Source: Lacrimispora xylanolytica
GTDB taxonomy: Bacteria; Bacillota; Clostridia; Lachnospirales; Lachnospiraceae
Assembly (NCBI RefSeq): GCF_026723765.1
Contig: NZ_CP113524.1
Location: 1,039,001-1,103,000, forward strand
DNA length: 64,000 bases
Direction: 5' to 3'
The translations under genes were made by a program, and so were the position numbers. The notes beneath the pieces were generated by a model. That model worked only from the letters and a program-made list of their open reading frames with translations. It did no database searches and had not been told where the DNA came from. Positions 1 through 64,000 of this stretch are shown here, in pieces; within the stretch, counting starts at the first letter, position 1; each line of letters starts with the position of its first letter.

Positions 1-108
1 ATTCACGCAAGGATGCGGGAGTATCTTTACGAATTAAAACATTCTGACCATCTGGTCACCACCATTGTACCGATTGGTGACGGTATGACCGTCAGCATTC
101 GAAGATAA
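1..108 (+). CDS. O-methyltransferase C-terminus (TrmR-like), partial
   Basis: Only the last 35 codons are in the window; the frame is open from base 1 and stops with TAA at 106-108. The tail (DHLVTTIVPIGDGMTVSIRR) matches the final beta-strands of class I SAM-dependent family-3 O-methyltransferases. In Firmicutes this gene (trmR/yrrM) sits just upstream of U32-family genes, as here, with a 21-base gap. TrmR methylates 5-hydroxyuridine at tRNA position 34 to 5-methoxyuridine. The family call rests on a short segment plus context. Confidence 0.7.
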   Translation: MHARMREYLYELKHSDHLVTTIVPIGDGMTVSIRR

Positions 109-129
109 AGAACCAAAGAGAGGAGCTTC

Positions 130-1359
130 ATGAGAAAGACGGAACTTTTAATCCCGGCAGGCAGCTTAGATACCTTAAAGACCGCAGTCATTTACGGTGC
201 AGATGCTGTTTATCTGGGAGGAGAAGCCTTCGGACTTCGTGCCAAGGCGAAAAATTTTACACAGGATGAGATTCGGCAGGGGATTGCCTTTGCCCACGAG
301 CATGGAGTTAAAGTGTACATTACAGCCAATATTCTGGCTCACAATGAGGATCTTAACGGAGTTGAGGAATACTTTAAGGAATTAAAGGAAATCTGTCCTG
401 ACGCCGTAATCATTTCAGACCCTGGTGTATTTGCCATTGCAAAACAAATCATGCCTGAGATGGAAATTCACATCAGCACCCAGGCTAACAATACCAATTA
501 CGGAACCTTTTTATTCTGGCATCAGCTTGGAGCAAAGCGTGTGGTTACGGCCAGAGAACTTTCCCTGGCTGAGATTAAGGAGATCCGCAGCCGTATCCCA
601 GAGGATTTAGAGATTGAAAGCTTTATCCATGGAGCCATGTGCATGTCCTATTCCGGCCGCTGTCTCTTAAGCAACTACATGACAGGCAGAGATGCAAACC
701 AAGGCGCCTGCTCTCACCCATGCCGTTGGAAATACTCCATCGTAGAGGAAAAACGTCCCGGGGAGTATATGCAGGTCTATGAAAATGAGCGTGGAACCTA
801 TATCTTTAATTCCAAGGATTTATGCATGATCGAGTACATTCCGGAGATGATTGATGCTGGTATTGACAGCTTTAAAATCGAAGGGCGTATGAAAACCGCT
901 CTTTATGCGGCTACTGTTACAAGAACTTACCGGAAAGCCATTGACGATTATTTAAAGGATCCAAAGATATATGAGGCTAATTTAGACTGGTATCGTTCTG
1001 AAATCGGGAAATGTACTTACCGGGAATTCACCACTGGGTTCTATTTTGGTAAGCCAGATTCCACCACTCAGATCTATGATAACAATACTTATGTAAAAAA
1101 TTACACGTATCTTGGAACCGTAGAAGCGGTAGATGAGAGAGGGTATTCGAAAATAGAGCAGAAAAATAAATTTTCAGTGGGTGAGACTATTGAGATTATG
1201 AAGCCGGACGGACGCAATCTTGACGCAGTTGTAAAAGGAATTTACAATGAAGAGGGAGCTCCTCAGGAGAGCGCACCTCATTCCAGACAAATACTTTTTG
1301 TTGATTTGAGCGTGGAGATGGATCCTTATGACATTCTCCGCCGCAGCGAGATGTCTTAA
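130..1359 (+). CDS. U32 family protein, TrhP-like tRNA U34 hydroxylation factor
   Basis: A 409-residue protein of the U32 'peptidase/collagenase-like' family. The N-terminal half is a TIM-barrel-like domain beginning ELLIPAGSLDTLKTAV with the family's GADAVYLGG segment. The U32 signature ESFIHGAMCMSYSGRC and further cysteines (NQGACSHPCRW) lie near residues 160-200 and are the kind that hold an Fe-S cluster. The C-terminal part is the beta-barrel-like extension of the long form. Known relatives (TrhP/YrrO, RlhA) hydroxylate RNA rather than cleave protein. The adjacent TrmR-like methyltransferase supports a role in 5-hydroxyuridine formation at tRNA U34. ATG at 130 follows GAGAGGAGC. A strong terminator follows the gene. 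Confidence 0.85.
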   Translation: MRKTELLIPAGSLDTLKTAVIYGADAVYLGGEAFGLRAKAKNFTQDEIRQGIAFAHEHGVKVYITANILAHNEDLNGVEEYFKELKEICPDAVIISDPGVFAIAKQIMPEMEIHISTQANNTNYGTFLFWHQLGAKRVVTARELSLAEIKEIRSRIPEDLEIESFIHGAMCMSYSGRCLLSNYMTGRDANQGACSHPCRWKYSIVEEKRPGEYMQVYENERGTYIFNSKDLCMIEYIPEMIDAGIDSFKIEGRMKTALYAATVTRTYRKAIDDYLKDPKIYEANLDWYRSEIGKCTYREFTTGFYFGKPDSTTQIYDNNTYVKNYTYLGTVEAVDERGYSKIEQKNKFSVGETIEIMKPDGRNLDAVVKGIYNEEGAPQESAPHSRQILFVDLSVEMDPYDILRRSEMS

Positions 1360-1374
1360 CTCATAAAATAGAAG

Positions 1375-1416
1375 CGTGCAGAGTATTACGGAGATCCGTG
1401 TACTCTGCACGTTTTT
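1375..1416 (+). terminator. Rho-independent terminator after the U32 gene
   Basis: CGTGCAGAGTA at 1375-1385 pairs perfectly with TACTCTGCACG at 1401-1411, followed by five T residues. It ends the TrmR/U32 transcript. Confidence 0.9.
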
Positions 1417-1446
1417 CTTTGGAAATTGCAGTATCATGGGTGACAG

Positions 1447-1475
1447 TTGTAGAAATGGTCATCTTGTAGTATACT
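1447..1475 (+). promoter_or_regulatory. Sigma-A-type promoter for the YdcF/M16C/era operon
   Basis: TTGTAG (1447-1452), a 17-base spacer and TATACT (1470-1475) lie just after the preceding terminator and about 65 bases before the first gene. The genes up to recO are closely spaced in the same direction and probably share this start. Confidence 0.6.
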
Positions 1476-1539
1476 ATAGAAGAATTATACCCAGAAATTA
1501 CCTGGATTTAGAGGGAACAAAAATGGAGGCTTGCCTATT

Positions 1540-2361
1540 ATGTGGATTTTATGGCTGATAGCAGTTTTATGTGTGATCTATTACGTCATAATCGTTACTT
1601 ATTCGGGACTATCTACTTCCTTTTCCATTATCTGGCTTTTTTTTGCGGCGGTCTGTATTTTATTCGGTTTAGGCTGGGATACTTATATAAGACAAAAAGA
1701 CAGGATTCCCTTATGGCTTCCGGTCTCTATGGTTACCATATGCTGTACAGGACTCCTGGTATTTACGATTGTGGAGATTTTGGTTTTCACGGGAGTTGCA
1801 GCCAGGGATACGTCAAAGCTTGATTATGTCATAGTCTTAGGAGCCAGGGTAAAGGAAGATGGAATCAGCAAATCATTAAAAAAACGTTTGGATAAGGCCA
1901 TAGATTATCTGGATGAGAATCCTGGAACCATTCTCGTTCTTTCTGGTGCCCAAGGAATGGATGAGCCGGTCAGTGAGGCTTTGGCTATGAAAGAATATCT
2001 GGTCTTTAATGGAGTTAAGGAAGAACAGCTGATTTTAGAGACACGTTCCTACAGTACGGTGGAGAACATTGCATACAGCCGTGTGGCAATTGAAGAGGAT
2101 CAGGAAAGAAAGAAGGCTAAGAGCCAGGAAAGTCCCATTATTATGGTGCCAGGAACGTATGTAGAGGTTCCGGATAAACCCATTAAGATTGGTGTACTGA
2201 CCAGTGATTTCCACGTGTTCCGCGCTCAGCAGATAGCAAAAAAGTGGGGAATACCGGATATTTACAGCATATCCTGTGATTCAGATCCGGTTCTTTTCAT
2301 ACACTTTTGCGTCAGGGAGTGTGCAGCGATATTAAAAGACAAATTAGTGGGCAATATGTAA
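1540..2361 (+). CDS. YdcF/SanA family (DUF218) membrane protein
   Basis: A 273-residue protein. The first ~90 residues hold about three hydrophobic segments. A soluble DUF218 domain follows from about residue 95, with the family's YVIVLGARV start, a VLSGAQG loop and the ETRSYSTVENIAYS segment. YdcF/SanA proteins are linked to cell-envelope integrity, and the exact reaction is unknown for most. ATG at 1540 is preferred: GGAGG at 1525-1529 gives 10-base spacing, whereas the in-frame TTG at 1531 is only one base from it. The next gene begins 34 bases downstream, so co-transcription with the M16C peptidase is likely. Confidence 0.8.
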   Translation: MWILWLIAVLCVIYYVIIVTYSGLSTSFSIIWLFFAAVCILFGLGWDTYIRQKDRIPLWLPVSMVTICCTGLLVFTIVEILVFTGVAARDTSKLDYVIVLGARVKEDGISKSLKKRLDKAIDYLDENPGTILVLSGAQGMDEPVSEALAMKEYLVFNGVKEEQLILETRSYSTVENIAYSRVAIEEDQERKKAKSQESPIIMVPGTYVEVPDKPIKIGVLTSDFHVFRAQQIAKKWGIPDIYSISCDSDPVLFIHFCVRECAAILKDKLVGNM

Positions 2362-2395
2362 GTAATAATGATTATGCAGGAGGAACAAAGATAGA

Positions 2396-5320
2396 ATGTA
2401 TGATTTGAAAAACTTGAATGCTTATGAGTTAGTAGAAGAAAAAGAAATAAAAGAAATTCAGGCAAAGGGAAGTGTCCTTCGCCATAAGAAAAGCGGGGCC
2501 AGAATCTTTTTAGTGGAGTGTGAGGATGACAATAAGGTCTTCTCCATTGGTTTTCGTACACCGCCGTCAGACAGCACCGGTGTGGCCCATATTCTGGAAC
2601 ACAGTGTGCTTTGTGGCTCGGACAAGTTCCCGGTAAAGGATCCTTTTGTGGAACTGGTAAAGGGCTCTTTGAATACCTTTTTAAATGCCATGACTTATCC
2701 GGATAAAACCGTATATCCGATTGCAAGCTGCAATGAAAAGGACTTTCAGAATTTAATGAACGTCTATATGGATGCCGTGCTCCATCCAAATATCTATAAA
2801 GAGCAGAAGATCTTTATGCAGGAGGGGTGGCATTATGAGATGGAAACCCCGGAATCTGATGTAATCTACAATGGTGTTGTATACAATGAGATGAAGGGGG
2901 CTTTTTCATCCCCGGAAGAAGTCTTAGACCGTTTTACAAGAAAAGTGTTGTTCCCTGACAGCTGTTACGGCCAGGAATCCGGTGGTGATCCATCCTTTAT
3001 TCCTGATCTGACCTATAATGATTTTCTGGATTTCCACAGAAGGTATTATCATCCTTCCAACAGCTATATCTATCTATACGGCGATATGAATATGGAAGAG
3101 AAGCTTACATGGCTTGATGAGGAATATTTAAGCCATTATGATGAAATTTCCATTGATTCCAGAATCAGAAGCCAAAAGCCATTTGAAAAGCCTGTAGAAG
3201 CTGAGACCTTCTATTCGATTACAGAGGGAGAATCTCTGGATAATGCCACCTATCTTTCCATTAATACCGTAATAGGAAACAATTTAGACCCCAAACATTA
3301 TGTTGCATTTCAAATTTTGGAATATACCCTTCTTGATGCACCAGGAGCCCCTCTTAAGCAGGCTCTCATCGATGCTGGAATCGGTCAGGATATACTGGGC
3401 GGTTATGACAGCGGAATCTTACAGCCTTATTTCTCTGTCATTGCAAAGAATGCCAATGGGGACCAGAAGGGCGAGTTCCTTGCAGTGGTAAAAGGAACCT
3501 TAAGAAAGCTTGCAGATGAAGGAATCAACCGCAAGAGCTTAAAAGCCGGAATGAACTATTATGAATTCCGTTATCGTGAGGCTGATTACGGTTCCGCTCC
3601 TAAGGGACTGATGTATGGACTCCAGTGTATGGACAGCTGGCTTTATGACGGTGATCCTATGATGCATCTGGAGTATCAGGAGACCTTTGATTATTTAAAG
3701 AAGGTAGTGGATGACGGATACTTTGAAGAGCTCATCCGGGAATATTTGCTGGATAATCCTTTTGAAGCATATTTGACCGTAAGTCCGAAAAAGAATCTGA
3801 CTGCAATGGAAGAAGAGAAAACCGCCAAAAAGCTGGCGGTCTACAAGGCATCTTTAACACAGGATGAGATTACCCGTCTTGTGGAACAGACTCATGCCTT
3901 AAGAGAGTATCAGGAAACACCGTCCGATCAGAAAAATTTAGAAAAGATTCCTATGCTTAAAAGGGAAGACATCACCAGGGAGCCAGAAGAGATTATCTGG
4001 GAAGAGAAGGAAGCCCATGGTGTTAAGGTAATCCACCATAACATGTTTACCTCAGGCATCGGATATTTAAAGGTCTTATTTGATACCTCAGCCGTTCCTA
4101 CAGAGGATCTGCCCTACGTTGGATTTTTGAAATCCCTTTTAGGCTATGTGGATACAGAGAATTTCACGTACAGTGACTTGACCAGTGAGATCCATCTAAA
4201 CAGCGGCGGCGTGGGCTTTAGCGTCACCTCTTATCCGGATCTGAAAAACCAGGGACAGTTTAAGGGGTATTTTATGGCAAGCGCCAGAGTCATGTATGAT
4301 AAGCTGGACTTTGGATTTTCCATTCTTGCTGAGATTTTAACCCGTTCTGTTCTCGACGATGAAAAGCGTATGGGAGAAGTAATCAGCGAAACAAGATCAA
4401 GGGCCAGAATGAAGCTGGAAGGCGCCTGCCATTCAGCAGCAGTTGCCAGAGCTACTTCTTATTTTTCTGCCGCTTCCTCTTACAATGATATGACCGGAGG
4501 AATCGGATACTATGAATTCCTGGAACAGCTGGAAAAGGATTTTGCCAATGACAAGCAGGCAGTGATTGCCAGACTGAAAGCAGTGATTAAGAAGCTGTTT
4601 AACACCGGGAATATGCTGGTCAGCTATACTGCTGATGAGGAAGGCTATAAGCTTCTTCCAGAGGCAATGAAGCAGCTTACCTCTGTTCTTCCTGAGGGCG
4701 GCAGTACCAGTTACCCATTTGATTATCAGAGCGGAAACAGAAACGAAGGCTTTGCGACTGCCTCCCAGGTAAACTACGTGGCCAGATGCGGAAGCTTTTT
4801 AGACAGTGGTCTTACGTATACAGGAGCTTTAAAGATATTAAAGGTTATTTTAAGCTATGATTATCTATGGATCAATATCAGGGTAAAGGGCGGTGCCTAT
4901 GGCTGTATGAGCGGCTTTGGCCGTTCCGGGGAAGGATATTTTGCTTCCTACCGTGACCCGAATTTAAAAGAGACGAACCAGATCTATGAAGGTGTGGTAG
5001 ATTATTTAGAGAAATTCCAGGTCGAGGACAGGGACATGACCAAATATGTCATCGGAACCGTCAGCGACATGGATGTGCCATATCCACCGTCAACAAAAGG
5101 AAACAGAGGCCTTTCTGCCTACCTGTCCGGCGTTGACCAGGAGATGATGAAACGGGAGCGTGAGGAGGTTTTAAATGCCACTCAGGAAGATATCCGGAAA
5201 CTGGCACCTATTGTAAAAGCCGTTTTAAGTACCAACAGCCTCTGCGTCATCGGCAATGAAGACAGAATCGCAGCGGATAAGGATTTCTTTGGAGAGACAA
5301 AGAACTTATTCCACTCATAA
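2396..5320 (+). CDS. M16C family zinc metalloprotease (presequence-protease type)
   Basis: A 974-residue protein of the insulinase/M16C class, full length for PreP/Cym1-like enzymes. The inverted zinc motif HILEH is at residues 65-69. The family's distal segment (NEMKGAFSSPEEVL) lies about 75 residues later, as expected for the third zinc ligand. The rest carries the M16C-associated domain and a second, catalytically inactive M16-like half ending with an RVKGGAYGCMSGFGRSG loop typical of the C-terminal half. There is no signal peptide, so it is cytoplasmic. Relatives degrade unstructured peptides enclosed in a chamber. ATG at 2396 follows AGGAGG with ordinary spacing. It is 16 bases from era. 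Confidence 0.92.
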   Translation: MYDLKNLNAYELVEEKEIKEIQAKGSVLRHKKSGARIFLVECEDDNKVFSIGFRTPPSDSTGVAHILEHSVLCGSDKFPVKDPFVELVKGSLNTFLNAMTYPDKTVYPIASCNEKDFQNLMNVYMDAVLHPNIYKEQKIFMQEGWHYEMETPESDVIYNGVVYNEMKGAFSSPEEVLDRFTRKVLFPDSCYGQESGGDPSFIPDLTYNDFLDFHRRYYHPSNSYIYLYGDMNMEEKLTWLDEEYLSHYDEISIDSRIRSQKPFEKPVEAETFYSITEGESLDNATYLSINTVIGNNLDPKHYVAFQILEYTLLDAPGAPLKQALIDAGIGQDILGGYDSGILQPYFSVIAKNANGDQKGEFLAVVKGTLRKLADEGINRKSLKAGMNYYEFRYREADYGSAPKGLMYGLQCMDSWLYDGDPMMHLEYQETFDYLKKVVDDGYFEELIREYLLDNPFEAYLTVSPKKNLTAMEEEKTAKKLAVYKASLTQDEITRLVEQTHALREYQETPSDQKNLEKIPMLKREDITREPEEIIWEEKEAHGVKVIHHNMFTSGIGYLKVLFDTSAVPTEDLPYVGFLKSLLGYVDTENFTYSDLTSEIHLNSGGVGFSVTSYPDLKNQGQFKGYFMASARVMYDKLDFGFSILAEILTRSVLDDEKRMGEVISETRSRARMKLEGACHSAAVARATSYFSAASSYNDMTGGIGYYEFLEQLEKDFANDKQAVIARLKAVIKKLFNTGNMLVSYTADEEGYKLLPEAMKQLTSVLPEGGSTSYPFDYQSGNRNEGFATASQVNYVARCGSFLDSGLTYTGALKILKVILSYDYLWINIRVKGGAYGCMSGFGRSGEGYFASYRDPNLKETNQIYEGVVDYLEKFQVEDRDMTKYVIGTVSDMDVPYPPSTKGNRGLSAYLSGVDQEMMKREREEVLNATQEDIRKLAPIVKAVLSTNSLCVIGNEDRIAADKDFFGETKNLFHS

Positions 5321-5336
5321 CACAAAGGAGAACCAT

Positions 5337-6242
5337 ATGGAAACCAATTATAAATCAGGCTTTGTAACCCTGATCGGACGCCCAAACGTAGGGAAGTCCA
5401 CCCTGATGAACCATCTGATCGGCCAGAAGATTGCAATCACCTCTGATAAGCCCCAGACCACAAGAAACCGGATACAGACTGTTTATACAGACGACAGAGG
5501 GCAGATTATATTTCTGGACACACCTGGTATTCATAAGGCCAAGAACAAGCTTGGGGAATATATGGTAAGCGTGGCAGAGCACACCTTAAAAGAGGTAGAT
5601 GTAGTGTTATGGCTGGTGGAGCCTACCACTTATATCGGAGCAGGAGAGCAGTATATCGCTGAGCAGCTTTCCAATGTGAAAACTCCGATCATTCTGGTCA
5701 TTAATAAGATTGATACGGTAAAGAATCAGGAAGACATTCTTACGTTCATCAGTACCTATAAGGATATCTGTAATTTTGCTGAAATCGTACCTGTTTCTGC
5801 ATTAAAGGATAAAAATACAGATCTGATGCTGGAGCTGATCTACAAATATCTTCCTTATGGTCCTCAGTATTATGATGAGGATACGGTCACAGACCAGCCT
5901 ATGCGCCAGATTGCAGCAGAGCTGATCCGGGAGAAAGCCCTTCGTCTCTTAAAGGATGAGATTCCTCATGGAATCGCAGTAACCGTAGAGAAGATGACAG
6001 AGCGTCAGAACGGAATCATGGATGTGGAAGCCAATATCGTTTGCGAACGGGATTCTCATAAGGGAATTATCATCGGAAAAGGCGGCTCCATGTTAAAGAA
6101 GATCGGAACCCAGGCACGTAAGGAGATTGAAAATCTTATGGATACGAAGGTAAATCTCCAGCTGTGGGTTAAGGTCCGGAAAGAGTGGCGTGACAGTGAG
6201 CTTTATATGAAGAATTATGGATACAATCAAAAAGATATCTAA
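5337..6242 (+). CDS. era: GTPase Era
   Basis: A 301-residue ribosome-assembly GTPase. G1 is GRPNVGKS (14-21), the switch region carries TTRNRI, G3 is DTPG (61-64) and G4 is NKID (123-126). The C-terminal KH domain has the GKGG loop in IIIGKGGSMLKKIG. Era binds the 3' end of 16S rRNA during 30S maturation at the ribosome and membrane. ATG at 5337 follows AAAGGAG; a longer frame opening at 5256 lies inside the preceding gene and is not used. It is followed after 14 bases by recO, a common Firmicute order. Confidence 0.97.
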   Translation: METNYKSGFVTLIGRPNVGKSTLMNHLIGQKIAITSDKPQTTRNRIQTVYTDDRGQIIFLDTPGIHKAKNKLGEYMVSVAEHTLKEVDVVLWLVEPTTYIGAGEQYIAEQLSNVKTPIILVINKIDTVKNQEDILTFISTYKDICNFAEIVPVSALKDKNTDLMLELIYKYLPYGPQYYDEDTVTDQPMRQIAAELIREKALRLLKDEIPHGIAVTVEKMTERQNGIMDVEANIVCERDSHKGIIIGKGGSMLKKIGTQARKEIENLMDTKVNLQLWVKVRKEWRDSELYMKNYGYNQKDI

Positions 6243-6256
6243 AACGGTGGCAGGAA

Positions 6257-6904
6257 TTGAAGGATGTTGAAAAGCTGACAGGGATGGTGATCAAAGCAGC
6301 CCCTGTAGGAGAAATGGATAAACGCCTTGTGATACTCACCAGGGAAAGAGGAAAGATCACTGCATTTGCCAGAGGAGCAAGAAGGCCCGGCAATCAGTTG
6401 ATGGGACTTAGCCGTCCCTTTGCCTTCGGACAGTTTTCGCTGTACGAAGGCAGGGATTCCTACTCCCTGCGTTCGGCGGAGATAACCAATTATTTTGAAG
6501 ATCTGGCTCAGGATATGGAAGGAACCTGTTATGGTTCTTATTTTCTTGAGCTGGCTGATTATTATGCCCGTGAAAATGAGGACGCGACCGGCCTGTTAAA
6601 GCTTTTGTATCAGTCGGTACGGGCCCTTTTAAAGCCTGCCTTAAAAAATGAGCTGGTTCAGAGAATCTTTGAATTAAAGACCATGGTCATAAACGGAGAG
6701 TACACCGAAGCACCTCCCCGACCTGCCAGTGATTCCGCAAACTATGCCTGGGAGTATGTAATCGCATCTCCGGTGGAACATCTTTATACCTTCACTCTGA
6801 CGGAGCCGGTCTTAGAAGAATTCGCCCGCTGCGTGGAAATGAATAAAAAACGATTTATAGACAGGGAATTTCACTCCCTGGATATTTTGCACACCATGAT
6901 GTAA
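6257..6904 (+). CDS. recO: DNA repair protein RecO
   Basis: A 215-residue protein with the RecO OB-fold start: LTGMVIKAAPVGEMDKRLVI then TRERGKITAFARGARRPG. A helical C-terminal domain follows (YADYYAREN-like segment, LVQRIFELKTMVINGEY). RecO loads RecA onto SSB-coated single strands with RecR. The start is a TTG at 6257 with AGGA just upstream; the first in-frame ATG (6284) would remove the first strand of the OB fold. It is shorter than many RecO proteins (about 240-250), and no CxxC zinc pair is seen in the C-terminal part. It lies immediately downstream of era. Confidence 0.9.
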   Translation: MKDVEKLTGMVIKAAPVGEMDKRLVILTRERGKITAFARGARRPGNQLMGLSRPFAFGQFSLYEGRDSYSLRSAEITNYFEDLAQDMEGTCYGSYFLELADYYARENEDATGLLKLLYQSVRALLKPALKNELVQRIFELKTMVINGEYTEAPPRPASDSANYAWEYVIASPVEHLYTFTLTEPVLEEFARCVEMNKKRFIDREFHSLDILHTMM

Positions 6905-6970
6905 TGCAAAGTATTGAAATGAAGGATATGATTTGGTATAATCCACGTAAGCGATGAGAAGTGCGAATGG

Positions 6971-7075
6971 GAATACAGAAAAAATTTTGTTGTGCTTGCA
7001 CATAAAAAATTTTTCCTGTATTCTGATTCATAGGGCGAATGCCCGTGAGGGGGAAATCCTCAAGATTTCCCCCTC
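6971..7075. repeat. Cluster of three strong inverted repeats between recO and a lipoprotein gene
   Basis: The 204-base gap holds three consecutive hairpins. The first is a 53-base imperfect palindrome with outer arms GAATACAG (6971-6978) and CTGTATTC (7016-7023), A/T-rich middle arms, and an inner TGTGC-TT-GCACA. The second is GGGC-GAAT-GCCC (7033-7044). The third is a perfect 12-base stem, GAGGGGGAAATC (7047-7058) with GATTTCCCCCTC (7064-7075). None is followed by a clean T-run, so these are not typical terminators. The function is unknown: a small mobile palindromic repeat or an mRNA processing/stability structure are options. Confidence 0.7.
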
Positions 7076-7108
7076 CAGCACCGCGGATTCAATGCAGGAG
7101 GAAGATGG

Positions 7109-7732
7109 ATGAAAAAAAAGAAAGCAGCTTTGGCAGCTCTCATTGTTGCGGGAATGCTGACTGGCTGTCTTGGAAGAACCGGCACCAACGCCCAGAATGC
7201 AGAGAGCAGCAGAATTTTTGTAACAGGGACCGGAGGGCTTCAGACAGCAACGGTAGAAACCTATGTACAACAGGATTATTATAATGCGGATGAACTAAAA
7301 GCGTATCTGGAAGAGACGGCCACGTCATACAATCAGGCCAATGGAGAAGGCGCTGTGAAGCTTGAGTCCTGCACCATGGAAAAAGGAATTGCCAGAATGG
7401 TGTTTCAGTATAACTCCAGCAAGGATCTGGTAAGCTTTGCATCTCAGTATGAGGATAAGGATAACCAGGTGGACTCCCTTTCCGTCACCAATTTTTCAGA
7501 AGTATCCGGTCAGGCGGAATCAGAGGGCGTGGAGTTTTTAAAGGCTTCTGACGGGAAAAAGGCGGAGAAAAAAGCGTTAAAGGGCGAAAGCCACGCGGTT
7601 GTGGTAGAGACGAAAAAGCCGGTTACCATACAGACAGAGGGCAAGCTGTTATTCGTATCAAAGAACGTTGTCATTAAGGATCAACATACAGTACAGACGT
7701 CAGAGGGAAAAAATTACATCATTTTTAAATAA
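7109..7732 (+). CDS. Putative lipoprotein of unknown function
   Basis: A 207-residue protein. The N-terminus is a lipoprotein signal: [20 protein letters not shown] with lipobox LTGC, so the mature protein starts at Cys20. The rest is soluble, with no recognised domain. A C-terminal beta-rich segment ([37 protein letters not shown]-like) is visible. It sits 14 bases before glyS and probably shares its transcript. AGGAGGAAG precedes the ATG. I do not recognise the family. Confidence 0.75.
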
Positions 7733-7746
7733 GAGAGGTTAAGATC

Positions 7747-9135
7747 ATGGAAAAGACAATGGAAAAGATAGTGGGACTTGCAAAATCAAGAGGATTTGTA
7801 TATCCTGGTTCGGAGATTTACGGCGGTCTTGCCAATACATGGGATTACGGAAACTTAGGTGTGGAACTTAAGAACAACGTAAAAAAAGCATGGTGGCTGA
7901 AGTTCATTCAGGAGAGTCCTTATAACGTAGGCGTGGACTGCGCGATTTTAATGAATTCCCAGACCTGGATCGCATCCGGACATTTGGGCGGCTTCTCCGA
8001 CCCTCTGATGGACTGCAAAGCCTGCAAGGAGCGTTTCCGTGCAGATAAGATCATTGAAGATTACATGGCTGAGAACGGCATTACCATCGAAGGATCTGTT
8101 GATGCCTGGTCTCAGGAAGAGATGAAGAAGTATATCGATGAGAAGAATATCTGCTGTCCAAGCTGCGGCAAACATGATTTTACCGATATCCGTCAGTTCA
8201 ACTTAATGTTCAAGACCTTCCAGGGCGTAACTGAAGACGCAAAGAATACGGTATACTTAAGACCTGAGACTGCTCAGGGTATTTTCGTAAACTTTAAAAA
8301 CGTTCAGAGAACCTCCAGAAAGAAAATTCCTTTTGGTATCGGTCAGGTAGGTAAATCCTTCCGTAATGAGATCACACCAGGAAACTTCACCTTCCGTACC
8401 AGAGAGTTTGAGCAGATGGAGCTGGAATTCTTCTGTGAGCCGGATACTGATTTAGAATGGTTCGCATACTGGAAAGAATTCTGCATCACCTGGTTAAAGG
8501 ACCTTGGCATCAAAGATGACGAGATGCGTGTAAGAGACCATGATAAGGAAGAGCTTTCCTTCTACAGCAAGGCTACCTCTGATATCGAGTTCTTATTCCC
8601 ATTTGGCTGGGGAGAGTTATGGGGAATTGCTGACAGAACCGATTACGATCTGACTCAGCATCAGAATACCTCTGGCCAGGATCTGACTTATTTTGATGAT
8701 GAAAAGAAAGAACGCTACATTCCATATGTAATTGAGCCATCTCTTGGTGCAGACCGTGTAACTCTGGCTTTCTTATGTGCGGCCTACGATGAAGAAGAGA
8801 TTGCAGAAGGAGACGTTCGTACTGTTCTTCATTTCCATCCTGCCATCGCTCCGGTTAAGATCGGTGTGCTTCCTCTTTCCAAGAAGCTGAATGAAGGGGC
8901 TGAAAAGGTATTTGAGGAACTTCGCAAGCACTATAACTGTGAGTTTGACGACAGAGGAAATATTGGAAAGCGTTACAGAAGACAGGATGAAATCGGTACT
9001 CCGTTCTGCATTACCTATGATTTTGATTCCGAGGAAGATCACGCAGTGACCGTTCGTGACCGTGATACCATGGATCAGGTAAGAGTTCCGATTGCAGAGC
9101 TGAAAGATTATTTCGAAGATAAATTCCGTTTCTAG
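7747..9135 (+). CDS. glyS: Glycyl-tRNA synthetase, single-chain class II
   Basis: A 462-residue alpha2-type glycyl-tRNA synthetase (eukaryote/archaeal-like GlyQS form). The N-terminal part has [25 protein letters not shown] zinc-binding-like insertion carries CKAC near 95 and CCPSC near 138. Motif 2 is [25 protein letters not shown]. Motif 3 is in [18 protein letters not shown]. The C-terminal anticodon-binding domain starts near [13 protein letters not shown]. It charges tRNA-Gly in the cytoplasm. No T-box leader is visible, because the upstream gene is only 14 bases away. A strong terminator follows. Confidence 0.96.
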
Positions 9136-9143
9136 GAACTTTT

Positions 9144-9190
9144 AAAGGTGCAGTGTAAGGCGGGGAATGCCTTTGCCTGCACCTTTTTCC
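9144..9190 (+). terminator. Terminator after glyS
   Basis: AAAGGTGCAG (9144-9153) pairs with CTGCACCTTT (9177-9186), with an inner AAGGC/GCCTT extension, followed by a T-rich tail. Confidence 0.9.
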
Positions 9191-9214
9191 TTTCTAGGGG
9201 ATAAGGAGAACAAC

Positions 9215-10102
9215 ATGATTTTAGAGAATCTGTCCAGGATGGAGTCTTTTACCCATCAGGAAAAGGCAGCGGCAAGGTATATCCTGGATCACGTGGAGCT
9301 GATTCAAAAGATGTCGGCAGAGGAGCTTGCAAAGGCCTCCTTTACCAGCAAGGCTACGGTAGCAAGACTATGCAAGAAGCTTGGGATGGAAGGGTATCAG
9401 GAATTAAAGCTTAAGCTTGTTTCTGAAATGGTAGAAAACATCAGGGTGAATCAGCTCTTAAGCAAAGAGCCGATTACGGAAAAAAGCAGCTACAGCGATA
9501 TCATAGCCACTCTTCCAAAGCTTTACGACAAAGCCATTACAGATACCAGGCTTTGTATGGATAAGAATGTGATGCTTCGGATTGCAAACAGGATTCGCCA
9601 GACGGAGCGCCTTGATATCTATGGAAGCGGAATCAGCTACATTCTTGCCCAGTCAGCTGCCTTTAAGTTTTCAACTCTGGGCATGGAATGTACGGCCTAT
9701 GAAAGTGTCAATGCCCATTATCTCATGGCCCGTAAGAAGAAAAAGTCAGTTTCCTTTGTCATCACCTTTACCGGTGCCAATCTGGATATGATCGGTGTTG
9801 CCAGATATCTAAAAGAAGTGACCGGGTCTTATGTGGTTGGGATTGTAGGACGTCATAACGATGAAATAAGAAAATGGTGTGATGAAATTGTGGAGATTCC
9901 ATCCAGAGATTCTCTTTTAAGTCTTAAAGTGGTGACCTCTTTTACTGCCACCACCTATGTTCTAGATATATTTTTCTCCCTGTTTCTTTCTCAGACCTAT
10001 GAAGAGCACGTAAAATCCTCTCTTGAAATGGTATGTCATGAATCCTTAAGAACTGGCGTGGATTATTGGAGCTTAAAGGAGCTTCCTGAGGAAGAAGAAT
10101 AA
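9215..10102 (+). CDS. RpiR/MurR family transcriptional regulator
   Basis: A 295-residue protein with an N-terminal RpiR helix-turn-helix (residues ~1-77, including TSKATVARLCKKLGMEGYQELK) and a C-terminal SIS sugar-phosphate-binding domain (~110-250; DIYGSGISYILAQSAAFKF). ATG at 9215 follows AAGGAG; an upstream in-frame ATG at 9167 lies within the glyS terminator and is rejected. It immediately precedes a beta-glucoside PTS operon, and a perfect palindrome lies between them, so it probably controls that operon in response to a phosphosugar. Whether it activates or represses cannot be read from sequence. Confidence 0.88.
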   Translation: MILENLSRMESFTHQEKAAARYILDHVELIQKMSAEELAKASFTSKATVARLCKKLGMEGYQELKLKLVSEMVENIRVNQLLSKEPITEKSSYSDIIATLPKLYDKAITDTRLCMDKNVMLRIANRIRQTERLDIYGSGISYILAQSAAFKFSTLGMECTAYESVNAHYLMARKKKKSVSFVITFTGANLDMIGVARYLKEVTGSYVVGIVGRHNDEIRKWCDEIVEIPSRDSLLSLKVVTSFTATTYVLDIFFSLFLSQTYEEHVKSSLEMVCHESLRTGVDYWSLKELPEEEE

Positions 10103-10122
10103 AACAAAATATGTAATTTTTG

Positions 10123-10152
10123 AACCGCTGTTTCAATTTCAGCGGTTTTTTT
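10123..10152 (+). terminator. Terminator after the RpiR-type regulator
   Basis: AACCGCTG (10123-10130) pairs with CAGCGGTT (10140-10147) around a 9-base loop, followed by a run of seven T. Confidence 0.88.
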
Positions 10153-10160
10153 ATTGGATT

Positions 10161-10179
10161 ATTGAAACCATGTTTCAAT
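10161..10179. promoter_or_regulatory. Perfect palindrome, likely RpiR operator
   Basis: ATTGAAAC-CAT-GTTTCAAT is a perfect 8+3+8 inverted repeat. RpiR-family operators often have TGAAA/TTTCA arms. An extended -10 (TGG then TAAAAT, 10218-10223) lies about 40 bases downstream, so the site would be upstream of the promoter. The pairing with the regulator at 9215 is inferred from position. Confidence 0.55.
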
Positions 10180-10220
10180 CTTATCTTTTAATAATGATGG
10201 AAACGGGGATACTATGGTAA

Positions 10221-13588
<3,368 letters not shown>

Positions 13589-13618
13589 TTGGATAGAGTA
13601 AATATAAAATAATACATG

Positions 13619-13692
13619 GACAGCCAGATATTCCTATTTCCAGTTATTCCCACATGGGAGACTAATAGGAGACATACTGGCTGTCTTTTTTT
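13619..13692 (+). terminator. Terminator after the PTS/GH1 operon
   Basis: GACAGCCAG (13619-13627) pairs with CTGGCTGTC (13677-13685) with an inner TCCTATT/AATAGGA stem, followed by seven T. Confidence 0.88.
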
Positions 13693-13743
13693 GTCGAAAT
13701 TGTCCGATGAGTCAGGGCAAAATAACATAAAATACGTTTCTGT

Positions 13744-13784
13744 TTGCAGTTTTACGGAAATGTGGTACAATAATTGTATGACAT
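13744..13784 (+). promoter_or_regulatory. Promoter and operator half-site of the FadR-type regulator
   Basis: TTGCAG (13744-13749), 16 bases, TACAAT (13766-13771). The element ATTGTATGACAT (13773-13784) covers the expected transcription start and matches the left arm of the palindrome at 14737-14756. This suggests autorepression. Confidence 0.55.
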
Positions 13785-13828
13785 CGTAATAACTTTACGA
13801 AAGATAGGAAGAAAGAGGGGGCAAAAGC

Positions 13829-14524
13829 ATGGCAGAGTTTTCCAGGGTCCCGATCGTGCAGCAGGTAGTAAACAGTATGAAAGATTACGTTGCATCTGAT
13901 GAAACAGAGGTGGGACAAAAATTACCTACAGAAAAAGAATGGTGCGAAAAGCTTTCCGTAGGCAGGGGGACTGTCAGGGAAGCATTCCGCATTCTGGAAG
14001 CAAGGGGACTGGTCGAAATAAAGCCGGGCCGGGGAGCATTTCTGGTAAGTAAAAAAGAACTTGGACAGGAAGAGCTGGCAGAGTGGTTTCTGAAAAATGA
14101 AGTGGAATTAAAGGATTATATAGAAGTGAGAAGTGCCGTGGAGCCTTTGTGTGCCAGACTGGTCGCAAGGCGTGCTACGGATTCCGAGTTAGAGCAGCTG
14201 GAGCGGATTCATCAGCGTTTTATCCGAGCTGTGGAGGAGGAAGACTTTGCGGGTATGGCAAAGTACGATGAGCGGTTTCATAAGCACATTGTGGAATGCA
14301 GCCGAAATAAGATGTTGATTTTTATTAGTAAAAAAATCGATGAATGCATCAGAGATTTCCGGTTAAAGACATTTCAGGTTCCTCCAAATGCAGCCAATGC
14401 CATAAAAGCGCATCAGGATATTGTTGATGCCATAAAGGCAAGAGATGAGGAAGTGGCAGAGCTTTATGCCAAGCGCCATATCTCACTGATCAATATTGAT
14501 ATGGATGTAATTATAAAGCGATAA
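13829..14524 (+). CDS. FadR-subfamily GntR transcriptional regulator
   Basis: A 231-residue protein. The N-terminal winged helix (~1-75) contains LPTEKEWCEKLSVGRGTVREAFRILEARGLVEIKPGRGAF, the GntR signature. The C-terminal FCD helical domain (~95-225) contains the metal/ligand histidine pattern (DERFHKHIVE, AHQDIVDAI, KRHI). FCD regulators respond to sugar acids or related small metabolites. ATG at 13829 follows AAAGAGGGGG. ATTGTATG-type sites lie before its own gene and before the sugar-uptake operon downstream, so it probably represses both. It ends with a terminator at 14603. Confidence 0.88.
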   Translation: MAEFSRVPIVQQVVNSMKDYVASDETEVGQKLPTEKEWCEKLSVGRGTVREAFRILEARGLVEIKPGRGAFLVSKKELGQEELAEWFLKNEVELKDYIEVRSAVEPLCARLVARRATDSELEQLERIHQRFIRAVEEEDFAGMAKYDERFHKHIVECSRNKMLIFISKKIDECIRDFRLKTFQVPPNAANAIKAHQDIVDAIKARDEEVAELYAKRHISLINIDMDVIIKR

Positions 14525-14566
14525 CAGGACAGGATATTGTTATATCATAATGTGAATACAGGCAAA

Positions 14567-14578
14567 ATTGTATGATGT
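14567..14578 (+). promoter_or_regulatory. Additional FadR-type half-site
   Basis: ATTGTATGATGT matches the operator arm upstream of this regulator. It lies between the regulator's stop codon and its terminator, so its role is uncertain. Confidence 0.35.
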
Positions 14579-14602
14579 TAAGAGAATATGATGGAAATTT
14601 AT

Positions 14603-14643
14603 AAGGACCGGAAGCCGGTGATGAAGGCTTTCTGGTCCTTTTT
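14603..14643 (+). terminator. Terminator after the FadR-type regulator
   Basis: AAGGACC (14603-14609) pairs with GGTCCTT (14634-14640), with an inner GAAGCC/GGCTTT stem and a T tail. Confidence 0.85.
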
Positions 14644-14695
14644 GTGTGGAAAGATTTTAGTATATTGTGTAATTTGCATATTTTTAAATTTATGA

Positions 14696-14724
14696 TTGAC
14701 ATTTTTTAAGTAAAGATGTATCAT
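14696..14724 (+). promoter_or_regulatory. Sigma-A promoter of the pentose-type operon
   Basis: TTGACA (14696-14701), an exact 17-base spacer and TATCAT (14719-14724). The operator palindrome begins 12 bases after the -10, so a bound repressor would block initiation. Confidence 0.8.
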
Positions 14725-14736
14725 GAGGATGCTAAG

Positions 14737-14756
14737 ATTGTATGACAGCATACAAT
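14737..14756. promoter_or_regulatory. Perfect palindromic operator (FadR-type)
   Basis: ATTGTATG-ACAG-CATACAAT is a perfect 8+4+8 inverted repeat just downstream of the promoter. A further arm CATACAAT sits at 14790-14797 (preceded by TGATAT). The same half-site precedes the regulator gene at 13773. Shared arms link the regulator to this operon. Confidence 0.7.
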
Positions 14757-14890
14757 AATACATACCCGGGAACGTATTCAGAATGATATCATACAATGAA
14801 CTTGGCATCAGAGATAAAACTTAGGGGATAAATACAGGGTATATGAAAAAAATATACCATGTGATTACAAATGTTGAGAGGTGGATTATT

Positions 14891-15904
14891 ATGAGAAAAA
14901 TTGCAGCAATCGCTTTATCTGTTCTTATGGCATTTTCTTTATCAGCTTGTGGAACTGCAGAGAATGAAACAAAACCATCATCAGGTGCAGCTGAGACAAC
15001 GGCAGCAGCAGCTACTACGAAAGCTGGGGCAGAGACAGGAAAAACAGGGGAGTCAAAAGATGGAAAAGGAATTAAAATCGGTGTTTCCGCGCCAGATCTT
15101 ACAAACGTATTCTTTATTCAGATTAAAGAAGCCATGCAGAAAGCTTTAACAGGCCTTAATGATGAATTAATTATTCAGGACGCTGCCGGAGATCAGAACA
15201 AACAGATGAATGACGTTGCAGATATGATCAACCAGGGGTGTGATGTTATCTGTATCTCAGCCATCAACTCCGAAGGCGTAAGGGCAACGTTAGAGGCCTG
15301 TAAAGAAGCTGGAATTCCAGTCATCGCTTTTAATACTGCAGTAAAGAATCCGGAGCTGGTTCAGTGTACCGTAGTATCTGACAACAAAGCCGCTGGTAAG
15401 CTTTGTGCTCAGGCACTGGCAGAAGCCTTGGGTGGAAAAGGCAAGGTAGTTGAGATTACTTATAGTATTACAGAAGTATGCTATGACCGTCAGATCGGTT
15501 TTGAAGAAGAGTTAAAGAAATATCCTGACATTCAGATTATTCAGACAAAAGACGTGGAGAAACCAAAGTCTGACTATTCCCAGCCAATCATGGTAGATTT
15601 TATCAATGCAAATCCAGAGATTGACGGTGTATTCACCATCAACGACCCAACCGCCAGAGGAGCCATCGCGGCACTGAAGGAAGCCGGAAGATTAGAAAAC
15701 ACCAAAGTAGTTTCCATCGACGGCTCTGATGAAGGAAAGGGCTTTATCCGCTCCGGCGAGATGGTTGCTTCCGCAGCTCAGGATCCGGCAGGAATCGGAA
15801 CCACCTGTATTGAAACTGCTTACAGTCTGCTTACCGGAAAGACCATTGAGGAAAAGGTAGTTGTACCAATGTCTATTATCACAAAGGATAATGTAGACAA
15901 ATAA
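14891..15904 (+). CDS. Sugar ABC transporter substrate-binding lipoprotein (ribose/galactose class)
   Basis: A 337-residue periplasmic-binding-protein-4-type protein with signal MRKIAAIALSVLMAFSLSAC and lipidated Cys20. A low-complexity Thr/Ala/Lys linker reaches about residue 55. The sugar-binding fold then begins KIGVSAPDLTNVFFIQ, with CDVICISAINSEG and the hinge segment GVFTINDPTARGAIAAL typical of RbsB-like proteins. It delivers a sugar to the ATPase/permease encoded next. ATG at 14891 follows GAGAGGTGG; an upstream in-frame ATG at 14843 would mask the signal peptide and lacks a ribosome site. It is the first gene of the operon. Confidence 0.9.
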   Translation: MRKIAAIALSVLMAFSLSACGTAENETKPSSGAAETTAAAATTKAGAETGKTGESKDGKGIKIGVSAPDLTNVFFIQIKEAMQKALTGLNDELIIQDAAGDQNKQMNDVADMINQGCDVICISAINSEGVRATLEACKEAGIPVIAFNTAVKNPELVQCTVVSDNKAAGKLCAQALAEALGGKGKVVEITYSITEVCYDRQIGFEEELKKYPDIQIIQTKDVEKPKSDYSQPIMVDFINANPEIDGVFTINDPTARGAIAALKEAGRLENTKVVSIDGSDEGKGFIRSGEMVASAAQDPAGIGTTCIETAYSLLTGKTIEEKVVVPMSIITKDNVDK

Positions 15905-15953
15905 TCCGTAAGGTGTGTGACTTGAGGCAAGAATGCAGAACAGGAGTGAAAAC

Positions 15954-17462
15954 ATGTCAGTGGAATATGTTTTTGAAATGAAAGATATTACCAAGGCGTT
16001 TGGCCGCAATGTTGTACTTGACGGAGTGAGTATTTCCATAAGGCCCGGAGAAGTCCGGGCCCTGATGGGAGAAAATGGAGCGGGAAAATCAACTCTCATG
16101 AAGATTCTTGGGGGAATTTTCAGCTCAGATTCAGGTACTATTTTTATGGAAGGCCAGGAGGCTGCCATACGGAATGTAGATGATGCCAGAAAATACGGAG
16201 TCAGCTTCATTCATCAGGAGATTACCAATGTGCCGGAGATGACCATAGCAGAGAATATCTTTCTGGGGCGGGAGCCAAAGAACCATCTAAAGATGGTGGA
16301 CTATCGGAAGATGAAGCAGGAAGCGCAAAAGGCACTTGATGAACTGGGACTTATGCTGGATGCCGGTATGCTGATCCGGGGATTATCCGTAGCTCAGCAG
16401 CAGATGATCGAAATTGCAAGGGCAGTCAATGAAGGGGCAAAGATTCTGATTCTTGACGAGCCTACGGCTTCCTTATCTCACAGCGAGACAGAAAATCTAT
16501 TTGCTCAGATCGAACGTCTGAAAAAGGCCGGAGTAGCCATGATCTATATTTCCCATCGTATGGAGGAAACCTTTAAAGTCTGTGATTCCGTTACGGTCTT
16601 ACGGGATGGTAAATTTATCGGAACCAGAAATACAGAGGAAACCACAGAAAATGAATTAATCAGCATGATGGTAGGCCGTGAATTTAACAATATCTATGGA
16701 AATAAGCGGGTAGTAGGCGGCGATGTCATCATGGAAGTGAAAAATCTGACAACCCAAAAGGTATCAAACATCAGCTTTACCTTAAAAAAAGGAGAAATTC
16801 TTGGATTTTCCGGTCTGGTGGGGGCGGGAAGAACCGAGCTTGCTCTTGCTCTCTTTGGCATTGATTCCATCGTGTCAGGTGAGGTATGGCTGGAAGGAAA
16901 GCAGCTTTCCATCACAAAGCCACGAGATGCCATAAACGCTGGTATCGCTCTTGTACCGGAAGAACGGAAAGAGCAGGGACTGTTTTTAGGACACAGCATA
17001 GGGACCAACTTAACCTTCCAGGTGCTCTCTGAATTCATAAAGAGCCTGCGGGTGGACAAGAGGAAAGAGTCAGAAATCGTCGACGAGTTTAAGCAGAAGC
17101 TTTCCATCAAAATGGCTTCTACCGAACAGACAGCAGGAGAGCTTTCCGGTGGAAACCAGCAGAAAATCGTTATATCAAAATGGCTGGCAGCAAAGCCAAA
17201 GGTGTTAATTCTTGATGAGCCGACCAGGGGCATTGACGTTGGAGCAAAGGCTGAAATCTATAAGCTGATGCACACACTGGCAGAAGAAGGAGTTTCCATT
17301 ATCATGATATCTTCAGAATTACCTGAGATCATCAATAACTCCAGCCGGATTGCAATTATGAGGGAAGGCTGCCTGGCAGGAATCCTGGATCAGCAGGAAA
17401 CAGAAATTTCCCAGGAAACGATCATGTCATATGCAGTAGGAGGAGAACATTCAGTATGTTAA
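15954..17462 (+). CDS. Sugar ABC transporter ATP-binding protein (RbsA/MglA type)
   Basis: A 502-residue protein with two fused ABC domains. Domain 1 has Walker A GENGAGKS (39-46), signature LSVAQQQ and Walker B ILILDEPTAS. Domain 2 has a degenerate Walker A (GLVGAGRTE), signature LSGGNQQ and Walker B VLILDEPTRGIDVG. This is the usual layout for ribose/xylose/galactose importers, in which only one site is fully canonical. ATG at 15954 is chosen because AGGAG (15942-15946) precedes it by seven bases. ATG at 15933 is also in frame. The stop overlaps the permease start (ATGTTAA). Confidence 0.92.
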   Translation: MSVEYVFEMKDITKAFGRNVVLDGVSISIRPGEVRALMGENGAGKSTLMKILGGIFSSDSGTIFMEGQEAAIRNVDDARKYGVSFIHQEITNVPEMTIAENIFLGREPKNHLKMVDYRKMKQEAQKALDELGLMLDAGMLIRGLSVAQQQMIEIARAVNEGAKILILDEPTASLSHSETENLFAQIERLKKAGVAMIYISHRMEETFKVCDSVTVLRDGKFIGTRNTEETTENELISMMVGREFNNIYGNKRVVGGDVIMEVKNLTTQKVSNISFTLKKGEILGFSGLVGAGRTELALALFGIDSIVSGEVWLEGKQLSITKPRDAINAGIALVPEERKEQGLFLGHSIGTNLTFQVLSEFIKSLRVDKRKESEIVDEFKQKLSIKMASTEQTAGELSGGNQQKIVISKWLAAKPKVLILDEPTRGIDVGAKAEIYKLMHTLAEEGVSIIMISSELPEIINNSSRIAIMREGCLAGILDQQETEISQETIMSYAVGGEHSVC

Positions 17463-18463
17463 ACAGGAAAAGTCAAGTAGAGACACCCCAGTTAGAGGCT
17501 AAAAGCCTGTGGACTACCAATCCATTTTTTATCTGGCTGAAACGCAACATGGCAGCTATGATCGCATTGGTATTCCTTTGCATTGTTTTATCCATAACCA
17601 CCGAAACATTTCTTGTTAAAAATAACTTATTCAGCGTATTGCGCCAGGTATGTGTGAACTGCTTTATTGCATTTGGTATTACCTGTGTCTTAATCTGCGG
17701 AGGCATTGACTTATCCGTGGGTTCTGTGGTTGCAGCAGCAGGTGTTATCGCAGTAAGATGCGGCAACGCAGGTCTTCCTTTAATCGTCTGCATTCTCATT
17801 CCCCTTATATTTGGTGCAGTCATAGGATTTTTCAATGGATTTGTTATTTCCCATACCACACTTCCTCCCTTTATCGTAACCCTTTCCACACAGATTATTG
17901 TGCGGGGGATCAGTTACATCTTAACAGGAGGACAGCCTGCCCAATCAAACAACGAAGTATTTAACAACATGGGCGTAGGTAATATTTTAGGAATTCCCAT
18001 TCCAGTTGTATTTGTAATTGGAGCGTTTATCATACTTTATTTCATTATGAACCGTACCTCCTTTGGCCGTCACGTATATGCTACCGGAGGAAATAAGGAG
18101 GCAGCGAAATACGCAGGCGTTGACACCAAATGGATTCAGGTAAGAGTATTTATTATCAGTGGAGTGATGGCAGCCCTTGCCGGAGTCGTACTGGCAGCGA
18201 GATTGTATTCCGGTCAGCCATCGGTAGGAGAAGGCTTTGAGCGTGATGCCATCGCGGCTTCCGTTCTCGGTGGTACCAGCTTTAACGGAGGATTAGGTAC
18301 CTTGGGCGGTACTGTAATCGGCGTACTGATCATCGGAGTATTAAACAACGGAATGAACCTGCTTAAGATAAACAGCTACTGGCAGTTCGTAGTAAAAGGA
18401 CTGGTTATCCTTGGAGCAGTCTATGTAGATTACTTAAAAAAGAGAGGCTCACTGAAAAAGTGA
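17456..18463 (+). CDS. Sugar ABC transporter permease (RbsC type)
   Basis: A 335-residue integral membrane protein with eight to ten hydrophobic segments. It has the BPD_transp_2 family pattern: GGIDLSVGSVVAAAGV near 85-100, GGNKEAAKYAGVD in the cytoplasmic coupling loop, and the glycine-rich SVLGGTSFNGGLGTLGGTVIG. It forms the channel partner of the double ATPase upstream, and the two genes overlap by seven bases. A charged N-terminal tail of about 30 residues precedes the first membrane segment. Confidence 0.92.
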   Translation: MLNRKSQVETPQLEAKSLWTTNPFFIWLKRNMAAMIALVFLCIVLSITTETFLVKNNLFSVLRQVCVNCFIAFGITCVLICGGIDLSVGSVVAAAGVIAVRCGNAGLPLIVCILIPLIFGAVIGFFNGFVISHTTLPPFIVTLSTQIIVRGISYILTGGQPAQSNNEVFNNMGVGNILGIPIPVVFVIGAFIILYFIMNRTSFGRHVYATGGNKEAAKYAGVDTKWIQVRVFIISGVMAALAGVVLAARLYSGQPSVGEGFERDAIAASVLGGTSFNGGLGTLGGTVIGVLIIGVLNNGMNLLKINSYWQFVVKGLVILGAVYVDYLKKRGSLKK

Positions 18464-18493
18464 TCGTTCATAAATAAGACGGAGGCACAATAA

Positions 18494-19309
18494 ATGATGG
18501 ACATAATGGAACTAAAAAAGAAATGCAGTGATATGCGGAAAGATATCATTAACATGACAGCAGATGCAGCCAGCGGTCACCCAGGCGGTTCCCTTTCTGC
18601 GGTAGAATTAATGGCGGCTCTCTTCTATACCCAGATGCGGATCGATCCTAAAAACCCTGACAAGGAAGACCGTGACCGTTTCGTGTTAAGCAAAGGACAT
18701 GCAGCTCCCTGCTATTATGCAGTATTAGGAGAGATGGGATTTTTCGATAAATCAGAATTTAAGAATTTCAGACAGCTTCACAGCATCCTTCAGGGACATC
18801 CGGATGCAAAAAAGGTTCCCGGTGTGGATGCCTCCACTGGCTCCTTAGGACAGGGAATCTCCATCGCAGTTGGCATGGCTCTTGGGGCAAAGGCTCAGAA
18901 TAAGGACACCAAGGTCTACACTCTTTTGGGAGATGGTGAGCTTCAGGAAGGACAGGTCTGGGAGGCCTGCATGGCAGCAGCCAATTATCACCTGGATAAC
19001 CTTACGATTATCATTGATAATAACGGTCTTCAGATTGACGGAAGCAATGAACAGGTCATGTCACTGGGAGACCTTCATTCCAAATTTAAGGCATTTGGCT
19101 TTCACGTACTGGAGCTGCCTGACGGTAATAATTTAGAAGAAGTTCTTGCTGCTTATTCCATCAGCACCATGGAAGGCAAACCAAAATGCATCCTGGCACA
19201 CACCGTAAAAGGTAAAGGCATTTCCTTTATGGAAAACCAGGTTGGCTGGCATGGAAAGGCACCAAGTGAAGACGAGAGACAGCAGGCATTAAAGGAACTG
19301 GAGGGTTAA
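18494..19309 (+). CDS. Transketolase N-terminal subunit
   Basis: A 271-residue protein equal to the thiamine-diphosphate pyrophosphate-binding half of transketolase. DAASGHPGGSLSAVELMAALF carries the conserved His/Gly segment, and LGDGELQEGQVWEA...IIIDNNGLQIDG is the GDG-N Mg-TPP motif. It needs the C-terminal subunit encoded four bases downstream. The pair transfers two-carbon units in the non-oxidative pentose phosphate pathway. Split transketolases like this are common in sugar operons of Firmicutes. ATG codons at 18494 and 18497 both follow GGAGG; the first is reported. Confidence 0.92.
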   Translation: MMDIMELKKKCSDMRKDIINMTADAASGHPGGSLSAVELMAALFYTQMRIDPKNPDKEDRDRFVLSKGHAAPCYYAVLGEMGFFDKSEFKNFRQLHSILQGHPDAKKVPGVDASTGSLGQGISIAVGMALGAKAQNKDTKVYTLLGDGELQEGQVWEACMAAANYHLDNLTIIIDNNGLQIDGSNEQVMSLGDLHSKFKAFGFHVLELPDGNNLEEVLAAYSISTMEGKPKCILAHTVKGKGISFMENQVGWHGKAPSEDERQQALKELEG

Positions 19310-19312
19310 GAC

Positions 19313-20248
19313 ATGAGCGAATTAAAGGCAATCAGAGTGGCATACGGGGAAGCTTTGGCTGAGCTTGGAGAAGAGAATGAAAAAGTAGTGGTGATGGATG
19401 CGGATCTTGCCCATGCCACCATGACAGCAACCTTTGGAGCAAAATTTCCGGAGCGGTTCTTTAATGCAGGAATTGCAGAGGCCAATATGGTGGATATGAG
19501 CGCAGGACTTTCTACCATGGGATACATACCATTTTGCAGCACCTTTGCTATCTTTGGCGCAGGCCGTGCCTATGAGCAGGTGCGAAACGGCGTAGCGTAT
19601 CCCAATTTCAATGTTAAGCTTGGCATGACCCATTCCGGCATTACCCTTGGGGAAGACGGCGGAAGCCATCAGGCTATTGAGGATTTGGCCCTCATGCGTG
19701 TTATTCCGGGAATGACAGTCGTGGTTCCCTGTGATGCCAGTGAAACACACCGCGCTGTGAAAGCAGTGGCAGAGATGAAAGGACCGGCTTATCTGCGTCT
19801 TGCCAGACTTCCAAGTCCTGTATTTGAAGAGGAGATGCCCTTTGTCATTGGAAAAGCCAATGTATTAAAAGAAGGCGGGAATGTGGTTGTATTTGCCTGT
19901 GGCATCATGGTCTCCACCGTTTTGGAATGTGCGAAGAAGCTTTTACAGGAAGGAACGTCCATTACCGTTGTAAATATGCATACCATAAAGCCAATTGATA
20001 AAGAATGCATCTTGACATATGCCTCAAAATGCAGCAAAGTAGTAACTGTAGAGGAACACAGCACCATCGGCGGACTTGGCGATGCAGTAGGTGAGGTTCT
20101 TTTAGAAAATAAATGTAACGTAACATTTAAAAAGATTGGCGTTCAGGACCGGTTTGGACAATCTGGTAAGCCGGAAGAGCTTTTAGAAGAATACGGGCTG
20201 AGCGAAAATCAAGTATACCATCAGATTAAAGGAGTGTTGGAATCATGA
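19313..20248 (+). CDS. Transketolase C-terminal subunit
   Basis: A 311-residue protein. The pyrimidine-binding domain (~1-160) carries FPERFFNAGIAEANMVDMSAGLS, with the catalytic Glu, and the MTHSGITLGEDGGSHQAIEDLA loop. The transketolase C-terminal domain (~185-311) includes TVEEHSTIGGLGDAVGE. It completes the enzyme with the subunit upstream. Its TGA overlaps the ATG of the isomerase gene by four bases (20245-20248), supporting one operon with translational coupling. Confidence 0.92.
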   Translation: MSELKAIRVAYGEALAELGEENEKVVVMDADLAHATMTATFGAKFPERFFNAGIAEANMVDMSAGLSTMGYIPFCSTFAIFGAGRAYEQVRNGVAYPNFNVKLGMTHSGITLGEDGGSHQAIEDLALMRVIPGMTVVVPCDASETHRAVKAVAEMKGPAYLRLARLPSPVFEEEMPFVIGKANVLKEGGNVVVFACGIMVSTVLECAKKLLQEGTSITVVNMHTIKPIDKECILTYASKCSKVVTVEEHSTIGGLGDAVGEVLLENKCNVTFKKIGVQDRFGQSGKPEELLEEYGLSENQVYHQIKGVLES

Positions 20249-20883
20249 GAATAGCATTAATTAATGAGAACAGCCAGGCGGCTAAAAATGAACTGATTTA
20301 TAACAGCTTAAAGAAGGTAGCAGATCAAAAAGGCTACGAAGTTGATAACTACGGAATGTATTCCCCAGAGGATGCCTGTTCCCTTACTTATGTACAGAAC
20401 GGAATTCTTGCAGCCATCCTTTTAAATTCCGGCGCAGCAGATTATGTAATTACCGGATGCGGAACGGGTGAAGGTGCTATGCTTGCATGCAACAGCTTCC
20501 CAGGAGTTATCTGCGGCCATGTATGTGATCCCAGCGACGGATATATGTTTGCACAGATCAATGACGGCAATGCCATTTCCATGCCATTTGCAAAAGGCTT
20601 TGGCTGGGGAGCAGAGCTTAACCTGGAATATACCTTTGAGAAATTATTCTCAGAAGCGAGCGGTCAGGGCTACCCAAGAGAGCGTGCAGTTCCAGAGCAG
20701 AGAAATAAAAAGATCCTTGATGTGGTAAGAGAAAACAACTTAAAGGATATCTTAACCTGCTTAAAAGGACTTGACCAGGAGCTGGTGAAAGGCTCGATCG
20801 GCGGTGAAAAATTCAGTGAGCTGTTCTTTGCAAACTGCAAGGATGAGAAAATAGCAGAGTATGTAAAGAGTCTGCTGGCTTAG
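20245..20883 (+). CDS. RpiB/LacAB-family sugar-phosphate isomerase
   Basis: A 212-residue protein. The first ~145 residues match the RpiB/LacA/LacB fold: MRIALINENSQAAKN, YGMYSPEDACSLTYVQNG and the active-site loop DYVITGCGTGEGAMLACNSFPG. It is about 60 residues longer than classic RpiB. The extra C-terminal part (KKILDVVRENNLKDILTCLKG...) matches longer family members of uncertain substrate. It would interconvert an aldose- and ketose-phosphate feeding the adjacent transketolase. The exact substrate (ribose-5-P, allose-6-P or another) cannot be decided. Confidence 0.82.
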   Translation: MRIALINENSQAAKNELIYNSLKKVADQKGYEVDNYGMYSPEDACSLTYVQNGILAAILLNSGAADYVITGCGTGEGAMLACNSFPGVICGHVCDPSDGYMFAQINDGNAISMPFAKGFGWGAELNLEYTFEKLFSEASGQGYPRERAVPEQRNKKILDVVRENNLKDILTCLKGLDQELVKGSIGGEKFSELFFANCKDEKIAEYVKSLLA

Positions 20884-20893
20884 GAGGCATTGC

Positions 20894-21268
20894 ATGCTTA
20901 AAAATAAACCATCAGGAATTGCCCATGTGGCAATTCCTACCGATGACCCGGAAGCCACAAAAGCATTTTATGAAAATCTGGGATTTACCCGGCTGGTGGA
21001 TGGGGGCATCAGGGGGATGCTTCAATGCGGAACCTGCGTCATAGAATTTTACCCCAGACGCCAGGATGAAAAGCCCATCGGTAACATCGACCATATTGCC
21101 CTGACCTGTGAGAATCTGGAAGAGGCTTATGAAGAGATTGTATCCCAGGGTCATACTCTTATCTCCAATGGGATTGAATCCAATGAAATGTTTGCCCCTC
21201 GTACCAATCGTTTCTTTCTCTTTCAGGGACCAAACGGGGAAAAAATTGAATTCTGTAAGGTAAGCTAG
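20894..21268 (+). CDS. VOC (glyoxalase/dioxygenase) family protein
   Basis: A 124-residue protein of two beta-alpha-beta-beta-beta modules: GIAHVAIPTDDPEATKAFYENLGFTRL, then IDHIALTCENLEEAYEEI and FLFQGPNGEKIEFCKV. The metal-binding positions His/Glu are visible (AHVAI, VIEFYP, DHIALT, EKIEFC). VOC members include glyoxalases, epimerases and isomerases. Position between isomerase and transaldolase suggests a small-sugar-metabolite reaction, but the substrate is unknown. ATG at 20894 follows GGAGG by seven bases. Confidence 0.82.
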   Translation: MLKNKPSGIAHVAIPTDDPEATKAFYENLGFTRLVDGGIRGMLQCGTCVIEFYPRRQDEKPIGNIDHIALTCENLEEAYEEIVSQGHTLISNGIESNEMFAPRTNRFFLFQGPNGEKIEFCKVS

Positions 21269-21302
21269 TTTCAAAATAATGAAATAGACGAAGGAGAACT
21301 AG

Positions 21303-21956
21303 ATGAGATTTTTTGTAGATACAGCAAATACGGAAGACGTGAAAAAAGCAAGTGATATGGGCATTATCTGTGGAGTTACCACCAATCCCTCCCTGATTGC
21401 CAAGGAAGGCCGTGATTTTAATGAAGTTATCAAAGAAATCACCTCCATCGTTGACGGTCCCATCAGCGGTGAGGTGAAAGCCTCCACCGAATTTGCGGAA
21501 GGCATGATCGCAGAAGGAAGAGAGATCGCAGCCATTCACCCTAATATGGTAGTAAAGATTCCTATGACAGCAGAAGGCTTAAAGGCTGTGAAGGTATTAA
21601 CTGCCGAGGGAATAAAGACCAACGTGACCCTGGTATTTTCCGCGGCTCAGGCACTCTTAGCTGCAAGAGCAGGAGCTACCTATGTTTCCCCTTTCTTAGG
21701 CCGTCTTGATGATATTTCCATGCCTGGCATTGATTTGATCCGTGATATTACTGAAATTTTTGAGATACATGGAATCGAGACAGAGATCATTGCAGCCAGC
21801 ATCAGAAATCCAATCCATATCATTGACTGCGCAAAAGCAGGAGCAGACATAGCAACCGTTCCATACGGCGTGCTGATGCAGATGACAAAGCATCCCCTCA
21901 CTGACCAGGGAATTGAAAAGTTTAAGGCAGATGAGAAGGAAGCATTTGGGAAGTAA
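21303..21956 (+). CDS. Transaldolase (small type, TalC/Fsa-like)
   Basis: A 217-residue class I aldolase. It starts [16 protein letters not shown] with [16 protein letters not shown]. The Schiff-base Lys85 is in [20 protein letters not shown] is the family's later signature. Together with transketolase and the RpiB-like isomerase it makes an almost complete non-oxidative pentose phosphate set dedicated to the imported sugar. It is the last gene of the operon and is followed by a terminator at 21969. No sugar kinase is in the operon. Confidence 0.9.
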
Positions 21957-21968
21957 GATTAAATAAAA

Positions 21969-22018
21969 CCAGAGTATTGGAAGATGAAATAATTTATCTT
22001 TCGATGCTCTGTTTTTTT
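21969..22018 (+). terminator. Terminator after the pentose-type operon
   Basis: CAGAGTAT near 21970 pairs (one G-T) with ATGCTCTG (22004-22011), with an inner AAGAT/ATCTT stem, followed by seven T. Confidence 0.85.
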
Positions 22019-22053
22019 AGTGGACACCTCTTTTTTTATCCGTTAAGTTTACA

Positions 22054-22082
22054 TTGACAAAATATTTAAGTTAAAATATACT
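22054..22082 (+). promoter_or_regulatory. Sigma-A promoter of the LacI-family gene
   Basis: TTGACA (22054-22059), an exact 17-base spacer and TATACT (22077-22082). The -10 region is flanked by the two operator-like arms described at 22064-22097. Confidence 0.85.
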
Positions 22083-22097
22083 TACATTAACTTAAAT
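22064..22097. promoter_or_regulatory. LacI-family operator pair (first copy)
   Basis: ATTTAAGTTAA (22064-22074) and TTAACTTAAAT (22087-22097) are perfect 11-base inverted arms 12 bases apart, overlapping the -10. Each arm contains the near-palindrome TTAA-S-TTAA. The same elements with the same spacing occur before the ABC operon at 24243-24273. This implies autoregulation by the adjacent LacI-type protein. Confidence 0.65.
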
Positions 22098-22111
22098 TAC
22101 AGGGGGATATT

Positions 22112-23128
22112 ATGTCAAAAGCAGTTACATTGTCCCATATCGCCAAAATCGTGGGTGTCAGCACCGTTACCGTTTCCAAGGCAATGTCTGATAAAAGCGG
22201 TGTCAGTGAGGATATGAGAAATAAGATCAAAGAAGTTGCATCCCAGCTGGGATATCAGATGGTTACTTCCACCAAGAAAGTACGGCCCGAGGGAACCGGG
22301 AATCTGGGAATTTTAATTCCAGCCGGATTTTTAGATAGAGTCAATTCCTTTTACTGGAACATGTATCAGTTTGTAGTGACTTCTGCCTCAGAACGGGGAT
22401 ATTACTGTATCCTTGAAATCGTGAACCAGGAGGAGGAAGCCTCTCTTACCATGCCAAAGATGATTTTAGACGGTAAGGTGGACGGCGTTATTTTAATCGG
22501 TCAGCCAAGCCAGGAGTATTCCAGTTTTTTATGGAGAAATCCCCATGTCCCCGTTGTTTTTATGGATTTTTATGAGGCAAATCAGGAATATGACTGCGTC
22601 ATATCCGATGGTTTTTATGGGATGTATCTCCTTACGGATTATTTAATCAAATGCGGTCATCAAAAGATTGCCTTTGTTGGAACCCCCATGTCCACCAGCA
22701 GCATTACTGACCGGTATTTTGGATACAGGAAAGCTCTTATGGAGCAGGAAATCTCTTTTAAACAGGAATGGGTCATTCAGGACAGGAGCTTATGCGGTAG
22801 CCATAGAGCTTATGAGTCTATTCCACTACCGGATGAGATGCCGACCGCATTTGCATGCAGCAGCGACTATACGGCAGATGTACTGATCAATGGGCTTAGG
22901 GAAGCTGGTTACCGGGTGCCGGAGGATATTTCGGTTGTTGGATTTGATAATTGTGAATGGGACAAAGTAGTAAAGGTCCCCATTACCAGCTATGATGTAC
23001 ACAAAGACAGAATGGCTGAGCTGGCAGTGGGAAATCTGGTAAGTAAGATTAAAAAGGAACCTTATGCTTCTGGAATTCAGATCGTAGCAGGAGGACTGGT
23101 GAAGAAGAAAAGTGTATCAGAAATCTAA
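22112..23128 (+). CDS. LacI-family transcriptional regulator
   Basis: A 338-residue protein. The N-terminal LacI helix-turn-helix (VTLSHIAKIVGVSTVTVSKAMSDKSGVSEDMRNKIKEVASQLGYQ) is followed by a sugar-binding-protein-like effector domain (~65-335) with VDGVILIGQPS, AFVGTPMSTSSITDRYFGYRKAL and VPEDISVVGFDNCEW. It probably controls the mannan oligosaccharide operon, because the operator at its own promoter is repeated before that operon. It ends convergently with the AraC gene, overlapping by four bases at CTAA. Confidence 0.9.
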   Translation: MSKAVTLSHIAKIVGVSTVTVSKAMSDKSGVSEDMRNKIKEVASQLGYQMVTSTKKVRPEGTGNLGILIPAGFLDRVNSFYWNMYQFVVTSASERGYYCILEIVNQEEEASLTMPKMILDGKVDGVILIGQPSQEYSSFLWRNPHVPVVFMDFYEANQEYDCVISDGFYGMYLLTDYLIKCGHQKIAFVGTPMSTSSITDRYFGYRKALMEQEISFKQEWVIQDRSLCGSHRAYESIPLPDEMPTAFACSSDYTADVLINGLREAGYRVPEDISVVGFDNCEWDKVVKVPITSYDVHKDRMAELAVGNLVSKIKKEPYASGIQIVAGGLVKKKSVSEI

Positions 23129-24015
23129 GTGGGCAGGGAATTTTTGTAATTGGCAGGTGTTGTTCCTGTGTATTTGCGAAAGATACGGATAAAATGAGTG
23201 GTGTTTTCCATTCCCACCCGCCGGCCTGCTTCGTATACGGTGATGGCTGGGTCCTGAAGCAGTTTTTTTGCTTCTTCAATTCTCCGCCTGTTTAAATACT
23301 GCAAAGGCGGGACCTGATAAAGCTCGTGAAATTCTCTGGACAGCCGGTATCTGCTGATTCCCAGTGTCTGCTCAAATTGAGTGAGGCTGTGGGAAGAGGC
23401 GTACCGGGTGTCCATTATTTTTTTCATTTCCCTCAAATAAGGAGGGGCCACATCAGACTGGGAGGCAAAAGGAGGCAGGACAGCAGCCGTAAGCAGGTCT
23501 GTAAGAAGCCTGTGATTGATAATTAAGTTGTCCCTGCTTAGGAATTCAGGAATCTCAGTAAGGCGGGAAAAAAGAGACAGGATGTATGGGGTGGATGGAA
23601 TGATAGCAAGATTGCCCCACGTTTTCACAAACTCTCTAAAAAAGAATAAGCATTTTGATTTTTCTATAAACAGCTGGTAATAATTCCAGCTGTTTTTTTC
23701 TGTGTAAATTTTATGCCGGATAGAACCATCGATAAAAAGAAAGGTTTCGGGTGAAAGGGAAAGCCTCTTATCACCAGTTTCGTATACACCGCTTCCTGAT
23801 AAGGTATACAGAATACAAAGACAGGGAAGATCTGTGATTTCGTAACGGTACGGGTAACAGGTATTCATATATCCGGCTGCCATCAGGGAAAGGAGGGAAT
23901 CCCCCTCTTCTGGTGTTAGGGGATATTCAGGTGGCAGGCACTGGCAGGCACTGAAAGCAGAAGTTAGCTTGTTGTTACTTAATAAATGAGCTAAAAAAAG
24001 TTTGTTGAATTCCAA
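23125..24015 (-). CDS. AraC-family transcriptional regulator
   Basis: The C-terminal ~100 residues are a double AraC helix-turn-helix: TQFEQTLGISRYRLSREFHELYQVPPLQYLNRRRIEEAKKLL and RVGMENTTHFIRIFRKYTGTTPANYK. The N-terminal part is a cupin-like sensor (LYTLSGSGVYETGDKRLSLSPETFLFIDGSIRHKIY). A TTG at 24015, preceded by AGAGGTG, is my preferred start (about 296 residues). ATG at 24054 gives 309 but has no ribosome site, and longer versions would add an implausible hydrophobic leader. It is divergent from the mannan ABC operon and is a probable second regulator of it. Confidence 0.83.
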   Translation of the reverse strand: MEFNKLFLAHLLSNNKLTSAFSACQCLPPEYPLTPEEGDSLLSLMAAGYMNTCYPYRYEITDLPCLCILYTLSGSGVYETGDKRLSLSPETFLFIDGSIRHKIYTEKNSWNYYQLFIEKSKCLFFFREFVKTWGNLAIIPSTPYILSLFSRLTEIPEFLSRDNLIINHRLLTDLLTAAVLPPFASQSDVAPPYLREMKKIMDTRYASSHSLTQFEQTLGISRYRLSREFHELYQVPPLQYLNRRRIEEAKKLLQDPAITVYEAGRRVGMENTTHFIRIFRKYTGTTPANYKNSLPT

Positions 24016-24242
24016 AACGCACCTCTTTTCATCTGTTTTTTTATAGTCTAGCATAATAAACCATATAATTAAAGTTAAAAAGAAAATAAAAAAATGATTT
24101 ATATCGAAAGTTACTCGCTGAAATCCAAGATAAATATAACAAAATAAACAAAAAAAACGAAATAAATGATATAAAACAGAGGTAGTGCATAAAAATAAAC
24201 AAGGATTCATGATAAGTCGCAAGAATGGTCGATGATTATGGA

Positions 24243-24273
24243 TTAACTTTAAAATATACTTAATTTAACTTAA
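24243..24273. promoter_or_regulatory. LacI-family operator pair (second copy) at the mannan operon promoter
   Basis: TTAACTTTAA (24243-24252) and TTAACTTAA (24265-24273) flank TATACT (24255-24260). The 12 bases AAAATATACTTA, then two variable bases, then TTAACTTAAA are identical to the LacI-gene promoter region. No good -35 is seen at 17 bases, so an activator (perhaps the divergent AraC protein) may be needed. The rest of 24016-24326 is AT-rich with no further gene visible. Confidence 0.65.
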
Positions 24274-24326
24274 AATAAATTAATAAAATCCTGGATTTAA
24301 TAGGATTAAATAATGAAGGAGGAAGC

Positions 24327-25709
24327 ATGATGAAGGTTTGGAAACGAATTGGGGCGGTAGGACTGGCGGTAGTGATGGGTGTTTCCCTGGCAGGATGCGG
24401 CGGCGCAAAAGCCACAGCAACCCAGGCAGCCAAAGAAGAGAAGGCAGATGAGCTGCCTAAATTTACAGATTTGAAGGTGGGAGAAGATTATAAGGATATC
24501 AAAGCAGATTTAAGATTTATCACACACAAGACAGATATTATTGATACGGTCTTTCAGGATTACATAAAAGAATTTCAGAAGATGTATCCAGGCGTAACAA
24601 TTACATACGAAGGAATCACCAGTTATGCGGATGACATTATTACCAGACTTACTACAGGAGATTGGGGCGATATCTGCATGGTTCCTACTCAGATCGATAA
24701 GAATGAACTTAAAAATTATTTTCTTCCTTTTGGAGATATCACAGAACTGGAAAAGAAGTACGTTATGCTGAATAACTATTCCTATAAAAATGTGGTCTAT
24801 GGAATTCCGTCTATGGGAAATGTGCAGGGAATTGTATATAACAAAAAGGTTTTTACAGATGCAGGGATTACGGAGCTTCCCAAAACGCCCGACGATTTTC
24901 TGGCTGCCTTACAGAAAATCAAGGACAATACAGACGCGATTCCCATGTATACCAATTTCGCAGCAAACTGGACGATGACGGCCTGGGATGCCTATATTAC
25001 AGGATCTGCCACTGGAGATCCGGACTTTGCCAACACCGAACTGCTTCACAGCAAAAATCCATTTGAAAAGCGGGCGGATATGACAGGACCTTATGCGGTT
25101 TATTACGTTTTATATGAGGCTGTGAAACGGGGACTGACGGAAGAAGATCCAACCACAACGGACTGGGAGGGAAGCAAGGGCATGATGAACAGCGGTAAGA
25201 TCGCGACCATGGCACTGGGCTCCTGGTCTGTAGTCCAGATGCAGGGGGCGGGAGATCATGGGGATGATATCGGGTATATGCCATTTCCTATCACGGTGAA
25301 TGGAAAACAATATGTTTCTGCAGCTCCTGATTATAATTATGGGATTAATGTAAACAGCAGCCAGGATAATCAGATTGCTTCCATGCTTTACATCAAATGG
25401 CTTACGGAAAAATCCAAGTTTGCCTACGACCAGGGCGGAATTCCTATTTGCGTAGGAGAAAAGTATCCTGACGTCTATAAGATGTTTGATGGAATTGAAT
25501 TAGTCATCGATAACCCGGCTCCAGAGGGAGAGGAGACACTGTACAATGATATCAACAATGATTCTGAAGTAGGACTTAACGTATCTCCCGATGGAGTTTC
25601 TAAAATCCTGGAAGCAGCCACAACCGGTTCTCCGACTCTTGATGAGATTATGGCTGACTGGAATGCCAGATGGACTGCTTCCCAGAAAAAGTTCGGAGCG
25701 ATCCAATAG
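24327..25709 (+). CDS. Oligosaccharide ABC transporter substrate-binding lipoprotein
   Basis: A 460-residue family-1 extracellular solute-binding protein. The signal MMKVWKRIGAVGLAVVMGVSLAGC has lipobox LAGC. The mature part has the usual EFQKMYPGVTITYEG, TRLTTGDWGDICMVP and GIVYNKKVFTDAGITELPKTPDDFLAAL segments. It captures the oligosaccharide outside the membrane and hands it to the two permeases downstream. With GH130 and epimerase genes following, beta-manno-oligosaccharides are the likely ligand (inference from context). Either ATG (24327 or 24330) fits AAGGAGG. No ATPase gene is in the operon, so a shared MsmK-type ATPase elsewhere is expected. Confidence 0.9.
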   Translation: MMKVWKRIGAVGLAVVMGVSLAGCGGAKATATQAAKEEKADELPKFTDLKVGEDYKDIKADLRFITHKTDIIDTVFQDYIKEFQKMYPGVTITYEGITSYADDIITRLTTGDWGDICMVPTQIDKNELKNYFLPFGDITELEKKYVMLNNYSYKNVVYGIPSMGNVQGIVYNKKVFTDAGITELPKTPDDFLAALQKIKDNTDAIPMYTNFAANWTMTAWDAYITGSATGDPDFANTELLHSKNPFEKRADMTGPYAVYYVLYEAVKRGLTEEDPTTTDWEGSKGMMNSGKIATMALGSWSVVQMQGAGDHGDDIGYMPFPITVNGKQYVSAAPDYNYGINVNSSQDNQIASMLYIKWLTEKSKFAYDQGGIPICVGEKYPDVYKMFDGIELVIDNPAPEGEETLYNDINNDSEVGLNVSPDGVSKILEAATTGSPTLDEIMADWNARWTASQKKFGAIQ

Positions 25710-25721
25710 GAGGAGACAGCT

Positions 25722-26708
25722 TTGGGTAAAAAATCGAACATGGCGGCCCATGTGGTGAAATGGCTCCAAAAGGGGAAAGTGAACCGGTGGCTTGTCATCC
25801 TGACATTTATGTTTATACCTGTATTCCTGCTTTTGGTATTTACCTATATTCCTTTTGTGAAAATGATGGGCTTTAGCTTTTTCGATATGAAGTACATTGG
25901 AAAAAGGGAATATGTAGGAATACAAAATTACCTGGATGTGTTCCAAAGAGATGATTGCTTTAAAGCATTGAGACTGAGCTTTTACTACATAGGGGCATGC
26001 TTTGTTCAGATGTCCCTGGCTCTTTACTTTGCATCGGTACTCAGTACTAATATCCGGTGTGGTAATTTGTTTAAGGGGTTTATGTTTTTTCCATATCTCA
26101 TCTGTGGAATCGCAGTCGGTTTTATTTTTAAGTTTTTCTATACCAGAGGGTTTGTTTTCGATACCGTCCTTTCCTGGTTCGGCTTTACACAGGATCAGTT
26201 GCCTTACTGGCTGAAAGATACGCGGATCAATAATATTTCCATAGCGGCTACCTCGATATGGCGGTACATGGGGCAGAACATGGTTTTATTTATCGGTGCC
26301 ATTATGTCTGTGGATTCCACCATGTATGAGGCGGCTGCCATTGACGGGGCAGATGAATGGAAAAAATTCCGGTATATCGTATTTCCAAGCATTAAAACTG
26401 TAATTGTCCTCAATCTGATTCTATCTATTACTGGTTCCTTAAGCGCATTTGAACCGCCCTATGTCATCACCAACGGAAGCTTTGGAACCGCAACTTATTT
26501 TGTGGTCATGAATAAACTGGCTCATGAAAATCAAAAGGTAGGCCTGGCCTCTGCAATGGCTGTGATTTTACTTGTAATCATTTTGGCAGCTACTCTGTTC
26601 CAGAAACTTATTTTTAGATATTTCTTCGGAGAGGGAGAAGAGGAGTCCTGGCGGGAAAAGAGGATGAGGAGAAAAAGAGAAATGATCTCCCGAAAGGAGG
26701 GGGCTTAG
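25722..26708 (+). CDS. Sugar ABC transporter permease (MalF-like)
   Basis: A 328-residue protein with six predicted membrane segments. The EAA-type coupling loop is YEAAAIDGADEWKKFRYIVFPSIK. It begins with a TTG (25722) after GGAGGAGACAGC. The basic C-terminal tail (EKRMRRKREMISRKEGA) is cytoplasmic. It pairs with the permease encoded directly after it, which starts inside this gene's stop codon. Confidence 0.9.
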   Translation: MGKKSNMAAHVVKWLQKGKVNRWLVILTFMFIPVFLLLVFTYIPFVKMMGFSFFDMKYIGKREYVGIQNYLDVFQRDDCFKALRLSFYYIGACFVQMSLALYFASVLSTNIRCGNLFKGFMFFPYLICGIAVGFIFKFFYTRGFVFDTVLSWFGFTQDQLPYWLKDTRINNISIAATSIWRYMGQNMVLFIGAIMSVDSTMYEAAAIDGADEWKKFRYIVFPSIKTVIVLNLILSITGSLSAFEPPYVITNGSFGTATYFVVMNKLAHENQKVGLASAMAVILLVIILAATLFQKLIFRYFFGEGEEESWREKRMRRKREMISRKEGA

Positions 26709-27553
26709 TGAATCGTCATAAAGTAAAAAAACGATTATGGAAGGTCTTTCAATATCTGACTCTTATGGCGGGCGCTTTTGTATCCGTGACTCCTGTGGTG
26801 GTATGCGTCATAACTGCATGTAAGACAGAAAAAGAATATGCTTCCACCAATGTCATGACCCTTCCCGAAAACTGGCTGTATGGAGGGAATTTCATTCAGG
26901 CCTGGAATCAGGCAAACATGGCAACTGCATTTCGCAATTCCCTTGTGATTTTAGTATTTGTTCTCCTTGGTTCCGTGCTCACAGGTTCCATGCTTGCATA
27001 CATATTGAACCGTTTTAAGTTTCTTGGAAATGGACTCATCAGGAATCTCTTTCTATTTGCCGCCATGCTTCCAGGAATCGCCATGCAGGTATCAGTCTAT
27101 CAGCTGATGTATGAATTTCACTTAATTAATACGCTTACAGGGTACATTATTCTGATGATGGGAACCGATGTAATCTCCATCTACATCTTCATTCAGTTTT
27201 TTGAAAACATCCCCTTATCCTTAGATGAGTCTGCAATTATGGACGGCTGTACGTATTTCGGTGTATTTTTCCGGGTATTAATGCCCCTTTTAAAACCAGC
27301 CATCATAACGGTGATGATATTAAAAGGCGTTGGAACTTATAACGAATACTATATGGCAAACTTATATCTCCAGGATAAGAATCGTCTGGTAACCGTGGCT
27401 ACGTCTCTGTATAAATTTACAGGGCCCCTGGGAAGCCAGTATAACTATATCTGCGCAGGTGTGATCATTACCTTGCTGCCGGCACTTTTTGTATTTATAT
27501 TCTGTCAGAAACAAATATACAGCGGACTGACTCAGGGAGCAGTCAAAGGTTAG
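26708..27553 (+). CDS. Sugar ABC transporter permease (MalG-like)
   Basis: A 281-residue protein with about six membrane segments. Its coupling loop is DESAIMDGCTYFGVFFRVLMPLLKPA, the EAA motif of carbohydrate-uptake type 1 importers. The GTG start at 26708 overlaps the preceding TAG by one base, indicating translational coupling. It is followed nine bases later by a GH130 gene. Confidence 0.9.
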   Translation: MNRHKVKKRLWKVFQYLTLMAGAFVSVTPVVVCVITACKTEKEYASTNVMTLPENWLYGGNFIQAWNQANMATAFRNSLVILVFVLLGSVLTGSMLAYILNRFKFLGNGLIRNLFLFAAMLPGIAMQVSVYQLMYEFHLINTLTGYIILMMGTDVISIYIFIQFFENIPLSLDESAIMDGCTYFGVFFRVLMPLLKPAIITVMILKGVGTYNEYYMANLYLQDKNRLVTVATSLYKFTGPLGSQYNYICAGVIITLLPALFVFIFCQKQIYSGLTQGAVKG

Positions 27554-27562
27554 GAGGAAACC

Positions 27563-28576
27563 ATGAAATTATATACACCTAAAATAAAGGCAATGCCATG
27601 GCAGGAGCCAGCAGGAACATGTACAGGAGCGCCAATCTGGCGCTATACGGAAAATCCTATTATCGGAAGAAATCCCATAGATCATGTGGCCAGGATATTT
27701 AATTCTGCCGTGATTCCCTATGAAAACAGCTTTATCGGTGTGTTTCGGGGAGAGCAGAACAATGGAATTCCCTATATTTATCTTGGCAGAAGCAATGACG
27801 GGATTCATTGGGAGTTTGAGGAAGAAAAGATTACCTTTGTGGATGAGGAGGGCCTTGAGTTCATGCCCAGATATGCCTATGATCCCCGTCTGGTGAAGGT
27901 GGAAGATACCTACTATATCATATGGTGTCAGGATTTTTACGGAGCTTCCATTGGTATGGCGAAAACACAGGATTTTAAGACATTTGTCAGGCTTGAAAAT
28001 CCCTTTCTTCCATTTAACCGGAATGCCGTCTTATTTCCCAGAAAGGTAAACGGGAATTTTATGATGCTTTCCCGTCCCAGTGACAGCGGTCATACCCCTT
28101 TTGGAGATATCTTTCTAAGCGAGAGCCCGGATCTTGTTTACTGGGGAAAACACCGCCACGTAATGGGAAAGGGCAAGGAATGGTGGCAATCCTTAAAGAT
28201 TGGTGGAGGTGCAGCTCCTATTGAGACCAATGAGGGCTGGCTCTTATTTTACCATGGGGTTTCCGGCACCTGCAATGGGTTCGTATACAGCATTGGAGGA
28301 GCTATTTTAGATATTGACAATCCTTCCGTGGTCAAATACCGATGTGAAAATTTCCTTCTTACCCCTGAAACCTGGTATGAGGAACGGGGATTTGTGCCCA
28401 ATGTCTGCTTCCCCTGTGCCACAATCTGTGACCCGGAGGATGGAAGAATAGCCATCTATTACGGCGCGGCAGACAGCTACGTGGCCCTGGCCTTTACAAG
28501 GGCAGAGGAAATAGTCACTTACATAAAAGAACATAGTGTTTTAACAGAAGAGGACCAGGAACCAGGAAGACGATAG
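27563..28576 (+). CDS. GH130 glycoside phosphorylase (beta-1,4-mannooligosaccharide type)
   Basis: A 337-residue five-bladed beta-propeller enzyme of GH130. The catalytic Asp107 is in PRYAYDPRLVKVEDTYYI. Phosphate-binding basic residues are expected in the SRPSDSGH and VFRGEQN regions, and a KIGGGAAPIETNEGWLLFYHG segment is typical. Its length and start (lacking the long N-terminal extension) suit the GH130_2 group, which releases alpha-mannose-1-phosphate from the non-reducing end of beta-1,4-mannooligosaccharides. It is cytoplasmic, with no signal peptide. A GlcNAc-linked mannoside substrate is an alternative. Confidence 0.87.
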   Translation: MKLYTPKIKAMPWQEPAGTCTGAPIWRYTENPIIGRNPIDHVARIFNSAVIPYENSFIGVFRGEQNNGIPYIYLGRSNDGIHWEFEEEKITFVDEEGLEFMPRYAYDPRLVKVEDTYYIIWCQDFYGASIGMAKTQDFKTFVRLENPFLPFNRNAVLFPRKVNGNFMMLSRPSDSGHTPFGDIFLSESPDLVYWGKHRHVMGKGKEWWQSLKIGGGAAPIETNEGWLLFYHGVSGTCNGFVYSIGGAILDIDNPSVVKYRCENFLLTPETWYEERGFVPNVCFPCATICDPEDGRIAIYYGAADSYVALAFTRAEEIVTYIKEHSVLTEEDQEPGRR

Positions 28577-28599
28577 CTGGGGCAGAAAGGGAGTAATAC

Positions 28600-30945
28600 A
28601 TGAAGGAAACGATGGCAGAAGAAATGAAGGAGCATCTGGAGACAAAGCTGCTCCCATTCTGGGAAGGGTTAAAGGATGAGGTGTATGGCGGCTATTACGG
28701 CTACGTGGGCCATGACCTTAAGGTGGATGAAAAGGCAGATAAGGGAGTTATCTTAAACAGCAGGATATTATGGTTCTTTTCCAATGCTTCTATGACTTTA
28801 AAGCGAAAAGACCTTCTGGAATATGCGGATCATAGTTTTCGGTTCCTAAAAAATTTCTGTCTGGACCGGGCAGAAGGAGGGGTGTACTGGTCGGTATCCT
28901 ACGATGGAAAGCCGGTGGACCGGACAAAACACACCTATAATCAGGCATTTGCCGTCTACGCCCTTTCCTCCTATTATGATGCCTCTGGGCAGCCAGAGGC
29001 GTTGGGCCTTGCTTACGATCTTTTTGACCAGATCGAGCATTCCTTCCGGTCTTTAGATGGTTATGGGGAAGCTTACGATGCTTCCTTCCACCCTATCAGT
29101 AATGATAAGCTTTCAGAGCACGGAGTTATGGCAGAAAGAACCATGAACACGCTGCTTCATCTGCTGGAGGCGTATACAGAGCTTTACCGTGTAGACCATG
29201 CTCCCAGAGTGGCAAAAACCCTAAGGCATCTTTTAGATGTATTTGAAAGCCATGTGTTTCATTCCGAAAAAAAGAGGCTGGAGGTATTTTTTGACAATGA
29301 CTGGAAATCTCTTTTAGATCTTCATTCCTATGGTCATGACATAGAGGCTTCCTGGCTCATTGACCGTTGTACTGAAATGCTGGGAGATTTGGAGTATCAA
29401 AAGAGAATGGAGCCATTGACCAGAATGCTGGCAGAACAGGTCTATGAGCTGGCTTATAAAGACCATAGCCTATTAAATGAATGTGAAAATGGCAGAGCGG
29501 ATGAAGACCGGATCTGGTGGGTTCAGGCAGAGGGCGTGGTGGGATTTTTAAATGCCTCTAAGAAGCAGCCGGAGGATTCCAGGTTTCTTAAAGCCGCAGA
29601 GGATATGTGGAGCTACATAAAGAACCGGCTGGTGGACCAAAGACCTGGGTCAGAATGGTTTTACCGGATTTGTGGAGGGGAAGCACCTTCCGGTGACGAT
29701 CCTCTGGTGGAGCCTTGGAAATGCCCTTACCACAATGGAAGGATGTGCATGGAAGCCATAAAGAGACTTGGCATCCTTCACCCGCGGTATGAAGTGGAAA
29801 AAAACAGACAGGAGCAGTTAATTGGCAGGAGGAATGAAAAGACGGATTGGTATAATGGCATCTTAGACCGGTATAAATACCCGGTCCTGACCAGGGACCA
29901 TGTGCCTCTTACCTGGAGATATGATGTTAACTGGAACACCAATCCTTATTTCATGGAGCGTCTCGGTATCAATGCAGTGATGAATGCGGGGGCCATTGAA
30001 TTAAATGGAATGTATTATCTCATTGCAAGGGTGGAAGGAAATGACCGGAAGTCATTTTTTGCGGTAGCAGAAAGCAAGAATGGAATTGATGGTTTCCGTT
30101 TCTTAGAAGAACCGGTCACCCTTCCTGACACTTGCCCGGAAGAAACTAATGTGTATGATATGAGGCTGACAAAGCATGAGGACGGCTGGATTTACGGAGT
30201 ATTCTGCTCAGAAAGCCACGACTCGACTTCTTCTGATTTATCAAGAGCAGTGGCCCAGGCAGGTATTGTCAGAACAAAGGATTTAAAAACCTGGGAGCGG
30301 CTTGATAATCTTAAAACGCTTCGTTCCCCCCAGCAGCGCAATGTCATGCTCCACCCTGAGTTTGTAGAGGGCTGTTACGGGTTTTATACAAGACCCATGG
30401 ATGACTTTATTGAGACTGGAAGCGGCGGTGGAATTGGCTTTGGCCTTTGCAAAGATATCTGCCACGGAGTGATAGACGAAGAGATTATCACCAGCAGACG
30501 CCGTTATCATACTATAACAGAAGCAAAAAATGGAGCAGGGGCTGTTCCCATAAAAACACCGGCAGGCTGGATCCATATCGCTCACGGCGTCAGGAATACG
30601 GCAGCAGGGCTCAGATATGTTCTCTATGCCTTTGCAACGGATTTAAAAGAGCCATCTAAAGTCATAGCAGAGCCATCTGGCCTTCTACTTGGACCAAGAG
30701 GAGAGGAACGGGTAGGAGATGTCTCCAATGTGGTATTTACCAATGGGGCAATTGTTCGTGAAAATGGAGAAGTATATCTTTATTATGCCTCTTCAGATAC
30801 CAGAATCCATGTGGCTGTCACCACTGTGGAGAAGCTAATGGATTATGTGTTTTCTACGCCTTTGGACCCTTTAAGGAGTGCGGATTGTGTGAGGCAGAGA
30901 ATTGCCCTGATTCACAAAAATAAGGAGCTGATTAGGTATGAATGA
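28600..30945 (+). CDS. Fused cellobiose/mannobiose 2-epimerase and GH130 mannosylglucose phosphorylase
   Basis: A 781-residue two-domain protein. Residues ~1-395 are an AGE/cellobiose-2-epimerase (alpha/alpha)6 barrel. GHDIEASWL supplies His246, Glu249 and Trp252, WWVQAE supplies Trp307 and Glu311, and His378 is in CPYHNGRM, matching the catalytic set of known cellobiose 2-epimerases. Residues ~412-781 are GH130 with Asp520 in [16 protein letters not shown], the GH130_1 pattern of 4-O-beta-mannosyl-glucose phosphorylase. The first domain would turn mannobiose into mannosyl-glucose; the second would split it with phosphate into mannose-1-phosphate and glucose. These are usually separate proteins. 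The reading frame is continuous, with no stop or shift at the junction. Confidence 0.9.
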
Positions 30946-32008
30946 GAAGCTGTTTCTAAAAGCGGACCACCCCTTTTTACAGTACTGCGGCAGAATCGGA
31001 AGGGATGACAAGGGGCGGCCGGAATTTATTTATCCCTGCAGTTTTGTAAGGCTGGAATTTATAGGAGCCTCTGTTGAAGTGGAACTGGAGAACCATTCCG
31101 TATACTGGGATAATTACATTGGCTGGATTCTAGATGGAGACCAACAAAAAGCAAAACTTCCCAGGGAAGGAAAAACCAGTCTGTGTCTGGGAAAGGAACT
31201 GGGAGAGGGCAGGCACAGCCTGTTGCTGTTCAAGCGTCAGGATTCCTGCCATACCATTTCCTTAGAGGGGTTCCTACTGCCAGAGGGTGGTTTTCTCGTG
31301 GAACCAGAGCCTCTGCCCAAACGGAGAATTGAGGTTTACGGGGATTCTGTCAGTGCAGGAGAAGTATCAGAGGCCACTGATTATGTGGGAAAAGCAGATC
31401 CGGTTCATCAGGGAGAGTACTCCAATAGCTGGTACTCTTATGCCTGGATGACGGCAAGAAAGCTTCATGCCTTGATCCATAACATCTCCCAGGGCGGAAT
31501 TGCCCTTAGAAATGGAACTGGCTGGTTTGAAGCTCCAAGGCCCATTGGTATGGAGTGGGTCTATGATAAGGTTCAATACCAACCGACCATAGGAAGAACC
31601 AGCCTATGGGATTTTAAGGCCTATCAACCTCATGTGGTCATCATCGCTCTGGGACAAAATGACAGCCACCCAATGGATTTTATGAAGGAAGATTATGATG
31701 GTCAGAAAGCAATGGAATGGAAGGCCCACTACACCTGTTTCATTCAGAAGTTAAGAGAGCTCTATCCACAGGCATATCTAATCCTGACCACAACCATACT
31801 CTGCCATCACCATAACTGGGACAGGGCAATAGAAGAGGTATGGGGCACACTTAAGGATGACCGTGTATCTCATTTTCTTTATAAGAGAAACGGTTGTGGA
31901 ACTCAGGGACATATCAGGATTCCGGAATCAGAGGAAATGGCCGGAGAGCTGTCGGAGTATATCAATGGTTTAGGAGAAGAAATCTGGCGGGATGAATCTC
32001 AGGTTTGA
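30938..32008 (+). CDS. CE2-type carbohydrate acetyl esterase
   Basis: A 356-residue protein with an N-terminal beta-sandwich (~1-120, with [18 protein letters not shown]) and a C-terminal SGNH hydrolase domain. The nucleophile Ser137 is in VYGDSVSAG, a block III-like GQNDSH is present, and His325 is in [14 protein letters not shown]. This is the CE2 layout. There is no signal peptide, so it acts on imported oligosaccharides. In a mannan locus it would remove acetyl groups before epimerisation and phosphorolysis. Its ATG overlaps the previous gene's stop (ATGAATGA) by eight bases. Confidence 0.87.
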
Positions 32009-32032
32009 TGGTCATTTGATGGAGAGCAGATT

Positions 32033-33730
32033 ATGACATATATAGATCAGTATGAATATTGGTGTACCAGTCCTTTGTTTTCCCATGAAATAAAAAAAGA
32101 GCTGGAAGCGATCAGAAATAAGAAAGAAGAAATCAGGAATCGCTTTTCAAAGGAATTGGAATTTGGCACCGGAGGAATCAGAGGAGTTATGGGGGCCGGA
32201 ACCAACCGGATGAACCGGTATACGGTGGCGAGGGTGACTCAGGGACTAGCCAATTATCTTAAAGAGAATGGAAAATGGGAAAAGGGCGTTGGTATCGCCT
32301 ATGATTCCAGACATATGTCCAGGGAATTTGCCGAGGAGACAGCCAGATGCCTGGCTGGAAACCAGATTCCGGTCTACTTGTTTTCCAGACTGACGCCTAC
32401 TCCCTTACTTTCATTTTCTATTTTAAGCCTTTCTCTTGCCGCTGGTATTGTGATCACAGCCAGCCATAATCCACCGGAATACAACGGATATAAGGTATAC
32501 TGGGACGATGGGGCCCAGATTACTTATCCAAAGGACGAGGAAATAGGACGATGTATCACCGGGATAAAGGATTACGGTTCCATCAAGAGACTTTCAATGG
32601 AAGAGGCAGAAGAAAAGGGACTGCTTCATTGGCTGGGAGATGAGCTGGAGGATGAGTATATAAAGGAAATGGAAGAATGGGTATCATCTCCCAAGGCTTT
32701 ATTACAGGCCGCAAGTAAAGTGAATATTGTATACACGCCTCTTCATGGCACCGGGAATCTGCCGGTACGGCGATTGTTATCCCATCTGGGATTTACCAAT
32801 GTGTTTACTGTTGAGGAGCAGATGGAACCAGACGGTGATTTTAAAACAGTAAAGACCCCGAACCCGGAAGAAGAAAGTGCCTTTGTGCTGGCTCTTAAGC
32901 TTGCAAAAAAAGCAGACGCTGATCTTGTTCTGGCTACGGACCCTGATGGAGACCGTATGGGTGTTTATGTAAGGGATGACCAAACCGGTAAGTACTGCCG
33001 TTTGACCGGGAATATGACCGGAATACTCATATGCAATTATCTTCTCTCAAGGAGAAAGGAAACAGGAAACCTCCCTTTAAACGGTGCCGTAATAAAAACC
33101 ATTGTAACCACACAAATGGCAAGACCTCTGGCAGAGAAGTATAAAATGAAGCTGATTGAGGTTTTAACCGGGTTTAAGTACATAGGAGAGCAGATAAAAT
33201 TCTTTGAAGAATCTGAGGAATTTACCTACCAGTTTGGCTTTGAGGAAAGCTGCGGCTGCCTGGTGGAGACCTGTGTCAGAGATAAGGACGCCATTTCAGC
33301 GGTCATGGTCTTGTGCGAGGCCGCGGCCTATTATAAGACAAAGGGCAGTTCTCTCTGGGAAGAATTAAATCAGCTATATGAAGAATTTGGCTATTATCAG
33401 GAGTGTCTGGAATCTGTAACCTTAAAAGGAGAAGATGGTCTGGCTCAAATGAATAAAATCATGGAGACCTTCCGAATCCATTCACCCGTTAGAGCAGGCG
33501 GATTTAAAATAATAAAAAAGGAAGATTATGAAACAGGAGAAGGGATATCAGAACGGTTCCCCAAGTCAAATGTATTACGCTTCCTCTTATCGGAGGATGC
33601 CTGGTTTGCCATCAGACCTTCTGGAACGGAGCCTAAAATCAAGTTTTATTTTGGAGTAAAAGGAAAATCATTTCAGGATGCAGACGAAAAGCTAAAAAGA
33701 TTAAAGAAAGATATTTTAACCAGCATATAA
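32033..33730 (+). CDS. Alpha-D-phosphohexomutase (phosphomannomutase/phosphoglucomutase)
   Basis: A 565-residue four-domain mutase. The catalytic phosphoserine Ser144 is in VITASHNPPEYNGYKVYW. The metal loop is DLVLATDPDGDRMGV. The sugar-specificity loop is FGFEESCGCLV, and the phosphate-binding loop is AIRPSGTEPKIKFY. In this operon it should convert mannose-1-phosphate from the phosphorylases into mannose-6-phosphate. The DNA does not tell whether it also takes glucose phosphates. It starts 24 bases after the esterase gene. Confidence 0.92.
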   Translation: MTYIDQYEYWCTSPLFSHEIKKELEAIRNKKEEIRNRFSKELEFGTGGIRGVMGAGTNRMNRYTVARVTQGLANYLKENGKWEKGVGIAYDSRHMSREFAEETARCLAGNQIPVYLFSRLTPTPLLSFSILSLSLAAGIVITASHNPPEYNGYKVYWDDGAQITYPKDEEIGRCITGIKDYGSIKRLSMEEAEEKGLLHWLGDELEDEYIKEMEEWVSSPKALLQAASKVNIVYTPLHGTGNLPVRRLLSHLGFTNVFTVEEQMEPDGDFKTVKTPNPEEESAFVLALKLAKKADADLVLATDPDGDRMGVYVRDDQTGKYCRLTGNMTGILICNYLLSRRKETGNLPLNGAVIKTIVTTQMARPLAEKYKMKLIEVLTGFKYIGEQIKFFEESEEFTYQFGFEESCGCLVETCVRDKDAISAVMVLCEAAAYYKTKGSSLWEELNQLYEEFGYYQECLESVTLKGEDGLAQMNKIMETFRIHSPVRAGGFKIIKKEDYETGEGISERFPKSNVLRFLLSEDAWFAIRPSGTEPKIKFYFGVKGKSFQDADEKLKRLKKDILTSI

Positions 33731-33743
33731 AAGGGGGAGAAGG

Positions 33744-34895
33744 ATGACATTACGTGGGATTCACTTGGAGAATCCAAGAGATATCATTCAGGCTGTTAAA
33801 AGGGTAAAAGAGGAAAAGCATGGGGTGCTGGCATTTCTTGGCGGTTCCATTACTCAGGGTTCCTTAGCCACAAAACCAGAAACCTGTTATGCTTATCTTG
33901 TATATGAGTGGTGGAAGAAAACATATCCTGATGCAAGTTTTACCTACATCAATGCTGGAATTGGGGGGACCAATTCCTTATTCGGTGCAGCCAGAGTTGA
34001 GGAAGATGTCCTTTCCTGTAATCCGGATTTTCTGATTCTTGATTTTTCGGTCAATGATGACAATACGGATTTTTTCATGGAAACATATGAAAGCCTGATT
34101 GTGCGTATTTTATCCCACTCTAAAAGGCCTGGAGTCATGGCTTTGTGCAATGCCTTTTATGAAGATGGAAGCTCGGCATTTGAGCGTCATAAGAAAGTGC
34201 TGGACCACTATTCCATCCCTTATGTTTCCGTAAGGGAAACTCTTTATCAGGATATATTAGACGGTAAGACAGCCATAAAAGATATAACTCCCGACGGGCT
34301 TCATCCCAATGACGAGGGACATAAAAAAATCGCTGATTTAATCACCATGGCGTTGGAGGAAATAAAAGGAATGGAGCCTGTATCCTCAGAGGAAACAGGT
34401 CAAGCCAATATACCAGTACCCCTAACTCCGTGCAGCTACCAATATGCCAGCCGAATCCAAAACAACATAACTCCGTTTCAGTGCAGGGGCTTTCTACCCG
34501 ATGATTCTGTTAAATGCGGGGTAACCGATGTCTTTAAAAGAGGCTGGATCAGCCGACGCATGGGGGATCGTATTGTTTTTGAGACGGAAGGCAGCTGTCT
34601 TTTGGTACAATACCGAAGAACCATAAAGAGACCTGCGCCAGTGGCAGCAGCCTATGTTGATGGAGACAGGGATCATGGCGTGATTCTGGATGGAAACTTC
34701 GATGAGGAGTGGGGAGACTGTCTGGCTCTGACCACTCTCCTTCATCACGGAAAGCCGGGAAAGCATCTAGTAGAAATTAAGATTCTAAAAGGAGTGGAGG
34801 AAGAGGAAACGCTATTTTATCTGGTATCCATCATACAGTCTGGATCGGAACTTGAATTAAATACGCCCATGGACAGACACTCCCCGATGCAGTAA
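33744..34895 (+). CDS. SGNH esterase with C-terminal beta domain (CE17-like)
   Basis: A 383-residue protein. The N-terminal ~210 residues are an SGNH hydrolase: Ser35 in LGGSITQG, an INAGIGGTNSLFGAARV block, FSVNDD, and the Asp184/His187 dyad in PDGLHPNDEGH. Residues ~225-383 form a beta-rich domain resembling the CBM35-like part of CE17 mannan 2-O-acetylesterases. There is no signal peptide. Known CE2/CE17 pairs act together to clear all acetyl positions on mannan oligosaccharides, and both are in this operon. The CE17 label is from architecture and context. Confidence 0.8.
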   Translation: MTLRGIHLENPRDIIQAVKRVKEEKHGVLAFLGGSITQGSLATKPETCYAYLVYEWWKKTYPDASFTYINAGIGGTNSLFGAARVEEDVLSCNPDFLILDFSVNDDNTDFFMETYESLIVRILSHSKRPGVMALCNAFYEDGSSAFERHKKVLDHYSIPYVSVRETLYQDILDGKTAIKDITPDGLHPNDEGHKKIADLITMALEEIKGMEPVSSEETGQANIPVPLTPCSYQYASRIQNNITPFQCRGFLPDDSVKCGVTDVFKRGWISRRMGDRIVFETEGSCLLVQYRRTIKRPAPVAAAYVDGDRDHGVILDGNFDEEWGDCLALTTLLHHGKPGKHLVEIKILKGVEEEETLFYLVSIIQSGSELELNTPMDRHSPMQ

Positions 34896-35119
34896 GATGG
34901 CAGTTCAGGCAGCACTTCAAATTGATGTTGCACTTTCAGGTAAGGCACCTGACGGAACGGTGAATCAGCCGGGATCGGGTAACTGATAAAATTTGATTGG
35001 TGAAATTGTGAAATTTATTTGTCAATCAGAAAAGTATTTACAGTTTTCTTACGGTTTCCCGGTTTCATTGCCAATTTTTTACAATTAATTTACATATCTT
35101 TACGGATACCTAAACTTTG

Positions 35120-35148
35120 TTGACTTGAAACCGATCCAGTTATATACT
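35120..35148 (+). promoter_or_regulatory. Sigma-A promoter of the cell-wall-binding-repeat gene
   Basis: TTGACT (35120-35125), a 17-base spacer and TATACT (35143-35148). The 298-base gap 34896-35193 otherwise holds an AT-rich stretch with no supported gene. Confidence 0.8.
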
Positions 35149-35193
35149 CTAGGCAAATCCAAATGCTAATGCATTGATAAGGAGGTCAAACCT

Positions 35194-35649
35194 ATGAAAA
35201 AAAAGTATTTAGTAGTTACAGCACTATCTATGGCTTTATCGATAGGAAGCGCGATGTCTTCATTTGCGGCAGGATTTGTCACCACACCACAGGGAGTAAA
35301 GTACCAGTGGGGATCAGGGGATTATTGTACCAATAACTGGGTCAATTATAAAAGCCATTGGTTTTTCTTTGGCAATGACCAGCTTATGCGTACCGGGTGG
35401 ATTCAAAGAGATAATACCTGGTATTATGCGTCTGATACCGGAGAGCTTCAGGGCGGAATTATGAAGATCAATGACAATGTCTATTACTTCAACACCAGTA
35501 CCCTAAAAATGATGACTGGTCTAATTGATTACAACGGCAGTACACATTATTTTACGGAAAATGGAACCACAGACGGTGGTCCATACGTCTACACAGAATG
35601 GAACAGTGACGGATCCATCAGACGAGGTAAGAAGTTCCCTGTTCGTTAA
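35194..35649 (+). CDS. Small secreted protein with cell-wall-binding repeats
   Basis: A 151-residue protein with a cleavable signal peptide (MKKKYLVVTALSMALSIGSAMSSFAA, AxA-type site). The mature part has aromatic/glycine repeats of the choline-binding/CW_binding type: KSHWFFFGNDQLMRTGWIQR, DNTWYYASDTGELQGGIMKI, NDNVYYFNTSTLKMMTGLID and GSTHYFTENGTTDGG. No catalytic domain is attached, so it is probably a stand-alone wall-attached or surface-coating protein. AAGGAGG precedes the ATG. The gene has its own promoter. Confidence 0.82.
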   Translation: MKKKYLVVTALSMALSIGSAMSSFAAGFVTTPQGVKYQWGSGDYCTNNWVNYKSHWFFFGNDQLMRTGWIQRDNTWYYASDTGELQGGIMKINDNVYYFNTSTLKMMTGLIDYNGSTHYFTENGTTDGGPYVYTEWNSDGSIRRGKKFPVR

Positions 35650-35692
35650 ACGGGACGCAAAGCCTCTTCATATAATTTGTTAAAGTAGATGC

Positions 35693-35739
35693 AAAAAAAG
35701 AACCTTGGTCTGTCTTTAAAGACATTTCCAAGGTTCTTT
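35693..35739 (-). terminator. Terminator of the leftward BMP transporter operon
   Basis: AAAGAACCTTGG (35697-35708) pairs with CCAAGGTTCTTT (35728-35739). Read leftward the stem is followed by seven T (A-run 35693-35699). It may also stop rightward transcripts. Confidence 0.85.
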
Positions 35740-35754
35740 CCCTATTATAATTTA

Positions 35755-36708
35755 CTATCTTTGTCCTTTATCATAAGGAATACCCTCTGCCTTAGGAGCC
35801 TGAGAGTTTCTGGAGGTAAAGATCAGTACGATCAGTGTAATGATATATGGCACCATCTTGTAGAAGTAGCTTGGAATGCCCAGGGAATGTAAAAATGGGA
35901 TTCCGGAGTAAGCAGATGCCACAGCCTTCATCAGTCCAAAGAACAGGGAGGCAAACATAATGTTTACCGGCTTCCACTGTCCGAAGATGAGTACAGCCAG
36001 TGCCAGGAAGCCGTAACCGGCCACATCGGCGTTAAAGTTGGTGGAGGTGGGAACTACAAAGACAAGTCCTCCAAGTCCGCCCAGAGCGCCAGATATGAGT
36101 ACTCCGGCATACTGCATATGGTACACGTTGATTCCTGCTGCATCAGCCGCCTGAGGGTGCTCACCGCAGGAACGAAGGCGAAGTCCAAATCTTGTCTTAT
36201 AAAGCACCACATAAGAGAGAATAAAGATAGCAATTCCAATATAAGTGGTAATGTATGCATTCTGGAACAGGAGAGGTCCGATAAACGGAATCTTACCTAA
36301 CACTGGAACAGAGACGATACGGAAGGTGTTGCTAAAAGGTACCTGCTGAACGCCCTGAATGACACGTGCTACGAAGATAGCGAATGCGGGAGCGAACATA
36401 TTAAGAGCAGTACCACTGATAACCTGATCGGATTTCATGTTAATGGAAGCATAGGCATGGAACAGAGAAAATACCATTCCAGTTGCCATGGAGATCACTG
36501 CAGCGATGATAAGCTGGCTCTGACCGCTCATGCTGGACCCTGTAAGGCTTAAAAACAGAACTCCTGTAAATGCGCCCATGGTCATAATTCCTTCCAAAGC
36601 GATGTTAATGATACCGCTTCGCTCAGAGAACATGGCACCTAAGGCAACGATCATAAGAGGGATCATGAAATACATGGTCTGCTGAAAGATAAAGTAAACT
36701 ACATTCAT
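35755..36708 (-). CDS. Nucleoside-type ABC transporter permease 2
   Basis: A 317-residue membrane protein of the BPD_transp_2 family with about eight to ten segments. It carries the family loop RLRSCGEHPQAADAAGINVYHMQY and an ALGAMFSERSGIINIALEGIM start typical of BmpA-linked (NupQ-like) permeases. It overlaps the preceding permease gene by four bases and is the last gene of the leftward operon. Confidence 0.9.
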   Translation of the reverse strand: MNVVYFIFQQTMYFMIPLMIVALGAMFSERSGIINIALEGIMTMGAFTGVLFLSLTGSSMSGQSQLIIAAVISMATGMVFSLFHAYASINMKSDQVISGTALNMFAPAFAIFVARVIQGVQQVPFSNTFRIVSVPVLGKIPFIGPLLFQNAYITTYIGIAIFILSYVVLYKTRFGLRLRSCGEHPQAADAAGINVYHMQYAGVLISGALGGLGGLVFVVPTSTNFNADVAGYGFLALAVLIFGQWKPVNIMFASLFFGLMKAVASAYSGIPFLHSLGIPSYFYKMVPYIITLIVLIFTSRNSQAPKAEGIPYDKGQR

Positions 36709-37814
36709 GATTTCTTTCCTCCTTCCCTGGACTGTTCTGAGGTGGTTGTTTTTCTGCCGCTTAGTTTGCTGATCAGCAGCTTGACCATTAAGGCAAAGGC
36801 ACTGAAGTAGATAATAACGGCTACGATGATATCAATAATTTCGGTTGAAAATTCAAATAGCTGGAGATAAAATCCCCCGGCTGTTAAGTAAGCAATAAAG
36901 ATACCGGAGAAAAGGATTCCGATGGGGTTATTAAGAGCAAGAAGAGCAACAGAGATTCCGGTAAAGCCTTCAGAAGGCAGTACATCCTTAATCTCAATAT
37001 GCTTACCGGTTCCTGCCAGATATAATAATCCGCCTGCCAGTCCTGCAATGGCACCTGCGATCATCATGGAAAGGATAATGCTCTTTTTCTCGTTAATACC
37101 CGCATATTTGCTGGCATCCCGGTTAAAGCCTACTGCCTTTAGCTCATAGCCGAAGGTTGTCTTATTTAAGATCAGCCAGATTAATATAACGACTAAGATT
37201 GCAATGATAATGCCTCCGTTTACACTGGAGCCCGGGAAAATCTTATCAAGACCCATCTTAGGAATGTTGGCTGTGACTGCAACATTACGGGATTCGTTCC
37301 TCAGATTGTTAAACAGCGGCTTATAGCTTTTTACGATCCAGTTTACCAGATACATTCCGGTGTAGTTCATCATAATAGAAGCAATTACTTCATTCACATT
37401 GAAATAAGCTTTTAAAAGACCTGGCACCAGTCCCCATAAAGCGCCAAATAAAACGCTGGTCAAAAGGGCTGCGATCCAGTGAACCGGACCTAATGAGGTG
37501 AACATGATTCCAACGTATACCGCACCAAAGGCGCCCATGATAAACTGTCCGGGGGTTCCAATATTAAAGAGTCCTGTTTTAAAGGCGAACCCTACGGAAA
37601 GACCGGTTAAGATAATGGGAGTGGCATAGTAAAAGACCTGACCAACTCCTTTTGCACCATGGGTAAATGCACCGGTTAAAATGGTAGCAAAGCCCGGAAG
37701 TGCCTGTTTTGAATTACAGAAGAACAGGACAATAAGACCTACAATAAGTCCTAAAACAATGGCAAAAATGGAAGAGAGTATGCCTGTGTAATTCTTGGTT
37801 GATTTCTGTTTCAT
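36705..37814 (-). CDS. Nucleoside-type ABC transporter permease 1
   Basis: A 369-residue permease with an LKAVGFNRDASKYAGINEKK coupling loop and a GLSVGFAFKTGLFNIGTPGQF segment, matching NupP-like components of BMP transporters. It overlaps the ATPase gene by four bases (37811-37814) and the next permease by four bases, so all three are translationally coupled. The C-terminal tail is basic and hydrophilic. Confidence 0.9.
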   Translation of the reverse strand: MKQKSTKNYTGILSSIFAIVLGLIVGLIVLFFCNSKQALPGFATILTGAFTHGAKGVGQVFYYATPIILTGLSVGFAFKTGLFNIGTPGQFIMGAFGAVYVGIMFTSLGPVHWIAALLTSVLFGALWGLVPGLLKAYFNVNEVIASIMMNYTGMYLVNWIVKSYKPLFNNLRNESRNVAVTANIPKMGLDKIFPGSSVNGGIIIAILVVILIWLILNKTTFGYELKAVGFNRDASKYAGINEKKSIILSMMIAGAIAGLAGGLLYLAGTGKHIEIKDVLPSEGFTGISVALLALNNPIGILFSGIFIAYLTAGGFYLQLFEFSTEIIDIIVAVIIYFSAFALMVKLLISKLSGRKTTTSEQSREGGKKS

Positions 37815-39346
37815 GACCGCTCACCTTCTTTCTTTGCGCCTGCCATGTAAAGACCCAGTTCCTGAACCGTAACATTCTTAGGATCTAAGTCAGCGACAAT
37901 CTCGCCTTCAAACATGACTAAAATACGGTCGCTTAAATTCATAACTTCATCTAATTCCAGAGAAACCAATAGGATAGCTGCGCCAGCATCTCTCTGTTTG
38001 ATTAGCTGATTGTGGATGTACTCTATGGCACCTACATCAAGACCTCTGGTAGGCTGAACTGCCAAAAGGATGTCAGGGGATTTGGAAATTTCTCTGGCAA
38101 CAATTGCTTTTTGCTGGTTGCCGCCTGACATGCTGCGGGTGATGGTAAATGGGCCTTCGCTGCTTCTGATATCGTAATCCCCAATTAGCTTTTCCGCATA
38201 TTCATAAATCTTATCATTCTTTAAAAATGTACCGCTTTGGAAACCGGATTCAAAATATTGCTGTAAAATCATGTTGTAAGCCAGGTTATATTCCAGAACG
38301 AGGCCATGTTTATGACGGTCTTCCGGTATGTGGGACAAGCCATGGGTATTTTTATAGCGGATGCTTTTTTTTGTCATGTCTTCCCCGTTAATAGAAACGG
38401 TACCGGAACTCATATCAGAGATACCGGTGATCGCATGTATAAGCTCTGTCTGGCCGTTTCCGTCGATTCCTGCGATGCAGACGATTTCGCCTCTTTTTAC
38501 CTGGAAATTAACGTCATGGACCAGCTTCTTTTTCTGTCCTTCCCGTTTGGCTTCTACAGAAAGGTTTTTGATTTCCAGTACCACTTCACCGGGAGCTGCC
38601 TGCTTTTTATCAACCGTCAGATTTACCTTACGGCCTACCATCATCTCAGACATTTCCTCTGCTGTGGTATCTGCTACGTCTACAGTTCCAATATATTTAC
38701 CGCGGCGCAGTACACTGCAACGGTCTGCAACCGCCTTGATTTCATTGAGCTTGTGAGTGATGAACAGTATGGATTTACCTTCTTTTACCAGGTCTCTCAT
38801 GATCTGCATCAGTTCATCGATCTCCTGAGGGGTCAAAACCGCTGTGGGTTCGTCAAAAATCATTATTTCGTTATCACGGTAAAGCATTTTAAGAATCTCG
38901 ACCCTTTGCTGCATGCCCACCGTAATATCCGATATGAGGGCATCCGGGTTTACGAACAATTTGTATTTTTCACTTAATTCCATTACTTTTTTGCGGGCGT
39001 CGTCCATTTTTAAAAAGCCCCGCTTCGTTGTTTCCATACCAAGAACAATGTTCTGCAGTACGGTAAAATTCTCCACCAGCTTAAAATGCTGATGAACCAT
39101 ACCGATTCCCAGGGTATTGGCATCCAGTGGTCCGGTAATCTTTTCTTCCTTACCGCGAACCTTAATCACACCTTTTTCCGGCTGGTACAGACCAAATAAA
39201 ACACTCATAAGAGTGGATTTCCCTGCGCCGTTTTCACCAAGCAGGGCGTGTATCTCGCCTTTCTTTAACTGCAGTGTAATGTCATCATTGGCGATGATAC
39301 CGGGAAATTCTTTTGTGATGTGAAGCATCTCAATAATATAGTCCAT
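37811..39346 (-). CDS. Nucleoside-type ABC transporter ATP-binding protein
   Basis: A 511-residue double ABC protein. Domain 1 has Walker A GENGAGKST, signature ISDITVGMQQRVEILK and Walker B IMIFDEPTAVL. Domain 2 has GIDGNGQTE, signature MSGGNQQK and a weak Walker B (ILLAVQPTRGLDVG, where Gln-Pro replaces Glu-Pro). This QPTRGLD variant is usual for NupO-like proteins. It energises nucleoside uptake with the BMP lipoprotein and two permeases. Confidence 0.92.
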   Translation of the reverse strand: MDYIIEMLHITKEFPGIIANDDITLQLKKGEIHALLGENGAGKSTLMSVLFGLYQPEKGVIKVRGKEEKITGPLDANTLGIGMVHQHFKLVENFTVLQNIVLGMETTKRGFLKMDDARKKVMELSEKYKLFVNPDALISDITVGMQQRVEILKMLYRDNEIMIFDEPTAVLTPQEIDELMQIMRDLVKEGKSILFITHKLNEIKAVADRCSVLRRGKYIGTVDVADTTAEEMSEMMVGRKVNLTVDKKQAAPGEVVLEIKNLSVEAKREGQKKKLVHDVNFQVKRGEIVCIAGIDGNGQTELIHAITGISDMSSGTVSINGEDMTKKSIRYKNTHGLSHIPEDRHKHGLVLEYNLAYNMILQQYFESGFQSGTFLKNDKIYEYAEKLIGDYDIRSSEGPFTITRSMSGGNQQKAIVAREISKSPDILLAVQPTRGLDVGAIEYIHNQLIKQRDAGAAILLVSLELDEVMNLSDRILVMFEGEIVADLDPKNVTVQELGLYMAGAKKEGERS

Positions 39347-39433
39347 AAAATCCCCCTAACTACGGTACCTGACTATGGGACCCGGTACCAATTCTTCAAA
39401 ATATGCCTTAGATTATTTTTCTTATAAATAGAG

Positions 39434-39493
39434 AAAGGAGATGCCGTAAGAAACCATGTCTTGTTTGACTGGTGAGCAAACGGCATCTCCTTT
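39434..39493 (-). promoter_or_regulatory. Intercistronic hairpin between BMP lipoprotein and transporter genes
   Basis: A perfect 14-base stem: AAAGGAGATGCCGT (39434-39447) with ACGGCATCTCCTTT (39480-39493). Read leftward it lacks a long T-run, so partial termination or mRNA stabilisation is likely. Such structures often raise the level of the binding protein over its transporter. Confidence 0.7.
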
Positions 39494-39551
39494 CCTCCTA
39501 TCTGCTCCAATAAGGAGCATCGTGGTATGCCCGCAGGGCTATTTTTGCAGA

Positions 39552-40715
39552 TTATTCTACAAAATTGATTTTTGTTTTTTCAAGCTTTAAGTCAACGTTA
39601 GGATTGTTGTTATCCTGAGAAGGCTGAACGAGTGTTACTTTACCTTCTTTTAATACGCCGTAGATCTTATCGTAGTCTTCTTTTGTAAACTTTGTAAATT
39701 TAGAAGTTTCCATTGGAAGGCCGATACCGTCGTTCTTTGCGGTAAAGATGCTTGTCTTACCGCCTGGGAACTGATTGTCATAGTAAGCCTTTACGCCATC
39801 ATATACAGAAACGGAAAGCTGTTTCATAGCAGAGGTAATAACAGATGGTGACTCGAAGCTCTGGTCAACGTCAACACCGATCATCTTACCGCCTTTTTCT
39901 TCTGCAGCAGCCATTACGGAGTTACCAACCGCACCACCGCAGCCGAAGATAACCTGAGTTCCGTTCTGGAACCAGGAAGCAGCCATGGACTGTGCTTCTG
40001 GTGTAGCAGCAAATGCACCAGTGTAGTTGTACATAATTTCAATGTTATCAATGCCTAATTCTTTTGCAGCGTAGTCAGCGCCCTCTGCAAAACCGTATCC
40101 GAAACGAACAACTGCAGGAACAGCCATTCCGCCTAAGAAGCCAAGCTTTGTATTGCCGTCTTTAACAGCAGCGTAGCCGGCTAAGAAACCAGGCTCGTCC
40201 TCCTGGAAAAGGATAGGCATAACATTTTTCTCAATTCTCTTTTCAGAATAGTCAGCATTGTGTGGCTCTCCGTCGAGAAGGATAAAGCTAACATCTTTGT
40301 ACTGATCCTGAGCCATGAAAACAGGCTCTTCAAATAAGAAACCAGGGCAGACAACTAACTTAGCTCCGCCTTCCACTGCAAGACCAATGGTCTCAAGATA
40401 GGAATCAGTGGTTCCTTCCTGTGGCTGATAGTACTTGTAGGAGATCCCTTTTTCCTCCGCGTATTTCTTCATTCCTTCCCAGGCACCCTGGTTAAATGAT
40501 TTGTCGTCGATGGTTCCTAAGTCTGTAACCAGCGCGATCTCGTATCCGGTGGAAGAGTCAGTCTTTTTGGAAGTATCCCCCTTGGATTCTGCAGCAGCAG
40601 TCGTTGTTTCCGCAGACGCAGCAGTTGTAGATGTGCCGGAATTGGAAGAACCACATGCGCTTAAGGAAGCAGTCATTAAAACTGCCATAGCCAATGCTAA
40701 TGCTCTCTTTTTCAT
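39552..40715 (-). CDS. BMP-family nucleoside-binding lipoprotein
   Basis: A 387-residue lipoprotein with signal MKKRALALAMAVLMTASLSAC (Cys21) and a Ser/Thr/Ala linker to about residue 55. The BMP/Med fold follows: EIALVTDLGTIDDKSFNQGAWEGMKKYAEE, KLVVCPGFLFEEPV, LGFLGGMAVPAVVRFGYGFAEGA, VIFGCGGAVGNSVMAAAEEKG and the late GVDVDQS. These proteins bind purine nucleosides for the linked ABC importer. It is the first gene of the leftward operon. Confidence 0.93.
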   Translation of the reverse strand: MKKRALALAMAVLMTASLSACGSSNSGTSTTAASAETTTAAAESKGDTSKKTDSSTGYEIALVTDLGTIDDKSFNQGAWEGMKKYAEEKGISYKYYQPQEGTTDSYLETIGLAVEGGAKLVVCPGFLFEEPVFMAQDQYKDVSFILLDGEPHNADYSEKRIEKNVMPILFQEDEPGFLAGYAAVKDGNTKLGFLGGMAVPAVVRFGYGFAEGADYAAKELGIDNIEIMYNYTGAFAATPEAQSMAASWFQNGTQVIFGCGGAVGNSVMAAAEEKGGKMIGVDVDQSFESPSVITSAMKQLSVSVYDGVKAYYDNQFPGGKTSIFTAKNDGIGLPMETSKFTKFTKEDYDKIYGVLKEGKVTLVQPSQDNNNPNVDLKLEKTKINFVE

Positions 40716-40761
40716 AATGCTTTTTTCCTCCTATTATTCATTGTTTTTCAGAGATAACAAT

Positions 40762-40790
40762 AATGTATCATATTTTTGTTTCTTAGACAA
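40762..40790 (-). promoter_or_regulatory. Probable promoter of the BMP operon
   Basis: Leftward TTGTCT (40790-40785), 17 bases and TACATT (40767-40762). The fit is moderate. In the 444-base gap 40716-41159 I see this promoter and the ppdK promoter. No riboswitch consensus was recognised. Confidence 0.4.
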
Positions 40791-41054
40791 TCTTATTTGA
40801 TGTTATTTTACCGAAAATCCATGGCAAATAAACGCGGTTTTATATCTCCCAGTTTATTATACGGTTTTTACCAATTTTGTCACTTCCAATTACTGGAAGC
40901 TTCCTAAATAAAGAGGAAAAAAATGTAGTTTGTCCCATAAATTCGCATATACGACCCATAATCGCATATAAGAAAAAGACAGATTATAAGCGCGAATAAA
41001 GTATAATTGTATCGAAAAATGACGAAATTTTATATAAAAAACTGGGAAAAGCTA

Positions 41055-41082
41055 TTTACTAGCCGTCTATTTATGTTATAAT
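41055..41082 (+). promoter_or_regulatory. Promoter of ppdK
   Basis: TTTACT (41055-41060), 16 bases, then TATAAT (41077-41082) with an extended -10 (TGT before it). It lies about 78 bases before the start codon. Confidence 0.75.
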
Positions 41083-41159
41083 ATTTGCATGACTTTTCCG
41101 ATTAGGAATATAGTGGAAGAGTAAACTAACCAACACATTTTTGAGGAGGAACTTTACTT

Positions 41160-43784
41160 ATGGCAAAAAAATGGGTTTATCTGTTTACCGAGGGCAATGC
41201 TGAGATGAAGAATCTCTTAGGGGGCAAGGGGGCCAATCTGGCAGAGATGACGAATCTGGGTCTTCCAGTACCTCAGGGGTTTACCATTACAACAGAAGCC
41301 TGTACCCAGTATTATGAAGACGGCGAAAAAATCAATGATGAGATCATGGGTCAAATCATGGAATACATCGTTAAGATGGAGGAGATTGCAGGGAAAAAAT
41401 TTGGTGACAAAGAAAATCCTCTCCTGGTTTCTGTTCGTTCCGGTGCAAGAGCGTCCATGCCGGGAATGATGGACACCATCTTAAATCTAGGCTTAAATGA
41501 AGAGGTAGTTGAGGTTCTGGCTGCAAAATCATCAAATCCAAGATGGGCCTGGGACTGCTACCGTAGATTTATCCAGATGTTTTCTGACGTTGTTATGGAA
41601 GTCGGAAAGAAATATTTTGAAGAATTAATCGACAAGGTGAAAAAGGAAAAAGGAATCACAGAAGACGTTGATTTAACGGCTGAGGACTTAAAGAGACTGG
41701 CTTACTTATTCCGTGATGAGTACAAAGCAAAAATCGGTGAGGATTTCCCCGATGATCCAAAAACTCAGCTTATGGAAGCAGTAAAAGCAGTATTCCGTTC
41801 CTGGGATAATCCGCGGGCCAACATTTACAGGCGCGACAATGATATTCCATATTCATGGGGAACTGCAGTCAATGTTCAGATGATGGTATTTGGAAATATG
41901 GGCGAGACATCAGGAACTGGTGTTGCATTTACCCGTAACCCGGCGACCGGAGAAAAGCACCTTATGGGTGAGTTCTTAATGAATGCTCAGGGTGAGGACG
42001 TAGTTGCAGGTGTCCGTACTCCAAGAAAGATCGATCAGTTGAAAGATGAATTGCCGGAAGCTTACGACAAATTCGTAGAAATCTGTAACAAGCTGGAAGA
42101 CCATTACCGCGACATGCAGGACATGGAATTCACCATTGAAGATAAGAAATTATATATGCTTCAGACCAGAAACGGAAAGCGGACCGCTAAGGCTGCTTTA
42201 ACCATTGCCTGTGATCTGGTTGATGAAGGAATGATTTCAGAGGAAAAGGCAGTCAAGATGATTGACCCAAGAAACTTAGATACCCTTCTCCACCCACAAT
42301 TTGACAGCGAGGCATTAAAGAGTACAGAGCCAATCGGGAAAGCTCTTGCAGCATCTCCCGGAGCCGCTTGCGGTAAGATTGTATTCACTGCCGATGATGC
42401 AAAGGAATGGAAAGAAAAAGGTGAGAAGGTTATTTTGGTGCGTCTTGAGACATCACCAGAAGATATCGAAGGCATGAAGGCAGCTCAGGGTATCTTAACG
42501 GTACGAGGCGGTATGACCTCTCATGCAGCCGTTGTTGCCCGTGGAATGGGAACCTGCTGTGTTTCCGGCTGTTCTGAAATCGCTATGGACGAAGAAAATA
42601 AGAAATTTACACTGGCAGGCAAAGAGTTCCATGAAGGCGACTGGTTATCCATTGACGGATCTACCGGTAAGATCTATGACGGAATCATTCCAACCATGGA
42701 TGCAGCCATTGTAGGTGAGTTCGGAAGAATCATGGCATGGGCCGACAAATATAGAAAATTGAAAGTAAGAACCAATGCAGATACTCCATCTGATGCCAGA
42801 AAGGCAAGAGAGCTTGGAGCAGAGGGCATCGGTCTTTGCAGAACCGAGCACATGTTCTTTGAAGGTGACAGAATTGATGCATTCCGTGAGATGATCTGTT
42901 CTGATACCGTAGAGGAAAGAGAAGCAGCACTTGAAAAAATCCTTCCGGTTCAGCAGGGAGATTTTGAAGCACTGTATGAGGCATTGGAAGGAAACCCTGT
43001 TACCATTCGTTTCCTGGATCCACCTCTTCATGAGTTCGTTCCAACGGATGAAGATGATATTAAAAAGCTTGCCGATGCTCAGGGTAAAACCGTGGCACAG
43101 ATTAAGAATATTATCAATTCCCTCCATGAGTTCAACCCAATGATGGGACACAGAGGCTGCCGTTTGACCGTTACATATCCTGAAATCGCAAGAATGCAGA
43201 CAAAAGCAGTCATCCGTGCTGCCATCAATGTTCAGAAGTCTCATCCAGACTGGAACGTTTGCCCTGAAATTATGATTCCACTTATCTGTGATGAAAAAGA
43301 GCTTAAGTTTGTTAAGAACATTGTTGTGGAAACAGCGGATGCAGAGATTGCAGCAGCAGGAAGCAGCTTAAAATATGAAGTAGGTACTATGATCGAGATT
43401 CCAAGAGCTGCTCTTATGGCAGATGACATTGCAAAGGATGCAGAGTTCTTCTGCTTTGGAACTAACGATTTAACTCAGATGACCTATGGCTTCTCCAGAG
43501 ATGATGCCGGCAAATTCTTAAATGCTTATTATAACACAAAGATTTTTGAGAATGACCCATTTGCAAAACTGGATCAGATTGGTGTAGGTAAGCTGATGGA
43601 GACTGCTGTAAAGCTAGGTAAATCAGTACGTCCTGATATGCATGTAGGTATCTGCGGCGAGCACGGTGGAGATCCTTCCTCTGTGGAGTTCTGCCATAAG
43701 ATTGGTCTGGATTACGTTTCCTGTTCTCCATTCCGTGTACCTATTGCCAGACTGGCAGCAGCACAGGCAGCATTGAATAATTAA
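41160..43784 (+). CDS. ppdK: Pyruvate, phosphate dikinase
   Basis: An 874-residue enzyme interconverting pyruvate + ATP + Pi and PEP + AMP + PPi. The ATP-grasp part starts KKWVYLFTEGNAEMKNLLGGKGANLAEM, with RSGARASMPGMMDTILNLG. The phosphohistidine is in LTVRGGMTSHAAVVARGMGTCCVSG. The PEP-binding barrel ends with GICGEHGGDPSSVEFCHKIGLDYVSCSPFRVPIARLAAAQA, with the active-site Cys. Full length for the bacterial family. It is cytoplasmic, and in Lachnospiraceae it can serve PPi-linked glycolysis. Monocistronic, with its own promoter and terminator. Confidence 0.97.
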   Translation: MAKKWVYLFTEGNAEMKNLLGGKGANLAEMTNLGLPVPQGFTITTEACTQYYEDGEKINDEIMGQIMEYIVKMEEIAGKKFGDKENPLLVSVRSGARASMPGMMDTILNLGLNEEVVEVLAAKSSNPRWAWDCYRRFIQMFSDVVMEVGKKYFEELIDKVKKEKGITEDVDLTAEDLKRLAYLFRDEYKAKIGEDFPDDPKTQLMEAVKAVFRSWDNPRANIYRRDNDIPYSWGTAVNVQMMVFGNMGETSGTGVAFTRNPATGEKHLMGEFLMNAQGEDVVAGVRTPRKIDQLKDELPEAYDKFVEICNKLEDHYRDMQDMEFTIEDKKLYMLQTRNGKRTAKAALTIACDLVDEGMISEEKAVKMIDPRNLDTLLHPQFDSEALKSTEPIGKALAASPGAACGKIVFTADDAKEWKEKGEKVILVRLETSPEDIEGMKAAQGILTVRGGMTSHAAVVARGMGTCCVSGCSEIAMDEENKKFTLAGKEFHEGDWLSIDGSTGKIYDGIIPTMDAAIVGEFGRIMAWADKYRKLKVRTNADTPSDARKARELGAEGIGLCRTEHMFFEGDRIDAFREMICSDTVEEREAALEKILPVQQGDFEALYEALEGNPVTIRFLDPPLHEFVPTDEDDIKKLADAQGKTVAQIKNIINSLHEFNPMMGHRGCRLTVTYPEIARMQTKAVIRAAINVQKSHPDWNVCPEIMIPLICDEKELKFVKNIVVETADAEIAAAGSSLKYEVGTMIEIPRAALMADDIAKDAEFFCFGTNDLTQMTYGFSRDDAGKFLNAYYNTKIFENDPFAKLDQIGVGKLMETAVKLGKSVRPDMHVGICGEHGGDPSSVEFCHKIGLDYVSCSPFRVPIARLAAAQAALNN

Positions 43785-43815
43785 TGTTAAACAAAATTTA
43801 TTATTAAATAAATTG

Positions 43816-43847
43816 GCACCCTATCAAAATTGGTAGGGTGCTTTTTT
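43816..43847 (+). terminator. Terminator after ppdK
   Basis: GCACCCTA (43816-43823) pairs with TAGGGTGC (43834-43841), followed by six T. Confidence 0.9.
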
Positions 43848-43862
43848 GCTTTCACAGAGTGA

Positions 43863-44747
43863 TTAAGCTCCACATTTGCGAAACTTGGAAGGGGTCATGT
43901 GCATATATTTTCTAAATATTTTATTGTAGTAGCTAATGTTATTAAAGCCTGTCATTCTGGCAATTTCGCCGATGTCACGGCCTGTTTCTCTTAGAAGTTC
44001 TGCACTGACGCTGATACGGTAGTAATTGATATATTCTACAATGGACATTTTTGTCATGGATTTAAAAAAACGACAGAGATGACCTTCGCTCATATTAAAT
44101 TTTTTGGACAGCTCTTCTAAGGAAATACAGCTGTCATAATGTTCTTTTATATACTTAATGATTGATTTGGTTAATTCCATTTTATAGTCTGCATGTTTAG
44201 GGGAGGGGGTACCTTTTTCTTCAGAATGAACATAAAGCAGATGCCAGATGGCATACAGCTTAGTCTTTATATCAAGCTCAAATGCGGTTTCCTTTTTGTT
44301 AAATATCTCCTGTATTTCTAAAAGCAAGGAAAGGATTTTTTGCTCCCATTCTAATTCTGGTGAAATAAATTCTGGAAACACGGTCTCTTCCCGTGTGACA
44401 CTGTTGAAGTATTTTTGCTGGATAACATCATTGACAAAGCTGTTTAAAAAAGTTTGATGGAATACTACAGCGAAAAAATTAAAGGGCATACCAATTTCAC
44501 TGGTTATGGAATGGAGATGATTGGACGGAATGATGACTATACTGTCTTTCCTTAAAGGATAACTGCGGTTATCTATATGAAATTCACCCAGTCCTTTTGT
44601 TACGATAAGAATCTCAACTTCATCATGCCAGTGGCAGCTTACTCGTTCTTTAAAACTACAGTCTGACTTAATCTCATGAACCATAAGTGGAAACATGGCG
44701 TTTCCATGAGGAAGCTGCTCTCTTAGCAGCTTATATTTTTCATTCAT
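43863..44747 (-). CDS. AraC-family transcriptional regulator
   Basis: A 294-residue protein with an N-terminal cupin sensor (CHWHDEVEILIVTKGLGEFHIDNRSYPLRKDSIVIIPSNHLH) and a C-terminal AraC double helix-turn-helix (SLEELSKKFNMSEGHLCRFFKSMTKMSIVEYINYYRI; EIARMTGFNNISYYNKIFRKYMHMTPSKFRK). ATG at 44747 follows GGGAG. It is divergent from a GH31 glycosidase gene, so local control of that gene by an oligosaccharide signal is the simplest reading. The 265-base gap between them holds no recognised operator. Confidence 0.88.
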   Translation of the reverse strand: MNEKYKLLREQLPHGNAMFPLMVHEIKSDCSFKERVSCHWHDEVEILIVTKGLGEFHIDNRSYPLRKDSIVIIPSNHLHSITSEIGMPFNFFAVVFHQTFLNSFVNDVIQQKYFNSVTREETVFPEFISPELEWEQKILSLLLEIQEIFNKKETAFELDIKTKLYAIWHLLYVHSEEKGTPSPKHADYKMELTKSIIKYIKEHYDSCISLEELSKKFNMSEGHLCRFFKSMTKMSIVEYINYYRISVSAELLRETGRDIGEIARMTGFNNISYYNKIFRKYMHMTPSKFRKCGA

Positions 44748-45012
44748 GTTTGGCTCCCGTCTACTAGCTTTTTTGTATATAAATTATGAAAAGCAGTTCT
44801 GTTATGCAGGTACGAAGATGCCTCCTTTGATGTTAAGCCCCTGAGTTTCTCTTTTATTAATATATGTGAAAATAATGTTATTTTTCATCATATTAATTAA
44901 AGATTTCCATTGGATTTATCACTATATTATTAGTATAAGAAATTTTTACCAAAGTTTCAAGTTTGAAATGTTACCTATAAAACCTGTATGCAGTTACATG
45001 AAAGGAGGAACT

Positions 45013-47010
45013 ATGAATTATTCGAATGTTAACAATTCTCTGGTAATCCGTCATCAAACGGAACAACTTTGCATTGAGCCCTGGGGGAAGGATTCTCTTC
45101 GTGTGAGAGCAACCCGGTACATGAACTTTACCGGACGCAATTGGGCTCTTAGTGAAGAGGTATCAACAAAACAGAGTTCCGTTGAAATTACAATCAATGG
45201 GAATGAATCTGCGACGATTCAAAATGGCAGGATTCGTGCAAAAGTAAATGCAGCCGGAGTCCTTTCGTTTTTTCGGGATGATAAGCTTTTTCTTCGGGAA
45301 TATTATCGGAATTATTTTGGGACGGAGTGCGGGGAAAGCTGTTGCTTAAAGATTGTAGGGAGAGATTACAAGCCAATTATAGGGGGAGATTATGCACTCA
45401 CTGTCCGTTTTGAAAGTAACGACGGTGAAAAGCTTTTTGGCATGGGGCAATATCAGCAGGCCTACTTAGATTTAAAGGGCTGTATTTTAGAGCTTGCACA
45501 GCGTAATTCCCAAGTATCAATTCCGTTTGCAATCTCAAGCCTTGGGTATGGATTTCTTTGGAATAACCCGGCAATTGGTAAGGCTTCCTTTGGAAAAAAT
45601 TATACCGAGTGGCGTGCAGAGGCTGCGAAAGAGATGGATTATTGGATTACGGTGGGAGATACTCCCGCTCAGATCGTAGAACATTACACGGCTGTAACAG
45701 GCCATGCGCCAGCCTTGCCTCAGGGTCTGTTAGGACTTTGGCAGTGCAAATTACGATATCGGACCCAAGAGGAAGTTTTGACCGTGGCGAGAAAGTATCA
45801 AGAACTTGGGATTCCCCTTGATGTGATTGTGATCGACTTTTTCCATTGGACCAGGCAGGGAGACTGGAAATTTGATTCGGAATACTGGCCGGATCCTAAG
45901 GCCATGTGTGATGAGCTTCATTCCATGGGGATTAAAGTAGTAGTATCCGTATGGCCGACTGTGGATCGAAAAAGTGAAAATTTCAATGAAATGTTTGAAC
46001 GAGGGCTTCTTATCTGTACGGAACGAGGCAGTATTCAGACCTATGATTTTCAGGGAGACTGCCTGACCATAGATGTTACGAACCCGGAAGCAAGAGAATA
46101 TATATGGGAGAAATGCCAAAAGAATTATTGTGACTATGGGATTGATATGTTTTGGCTGGACAATGCAGAACCTGATTATGCAGTGTATGATTTTGATAAT
46201 TACCGGTATGCTTTGGGGTGTGCTCTAGAGGTGAACAATATCTACCCCCAGATGTATGCGAAGGCATTTTGTGACGGATTAACCAAACTGGGACGGGAAA
46301 AGGAGATGCTTCACCTGGTACGCAGCGCCTGGGCAGGAAGTCAAAAATACTCCACTCTGGTTTGGTCCGGCGATGTACCCAGTACCTTCGAGTCACTCCG
46401 TGATCAATTATACGGTGGCTTAAATATCGGTCTGGCGGGTATTCCCTGGTGGACTACGGACATCGGTGGTTTTATGACAGACGATGTAGATGACCCGGCC
46501 TTTAAAGAACTGCTGGTGCGCTGGTTTGAATTTGCAGTCTATTGCCCGATTCTAAGAATGCACGGTGACCGTGGCCCTCATAACATTCCGCCTCTTTCCA
46601 ATAAAGAATACGGCGGGGGAAGCCTGTTTACTGGCCAGCCTAATGAACTGTGGAGCTATGGGGAGATGGCATTTACCATTATGAAAAAGCAATTAGACAT
46701 AAGACTGTCCTTAAAGCCATACATAGAGAAGCTTATGATAGAAGCGAGTGAGAATGGTGCCCCGCTCATGCGTACCATGTTCTATGAATTTCCCGAGGAT
46801 GAAAGATGTTGGGAATTAATGGATCAGTATATGTTTGGCGGGGAGTATCTGGTCGCTCCAATTTTATACCCGGGTAAATTCGAGAGAAATGTCTATCTGC
46901 CAGCCGGAACCTGGAAAAACTTGATTGATCATAAAGAATACTCTGGTGGGCAGACCATGAACTGTCAGGCTCCCCTGGAGGCAATTCCAGTGTTTCAAAG
47001 AATGAATTAG
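45013..47010 (+). CDS. GH31 family glycosidase (alpha-xylosidase/alpha-glucosidase-like)
   Basis: A 665-residue GH31 enzyme. An N-terminal beta-sandwich (~1-200) is followed by the barrel. The nucleophile Asp383 is in MFWLDNAEPDY and the acid/base Asp519 is in LRMHGDRGPH. WWTTDIGGF is a GH31 signature, and the barrel starts with LPQGLLGLWQCKLRY. The absence of a signal peptide suggests it acts on imported sugars. The WLDNAEPD form and RMHGDR are like alpha-xylosidases, but substrate cannot be fixed from sequence. ATG at 45013 follows AAGGAGG; an upstream in-frame extension to 44866 has no ribosome site. Confidence 0.88.
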   Translation: MNYSNVNNSLVIRHQTEQLCIEPWGKDSLRVRATRYMNFTGRNWALSEEVSTKQSSVEITINGNESATIQNGRIRAKVNAAGVLSFFRDDKLFLREYYRNYFGTECGESCCLKIVGRDYKPIIGGDYALTVRFESNDGEKLFGMGQYQQAYLDLKGCILELAQRNSQVSIPFAISSLGYGFLWNNPAIGKASFGKNYTEWRAEAAKEMDYWITVGDTPAQIVEHYTAVTGHAPALPQGLLGLWQCKLRYRTQEEVLTVARKYQELGIPLDVIVIDFFHWTRQGDWKFDSEYWPDPKAMCDELHSMGIKVVVSVWPTVDRKSENFNEMFERGLLICTERGSIQTYDFQGDCLTIDVTNPEAREYIWEKCQKNYCDYGIDMFWLDNAEPDYAVYDFDNYRYALGCALEVNNIYPQMYAKAFCDGLTKLGREKEMLHLVRSAWAGSQKYSTLVWSGDVPSTFESLRDQLYGGLNIGLAGIPWWTTDIGGFMTDDVDDPAFKELLVRWFEFAVYCPILRMHGDRGPHNIPPLSNKEYGGGSLFTGQPNELWSYGEMAFTIMKKQLDIRLSLKPYIEKLMIEASENGAPLMRTMFYEFPEDERCWELMDQYMFGGEYLVAPILYPGKFERNVYLPAGTWKNLIDHKEYSGGQTMNCQAPLEAIPVFQRMN

Positions 47011-47020
47011 TATGTTTACC

Positions 47021-47056
47021 AAAAGAGGGGCATAACTTACAGCCTCTCTTTTTTCT
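47021..47056 (+). terminator. Terminator after the GH31 gene
   Basis: AAAAGAGG (from 47021) pairs with CCTCTCTTTT (from 47043), followed by a T-rich tail. Confidence 0.75.
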
Positions 47057-47234
47057 TTCACCCAAAGTGCATTTCCATGGATCATGATTAATTTTTTTTG
47101 ATTATGTTTAATTCTAAGCTCATTCAATAAATAATTCTTATATATATAGTGGATTCACCAGATTTTTTAATCATGTATCAAGGTACTGTTTTAGCCCGAT
47201 ATTTGAAGTAACAATTAATTGATAATTACTACGG

Positions 47235-47276
47235 AATAATTGCAACCAAATAATTACAGCCAAATAATTACAATAA
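47235..47276. repeat. Three tandem 14-base repeats
   Basis: AATAATTGCAACCA (47235-47248), AATAATTACAGCCA (47249-47262) and AATAATTACAATAA (47263-47276). They lie in the 400-base AT-rich gap upstream of the lipoprotein gene, before its -10. Possible multimeric regulator sites or simple slippage. Confidence 0.6.
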
Positions 47277-47318
47277 AGTACGGTTTAATTACACGAAATA
47301 AATATCAAGTAGGATTTT

Positions 47319-47327
47319 TGCTATAAT
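47319..47327 (+). promoter_or_regulatory. Extended -10 element before the lipoprotein gene
   Basis: TGC then TATAAT (47322-47327), about 85 bases before the coding region. No convincing -35. Confidence 0.5.
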
Positions 47328-47410
47328 ATTAAGTTAGTTCGTACTTTAATTTTTTAAAGCAGTTTTTAAAAGGTTAAAATGGAACAACAATAGATTTGGG
47401 GGGCAGAGAA

Positions 47411-48163
47411 TTGAGAAGGAGATTCATGTTACTTGCAATATCATTTTTTACAATATCGGGGATAGCAGGCTGTCGGACCGCCAAGGTTCAAAGTGATAAT
47501 GTGAAACTTGAAAGTCAAAGTCATATTCAAAAGGATGCAAAGGAAGAAACAATGGAATCCGACGATAAAAAATCGGAGAAATCTTCGGTTGATAATGGCT
47601 GGCAACAATCGTATAAAGACATAATAACTTATGCAAAAGAATATTTAGTCGATCCATATGGCTTAAGGGAAGGAAATGGTTCTGACCGTTGGGCCTACGT
47701 AAGCCTTCACGATTTTAATAATGACGGCATACCGGAATTAATATTAGGTGATTCCGTATCTATTAGTATATTTACATATCAAAATAACAAGGCTGAAAAG
47801 GTGATTGATTTATATGAGCCGGAAGGCTGGTATTCCATTAATAATATATATTATAGAAGAAACAGCCTCTTTCTAGTCAGCAATGGAACCAGTGGGTCCG
47901 GGTATGTATGCTTAACCTATAAGGATGGTAAATACGTGACAGGCTTCTACGATGATTATAATCCTACCATGGCAGCCGTCAATGAAGAAGATACCACTTA
48001 CAGAGAGTTTGGAAAGATTTTTAATATATCTGATCTGTCAGAAAATGAAAAAGTCCCCTTGGTCATGTTGGATGCCAATTATGAGGATATCACTATACGA
48101 ATCAAGGAGGGGGAACCAAACATTCCACTGAGTAAAATCGATCTGTCAAAATTGTCATTATAA
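47411..48163 (+). CDS. Putative lipoprotein with an FG-GAP-like motif
   Basis: About 250 residues. The N-terminus reads (M)RRRFMLLAISFFTISGIAGC, a lipoprotein signal with lipobox IAGC. A TTG at 47411 keeps the basic n-region such signals need. ATG at 47426 fits AAGGAG better by spacing but leaves no positive charge. A charged linker (~20-60) leads to a domain with HDFNNDGIPELILGDSVSISIFTYQ, a DxNxDGxxEL calcium-loop/FG-GAP-type motif, followed by beta-rich sequence. No enzyme motif is seen. It begins the AT-rich accessory region. Confidence 0.7.
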   Translation: MRRRFMLLAISFFTISGIAGCRTAKVQSDNVKLESQSHIQKDAKEETMESDDKKSEKSSVDNGWQQSYKDIITYAKEYLVDPYGLREGNGSDRWAYVSLHDFNNDGIPELILGDSVSISIFTYQNNKAEKVIDLYEPEGWYSINNIYYRRNSLFLVSNGTSGSGYVCLTYKDGKYVTGFYDDYNPTMAAVNEEDTTYREFGKIFNISDLSENEKVPLVMLDANYEDITIRIKEGEPNIPLSKIDLSKLSL

Positions 48164-48311
48164 TATCAAAGTTAGACATAAAAATATAAAGAAATACAAA
48201 TAAAGAGTGCAGTTTTTGTTGTAAGAACTGGTTCTATCTATCCGCTGCTGTTCAAGCAGCCAACTAAAAGACTTATTAAAAATTATCTGTGAATCAGTGA
48301 TGTTACAGGTG

Positions 48312-48340
48312 ATGGGCCCCCATTTGGTGGTCCATTTTTT
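48312..48340 (+). terminator. Terminator downstream of the lipoprotein gene
   Basis: ATGGGCC...GGTCCAT arms (48312-48335) form a stem with one mismatch and one G-T pair, followed by six T. Confidence 0.7.
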
Positions 48341-48576
48341 CTTTTCACTTCTTATGTTGCATTCCCAAATATATCCCCAATTATTCGGATTACTCACCTG
48401 TCTTTTCTTAATATAACCAGTTTACAAGTGAATTTTCAGATTACAGCACAGTATAACTGTATATATGAATAGTTAAATATAGATTGTTATTAGATAATAA
48501 TAAAGTTTTGAACACTTTGTTAAAAATTTATTTATTGTATTCTGATTTACATATAATACCGGACAATAACTCTTGA

Positions 48577-48620
48577 AACACTGAATAAGAAGATTTTTCT
48601 TCCTCTTGTTCAGTGTTTTT
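48577..48620 (+). terminator. Second terminator-like hairpin
   Basis: AACACTGAA (48577-48585) pairs with TTCAGTGTT (48609-48617), with further inner AAGA/TCTT pairing and a T tail. Apart from this and the hairpin at 48312, the 587-base gap 48164-48750 is AT-rich and I see no gene in it. Confidence 0.7.
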
Positions 48621-48702
48621 AACGTGTTTTATAAAAGTGATAGTTTTTTAACTAAAATCAATTAGTAAGAACAAAAAAACATTTTATCTGTAAAAAATCT
48701 AG

Positions 48703-48730
48703 TTTACAATTTTACCCTTTTTTTCTTTTT
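48703..48730 (+). promoter_or_regulatory. Possible TcdR-type promoter of the small sigma factor gene
   Basis: TTTACA (48703-48708), 16 bases, CTTTTT (48725-48730). TTTACA is the -35 used by clostridial group-5 sigma factors (TcdR, BotR, TetR, UviA), which often drive their own genes. The leader would be only about 14 bases but includes the AGGAGG. Tentative. Confidence 0.35.
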
Positions 48731-48750
48731 ACCTTTTAGGAGGGAAGAAA

Positions 48751-49290
48751 ATGGGAGATAGTATTCAAAAACTAATAAAGGAATATAAAGATGGGAACAA
48801 AGAGAAATTCTTACTGATTGCAGATAAAATGGAACCGCTTATAAGCAAATATGTTCGTCTTTTGTATAAGGACGAAAAAGAGGACATGCATTCAGAATTC
48901 GTACTTTGTCTTTTGGAGGCAGTTAATTCCATGGGGTATTATCAGGAAGAGGGGCAATGTATTTACTTTCTAAGCAGAGCATTGAAGAACAGATTTTTAG
49001 AATTGTACAAAAAGAGTAAGCTGCATTTTGACAGAGAGATGGTAATGGAGGATGATTTCTTTACAAACATGGATATGGATCAATCGGAATTTGAAGATTG
49101 TGTCTTTCTGGAGGATTTAAAAGGATTGATGGGGAAGCAGGAGGGAAAACAGTACCATATTCTTTGCGACATTGTTTTCAGGGACGAGTCCGATGCTGTC
49201 ATTGCAGAAAAGAATCTGGTGTCCCGTCAATACGTTCACCGGGTCAGAAAAAATTTTTATAACCTGTTAAAAGAGAAATATTTTAAGTAG
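48751..49290 (+). CDS. Small sigma-70-family factor, TcdR/UviA-like
   Basis: A 179-residue protein. The N-terminal part resembles sigma region 2: SKYVRLLYKDEKEDMHSEFVLCLLEAVNS, then YFLSRALKNRFLELYKKSK. An acidic linker is followed by a C-terminal region-4-like helix-turn-helix (HILCDIVFRDESDAVIAEKNLVSRQYVHRVRKNFYNLLKEKYF). Size and layout fit the clostridial group-5 sigma factors that control toxin or bacteriocin genes. The next gene encodes a holin of the TcdE type, the arrangement seen with TcdR/TcdE and UviA/UviB. No toxin or bacteriocin gene was recognised nearby. AGGAGGG precedes the ATG. Confidence 0.72.
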   Translation: MGDSIQKLIKEYKDGNKEKFLLIADKMEPLISKYVRLLYKDEKEDMHSEFVLCLLEAVNSMGYYQEEGQCIYFLSRALKNRFLELYKKSKLHFDREMVMEDDFFTNMDMDQSEFEDCVFLEDLKGLMGKQEGKQYHILCDIVFRDESDAVIAEKNLVSRQYVHRVRKNFYNLLKEKYFK

Positions 49291-49332
49291 GAACCACATT
49301 ACATAACAAATCAATTGGGAAGGAGATTAAGC

Positions 49333-49809
49333 ATGGATAAAAAAATATTTGTAGAAAAGGGCACGATGGGGGCAATAGGTGCGTGGGTCATGGATCAATT
49401 TGATTTGTTAATACCAACTGTATTTTTATTAACCTTGTTGATGATCATTGATTATCTTTCCGGTATGCTGGCATCAAAAAAGGAGGCTCTTGATCATCCC
49501 AATAACAGGCAATATGGTTGGAACAGTAAAAAAAGCCTGTTAGGCATTTATAAAAAGGCAAGCTACATATTCATCATATTTGTGGCAATCTGCACCGATT
49601 ACATTATTTATAAATTTACATCAGAATTAGGCATTAAATTTGAACATAAAACAATATTTGGTCTGCTGGTATCTATATGGCTGATCATGAATGAGCTCAT
49701 TTCTATTTTAGAAAATGCAGGGCGGATGGGGGCCAATCTTCCGGACTTTTTAAAAAAGGTATTGACCGAAATGCAAGGCACCATAGAAAAAAAGGGAAAG
49801 AAATTGTAA
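49333..49809 (+). CDS. Holin of the TcdE / phage_holin_4 family
   Basis: A 158-residue protein with three or four membrane segments: LLIPTVFLLTLLMIIDYLSGML (~20-45), YIFIIFVAICTDYIIYKF (~75-95) and IFGLLVSIWLIMNELISILENA (~105-127). The segments IDYLSGMLASKKE, NSKKSLLGIYKK and NELISILENAGRMGANLPDFLKKVL are typical of toxin-secretion/phage-lysis holins. TcdE-type holins let large proteins leave the cell without a signal peptide. It lies 42 bases after the sigma factor gene. No endolysin or phage gene is near. ATG at 49333 follows GGAAGGAG. Confidence 0.88.
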   Translation: MDKKIFVEKGTMGAIGAWVMDQFDLLIPTVFLLTLLMIIDYLSGMLASKKEALDHPNNRQYGWNSKKSLLGIYKKASYIFIIFVAICTDYIIYKFTSELGIKFEHKTIFGLLVSIWLIMNELISILENAGRMGANLPDFLKKVLTEMQGTIEKKGKKL

Positions 49810-49840
49810 CATACCGGTTACAAGGATTTCCTTCCCTTTT
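49790..49840. terminator. Bidirectional terminator between holin and agrB
   Basis: AAAAGGGAA (49790-49798) pairs with TTCCCTTTT (49832-49840), with an inner TTGTAAC/GTTACAA stem (49804-49823). A and T tracts flank both sides, suiting the two convergent genes. Confidence 0.75.
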
Positions 49841-49845
49841 CCTGA

Positions 49846-50415
49846 TTATTTCGTTTTCCTGTTGAATTTAGAAATCACCAATGTGATAAAGACAAGAAGA
49901 TAGGTTAATGCCAGGAGTAAAAGGTACCGGTCCCATTGAAGCATTAGAAACCCCAATGCAGCCAGGAAGCTGAGTAAGAAGGTAAGATTTGTTTTTCGTA
50001 CAAATTCTTGATTCTCCTCCTCATCCACTGGTCGGTTTGGATGGTTATAGGATCCGGTAAGTTTAATAGCTGTCAATAAAACAAGAAATAGGATAAAAGA
50101 AACAGGGGCACTTAAATGAATATACTTTACAAGGAACAAAATCGTCGTCATGGTCATACAGGAGAAAACCAGGCAGGAATAATAGGATTCCAGATGAAGT
50201 CCTCCATTAAAGGAACGGAGAGGAATAAAAAATAAGAAAAACAGGAGACATTCGATTTCCATATGCAGCACAACGGCGATGATGACGCTGCAAATAAAAT
50301 TGAGAAACAGTTCTAAAAAGCTTTGAAATCCGTAAAGGTAAATATCGTAGTTCTCTTTGGGAATGACTCCTTTTTTCATAATGTAATTTGTAAATACAAT
50401 GGATAGCCGTTCCAT
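49846..50415 (-). CDS. agrB: AgrB-like peptide-processing membrane protease
   Basis: A 189-residue protein with four to six membrane segments. The accessory-gene-regulator-B catalytic pair is His74 and Cys81 in FIPLRSFNGGLHLESYYSC (His77/Cys84 in the staphylococcal protein). AgrB cuts the C-terminal tail of AgrD and forms the thiolactone ring. ATG at 50415 has GGAGG upstream; a longer frame from 50484 overlaps the kinase gene and is not favoured. The matching agrD is not beside it but at 53245 on the other strand. Confidence 0.88.
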   Translation of the reverse strand: MERLSIVFTNYIMKKGVIPKENYDIYLYGFQSFLELFLNFICSVIIAVVLHMEIECLLFFLFFIPLRSFNGGLHLESYYSCLVFSCMTMTTILFLVKYIHLSAPVSFILFLVLLTAIKLTGSYNHPNRPVDEEENQEFVRKTNLTFLLSFLAALGFLMLQWDRYLLLLALTYLLVFITLVISKFNRKTK

Positions 50416-50464
50416 CAGCCAACCTCCTGCTTTAATTGTAGGAAAAAAGATTTGAACTCTTTTG

Positions 50465-51730
50465 TCATGTTTCTCCGCCCTCATAAAGGATGACGGCGGC
50501 CTTAAAAATGTTACCTTCTGTCTCTGTTATCACTTCTCCGTTATAAGTGGCAACGGCCTGTTCAATGGAAAGCATACCCATAACATGCTTTGATGGGGAA
50601 TCTTTTGAGGAATCTTCTAAGGTATTCCATACCACGATGGAGAGGATTTCCTTCTGATAAGTCATTTGAATTCCAATCATTCGTTTTCCGTTTTGGATAT
50701 GACGGCAAGCGTTCAGGGCATTTTCCAGAAGGTTTCCAAGAATAATCGTAAGGTTCCCATTCTGGAATGGGAGAACAGGAGGTATAAAAATATTGGCGTT
50801 AAATTCAATGTGCTCCTTTTGAGCCACAGAGCACTTATAATTCACCAGAGAATCTACCACGATGTTTCCGCTGCGTGAGATTTCATGGATTTTCCTTGAG
50901 GTACCGTTTTCCAGCAGGGCTGTTAAGTAATGGACAGCTTCTTCATTTTTATTAGCATTTACCATTCCTAACAGGCAGATAAGGTGCTGTTTGATATCGT
51001 GACGAAGCATTCTTAACTCAGCGTCCTGAACTTCCCTTTCCTTTGCCTGCTGATTGCAAAGGTCCAACTGCTGCTCATAAAGCAGGGTCTTTTTCTGGTA
51101 ATCCGTATTCTGGGCCAGGGACTCAAATACCTCAAAAATCACATAATTAATAAATAAAAGTAAAATGCCTGAAATAAAAGAAAATAATAATTCGTCACTG
51201 GATTGATTGCTGATTACAAAGATGTTATGCATGATGTAGATGCTTCCTGCCGGCACAATAAAAAGGATAGCCATATATCGAAAGGAGATATCGGTGATAC
51301 TTCTCTGCTGCAGGCAGTTGCCTGTGATGATTGCAAAAACAAGCATTAAAATCTTGGAAATAATGTTTCCTGAAAGTCCGGAGCTATCATCAAATTTCAG
51401 CATATATAAGATCATGTGGACAATAATCTCCACCAGCATCCAGATCGCACAGATGAGAAATGAAAAGATGGAACACTTTCTTAAGCTTTCCGAATGAGCG
51501 CTGCTGGTGACTAAAAATACAAAAAACATGTTTAACAGTAATGTAATGACCGGTGAAAGTGGTTCTCCCATGCCAACGTATACCTGAAAAAGAAAATAGG
51601 CGATCCAGACCAGGTAATTAGGCAGTTTTAAGGGAGTAGGAAGAAAAAAAGCATGGATACATTTTCTTATGACCAGGATATAAAAAAGTGCAAGAAACGG
51701 GCTTACTATGGCAGTAGAAAGCATATTCAC
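50465..51730 (-). CDS. agrC: AgrC-like sensor histidine kinase
   Basis: About 421 residues. Six or so N-terminal membrane segments form a peptide sensor (~1-200). A coiled-coil linker leads to the HPK10-type kinase core with phosphoaccepting His244 in RMLRHDIKQHL and the N-box NLTIILGNLLENALNAC. The ATP-lid is short, as usual for this class. It should sense the cyclic peptide made from AgrD and phosphorylate the response regulator whose gene ends just upstream. GTG at 51730 gives good spacing to AGGTG; ATG at 51724 and GTG at 51766 are alternatives. Confidence 0.87.
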   Translation of the reverse strand: MNMLSTAIVSPFLALFYILVIRKCIHAFFLPTPLKLPNYLVWIAYFLFQVYVGMGEPLSPVITLLLNMFFVFLVTSSAHSESLRKCSIFSFLICAIWMLVEIIVHMILYMLKFDDSSGLSGNIISKILMLVFAIITGNCLQQRSITDISFRYMAILFIVPAGSIYIMHNIFVISNQSSDELLFSFISGILLLFINYVIFEVFESLAQNTDYQKKTLLYEQQLDLCNQQAKEREVQDAELRMLRHDIKQHLICLLGMVNANKNEEAVHYLTALLENGTSRKIHEISRSGNIVVDSLVNYKCSVAQKEHIEFNANIFIPPVLPFQNGNLTIILGNLLENALNACRHIQNGKRMIGIQMTYQKEILSIVVWNTLEDSSKDSPSKHVMGMLSIEQAVATYNGEVITETEGNIFKAAVILYEGGET

Positions 51731-51734
51731 AGGA

Positions 51735-52472
51735 TCAGACACCTGCCTTTCTGCTTGCCAGATCACATAACTGCATCCTTATCTTTTTCTGCCTGTCCTC
51801 GCTGATCTGAAGTGTAATCTGCTCACCGTTATTTTCAATGACCAGATTGGAGAAATTCATCTTTCTTACGTAATCATAATTTACCAGATAAGACTGATGG
51901 ATTCTTAAGTATCGCTGGTTGATTTCCTTTAGATCTTTTTCTACGTCATTTAACTTTCCGTAGAAAAATTCCTCTTCACCATTATTAAGATAAATATGTA
52001 TGATCCGGTTCCGGCTTTCAAAATAAATAACATCCTTTAGGGCGACCTTTTTGATCTCTTTATTAAAGTTAAACTGATAATAAACGTTATTTTCGCTGAT
52101 CCTCTGGTAAGCTTCATGAAAATACTGGGAGAATTTCGAATGATCCAAAGGCTTTGACAGGAAACGGAATGGCTCTACTTCAAATAACTCTTTTAAGTAC
52201 TGCTCATACCCGGAGATATAAATTAATAATACCGATTTATCGGTCTCTCTGATATGGCGGGCAGCTTCAATTCCGTTTTGCTGGGACATTTCAATATCCA
52301 GATATATGAGGTCAAATATGTTTCCCTGGCGGATATATTTTTCAAGCATAACACCATCAAAAAATACATCGATTTCTATTTCAATTCCATTAGCTTCCGC
52401 TTCAGCTCTTAATGTTTTTTCTAACATACCTGTGAACAGAAAATCATCATCACAAATTGCGACTCGTAACAT
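51735..52472 (-). CDS. agrA: AgrA-like LytTR response regulator
   Basis: A 245-residue protein with a receiver domain (MLRVAICDDDFLFTGML; phospho-Asp near 60 in DLIYLDIEM; Lys in FRFLSKPLD) and a C-terminal LytTR DNA-binding domain (KDVIYFESRNRIIHIYLNNGEEEFFYGKL, RYLRIHQSYLVNYDYVRKM). LytTR proteins bind pairs of ~9-base direct repeats about 21 bases apart; such a pair precedes agrD. The gene is first in the leftward agrA-agrC-agrB set. The 337-base gap 52473-52809 upstream is AT-rich with a small CGGG-TATA-CCCG hairpin near 52560. Confidence 0.9.
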   Translation of the reverse strand: MLRVAICDDDFLFTGMLEKTLRAEAEANGIEIEIDVFFDGVMLEKYIRQGNIFDLIYLDIEMSQQNGIEAARHIRETDKSVLLIYISGYEQYLKELFEVEPFRFLSKPLDHSKFSQYFHEAYQRISENNVYYQFNFNKEIKKVALKDVIYFESRNRIIHIYLNNGEEEFFYGKLNDVEKDLKEINQRYLRIHQSYLVNYDYVRKMNFSNLVIENNGEQITLQISEDRQKKIRMQLCDLASRKAGV

Positions 52473-52809
52473 ATTCTCACTTCCTTAATTTAGTTTTTAC
52501 AACAGTTTCCATTACTTGCCAAGCATCAAGGGGGTGTGCTTTGTAATCGGCATGATTTTCCGGGTATATCCCGAAAAATATGGTAACAAACAACATATAT
52601 TATACTATATAATTGTTTTATTTTGTATAGAAGTATTAGCTATAGTATGAATAAAAAATGAGAGAAATGGAATAAGGAAAAATTACAAATAACCTCGTAA
52701 TTTCAACAAGTTAAGTATTTTGTAAGGGAAATGTTATATTTTCGTATTGCTCTGCAAAGCAGAAGCACAATCTGACATATTATTACAGATGGAAGTGAGG
52801 TGATGCTAT

Positions 52810-53118
52810 TTGAATTTATATTTGTTTTTACTACTTGCGGTGGGGATGCTTATTTTAATCACGTATTTGTTCTTTACCATCTTTGATAAAGATTTTTTAA
52901 TAAAGTCAGATAGAAAAATTTACAATATAAATTTTATTATTACGATTATCATTACCAATTATTTAGAATGGAGTGAAATTAAATTCCAATATAGTAATGA
53001 ATTTCTGCTGGAAAATTTGATTTCCCTATTTAATCTAATCAATATATTGCTTTGTCTGACCCTTTTGCTGTTAATAATCTTTGCAAAAGACCGGAATGAA
53101 ATCAAAAAAAGAGGTTAA
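52810..53118 (+). CDS. Small membrane protein of unknown function in the agr region
   Basis: A 102-residue protein, mostly hydrophobic, with three likely membrane segments (LYLFLLLAVGMLILITYLFF; IYNINFIITIIITNY; LFNLINILLCLTLLLLIIF) and a basic C-terminus. The start is a TTG at 52810 with GAGGTG seven bases upstream. I do not recognise the family. Its place between agrA and agrD, in the same direction as agrD, hints at a role in the same system, but nothing in the sequence proves this. Confidence 0.6.
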   Translation: MNLYLFLLLAVGMLILITYLFFTIFDKDFLIKSDRKIYNINFIITIIITNYLEWSEIKFQYSNEFLLENLISLFNLINILLCLTLLLLIIFAKDRNEIKKRG

Positions 53119-53148
53119 TTCATTCTTTGAAGTAATAGGTGGAAAAAA

Positions 53149-53208
53149 TTACATGCAGTACCGTTATTATTACATTGTGATATATTTTTTGTACCAAGAT
53201 ACTATAAT
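53149..53208 (+). promoter_or_regulatory. agrD promoter with LytTR-type direct repeats
   Basis: TATAAT (53203-53208) has no -35 at normal distance. Upstream, TTACATGCAG (from 53149) and TTACATTGTG (from 53170) are direct repeats 21 bases apart, the spacing used by AgrA/LytTR dimers. Activation by the AgrA-like protein is inferred. Confidence 0.45.
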
Positions 53209-53244
53209 GAACCCATCTTATAGAATATGATGGAGGTAGTTACT

Positions 53245-53385
53245 ATGAAAAGTAAAACAAACAATACAGCAAAATTCATGGAGAAGCTGGCTAGAAAGTC
53301 TTTAGAGCTGGCAGCAGAAAGCAGATGCATGTACATATACCATCAACCTAAGATGCCTGCAGAGCTAAAGCAGTTTAAGAAATAG
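53245..53385 (+). CDS. agrD: AgrD-like autoinducing peptide precursor
   Basis: A 46-residue gene. The N-terminal part is an amphipathic helix (KFMEKLARKSLELAAES). Cys28 starts the ring region CMYIY (28-32), and the tail HQPKMPAELKQFKK matches clostridial cyclic-lactone autoinducer precursors, in which a conserved QPKMP-type segment follows the ring. AgrB would cut after Tyr32 and close a thiolactone between Cys28 and the Tyr32 carboxyl; the mature N-terminus is unknown. GGAGGT (53232-53237) precedes the ATG. It is separated from agrB by about 2.8 kb and is on the opposite strand. Confidence 0.85.
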   Translation: MKSKTNNTAKFMEKLARKSLELAAESRCMYIYHQPKMPAELKQFKK

Positions 53386-53484
53386 TCTGCTGAGATTTTT
53401 CACTCGTTTGCTCACTCCCATTATGGAATCATAAAAAATGGCTATACTCTTTGTATATTTCCAAATGGAAAAAGGAGGAAGCAA

Positions 53485-54108
53485 ATGAGAATTCCAAAGC
53501 ACATTGGAATCATACCTGATGGAAACCGGCGCTGGGCACTGGAGCAGGGAATGAAAAAAGAAGACGGATATGATAATGGAATTTCTCCGGGAATGGACCT
53601 ATATTATATCTGTAAAGATATGGGAATTGAAGAAATGACCTTTTACGGCTTTACTGCGGATAACACCAAGCGTCCCACCACACAGCGGGAGGCATTCTCA
53701 GAAGCATGTATCAAAGCGGTAGAGAGATTATCAAAAGAAGACGCAGAGCTTCTGGTACTGGGAAAAACATCATCAGCCATGTTTCCTGAGAGATTAAAGC
53801 CCTATACCACCAGATCCAGATTTGGTGAAGGAGGCATGAAAATTAATTTTCTCATAAACTATAGCTGGGAGTGGGATTTAGGGCTTCAAGACGGAGCCAT
53901 AGGACCTCAGTTAAAGACCTCTGATGTTTCAAGAATTGATTTGGTGATCCGCTGGGGCGGACGGAGAAGGTTGTCTGGTTTTTTACCCGTTCAATCGGTC
54001 TATTCAGACATGTACATTGTAGATGATTACTGGCCTGATTTCAGACCGCAGCATATTTATGATGCTGTAGAATGGTATTCCAGACAGGATGTGACCCTAG
54101 GGGGGTAA
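53485..54108 (+). CDS. Divergent cis-prenyltransferase (UppS-like)
   Basis: A 207-residue relative of undecaprenyl-diphosphate synthase. IPKHIGIIPDGNRRWALEQG keeps the catalytic Asp12, FTADNTKRP corresponds to STENWKRP, and SDMYIVDDYWPDF matches the late SELYFTDxLWPDF block. Differences from canonical UppS: the GH pair is GY, RT(G/S)GExR is RWGGRRR with the Glu lost, and the protein is 30-40 residues short. It is probably not the main lipid-carrier enzyme; a short-chain or specialised prenyl product, or loss of activity, are possible. It has AGGAGG before the ATG and its own terminator. Confidence 0.8.
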   Translation: MRIPKHIGIIPDGNRRWALEQGMKKEDGYDNGISPGMDLYYICKDMGIEEMTFYGFTADNTKRPTTQREAFSEACIKAVERLSKEDAELLVLGKTSSAMFPERLKPYTTRSRFGEGGMKINFLINYSWEWDLGLQDGAIGPQLKTSDVSRIDLVIRWGGRRRLSGFLPVQSVYSDMYIVDDYWPDFRPQHIYDAVEWYSRQDVTLGG

Positions 54109-54126
54109 TGAGTATTCGTTTCCATA

Positions 54127-54167
54127 GAAAAAAGCAGCGGTTTTATTCTTAAATCCGCTGCTTTTTT
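54127..54167. terminator. Bidirectional terminator after the UppS-like gene
   Basis: GCAGCGG (54134-54140) pairs with CCGCTGC (54155-54161), flanked by A-run before and six T after. Confidence 0.88.
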
Positions 54168-54299
54168 ATGATATAGGAAAGTTTTGCGAACTCCCCTATA
54201 TCATAAAAAGCACTCCGTGCAGGATGCACATGACGCTTAAGAGGAAGATGTCACTAAAGTGACGGCGCGTCAGCGCCAGAGTCTGACAAGTCAGACTCT
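54168..54299. repeat. Chain of five hairpins in a short intergenic gap
   Basis: ATGATATAGG (54168-54177) with CCTATATCAT (54195-54204); GCAC-TCC-GTGC (54210-54220); GTCAC (54250-54254) with GTGAC (54259-54263); GGCGC-GTCA-GCGCC (54264-54277); AGAGTCTGAC (54278-54287) with GTCAGACTCT (54290-54299). The last three are directly adjacent. No T-runs follow. The function is unknown; possibilities include a mobile palindromic repeat or a structured RNA. Confidence 0.7.
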
Positions 54300-54306
54300 T
54301 TCTAGC

Positions 54307-55461
54307 TTATATCATCAGGAAGCCTGCAATTCCAAGAACTGCAAGGCAGCTGAAATTAAGAACCGTAAAATGAATTAAAAACTTTGCCTTATTCTCACCA
54401 TACTGGCTGCTGTAAAGAGAATAGGCGATAATGCTGGCAAGGGAAGCCACCGGTGTGCCAAGCCCTCCGATGTTCACTCCGTAATAAAGAGCCTTGGCAT
54501 GGGAGCTAAAGGGGGCAATTGCAATGGTTGCCGGAACATTGCTTATGAACTGACTCAGCAAAAGAGAGTAAATATAAGTTGCCTTGGGCGTATGAACCAG
54601 GTCGGAGAGATATTGATTTAATTGTGGAATATGTGATACATTTCCGACAGCTACAAAAATAAATACAAAAGTAAATATCAATTGATAATTAGCCTGTTTT
54701 AACAGCTTTTTGTTTGTGATTAAGGTGGATAAAATCACGATGGGAAATACAGCCAGATAAGGAATTAAATTAAATACACTTAGAATAACAAGAATCAGTA
54801 AAAGGCTATAAAACCCCATTCCTTTTTTATTCTGAATCCTTACATCCTCCATTTCAAACTGTATCTTCTTTGACTTAACAATAAAACCAAGTAAAACAAG
54901 GAGCACCAGGCTAAGAATACAAAGCGGCAGAGAGAATCCAAGAAACGTTTTCGTACTCATCTTATAAAAGGAGAATAAAAACAGATTCTGTGGATTTCCA
55001 AAGGGTGTCATGCTGCTTCCTAAATTAGCGGCTATGGTAACCAGTACACAAGGAATCACAATATCATAACTGCTTTTTTTAGAGATAATAATTAAAATCG
55101 GTACAATGGCAAGCAAGGTAACGTCATTGGTAAGGAGCATGGAAACGAGAAAAGAGGTGAGACAAAGTGCCATGGTAAGAGCGCGCTCTGTTTTACAGCT
55201 TTTACACACCTTGGTGGCGATATACTGAAGAAAATGAAACTGATCGAATGCGTCTACCACAATCATTAATTCAAACAGGCAGACGATAACTTTAAAATCA
55301 ATATATTCCCACCTTGGTAATTGAAAAAAAGAAGAAATGATTGCTGCAAATAGGGAAACGGAGAAAATCACGTTACTGGTCACATACTGTTTTATCTTTA
55401 TCCAGGTCTGTACCAGATGATTCCCTGGATGTTTATCCATGGGCAATTCTTGCTGTATCAT
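54307..55461 (-). CDS. ArsB/NhaD-superfamily permease
   Basis: A 384-residue membrane protein with about ten to eleven segments. TNDVTLLAIVPILIIISKKS and ANLGSSMTPFGNPQNLFLFS form the first conserved loop pair of the ion-transporter superfamily (ArsB, NhaD, SLC13). FISNVPATIAIAPFS and ALYYGVNIGGLGTPVASLASIIAYSLY form the inverted-repeat second half. The substrate may be an organic or inorganic anion or sodium; it is not readable from sequence. ATG at 55461 has AGGA upstream. No arsenic genes adjoin it. Confidence 0.82.
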   Translation of the reverse strand: MIQQELPMDKHPGNHLVQTWIKIKQYVTSNVIFSVSLFAAIISSFFQLPRWEYIDFKVIVCLFELMIVVDAFDQFHFLQYIATKVCKSCKTERALTMALCLTSFLVSMLLTNDVTLLAIVPILIIISKKSSYDIVIPCVLVTIAANLGSSMTPFGNPQNLFLFSFYKMSTKTFLGFSLPLCILSLVLLVLLGFIVKSKKIQFEMEDVRIQNKKGMGFYSLLLILVILSVFNLIPYLAVFPIVILSTLITNKKLLKQANYQLIFTFVFIFVAVGNVSHIPQLNQYLSDLVHTPKATYIYSLLLSQFISNVPATIAIAPFSSHAKALYYGVNIGGLGTPVASLASIIAYSLYSSQYGENKAKFLIHFTVLNFSCLAVLGIAGFLMI

Positions 55462-55566
55462 ATATTAATGTCCTTTATGAGTATAATTTTAGTCTGACCT
55501 TTTTGAAATCATTTGCATTATATGCACTTTCATAGTCCATGTCAAGCTATTTATAAAGCCTGCAGG

Positions 55567-56112
55567 TCATTCCTCATAATCCTTTTTTAAGACAAGGCTC
55601 CTTAACTCATTTCTGCGAAGAAGAAATGGAAGCAGAGTACCGGCAATCAACAGGCTGAAACTGTTCTGGACAAGGTTAAGAGGAATATTTAAGAGGGCAG
55701 CGGATTTGCCATAAACCACACATTCAAATAAGAAATAACCTCCGGTGACAATTGTGCTGCATGTGAGGCCGGAACTTATAAAAGGAACAAGCCGGAAGGA
55801 AACGATTCCACTTCTTTTTATCAGCCTCTGATAGAGGTATCCAGAAAAGAAGGAAGCCAGTGCCTTTATGATTAAGGTAGCAGGAGCATAGAAAGCATAG
55901 CCGGATAAAAAGTCTGCCATCATAGAGCCAATCCCGGCAGAAATTCCTCCTGTCATTGGCCCTAATAGAATCCCGCTGATTAAAACCAGACCGTCTCCCA
56001 GATGAATATAGCCGTTAAAGGCTGATGGAATATGAATTACCATAGTGGCTACGGTAATCAGTGAAGCCATGAAAGCCCCGTATACGATTTTTTTAGTTCC
56101 CATGGATTTCAT
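55567..56112 (-). CDS. ECF transporter S component
   Basis: A 181-residue membrane protein with five to six segments. It has the ECF S-component pattern: KKIVYGAFMASLITVATMVIHIP near the N-terminus, GYIHLGDGLVLISGILLGPMTGGISAGIGSMMADFLSGYAFYAPATLIIKALASF in the middle, and LNIPLNLVQNSFSLLIAGTLLPFL near the end. It gives substrate specificity (a vitamin or small cofactor) to a shared energy-coupling module not in this window. ATG at 56112 has GGAGG upstream. No riboswitch consensus was recognised in the 322-base divergent gap 56113-56434, which is AT-rich with small inverted repeats near 56250-56275. Confidence 0.85.
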   Translation of the reverse strand: MKSMGTKKIVYGAFMASLITVATMVIHIPSAFNGYIHLGDGLVLISGILLGPMTGGISAGIGSMMADFLSGYAFYAPATLIIKALASFFSGYLYQRLIKRSGIVSFRLVPFISSGLTCSTIVTGGYFLFECVVYGKSAALLNIPLNLVQNSFSLLIAGTLLPFLLRRNELRSLVLKKDYEE

Positions 56113-56434
56113 GATGTTCCCTCCTTTCGTAGTGCTCTTAGAAATAATTTAAGTCTATCATAATGAATCATTGGCATTATTCAAATATCCAATTTGAATA
56201 AAATCATACATACCAGTTTTTAAGGATTGGATGTATTCTTCCTGAGAATGAGAATATTTGCTTGATATTCTTCCTCCAAATAAATATAATAGAAATTAGA
56301 CCAGGACTGGCTTTTAAGGCCATTAAAGGTTAAGAATTTATGCTATGCTGAATGGTATCTATAGAAAAAGTTATAGATATAAGCGAATTCATTACAAAAG
56401 ACTTATATTACGAGAGAAATACGGAGGTGTTCCC

Positions 56435-57010
56435 ATGAAAAAGGAATGGACAGAAGAGGATCACTGCCCTTATTGCAAACGGCATTGCTCATTAAAAGAC
56501 CCTCATTGCGGAAAAGGAAAATCTCTTGCAAAATCCATAACAGTAAAAAAGGACAGCATGAAAGCAAAGGCTGTGAAAGCGATTGATAAGGAAGAATTAA
56601 AAAAGCTTCAGTCTGATCTTAAATTATTTGTTCTTTATGAGAAAGCAAATGAATGTCTTATGAAAAAGGCAGATGGAAAGAATAAGGGAAAGAAGTTAAA
56701 GGGCTACATATTAAATATACTGGCAGAAAACAATGGCATCTCTCCAACGGAATTAAAGGAATCTTCCGGTCTGTTAAAGGAAGAATTAAAAAGGGTTCTG
56801 GAAAAGCTTTCTAATAGAAAAGAAATATCCATTCAGGATTCTAAGGAGAACGGCAAAAAGATATTGCTGACGGAAAAAGGCAGGGAAGCAGTGAATTTAC
56901 AGCTGTACGGGCTGGAGAATGGAAGCGATGAGCTGTTTTCTGTTTTAGGAGAAGAAGAAAAGGAAAATCTGGAAATAATTCTTAGGAAGTTAATAGGGTC
57001 TGTGGAATAA
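56435..57010 (+). CDS. Winged-helix (MarR-like) regulator with N-terminal Cys/His cluster
   Basis: A 191-residue protein. The N-terminus holds CPYCKRHCSLKDPHCGKG (starting at residue 11), a Cys/His cluster suited to a zinc or redox site. A Lys-rich helical linker (~25-90) follows. A winged helix (~95-150) is then visible: KGYILNILAENNGISPTELKESSGLLKEELKRVLEKLSNRKEISIQ then GKKILLTEKGREAV. The target is unknown; it is divergent from the ECF S-component gene. ATG at 56435 follows GGAGGTG; a longer frame from 56345 has no ribosome site. Confidence 0.75.
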   Translation: MKKEWTEEDHCPYCKRHCSLKDPHCGKGKSLAKSITVKKDSMKAKAVKAIDKEELKKLQSDLKLFVLYEKANECLMKKADGKNKGKKLKGYILNILAENNGISPTELKESSGLLKEELKRVLEKLSNRKEISIQDSKENGKKILLTEKGREAVNLQLYGLENGSDELFSVLGEEEKENLEIILRKLIGSVE

Positions 57011-57017
57011 GCAAAGG

Positions 57018-57046
57018 TTGTGTTTCCAGATTATTTGTAGTACAAT
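57018..57046 (+). promoter_or_regulatory. Promoter of the small membrane protein/secDF unit
   Basis: TTGTGT (57018-57023), 17-base spacer, TACAAT (57041-57046), about 64 bases before the first ATG. Confidence 0.65.
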
Positions 57047-57109
57047 GCTTTTTGGTGTTTATATTCTGAAAAGTAAGTAATTTGTGTAAATGTTGCAGGA
57101 GGGGGACCT

Positions 57110-57550
57110 ATGAAAAATCAGGCCGCAAGCAGCAGTGTAATCCGCAGAATCATGGCATATTTATTCTGTTTTGCACTGCTGTCGTCTGAATTTAATATTT
57201 TTAATATCGACATTGGCCGAAAGCTGCCCCATCCTGTGAAAAAGACGGTGTCTGAGAAGGGGGCCAGCCATAAGGGCGTCAAGGGCATCATAGAGTATAT
57301 CGGTTTTGACGAAGAAGCAAGTGGAGAGATGATGAGCCCCTCCATTGGCAGAGCTTCCTTTGGAGTGATGCCAATGAAGTACTTAATCATGAGAGCGGAA
57401 CTTCTTTTTATTCCTCTGATCCTGTGGGCTGTAATCACGGTATTATTGCAGGACGGCTATATAGGGAAAATGTTTCTGATACGGTTTATCCACGATTCAG
57501 ATGGAGAAAAAGAAAGCTTAAGGTTCGTTCATCCATTATGTCAAAATTAA
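57110..57550 (+). CDS. Hypothetical membrane protein upstream of secDF
   Basis: A 146-residue protein with an N-terminal hydrophobic segment (IMAYLFCFALLSSEFNIF) and a second at ~95-113 (AELLFIPLILWAVITVLL), leaving a ~60-residue outer or inner loop between them. I do not recognise the family. It is 21 bases before secDF in the same direction and probably co-transcribed. GGAGGGGG precedes the ATG. Confidence 0.65.
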   Translation: MKNQAASSSVIRRIMAYLFCFALLSSEFNIFNIDIGRKLPHPVKKTVSEKGASHKGVKGIIEYIGFDEEASGEMMSPSIGRASFGVMPMKYLIMRAELLFIPLILWAVITVLLQDGYIGKMFLIRFIHDSDGEKESLRFVHPLCQN

Positions 57551-57571
57551 AAGTAGAAAAGAGGATACGAT

Positions 57572-59734
57572 ATGAAACCAGGAAAGAAAATGCTTACTGG
57601 GATCTTGGTTGCCTTGGCAGCCCTCTGCGCTCTCGCAGTGTTTGGTCTTGGAAGCGATGTGAAGGGTATCTTAGATATGCGTTACGGCATAGATATCCGA
57701 GGCGGTGTGGAGGCGATCTTTGAGCCTCAGGATTTAAACAGAAAGCCAACGGAAGCAGAGCTCCAGACAGCGAGAGAGATTATTGAAACCCGTATGGATA
57801 ACCAGAATATTTCAGACCGTGAAGTAACGGTTGATAAAAATGCCGGTTATATCATCGTTCAGTTCCCCTGGAAGTCCGGTGAGACAAACTTTAATCCAGA
57901 GGATGCCATTGCAGAACTCGGTGAGATGGCTGAGCTTACCTTCCGGGATCCAGACGGCAAAGTTTTAATTCAGGGTAAGAATGTTAAGACAGCAGCACCA
58001 GAAACCGTCACCAACAACGGTATCAAAGCATATGAAGTAGCACTTAGCTTTGATCAGGAAGGTGCAAAGCTCTTTGAAGATGCCACTGGTAATTTAATCG
58101 GCAAACGCATGAGCATTTACATGGATAACGACCTTATTTCAAGCCCGACCGTTCAGACAAAGATTTCCGGCGGACAGGCTGTGATTACAGGTATGAAGGA
58201 TTATAATGAAGCAAAAAGCCTTGCCGAGAAGATCAACGCAGGTGCGCTTCCATTTTCCCTTGCAACCTCTAATTTCTCTACCATCAGCCCTGCTCTTGGT
58301 AACAATGCCTTAAATATTATGATCTATGCAGGAATTGCAGCATTCTTCATCATTTGTGTATTTATGATCGGGTTCTACAAGCTTCCAGGTGTTACCGCCT
58401 GCATTACCCTGTTCATGCAGATGATCATTCAGATGCTTGCGATCTCCATTCCTCAGTATACACTGACCCTTCCAGGTATAGCAGGTATCATCCTGACCCT
58501 TGGTATGACGGTGGATACCAATATTATTACATCAGAGCGTATCTCTGATGAGCTGAAAAAGGGTGCCTCCATCAAAGGCGCAGTTACTTATGGATATAAG
58601 AATGCATTCTCATCCGTATTTGATGGTAATGTAACAGCCGCCATCATTGCTGCCATCCTTATGGCTTTAGGTTCAGGTACCATGTTAAGCTTTGGTTATA
58701 CTCTTATGATCGGTATGATCGTAAACCTTTTTGTAGGTATTTGGGTTTCCAAGCATCTTCTGTTATCCTTCATCGAAAACAAGAAGTTTAATGATATGAA
58801 ACACTTCCGTGTGAGAAAGGATATTAAGACCATACCGTTCTACCAGAAGAAGTATATATTTGCCATTATTTCAGGCGTTATTACCATTGCAGGTATTGCA
58901 GGCTGCTTTACAAAGGGAATTGCACTTGATACCCAGTTTACCGGTGGTGCTGTTTTAAGCTACTCCGTATCCAATGAAGCAGATACAGAAAAGATTCAGG
59001 CAGCCGTAGAGAAAGAGACCAACAGACCGGTAACTGTCCAGATTAAAGAGGACAACATGACCGGACTTAAGAGACTTTCTGTTACCTTTGCAGGAAATGC
59101 AGGTATGTCTCCGGATGAACAGAAGGCCATTACAGAAGCTATCAACACAACTTCCGATAAGGTTGATGCAAAGCTTTCTGAGACCTACGTGGTTGAGCCT
59201 TACATCGGTGCCAAAGCGCTCAGGAATGCAGGACTTGCCATTGGGCTTGCACTTCTCTTTATTATCGTTTATGTATGGGTCAGATTCTCTGCTATTTCAG
59301 GTCTGCCCGCTGGAATCACTGCTATGATCGCCCTGTTCCATGATACGATGGTCGTGTTCTTTGCCTTTGTACTATTTGGAATTCCGTTAAACGATGCCTT
59401 TGTGGCGGTGGTACTGACGATTATCGGTTATTCTATTAACGATACCATTGTTATTTATGATAGAATCCGTGAGAACAAAAAGAATGACAGCAAAATGTCC
59501 GTCGTGGATCTTGTTAACATAAGTACAAGCCAGACTCTTGGCAGATCCATTAATACATCCATGGCAACCGCCATCTGTGTTGTGGTCATCATGGTTGCTT
59601 CCATGTACTTCCAGATTGAGTCCATCATTGAATTCTCTCTGCCAATGCTATTTGGTGTTATCACCGGATGCTATTCCTCTATCTGTGTTGCCGGTACCTT
59701 ATGGGCAATGTGGGAGAAGAAAAAAGAAAAATAA
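57572..59734 (+). CDS. secDF: Protein translocase SecDF, fused
   Basis: A 720-residue fusion of SecD and SecF. The SecD half (~1-400) starts with one membrane segment and GKGILDMRYGIDIRGGVEAIFEP-type sequence, has the P1 periplasmic domain, then LPGIAGIILTLGMTVDTNIITSERISDEL in the membrane part. The SecF half (~410-720) has GIALDTQFTGGAVLSYSV, then GLPAGITAMIALFHDTMVVFFAFV and GYSINDTIVIYDRIREN. It uses the proton or sodium gradient to aid export through SecYEG. The single-chain form is common in Firmicutes. A terminator follows. Confidence 0.95.
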   Translation: MKPGKKMLTGILVALAALCALAVFGLGSDVKGILDMRYGIDIRGGVEAIFEPQDLNRKPTEAELQTAREIIETRMDNQNISDREVTVDKNAGYIIVQFPWKSGETNFNPEDAIAELGEMAELTFRDPDGKVLIQGKNVKTAAPETVTNNGIKAYEVALSFDQEGAKLFEDATGNLIGKRMSIYMDNDLISSPTVQTKISGGQAVITGMKDYNEAKSLAEKINAGALPFSLATSNFSTISPALGNNALNIMIYAGIAAFFIICVFMIGFYKLPGVTACITLFMQMIIQMLAISIPQYTLTLPGIAGIILTLGMTVDTNIITSERISDELKKGASIKGAVTYGYKNAFSSVFDGNVTAAIIAAILMALGSGTMLSFGYTLMIGMIVNLFVGIWVSKHLLLSFIENKKFNDMKHFRVRKDIKTIPFYQKKYIFAIISGVITIAGIAGCFTKGIALDTQFTGGAVLSYSVSNEADTEKIQAAVEKETNRPVTVQIKEDNMTGLKRLSVTFAGNAGMSPDEQKAITEAINTTSDKVDAKLSETYVVEPYIGAKALRNAGLAIGLALLFIIVYVWVRFSAISGLPAGITAMIALFHDTMVVFFAFVLFGIPLNDAFVAVVLTIIGYSINDTIVIYDRIRENKKNDSKMSVVDLVNISTSQTLGRSINTSMATAICVVVIMVASMYFQIESIIEFSLPMLFGVITGCYSSICVAGTLWAMWEKKKEK

Positions 59735-59740
59735 AATCAT

Positions 59741-59786
59741 AAAACCGGAATATCATGCTATACATGGTGTTCCGGTTTTATTTTAT
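59741..59786 (+). terminator. Terminator after secDF
   Basis: AAAACCGGAA (59741-59750) pairs with TTCCGGTTTT (59770-59779), with inner ATCATG/CATGGT pairing and a T-rich tail. Confidence 0.88.
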
Positions 59787-59826
59787 TCCTGGTTTATTTG
59801 TTTTGAAAAATTTAATGATTGGCAGA

Positions 59827-59855
59827 TTGAATATTTTTATCAAAAATGTTAGAAT
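59827..59855 (+). promoter_or_regulatory. Promoter of the ferritin gene
   Basis: TTGAAT (59827-59832), 17-base spacer, TAGAAT (59850-59855). Confidence 0.65.
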
Positions 59856-59897
59856 ATAGTAACACACGTAACTAATTATTAAAAGGAGGATGAAATC

Positions 59898-60410
59898 ATG
59901 TTAGATAAAATTATCGTAGATAAAATTAATAAACAGATTAATTTTGAATTTTATTCTGCTTATCTGTATTTGGATATTTCAAACTATTATGCAGACAGTA
60001 ATTTAAACGGATTTGCAAACTGGTTCAAGATTCAGACCCAGGAGGAGCGGGATCATGCGTTGCTCTTTATGGATTATCTGTTAAACAACGGTGAAAAGGT
60101 AGTACTGGATGACATCAAGGCTCCTCATTATACGTATGAGGATTTCCGCCAGCCAACTGTGAATGCCTATGAGCACGAATTAAAGGTAACGGCTGCCATT
60201 CATGATATTTATGCAGCAGCTTATGATCTGAAAGACTTCCGTACCATGCAGTTCCTTGACTGGTTCGTAAAGGAGCAGAACGAGGAAGAGAAAAACACGG
60301 ATGAGATTATAAAGAGATACGATTTATTTGGTAATGATGCCAAAGGACTCTATTTAATTGATTCTGAACTGGCGTCAAGAGTCTATACAGCACCGTCACT
60401 TGTTCTTTAA
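59898..60410 (+). CDS. ftnA: Bacterial ferritin (non-heme)
   Basis: A 170-residue four-helix protein. Ferroxidase ligands are visible as Glu17 (INFEFYSAYLY), Glu50 and His53 (QTQEERDHALLF), and later acidic residues in NAYEHELKV and KEQNEEEKNTDEI. It stores iron as ferric mineral in a 24-subunit shell in the cytoplasm. It has its own promoter, and AAGGAGG precedes the ATG. There is no heme-binding Met typical of bacterioferritin at the usual place. Confidence 0.94.
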   Translation: MLDKIIVDKINKQINFEFYSAYLYLDISNYYADSNLNGFANWFKIQTQEERDHALLFMDYLLNNGEKVVLDDIKAPHYTYEDFRQPTVNAYEHELKVTAAIHDIYAAAYDLKDFRTMQFLDWFVKEQNEEEKNTDEIIKRYDLFGNDAKGLYLIDSELASRVYTAPSLVL

Positions 60411-60519
60411 ATAACTTAACATTATAGTACTTATATAAAAAGCGGTCTCTGTCATGATGCCAGGTAGTTTCATTCATGGCAGGGATGGCTTTTTCTTATT
60501 TGAATCAGGAGTATCTCTT

Positions 60520-60978
60520 ATGAAAATACACATTAACTTCATACCCCAGGAGGAAGAAGAGGAAGTAGTTTTCAGGATACATGGTATGAAAAAGCATGTG
60601 ACCCAGGCCATTGATATTCTTAATCCAGGGGAGAAGGAAGCTGGCTATCTTCTTTGTAAAAAAGAGGAAAAATTTTTTAAGATACTTGCAGGTGATATCC
60701 TTTACCTGGAGTCCATTGACCGTAAGGTTTTTGTATACACGGAAAAAGAGACCCTGGAGATATCGGAAAAGCTTTACGTTTTGGAAGAACAGCTTTCCGA
60801 GTGTTCCTTTATCCGTATCAGCAAGTCCATGCTGCTGAATTTTGATAAGATCTATTCTTTTTATCCCAAATTAAGTGGAAACTTAGAAGCCCTATTAGTA
60901 AATCAGGAAAAGGTGATCATATCAAGACGGTATGTGCCTGGATTAAAAAGAAAACTGGGAATGGGGGAAAAAGAATAA
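60520..60978 (+). CDS. LytTR-domain transcriptional regulator without receiver
   Basis: A 152-residue protein. A short N-terminal part (MKIHINFIPQEEEEEVVFRIHG) leads to a LytTR DNA-binding domain (~50-150; GDILYLESIDRKVFVYTEKETLEISEKLYVLEEQL, FIRISKSMLLNFDKIYSFYPKLSGNLEALLVNQEKVIISRRYVPGLKRKLG). It has no receiver domain, as in the LytTR/DUF3021 class, in which the adjacent membrane protein is the partner. ATG at 60520 follows AGGAG; an in-frame ATG at 60454 has no ribosome site. Its stop overlaps the next ATG (TAATG). Confidence 0.88.
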   Translation: MKIHINFIPQEEEEEVVFRIHGMKKHVTQAIDILNPGEKEAGYLLCKKEEKFFKILAGDILYLESIDRKVFVYTEKETLEISEKLYVLEEQLSECSFIRISKSMLLNFDKIYSFYPKLSGNLEALLVNQEKVIISRRYVPGLKRKLGMGEKE

Positions 60979-61376
60979 TGCAGAGCAAAATCAAAAAGAT
61001 ATTTCAGCTTACTTCTATGGTATTTACCGTAATTGTCCTGATGCAGCTATTGCTTGGTAATGAGTTAAGCAGAACCATTCTCTATGAATATCTGGCTTGC
61101 TCCCTCCTGGCTGCCATGTTAAAGCATATATTTTTCAGAGGGATTATCTTCGAATTTTCCATATGGAGACAGCTTTTATATCTCTTTCTTGTATGGCTGT
61201 TTGTCATAACCTGTAATTTTCTGTTTCACTGGGGCATGTCAATGGCTTCTGTTTTTGCAAGTCCGGTGATGGTGATTACGATTTATCTTGTCTTACGCCT
61301 GTTCAACTATCAGCTTGAGAAAATGGAAGTGCGAAAGATGAATGAGCTGCTGAAAAAAAGGAGGGACAGTAAATAA
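60978..61376 (+). CDS. DUF3021-family membrane protein
   Basis: A 132-residue protein with four membrane segments (FQLTSMVFTVIVLMQLLL; LACSLLAAMLKHIFF; LLYLFLVWLFVITCNFLF; VFASPVMVITIYLVLRL) and a basic C-terminal tail (KMNELLKKRRDSK). DUF3021 proteins are encoded next to stand-alone LytTR regulators and are thought to inhibit them at the membrane. Its start overlaps the regulator's stop by one base, indicating tight coupling. Confidence 0.85.
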   Translation: MQSKIKKIFQLTSMVFTVIVLMQLLLGNELSRTILYEYLACSLLAAMLKHIFFRGIIFEFSIWRQLLYLFLVWLFVITCNFLFHWGMSMASVFASPVMVITIYLVLRLFNYQLEKMEVRKMNELLKKRRDSK

Positions 61377-61389
61377 GGTTTCAAACAGT

Positions 61390-61420
61390 ACCGCTTAGGA
61401 GGGGATTTTGACCGCTTACG
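61390..61420 (+). promoter_or_regulatory. LytTR-type direct repeats before a membrane protein gene
   Basis: ACCGCTTAGG (from 61390) and ACCGCTTACG (61411-61420) are direct repeats exactly 21 bases apart. This is the geometry of LytTR binding. They lie between the LytTR/DUF3021 pair and the gene at 61492. Confidence 0.6.
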
Positions 61421-61491
61421 TCAAAGCATATTGCCTAATTCTTCGTTTGATACTATGGTAGGGGTACCAATAAAAGAAAGAAGGAATTGAT

Positions 61492-62007
61492 ATGTTTTTG
61501 ATTGAAGTAATAAAAAGAACTCCCGCTATGGTATGGTTTATATTGGCCTTCCTCATTGTAAGAGGCTTAAATTCCTCCAGGGATGGAGAAGTCTCTTTGA
61601 TAAGAATGGTAATCGTGCCCCTGGTTTTTATGATATGGGGACTGGAAAAGCTTTTTACCAGCTTTCATTATCTTTCCATTGCCCTGGTTTGCTATGTGAT
61701 AGCAGCAGGTCTTGGAAGCATGCTGGGGTATGTCCTGTATAGCCGTTTTCGAAGGATATATAAAAAGGAAGGAGTGTTTTACCGCACAGGTTCCTACCTT
61801 CCACTGACAATCATATTGATTAACTTTTTTATGAAGTACATTCTGAATGTTGTTTTAGCAATTCAGCCGGATTTTCATGGAGACTTAACTTTTAATATCA
61901 TGTATTCGGTGGTTTGCGGTGTTTCCGTTGGTCTGTTCATCGGGGGAATTTATCAGGTCATTGCAGGGTGCAGAACTTATGTGGAAAGCAGGGGTGCAGA
62001 GGTTTAG
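61492..62007 (+). CDS. Membrane protein of unknown function, probable LytTR target
   Basis: A 171-residue protein with five to six membrane segments (AMVWFILAFLIVRGL; IRMVIVPLVFMIWGL; YLSIALVCYVIAAGLGSMLGYVLY; LPLTIILINFFMKYILNVVL; IMYSVVCGVSVGLFIGGIYQVIAG). The start MFLIEVIKRTP resembles the small DUF6622-like membrane family (name uncertain). A LytTR-type direct repeat lies in its upstream region, so it is a likely target of the regulator at 60520. AGAAGGAAT precedes the ATG. Confidence 0.72.
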   Translation: MFLIEVIKRTPAMVWFILAFLIVRGLNSSRDGEVSLIRMVIVPLVFMIWGLEKLFTSFHYLSIALVCYVIAAGLGSMLGYVLYSRFRRIYKKEGVFYRTGSYLPLTIILINFFMKYILNVVLAIQPDFHGDLTFNIMYSVVCGVSVGLFIGGIYQVIAGCRTYVESRGAEV

Positions 62008-62032
62008 CTGAGTGTAAAAAGGGGGAAGCTGT

Positions 62033-62962
62033 TTGGCAAAACAAAGGGAGAAGGTAGAGTATCGATATTATGAAATTCCGGAGGGGGAAGCCGTACTGGC
62101 ACTATTGGGAGAGGACTGGATCAGGGAATACGGAAAGCAGATTAAATTTCTCCATTTTCACAATTTATTAGAGATTGGATATTGTCACTGGGGAAGCGGA
62201 GAGGTTGTACTGGGACAGGAGCATATTCCTTTTTCCGGGGGATCATTTATGGTGGTTCCTCCCCGGCTTCCCCATACCACGAGCAGCGATCATGGGACAA
62301 AGGGATTTTGGGAATGGATGTATGTTGACCTGGATAAGCTGGTCTCTGACTTAAGTCAATATGATTCTATGATGAAGAAAACCATGTTAAAGCGAATCAA
62401 GAAAACCGGGTACCTGTTAACAGAAAAGGAGAATCCGGTTCTGGCGAAGCTGATACTTGGGATCATGGAGGAGGCACGGAATAAAAAGCCATACTATAAG
62501 GACAGCATAAGAGGACTTCTTGGTGCCTGTGTGGTGGAGTTTTTAAGGCTTTCCGATGATGAGGAGAAGATCATGAGATCCAGGTCCAACACCACCCTCA
62601 TTGCCGGTGCTCTGGAATTTGTCTCAAACCACTACATGGAGGAAATCAGAATCAGCGATCTGGCAGATGCCTGCAGCATCAGTGAAAGCCATTTCCGCCG
62701 TGTGTTTGAGGAAGGGATGAACATGAAGCCAGTGGATTACATCAACTTAATCCGAATCCAGAATGCCTGTGAGCTGTTAAAAAGAACGGAAAAGAATATG
62801 GAAGAGGTATCGGCTCTATCTGGATTTGCCTCTATTTCCGCCTTTAACAGGAATTTTAGAAAAGTCATGAATATATCCCCTTATCAGTGGAAGAAATCTT
62901 CAGAAAATTATGAGAGCAGATTGCTGTACTGTAAGATCAGTGCACAAAAAGGCTGGGATTAA
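62033..62962 (+). CDS. AraC-family transcriptional regulator
   Basis: A 309-residue protein. The N-terminal cupin sensor (LEIGYCHWGSGEVVLGQEHIPFSGGSFMVVPPRLPHTT) is followed by a C-terminal AraC double helix-turn-helix (IRISDLADACSISESHFRRVFEEGMNMKPVDYINLIRI; EVSALSGFASISAFNRNFRKVMNISPYQWKK). The start is a TTG at 62033 downstream of GGGGGAAG. It precedes a cupin gene and a sugar-binding lipoprotein gene, whose operon it may control. A strong terminator follows directly. Confidence 0.86.
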   Translation: MAKQREKVEYRYYEIPEGEAVLALLGEDWIREYGKQIKFLHFHNLLEIGYCHWGSGEVVLGQEHIPFSGGSFMVVPPRLPHTTSSDHGTKGFWEWMYVDLDKLVSDLSQYDSMMKKTMLKRIKKTGYLLTEKENPVLAKLILGIMEEARNKKPYYKDSIRGLLGACVVEFLRLSDDEEKIMRSRSNTTLIAGALEFVSNHYMEEIRISDLADACSISESHFRRVFEEGMNMKPVDYINLIRIQNACELLKRTEKNMEEVSALSGFASISAFNRNFRKVMNISPYQWKKSSENYESRLLYCKISAQKGWD

Positions 62963-62993
62963 AAGCGCAAATGATTGAATTTGCGCTTTTTTT
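62961..62993 (+). terminator. Terminator after the AraC-type regulator
   Basis: AAAAGCGCAAAT (62961-62972) pairs perfectly with ATTTGCGCTTTT (62979-62990), followed by more T. Confidence 0.9.
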
Positions 62994-63091
62994 AATTGAA
63001 TCTAAAAGCTTTATGAGCAAAAATATTGGTATAATATACCTAATAGTTACAAGTTGACAACATGAGCTTATTTTTACTGGATTGGAAATGA

Positions 63092-63490
63092 ATGGGGGAA
63101 TATGATTTGGACAAGCTAGAACTATACCGCCCGGAAGATTCCATTTACGTAGAAAAGGGAAATGGAACAAGGGTCAATTATTTTATTTTTGATGAATTTG
63201 AGATTCATGAGAATGTGATTTCTCCGAAATCTGCACAGGAGTGGCATATGCATCGGGCGATCGAGGAGGTACTTGTTGTTACCTCTGGAGAATTGACCGT
63301 CAGGTGGAAGGAGGAAGGAGGCATCTACCGGGAGACCGCATCTAAGGGTATGGTCATTCGTGTGGGTAATTCCGTTCATACCATTGAGAACCGAACCAAT
63401 GAGGAGGCTGCCTTTCTGGTATTTCGTATGGTACCGGATGGGAAGGACAAACGAAATGTGATCAAGCATGATAAAGTGATTTTCCCCTGA
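63092..63490 (+). CDS. Cupin-domain protein
   Basis: A 132-residue single cupin: EWHMHRAIEEVLVVTSGELTVRW carries the first cupin motif (His-X-His plus Glu), and GMVIRVGNSVHTIENRTNEEAAFLVFRM the second with its His. Such proteins bind a metal and small sugars or act as isomerases; the substrate is unknown. The start may be ATG 63092 or TTG 63107, the latter seven bases after GGGGGAA. It lies between an AraC regulator and a sugar-binding lipoprotein gene, suggesting sugar metabolism. Confidence 0.8.
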   Translation: MGEYDLDKLELYRPEDSIYVEKGNGTRVNYFIFDEFEIHENVISPKSAQEWHMHRAIEEVLVVTSGELTVRWKEEGGIYRETASKGMVIRVGNSVHTIENRTNEEAAFLVFRMVPDGKDKRNVIKHDKVIFP

Positions 63491-63578
63491 ATGTATTCAG
63501 GGTGCGGGTTGAAAAAGATGCTTGGATGAGATTCATCCGATCTTTGAAATTATATTAATTTAAAGGAGGAGTTTCGCT

Positions 63579-64000
63579 ATGAAGAAAAAAATCGCATCTC
63601 TATTATTGGCAGGAGCTATGGTAGCATCCTTAACTGCCTGCGGCACAGGGGGTGGCAGCACTGGCACTACAGGGGATACAAAAGGGGAGGGAGCTAAGGC
63701 TTCCAATGAACTGACTGTCTGGTGCTGGGATCCAGCCTTTAACATCTATGCCATGAATGAGGCAGCCAAGGTTTACCAGAAGGACCACCCGGATTTCAAG
63801 CTTAATGTGGTGGAAACCCCATGGGCAGATGTTCAGACAAAACTGACCACAGCCGCCACCTCTGGAAATGAGGATTCTCTTCCTGATATCATTCTTCTTC
63901 AGGATAATGCCTTCCAGAAAAATGTAATCAGTTATCCGGATACATTCAAAGACTTAACAAGCAGCGGTATTGACTTTTCCAAATTTCCAAAAGCAAAAAC
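63579..64000 (+). CDS. Sugar ABC transporter substrate-binding lipoprotein, partial
   Basis: The first ~140 residues of a family-1 solute-binding protein, cut by the window end. The signal MKKKIASLLLAGAMVASLTAC has lipobox LTAC, followed by a Gly/Thr-rich linker. The mature domain begins NELTVWCWDPAFNIYAMNEAAKVYQKDHPDFKLNVVE, then LPDIILLQDNAFQKNV. AAAGGAGGAG precedes the ATG. It is the first gene of a probable new sugar importer whose other parts lie beyond the window. Confidence 0.88.
   Translation, partial: MKKKIASLLLAGAMVASLTACGTGGGSTGTTGDTKGEGAKASNELTVWCWDPAFNIYAMNEAAKVYQKDHPDFKLNVVETPWADVQTKLTTAATSGNEDSLPDIILLQDNAFQKNVISYPDTFKDLTSSGIDFSKFPKAK

What the first reader, a model, noticed from the sequence alone, without database searches (positions are those of the whole stretch)
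28600..30945. Single-chain fusion of mannobiose 2-epimerase and GH130 mannosylglucose phosphorylase
The two steps mannobiose to mannosyl-glucose and mannosyl-glucose to mannose-1-phosphate plus glucose are normally done by separate proteins. Here one 781-residue frame carries both. The epimerase set (His246, Glu249, Trp252, Trp307, Glu311, His378) and the GH130 Asp520 motif are all intact, so both halves look active. A fusion would hand the unstable intermediate from one site to the other.
Basis: partly seen in the sequence, partly recalled or inferred. Interest (0 to 1): 0.72.

Follow-up and report, generated by a model that had tools for sequence, protein, structure and literature searches.

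The report
Natural two-in-one mannobiose-splitting enzyme
One bacterial gene carries in a single protein two consecutive enzymes of plant-mannan digestion that most sampled relatives make as two separate proteins, and the joining appears to have happened several times independently.

Summary
Window 28600-30945 (+) is one 781-residue frame: a cellobiose/mannobiose 2-epimerase (1-390, nearest solved chain 3vw5) joined to a GH130 subfamily 1 mannosylglucose phosphorylase (395-779, nearest 5ay9), with catalytic residues present in both. It is not an artefact: the same frame occurs in a second genome of the species, [Clostridium] aerotolerans (95%), Lacrimispora algidixylanolytica (79%) and a MAG (79%), with low dN/dS in both halves. 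It lies in a mannan-oligosaccharide operon and is the only copy of either enzyme found in the genome. In relatives the two genes are usually adjacent but separate: in a family sample of 299 genomes, 54 carry both and 2 are fused. Both half-trees need at least four fused/separate changes, so the fusion probably arose repeatedly (Lacrimispora, another genus of the family, rumen Lachnospiraceae, another family of the order). One Lacrimispora genome holds a relic whose phosphorylase core is deleted. The same phosphorylase is fused to phosphomannomutase, the next enzyme, in Blautia. Eight paper searches aimed at it showed no description of the epimerase fusion in what I saw. Activity, assembly and substrate channelling are untested; the 'unstable intermediate' has no support. 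New variant of a known pathway.

The parts
28600..30945 (+). fused gene: mannobiose/cellobiose 2-epimerase + GH130_1 mannosylglucose phosphorylase, 781 aa
28600..29769 (+). epimerase half, residues 1-390 (catalytic His187, His246, His378 by alignment to 3vw5)
29770..29781 (+). junction, residues 391-394: predicted 4-residue turn between helix 377-390 and helix 395-408
29782..30942 (+). GH130_1 half, residues 395-781 (Asp520 in NVYDMR 517-522; R580-N581, K643, H662, D733 in conserved motifs)
22112..23128 (+). LacI-family regulator
23125..24222 (-). AraC-family regulator
24327..25709 (+). sugar ABC transporter solute-binding protein
25722..26708 (+). ABC transporter permease
26708..27553 (+). 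ABC transporter permease
27563..28576 (+). second GH130 enzyme (taken as GH130_2 manno-oligosaccharide phosphorylase by operon analogy)
   Evidence: 30% identical to the fused GH130 half
30938..32008 (+). CE2-type acetyl esterase; its start overlaps the end of the fused gene
32033..33730 (+). phosphomannomutase/phosphoglucomutase
33744..34895 (+). GDSL/SGNH esterase, possibly a second oligosaccharide deacetylase

Best explanation
A natural bifunctional enzyme for the inner steps of beta-mannan use. Imported, deacetylated manno-oligosaccharides are shortened to mannobiose by the neighbouring GH130. The N-terminal half epimerises the reducing-end mannose of mannobiose to glucose, giving mannosyl-glucose. 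The C-terminal half phosphorolyses that to mannose 1-phosphate and glucose, and the downstream mutase makes mannose 6-phosphate. The fusion came from merging two neighbouring genes already in this order and nearly touching. Its main effect is probably 1:1 production and co-location of the two enzymes. If the GH130 half forms a hexamer as BF0772 does, six epimerase domains would sit on a phosphorylase core. Shown: frame, domains, residues, operon, conservation, more than one origin. Inferred from families and operon analogy: the activities. Inferred only: the assembly and the benefit.
For: Domains. [quoted passage not shown] that these are R. albus RaMP1 and RaCE is recalled). RaCE His184/His243/His374 (named in PMC13281645, passages) align with H187/H246/H378. 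BF0772 Arg94 and the Tyr next to the catalytic Asp (PMC4599007 section 20) correspond to R483 and Y519-D520. Same frame in 5 of 25 genomes of the genus. Against [C.] aerotolerans dN and dS are 0.028 and 0.229 (epimerase), 0.015 and 0.249 (GH130), 0.043 and 0.27 (30 junction codons). In the own genome the search finds only this gene and the 30%-identical neighbouring GH130. The operon shares the core of the characterised R. intestinalis mannan locus, where RiMep and RiGH130_1 are separate co-transcribed genes (PMC6385246, passages). In 132 of 134 held separate pairs (some genomes twice) the GH130_1 domain begins within 400 bases after the epimerase stop. AF2: mean pLDDT 87.9, tight turn at the junction.
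Against: No activity, oligomer or transcript was measured. NCBIfam equivalog cut-offs are not met (EpiA 285.9 of 800; two GH130 models 88.4 of 550 and 79.5 of 450), so the exact substrates rest on similarity to solved enzymes and on the operon. pTM 0.69 leaves the relative placement of the halves uncertain. In-frame ATGs at codons 382 and 384 could also give free GH130. Three genomes of the same genus use separate genes and one has lost the phosphorylase core, so the fusion is not indispensable.
Confidence: 0.86

Rival explanations
1. True substrate channelling: the two active sites are so placed in the assembled fusion that mannosyl-glucose passes over without leaving, and this is why the fusion was selected repeatedly.
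For: Fewest changes between fused and separate is four on both trees and one clade is rejected; GH130_1 is also fused to the next enzyme, phosphomannomutase, in three loci; nearly linkerless junction in two of the four lineages.
Against: R. intestinalis runs the steps with separate enzymes. The genes are adjacent, so fusions form easily without selection for channelling. pTM 0.69 does not fix the geometry. In G265 GH130_1 is joined to a CE2 esterase, not a consecutive step.
Confidence: 0.15
2. Neutral gene merger: loss of the stop between two touching genes of one operon, tolerated because the ends are compatible, with no functional gain.
For: Genes adjacent and nearly touching in relatives; only 2 of 54 fused in the family sample; in G309 the fused gene lost the phosphorylase core in frame while the neighbouring operon genes stayed.
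Against: Kept intact down to 79% identity in five genomes of the genus, and in G985 and G987 of G266's genus.
Confidence: 0.35
3. One gene, two products: an internal start at codon 382 or 384 also yields free GH130_1, so the fusion is partial in the cell.
For: In-frame ATG codons at 382 and 384 with a purine-rich GGAAGG just upstream.
Against: That stretch encodes the epimerase motif HNGRMC(M/F/I/L)E, present also in relatives with separate genes, so it needs no further reason to exist.
Confidence: 0.12
4. Sequencing or assembly artefact hiding a stop or frameshift.
For: Most relatives read have two genes, many overlapping in different frames.
Against: Five assemblies of the genus share the frame; low dN/dS across the junction.
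Confidence: 0.01

Closest known systems
R. albus cellobiose 2-epimerase + mannosylglucose phosphorylase pathway (RaCE, RaMP1; names recalled)
   Same: nearest solved relatives of each half; same two consecutive reactions predicted
   Different: solved as two separate chains, 3vw5 and 5ay9; the original paper is not held
R. intestinalis mannan locus, RiMep and RiGH130_1 (PMC6385246, passages)
   Same: shared core: ABC transporter, two GH130s, epimerase, mutase, esterases
   Different: RiMep and RiGH130_1 are separate co-transcribed genes; that locus has further glycosidases that I did not find next to the window's operon
Bifunctional GH1 glucosidase / mannose-6-phosphate isomerase proteins of Roseburia (PMC6385246, PMC9784577, passages)
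   Same: an already described two-enzyme fusion in the same pathway
   Different: other domains and other steps
GH130_1-phosphomannomutase frames of Blautia (found here)
   Same: same GH130_1 enzyme fused to a pathway neighbour
   Different: joined at the C end to the next enzyme; their epimerase stays separate

Membership tests
cellobiose/mannobiose 2-epimerase (AGE superfamily) | GlcNAc_2-epim domain above the curated cut-off | tested here: met
   PF07221, 120.7 bits against 23.4
cellobiose/mannobiose 2-epimerase (AGE superfamily) | catalytic His184, His243, His374 of RaCE | tested here: met
   H187, H246, H378
NCBIfam equivalog 'cellobiose 2-epimerase EpiA' | curated score cut-off | tested here: not met
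   285.9 bits against 800: not filed as EpiA itself
cellobiose/mannobiose 2-epimerase (AGE superfamily) | epimerises mannobiose or cellobiose | not testable with these tools
   needs an assay
GH130 subfamily 1 mannosylglucose phosphorylase | GH130 domain, closest to solved mannosylglucose phosphorylases | tested here: met
   PF04041 81.7 bits against 26; 5ay9 618 and 3was 509 bits, next GH130 (1vkd) 102.5
GH130 subfamily 1 mannosylglucose phosphorylase | Tyr before the catalytic Asp (GH130_1/2, not the hydrolases) and the Arg94-type +1-site residue of BF0772 | tested here: met
   Y519-D520, R483
GH130 subfamily 1 mannosylglucose phosphorylase | three basic phosphate-binding residues | tested here: inconclusive
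   motifs with R580-N581, K643, H662 are shared with 5ay9 and 3was, but which residues bind phosphate is recalled, not read
NCBIfam GH130 equivalogs (BtaManbiosPhlase, BManbPhaseBMBP) | curated score cut-offs | tested here: not met
   88.4 of 550 and 79.5 of 450 bits: other specificities, not filed there
GH130 subfamily 1 mannosylglucose phosphorylase | N- and C-terminal helices that build a hexamer in BF0772 | tested here: inconclusive
   helices 395-408 and 761-780 predicted (PMC4599007 section 17); oligomer not testable here
two-enzyme fusion | both domains in one uninterrupted frame, conserved across species | tested here: met
substrate-channelling enzyme | intermediate passes without release | not testable with these tools
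   needs coupled kinetics or a structure of the assembly

The most novel reading that the evidence does not exclude
Clostridia repeatedly weld successive enzymes of the mannobiose pathway onto the GH130_1 phosphorylase (epimerase at its N end in four lineages, phosphomannomutase at its C end in Blautia), making its hexamer the scaffold of a natural sugar-channelling particle.
Probability: 0.15. Interest if true: 0.65.

Novelty: new variant of a known kind. Interest (0 to 1): 0.42.

Why it matters
Repeated fusions of the same two consecutive enzymes, with unfused neighbours and a decayed relic as natural controls, make it possible to test whether enzyme fusion improves flux or is a neutral by-product of gene adjacency. 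If active as predicted, the protein is also a ready one-pot catalyst between mannobiose plus phosphate and mannose 1-phosphate plus glucose.

Tried and rejected
Artefact: rejected, since five genomes share the frame. 'Fusion widespread': rejected after reading the DNA. Six long single matches of the family search (L003-L008) are two in-frame genes with one or more stops between them. The search tool's open_frame_aa figure can span stops, so I did not use it to call fusions; frames were re-read from DNA. For pairs whose DNA was not held I compared match coordinates modulo 3 by hand; the two in-frame ones of the family sample (G087, G209) were fetched and are separate. The genome counts 'with both halves' were made by hand from the tables.

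One origin for all fusions: rejected by AU tests (p 4e-41 for the epimerase tree, 6e-5 for the GH130 tree). These used quick trees under LG+G4, with 20 and 25 weakly supported forks and selected rows: 80 chosen of 122 with both halves, plus the relic; rows L068 and L112 (long branches) were dropped. A first epimerase tree held a wrong frame for G266 and was replaced. The count of changes cannot tell gain from loss.

Plasmid collection: 71 records match, 9 with one place covering at least 80% of the query; only one of the 9 (Treponema saccharophilum) was read, and its genes are separate; the other 8 were not checked. Other phyla were not sampled by the genome search.

Papers: ten searches. Eight aimed at the fusion (searches had no hit), one at Lacrimispora and mannan (29), one at the catalytic His (34). 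I saw the listings, passages of seven papers, and passages plus two sections of PMC4599007; the other listed papers were not opened. None of what I saw describes an epimerase-GH130 fusion. The 2012 R. albus paper is not held; subscription journals and domain databases were not searchable. No structure-library search was run.

Full report
Observation. The ORF at 28600-30945 (+) is real, ATG to stop, 781 residues. Pfam places an AGE-type epimerase at 31-357 and GH130 at 479-750. [quoted passage not shown] that these are the R. albus enzymes RaCE and RaMP1 is recalled). RaCE's catalytic His184/243/374, named in PMC13281645 (passages), align with H187/H246/H378. The B. fragilis BF0772 Arg94, and the Tyr beside the catalytic Asp that PMC4599007 section 20 uses to separate phosphorylases from hydrolases, are R483 and Y519-D520 here.

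Surroundings. The gene lies in a compact (+) cluster, 24327-34895: solute-binding protein, two permeases, a second GH130, the fusion, a CE2-type esterase whose start overlaps the fusion's end, a phosphomannomutase and a GDSL esterase; a LacI-type and an AraC-type regulator gene lie just upstream. This is the core of the characterised R. intestinalis mannan locus, where RiMep converts mannobiose to mannosyl-glucose, RiGH130_1 phosphorolyses it and RiPgm makes mannose 6-phosphate, RiMep and RiGH130_1 being separate co-transcribed genes (PMC6385246, passages). I did not look for the endo-mannanase, galactosidase or mannose-6-phosphate isomerase elsewhere in the genome. A search of the window's genome at E 0.001 gives two hits, the fusion and the neighbouring GH130, so the fusion appears to be the sole source of both activities.

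Is the frame real? Of 25 genomes of the genus, 10 match. Five carry the uninterrupted fusion: the window's own, G321 (same species; coordinates equal to the record of Clostridium sp. 12(A)), G299 ([Clostridium] aerotolerans), G300 (Lacrimispora algidixylanolytica) and G308 (MAG UBA7603). Three (G311, G314, G320) have two separate genes in different frames, G322 has both genes broken, and G309 is a relic (that all these belong to Lacrimispora is inferred from record titles and recall). Against [C.] aerotolerans dN and dS are 0.028 and 0.229 (epimerase), 0.043 and 0.27 (30 junction codons), 0.015 and 0.249 (GH130). Against the 79% relatives synonymous sites are near saturation.

The relic. In G309 (contig of 183 kb) the gene reads epimerase, then directly about the last 45 residues of the phosphorylase; the neighbouring operon genes are intact. 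No GH130_1 match passed the limit in that genome. Its epimerase groups with the four distinct fused Lacrimispora ones (99% SH-aLRT, drawn; the five-row set has the same support). So the fused state probably preceded the loss.

How common? Family sample: 69 of 299 genomes match; 54 have both halves and 15 only an epimerase; 2 of 54 are fused, G000 and G266 (frames checked and by coordinates modulo 3). Order sample: 53 of 295 match, 38 with both halves (39 with G495, a partial match at a contig end with stops inside, separate); 4 fused: G000, G321, G300 of the window's genus and G368 of another family. Phylum sample: 20 of 398 match, 12 with both, 1 fused, the window itself. Class sample: 29 of 291 match, 13 with both, 2 fused, both of the window's species. 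The samples overlap in part, and the match limits differ (1e-40 for, 1e-60 for the others). Of the 80 named loci kept from 409 relatives, a capped best list, 6 are fused: L047-L050 (Lacrimispora) and L059, L070 (Lachnospiraceae MAGs, one named as dairy-cattle rumen; the rumen origin of L059 is read from its isolate name). In G266's genus (4 of 4 match), G985 and G987 show the complete fused frame; G266 is split by a contig break and reads 779 residues when joined over an exact 141-base overlap; G986 is cut at residue 251. In G368's family 3 of 8 match and only G368 is fused.

Origin. On trees of the epimerase halves (79 rows) and GH130 halves (78 rows) the fewest changes between fused and separate is four on each. 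Holding all fused rows together is rejected (p 4e-41 and 6e-5); support within the trees is modest (20 and 25 weak forks). The groups are Lacrimispora, G266, L059/L070 and G368. In Lacrimispora and G266 the junction is nearly linkerless (42 and 44 residues between the starts of the last epimerase motif and the first GH130 motif); in the other two it is 55-57. The raw material is at hand: in 132 of 134 held separate pairs (some genomes counted twice) the GH130_1 domain starts within 400 bases after the epimerase stop, mostly within 100. The motifs checked are intact in all fused proteins tested, except that SSDTR near the GH130 end is not matched exactly in L059 and L070.

Structure. AlphaFold2 on 41 aligned sequences gives mean pLDDT 87.9 and pTM 0.69. 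The last epimerase helix (377-390) is followed by a four-residue turn and the first GH130 helix (395-408); the ten-residue blocks there have pLDDT 92, 85 and 95. In BF0772 the N- and C-terminal helices mediate a hexamer (PMC4599007 section 17). The fusion thus attaches the epimerase at what is an assembly helix in that relative. Whether a hexamer forms here is not shown.

Mechanism. [quoted passage not shown] Channelling is possible but unproven, and 'unstable intermediate' is not supported. Suggestive of a value in joining steps: the same GH130_1 is fused to phosphomannomutase in Blautia wexlerae, B. schinkii and a MAG (L124, L091, L125). Against a simple rule: in G265 it is fused to a CE2 esterase, not a consecutive step.

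Novelty. The parts and both reactions are known. The chain architecture and its repeated origin were not described in what I saw of eight paper searches aimed at it, in a library without most subscription journals. Bifunctional GH1/mannose-6-phosphate isomerase proteins are already described in the same pathway. Hence a new variant of a known kind, of moderate interest.

Noticed in passing
L124:7160-10012, L125:5218-8070, L091:8066-10942: GH130_1 phosphorylase in one open frame with a phosphomannomutase (PGM_PMM I-IV; domain IV below cut-off in L091) in Blautia wexlerae, a Clostridia MAG and Blautia schinkii: fusion to the next pathway step.
   Followed up: partly
L188:2046-4277 (-) / L011:445-2676 (-): GH130_1 fused to a CE2-type acetyl esterase in a single-contig genome of the family, G265.
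   Followed up: partly
L183:4256-5578 (-): Relic in a genome of the window's genus (G309): fused gene that lost the phosphorylase core in frame, keeping the epimerase and the phosphorylase's C-terminal stretch; neighbouring operon genes intact.
   Followed up: yes
G322:C1:3938404-3940669 (L040, L044-L046): In another genome of the genus the epimerase and phosphorylase genes are each broken into two frames.
   Followed up: no
window 29743-29751: In-frame ATG codons (382, 384) with a GGAAGG stretch upstream inside the fused gene: possible internal start for free GH130.
   Followed up: partly
window 35194-35649: Small protein with choline-binding (cell-wall binding) repeats just after the mannan operon.
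   Followed up: no
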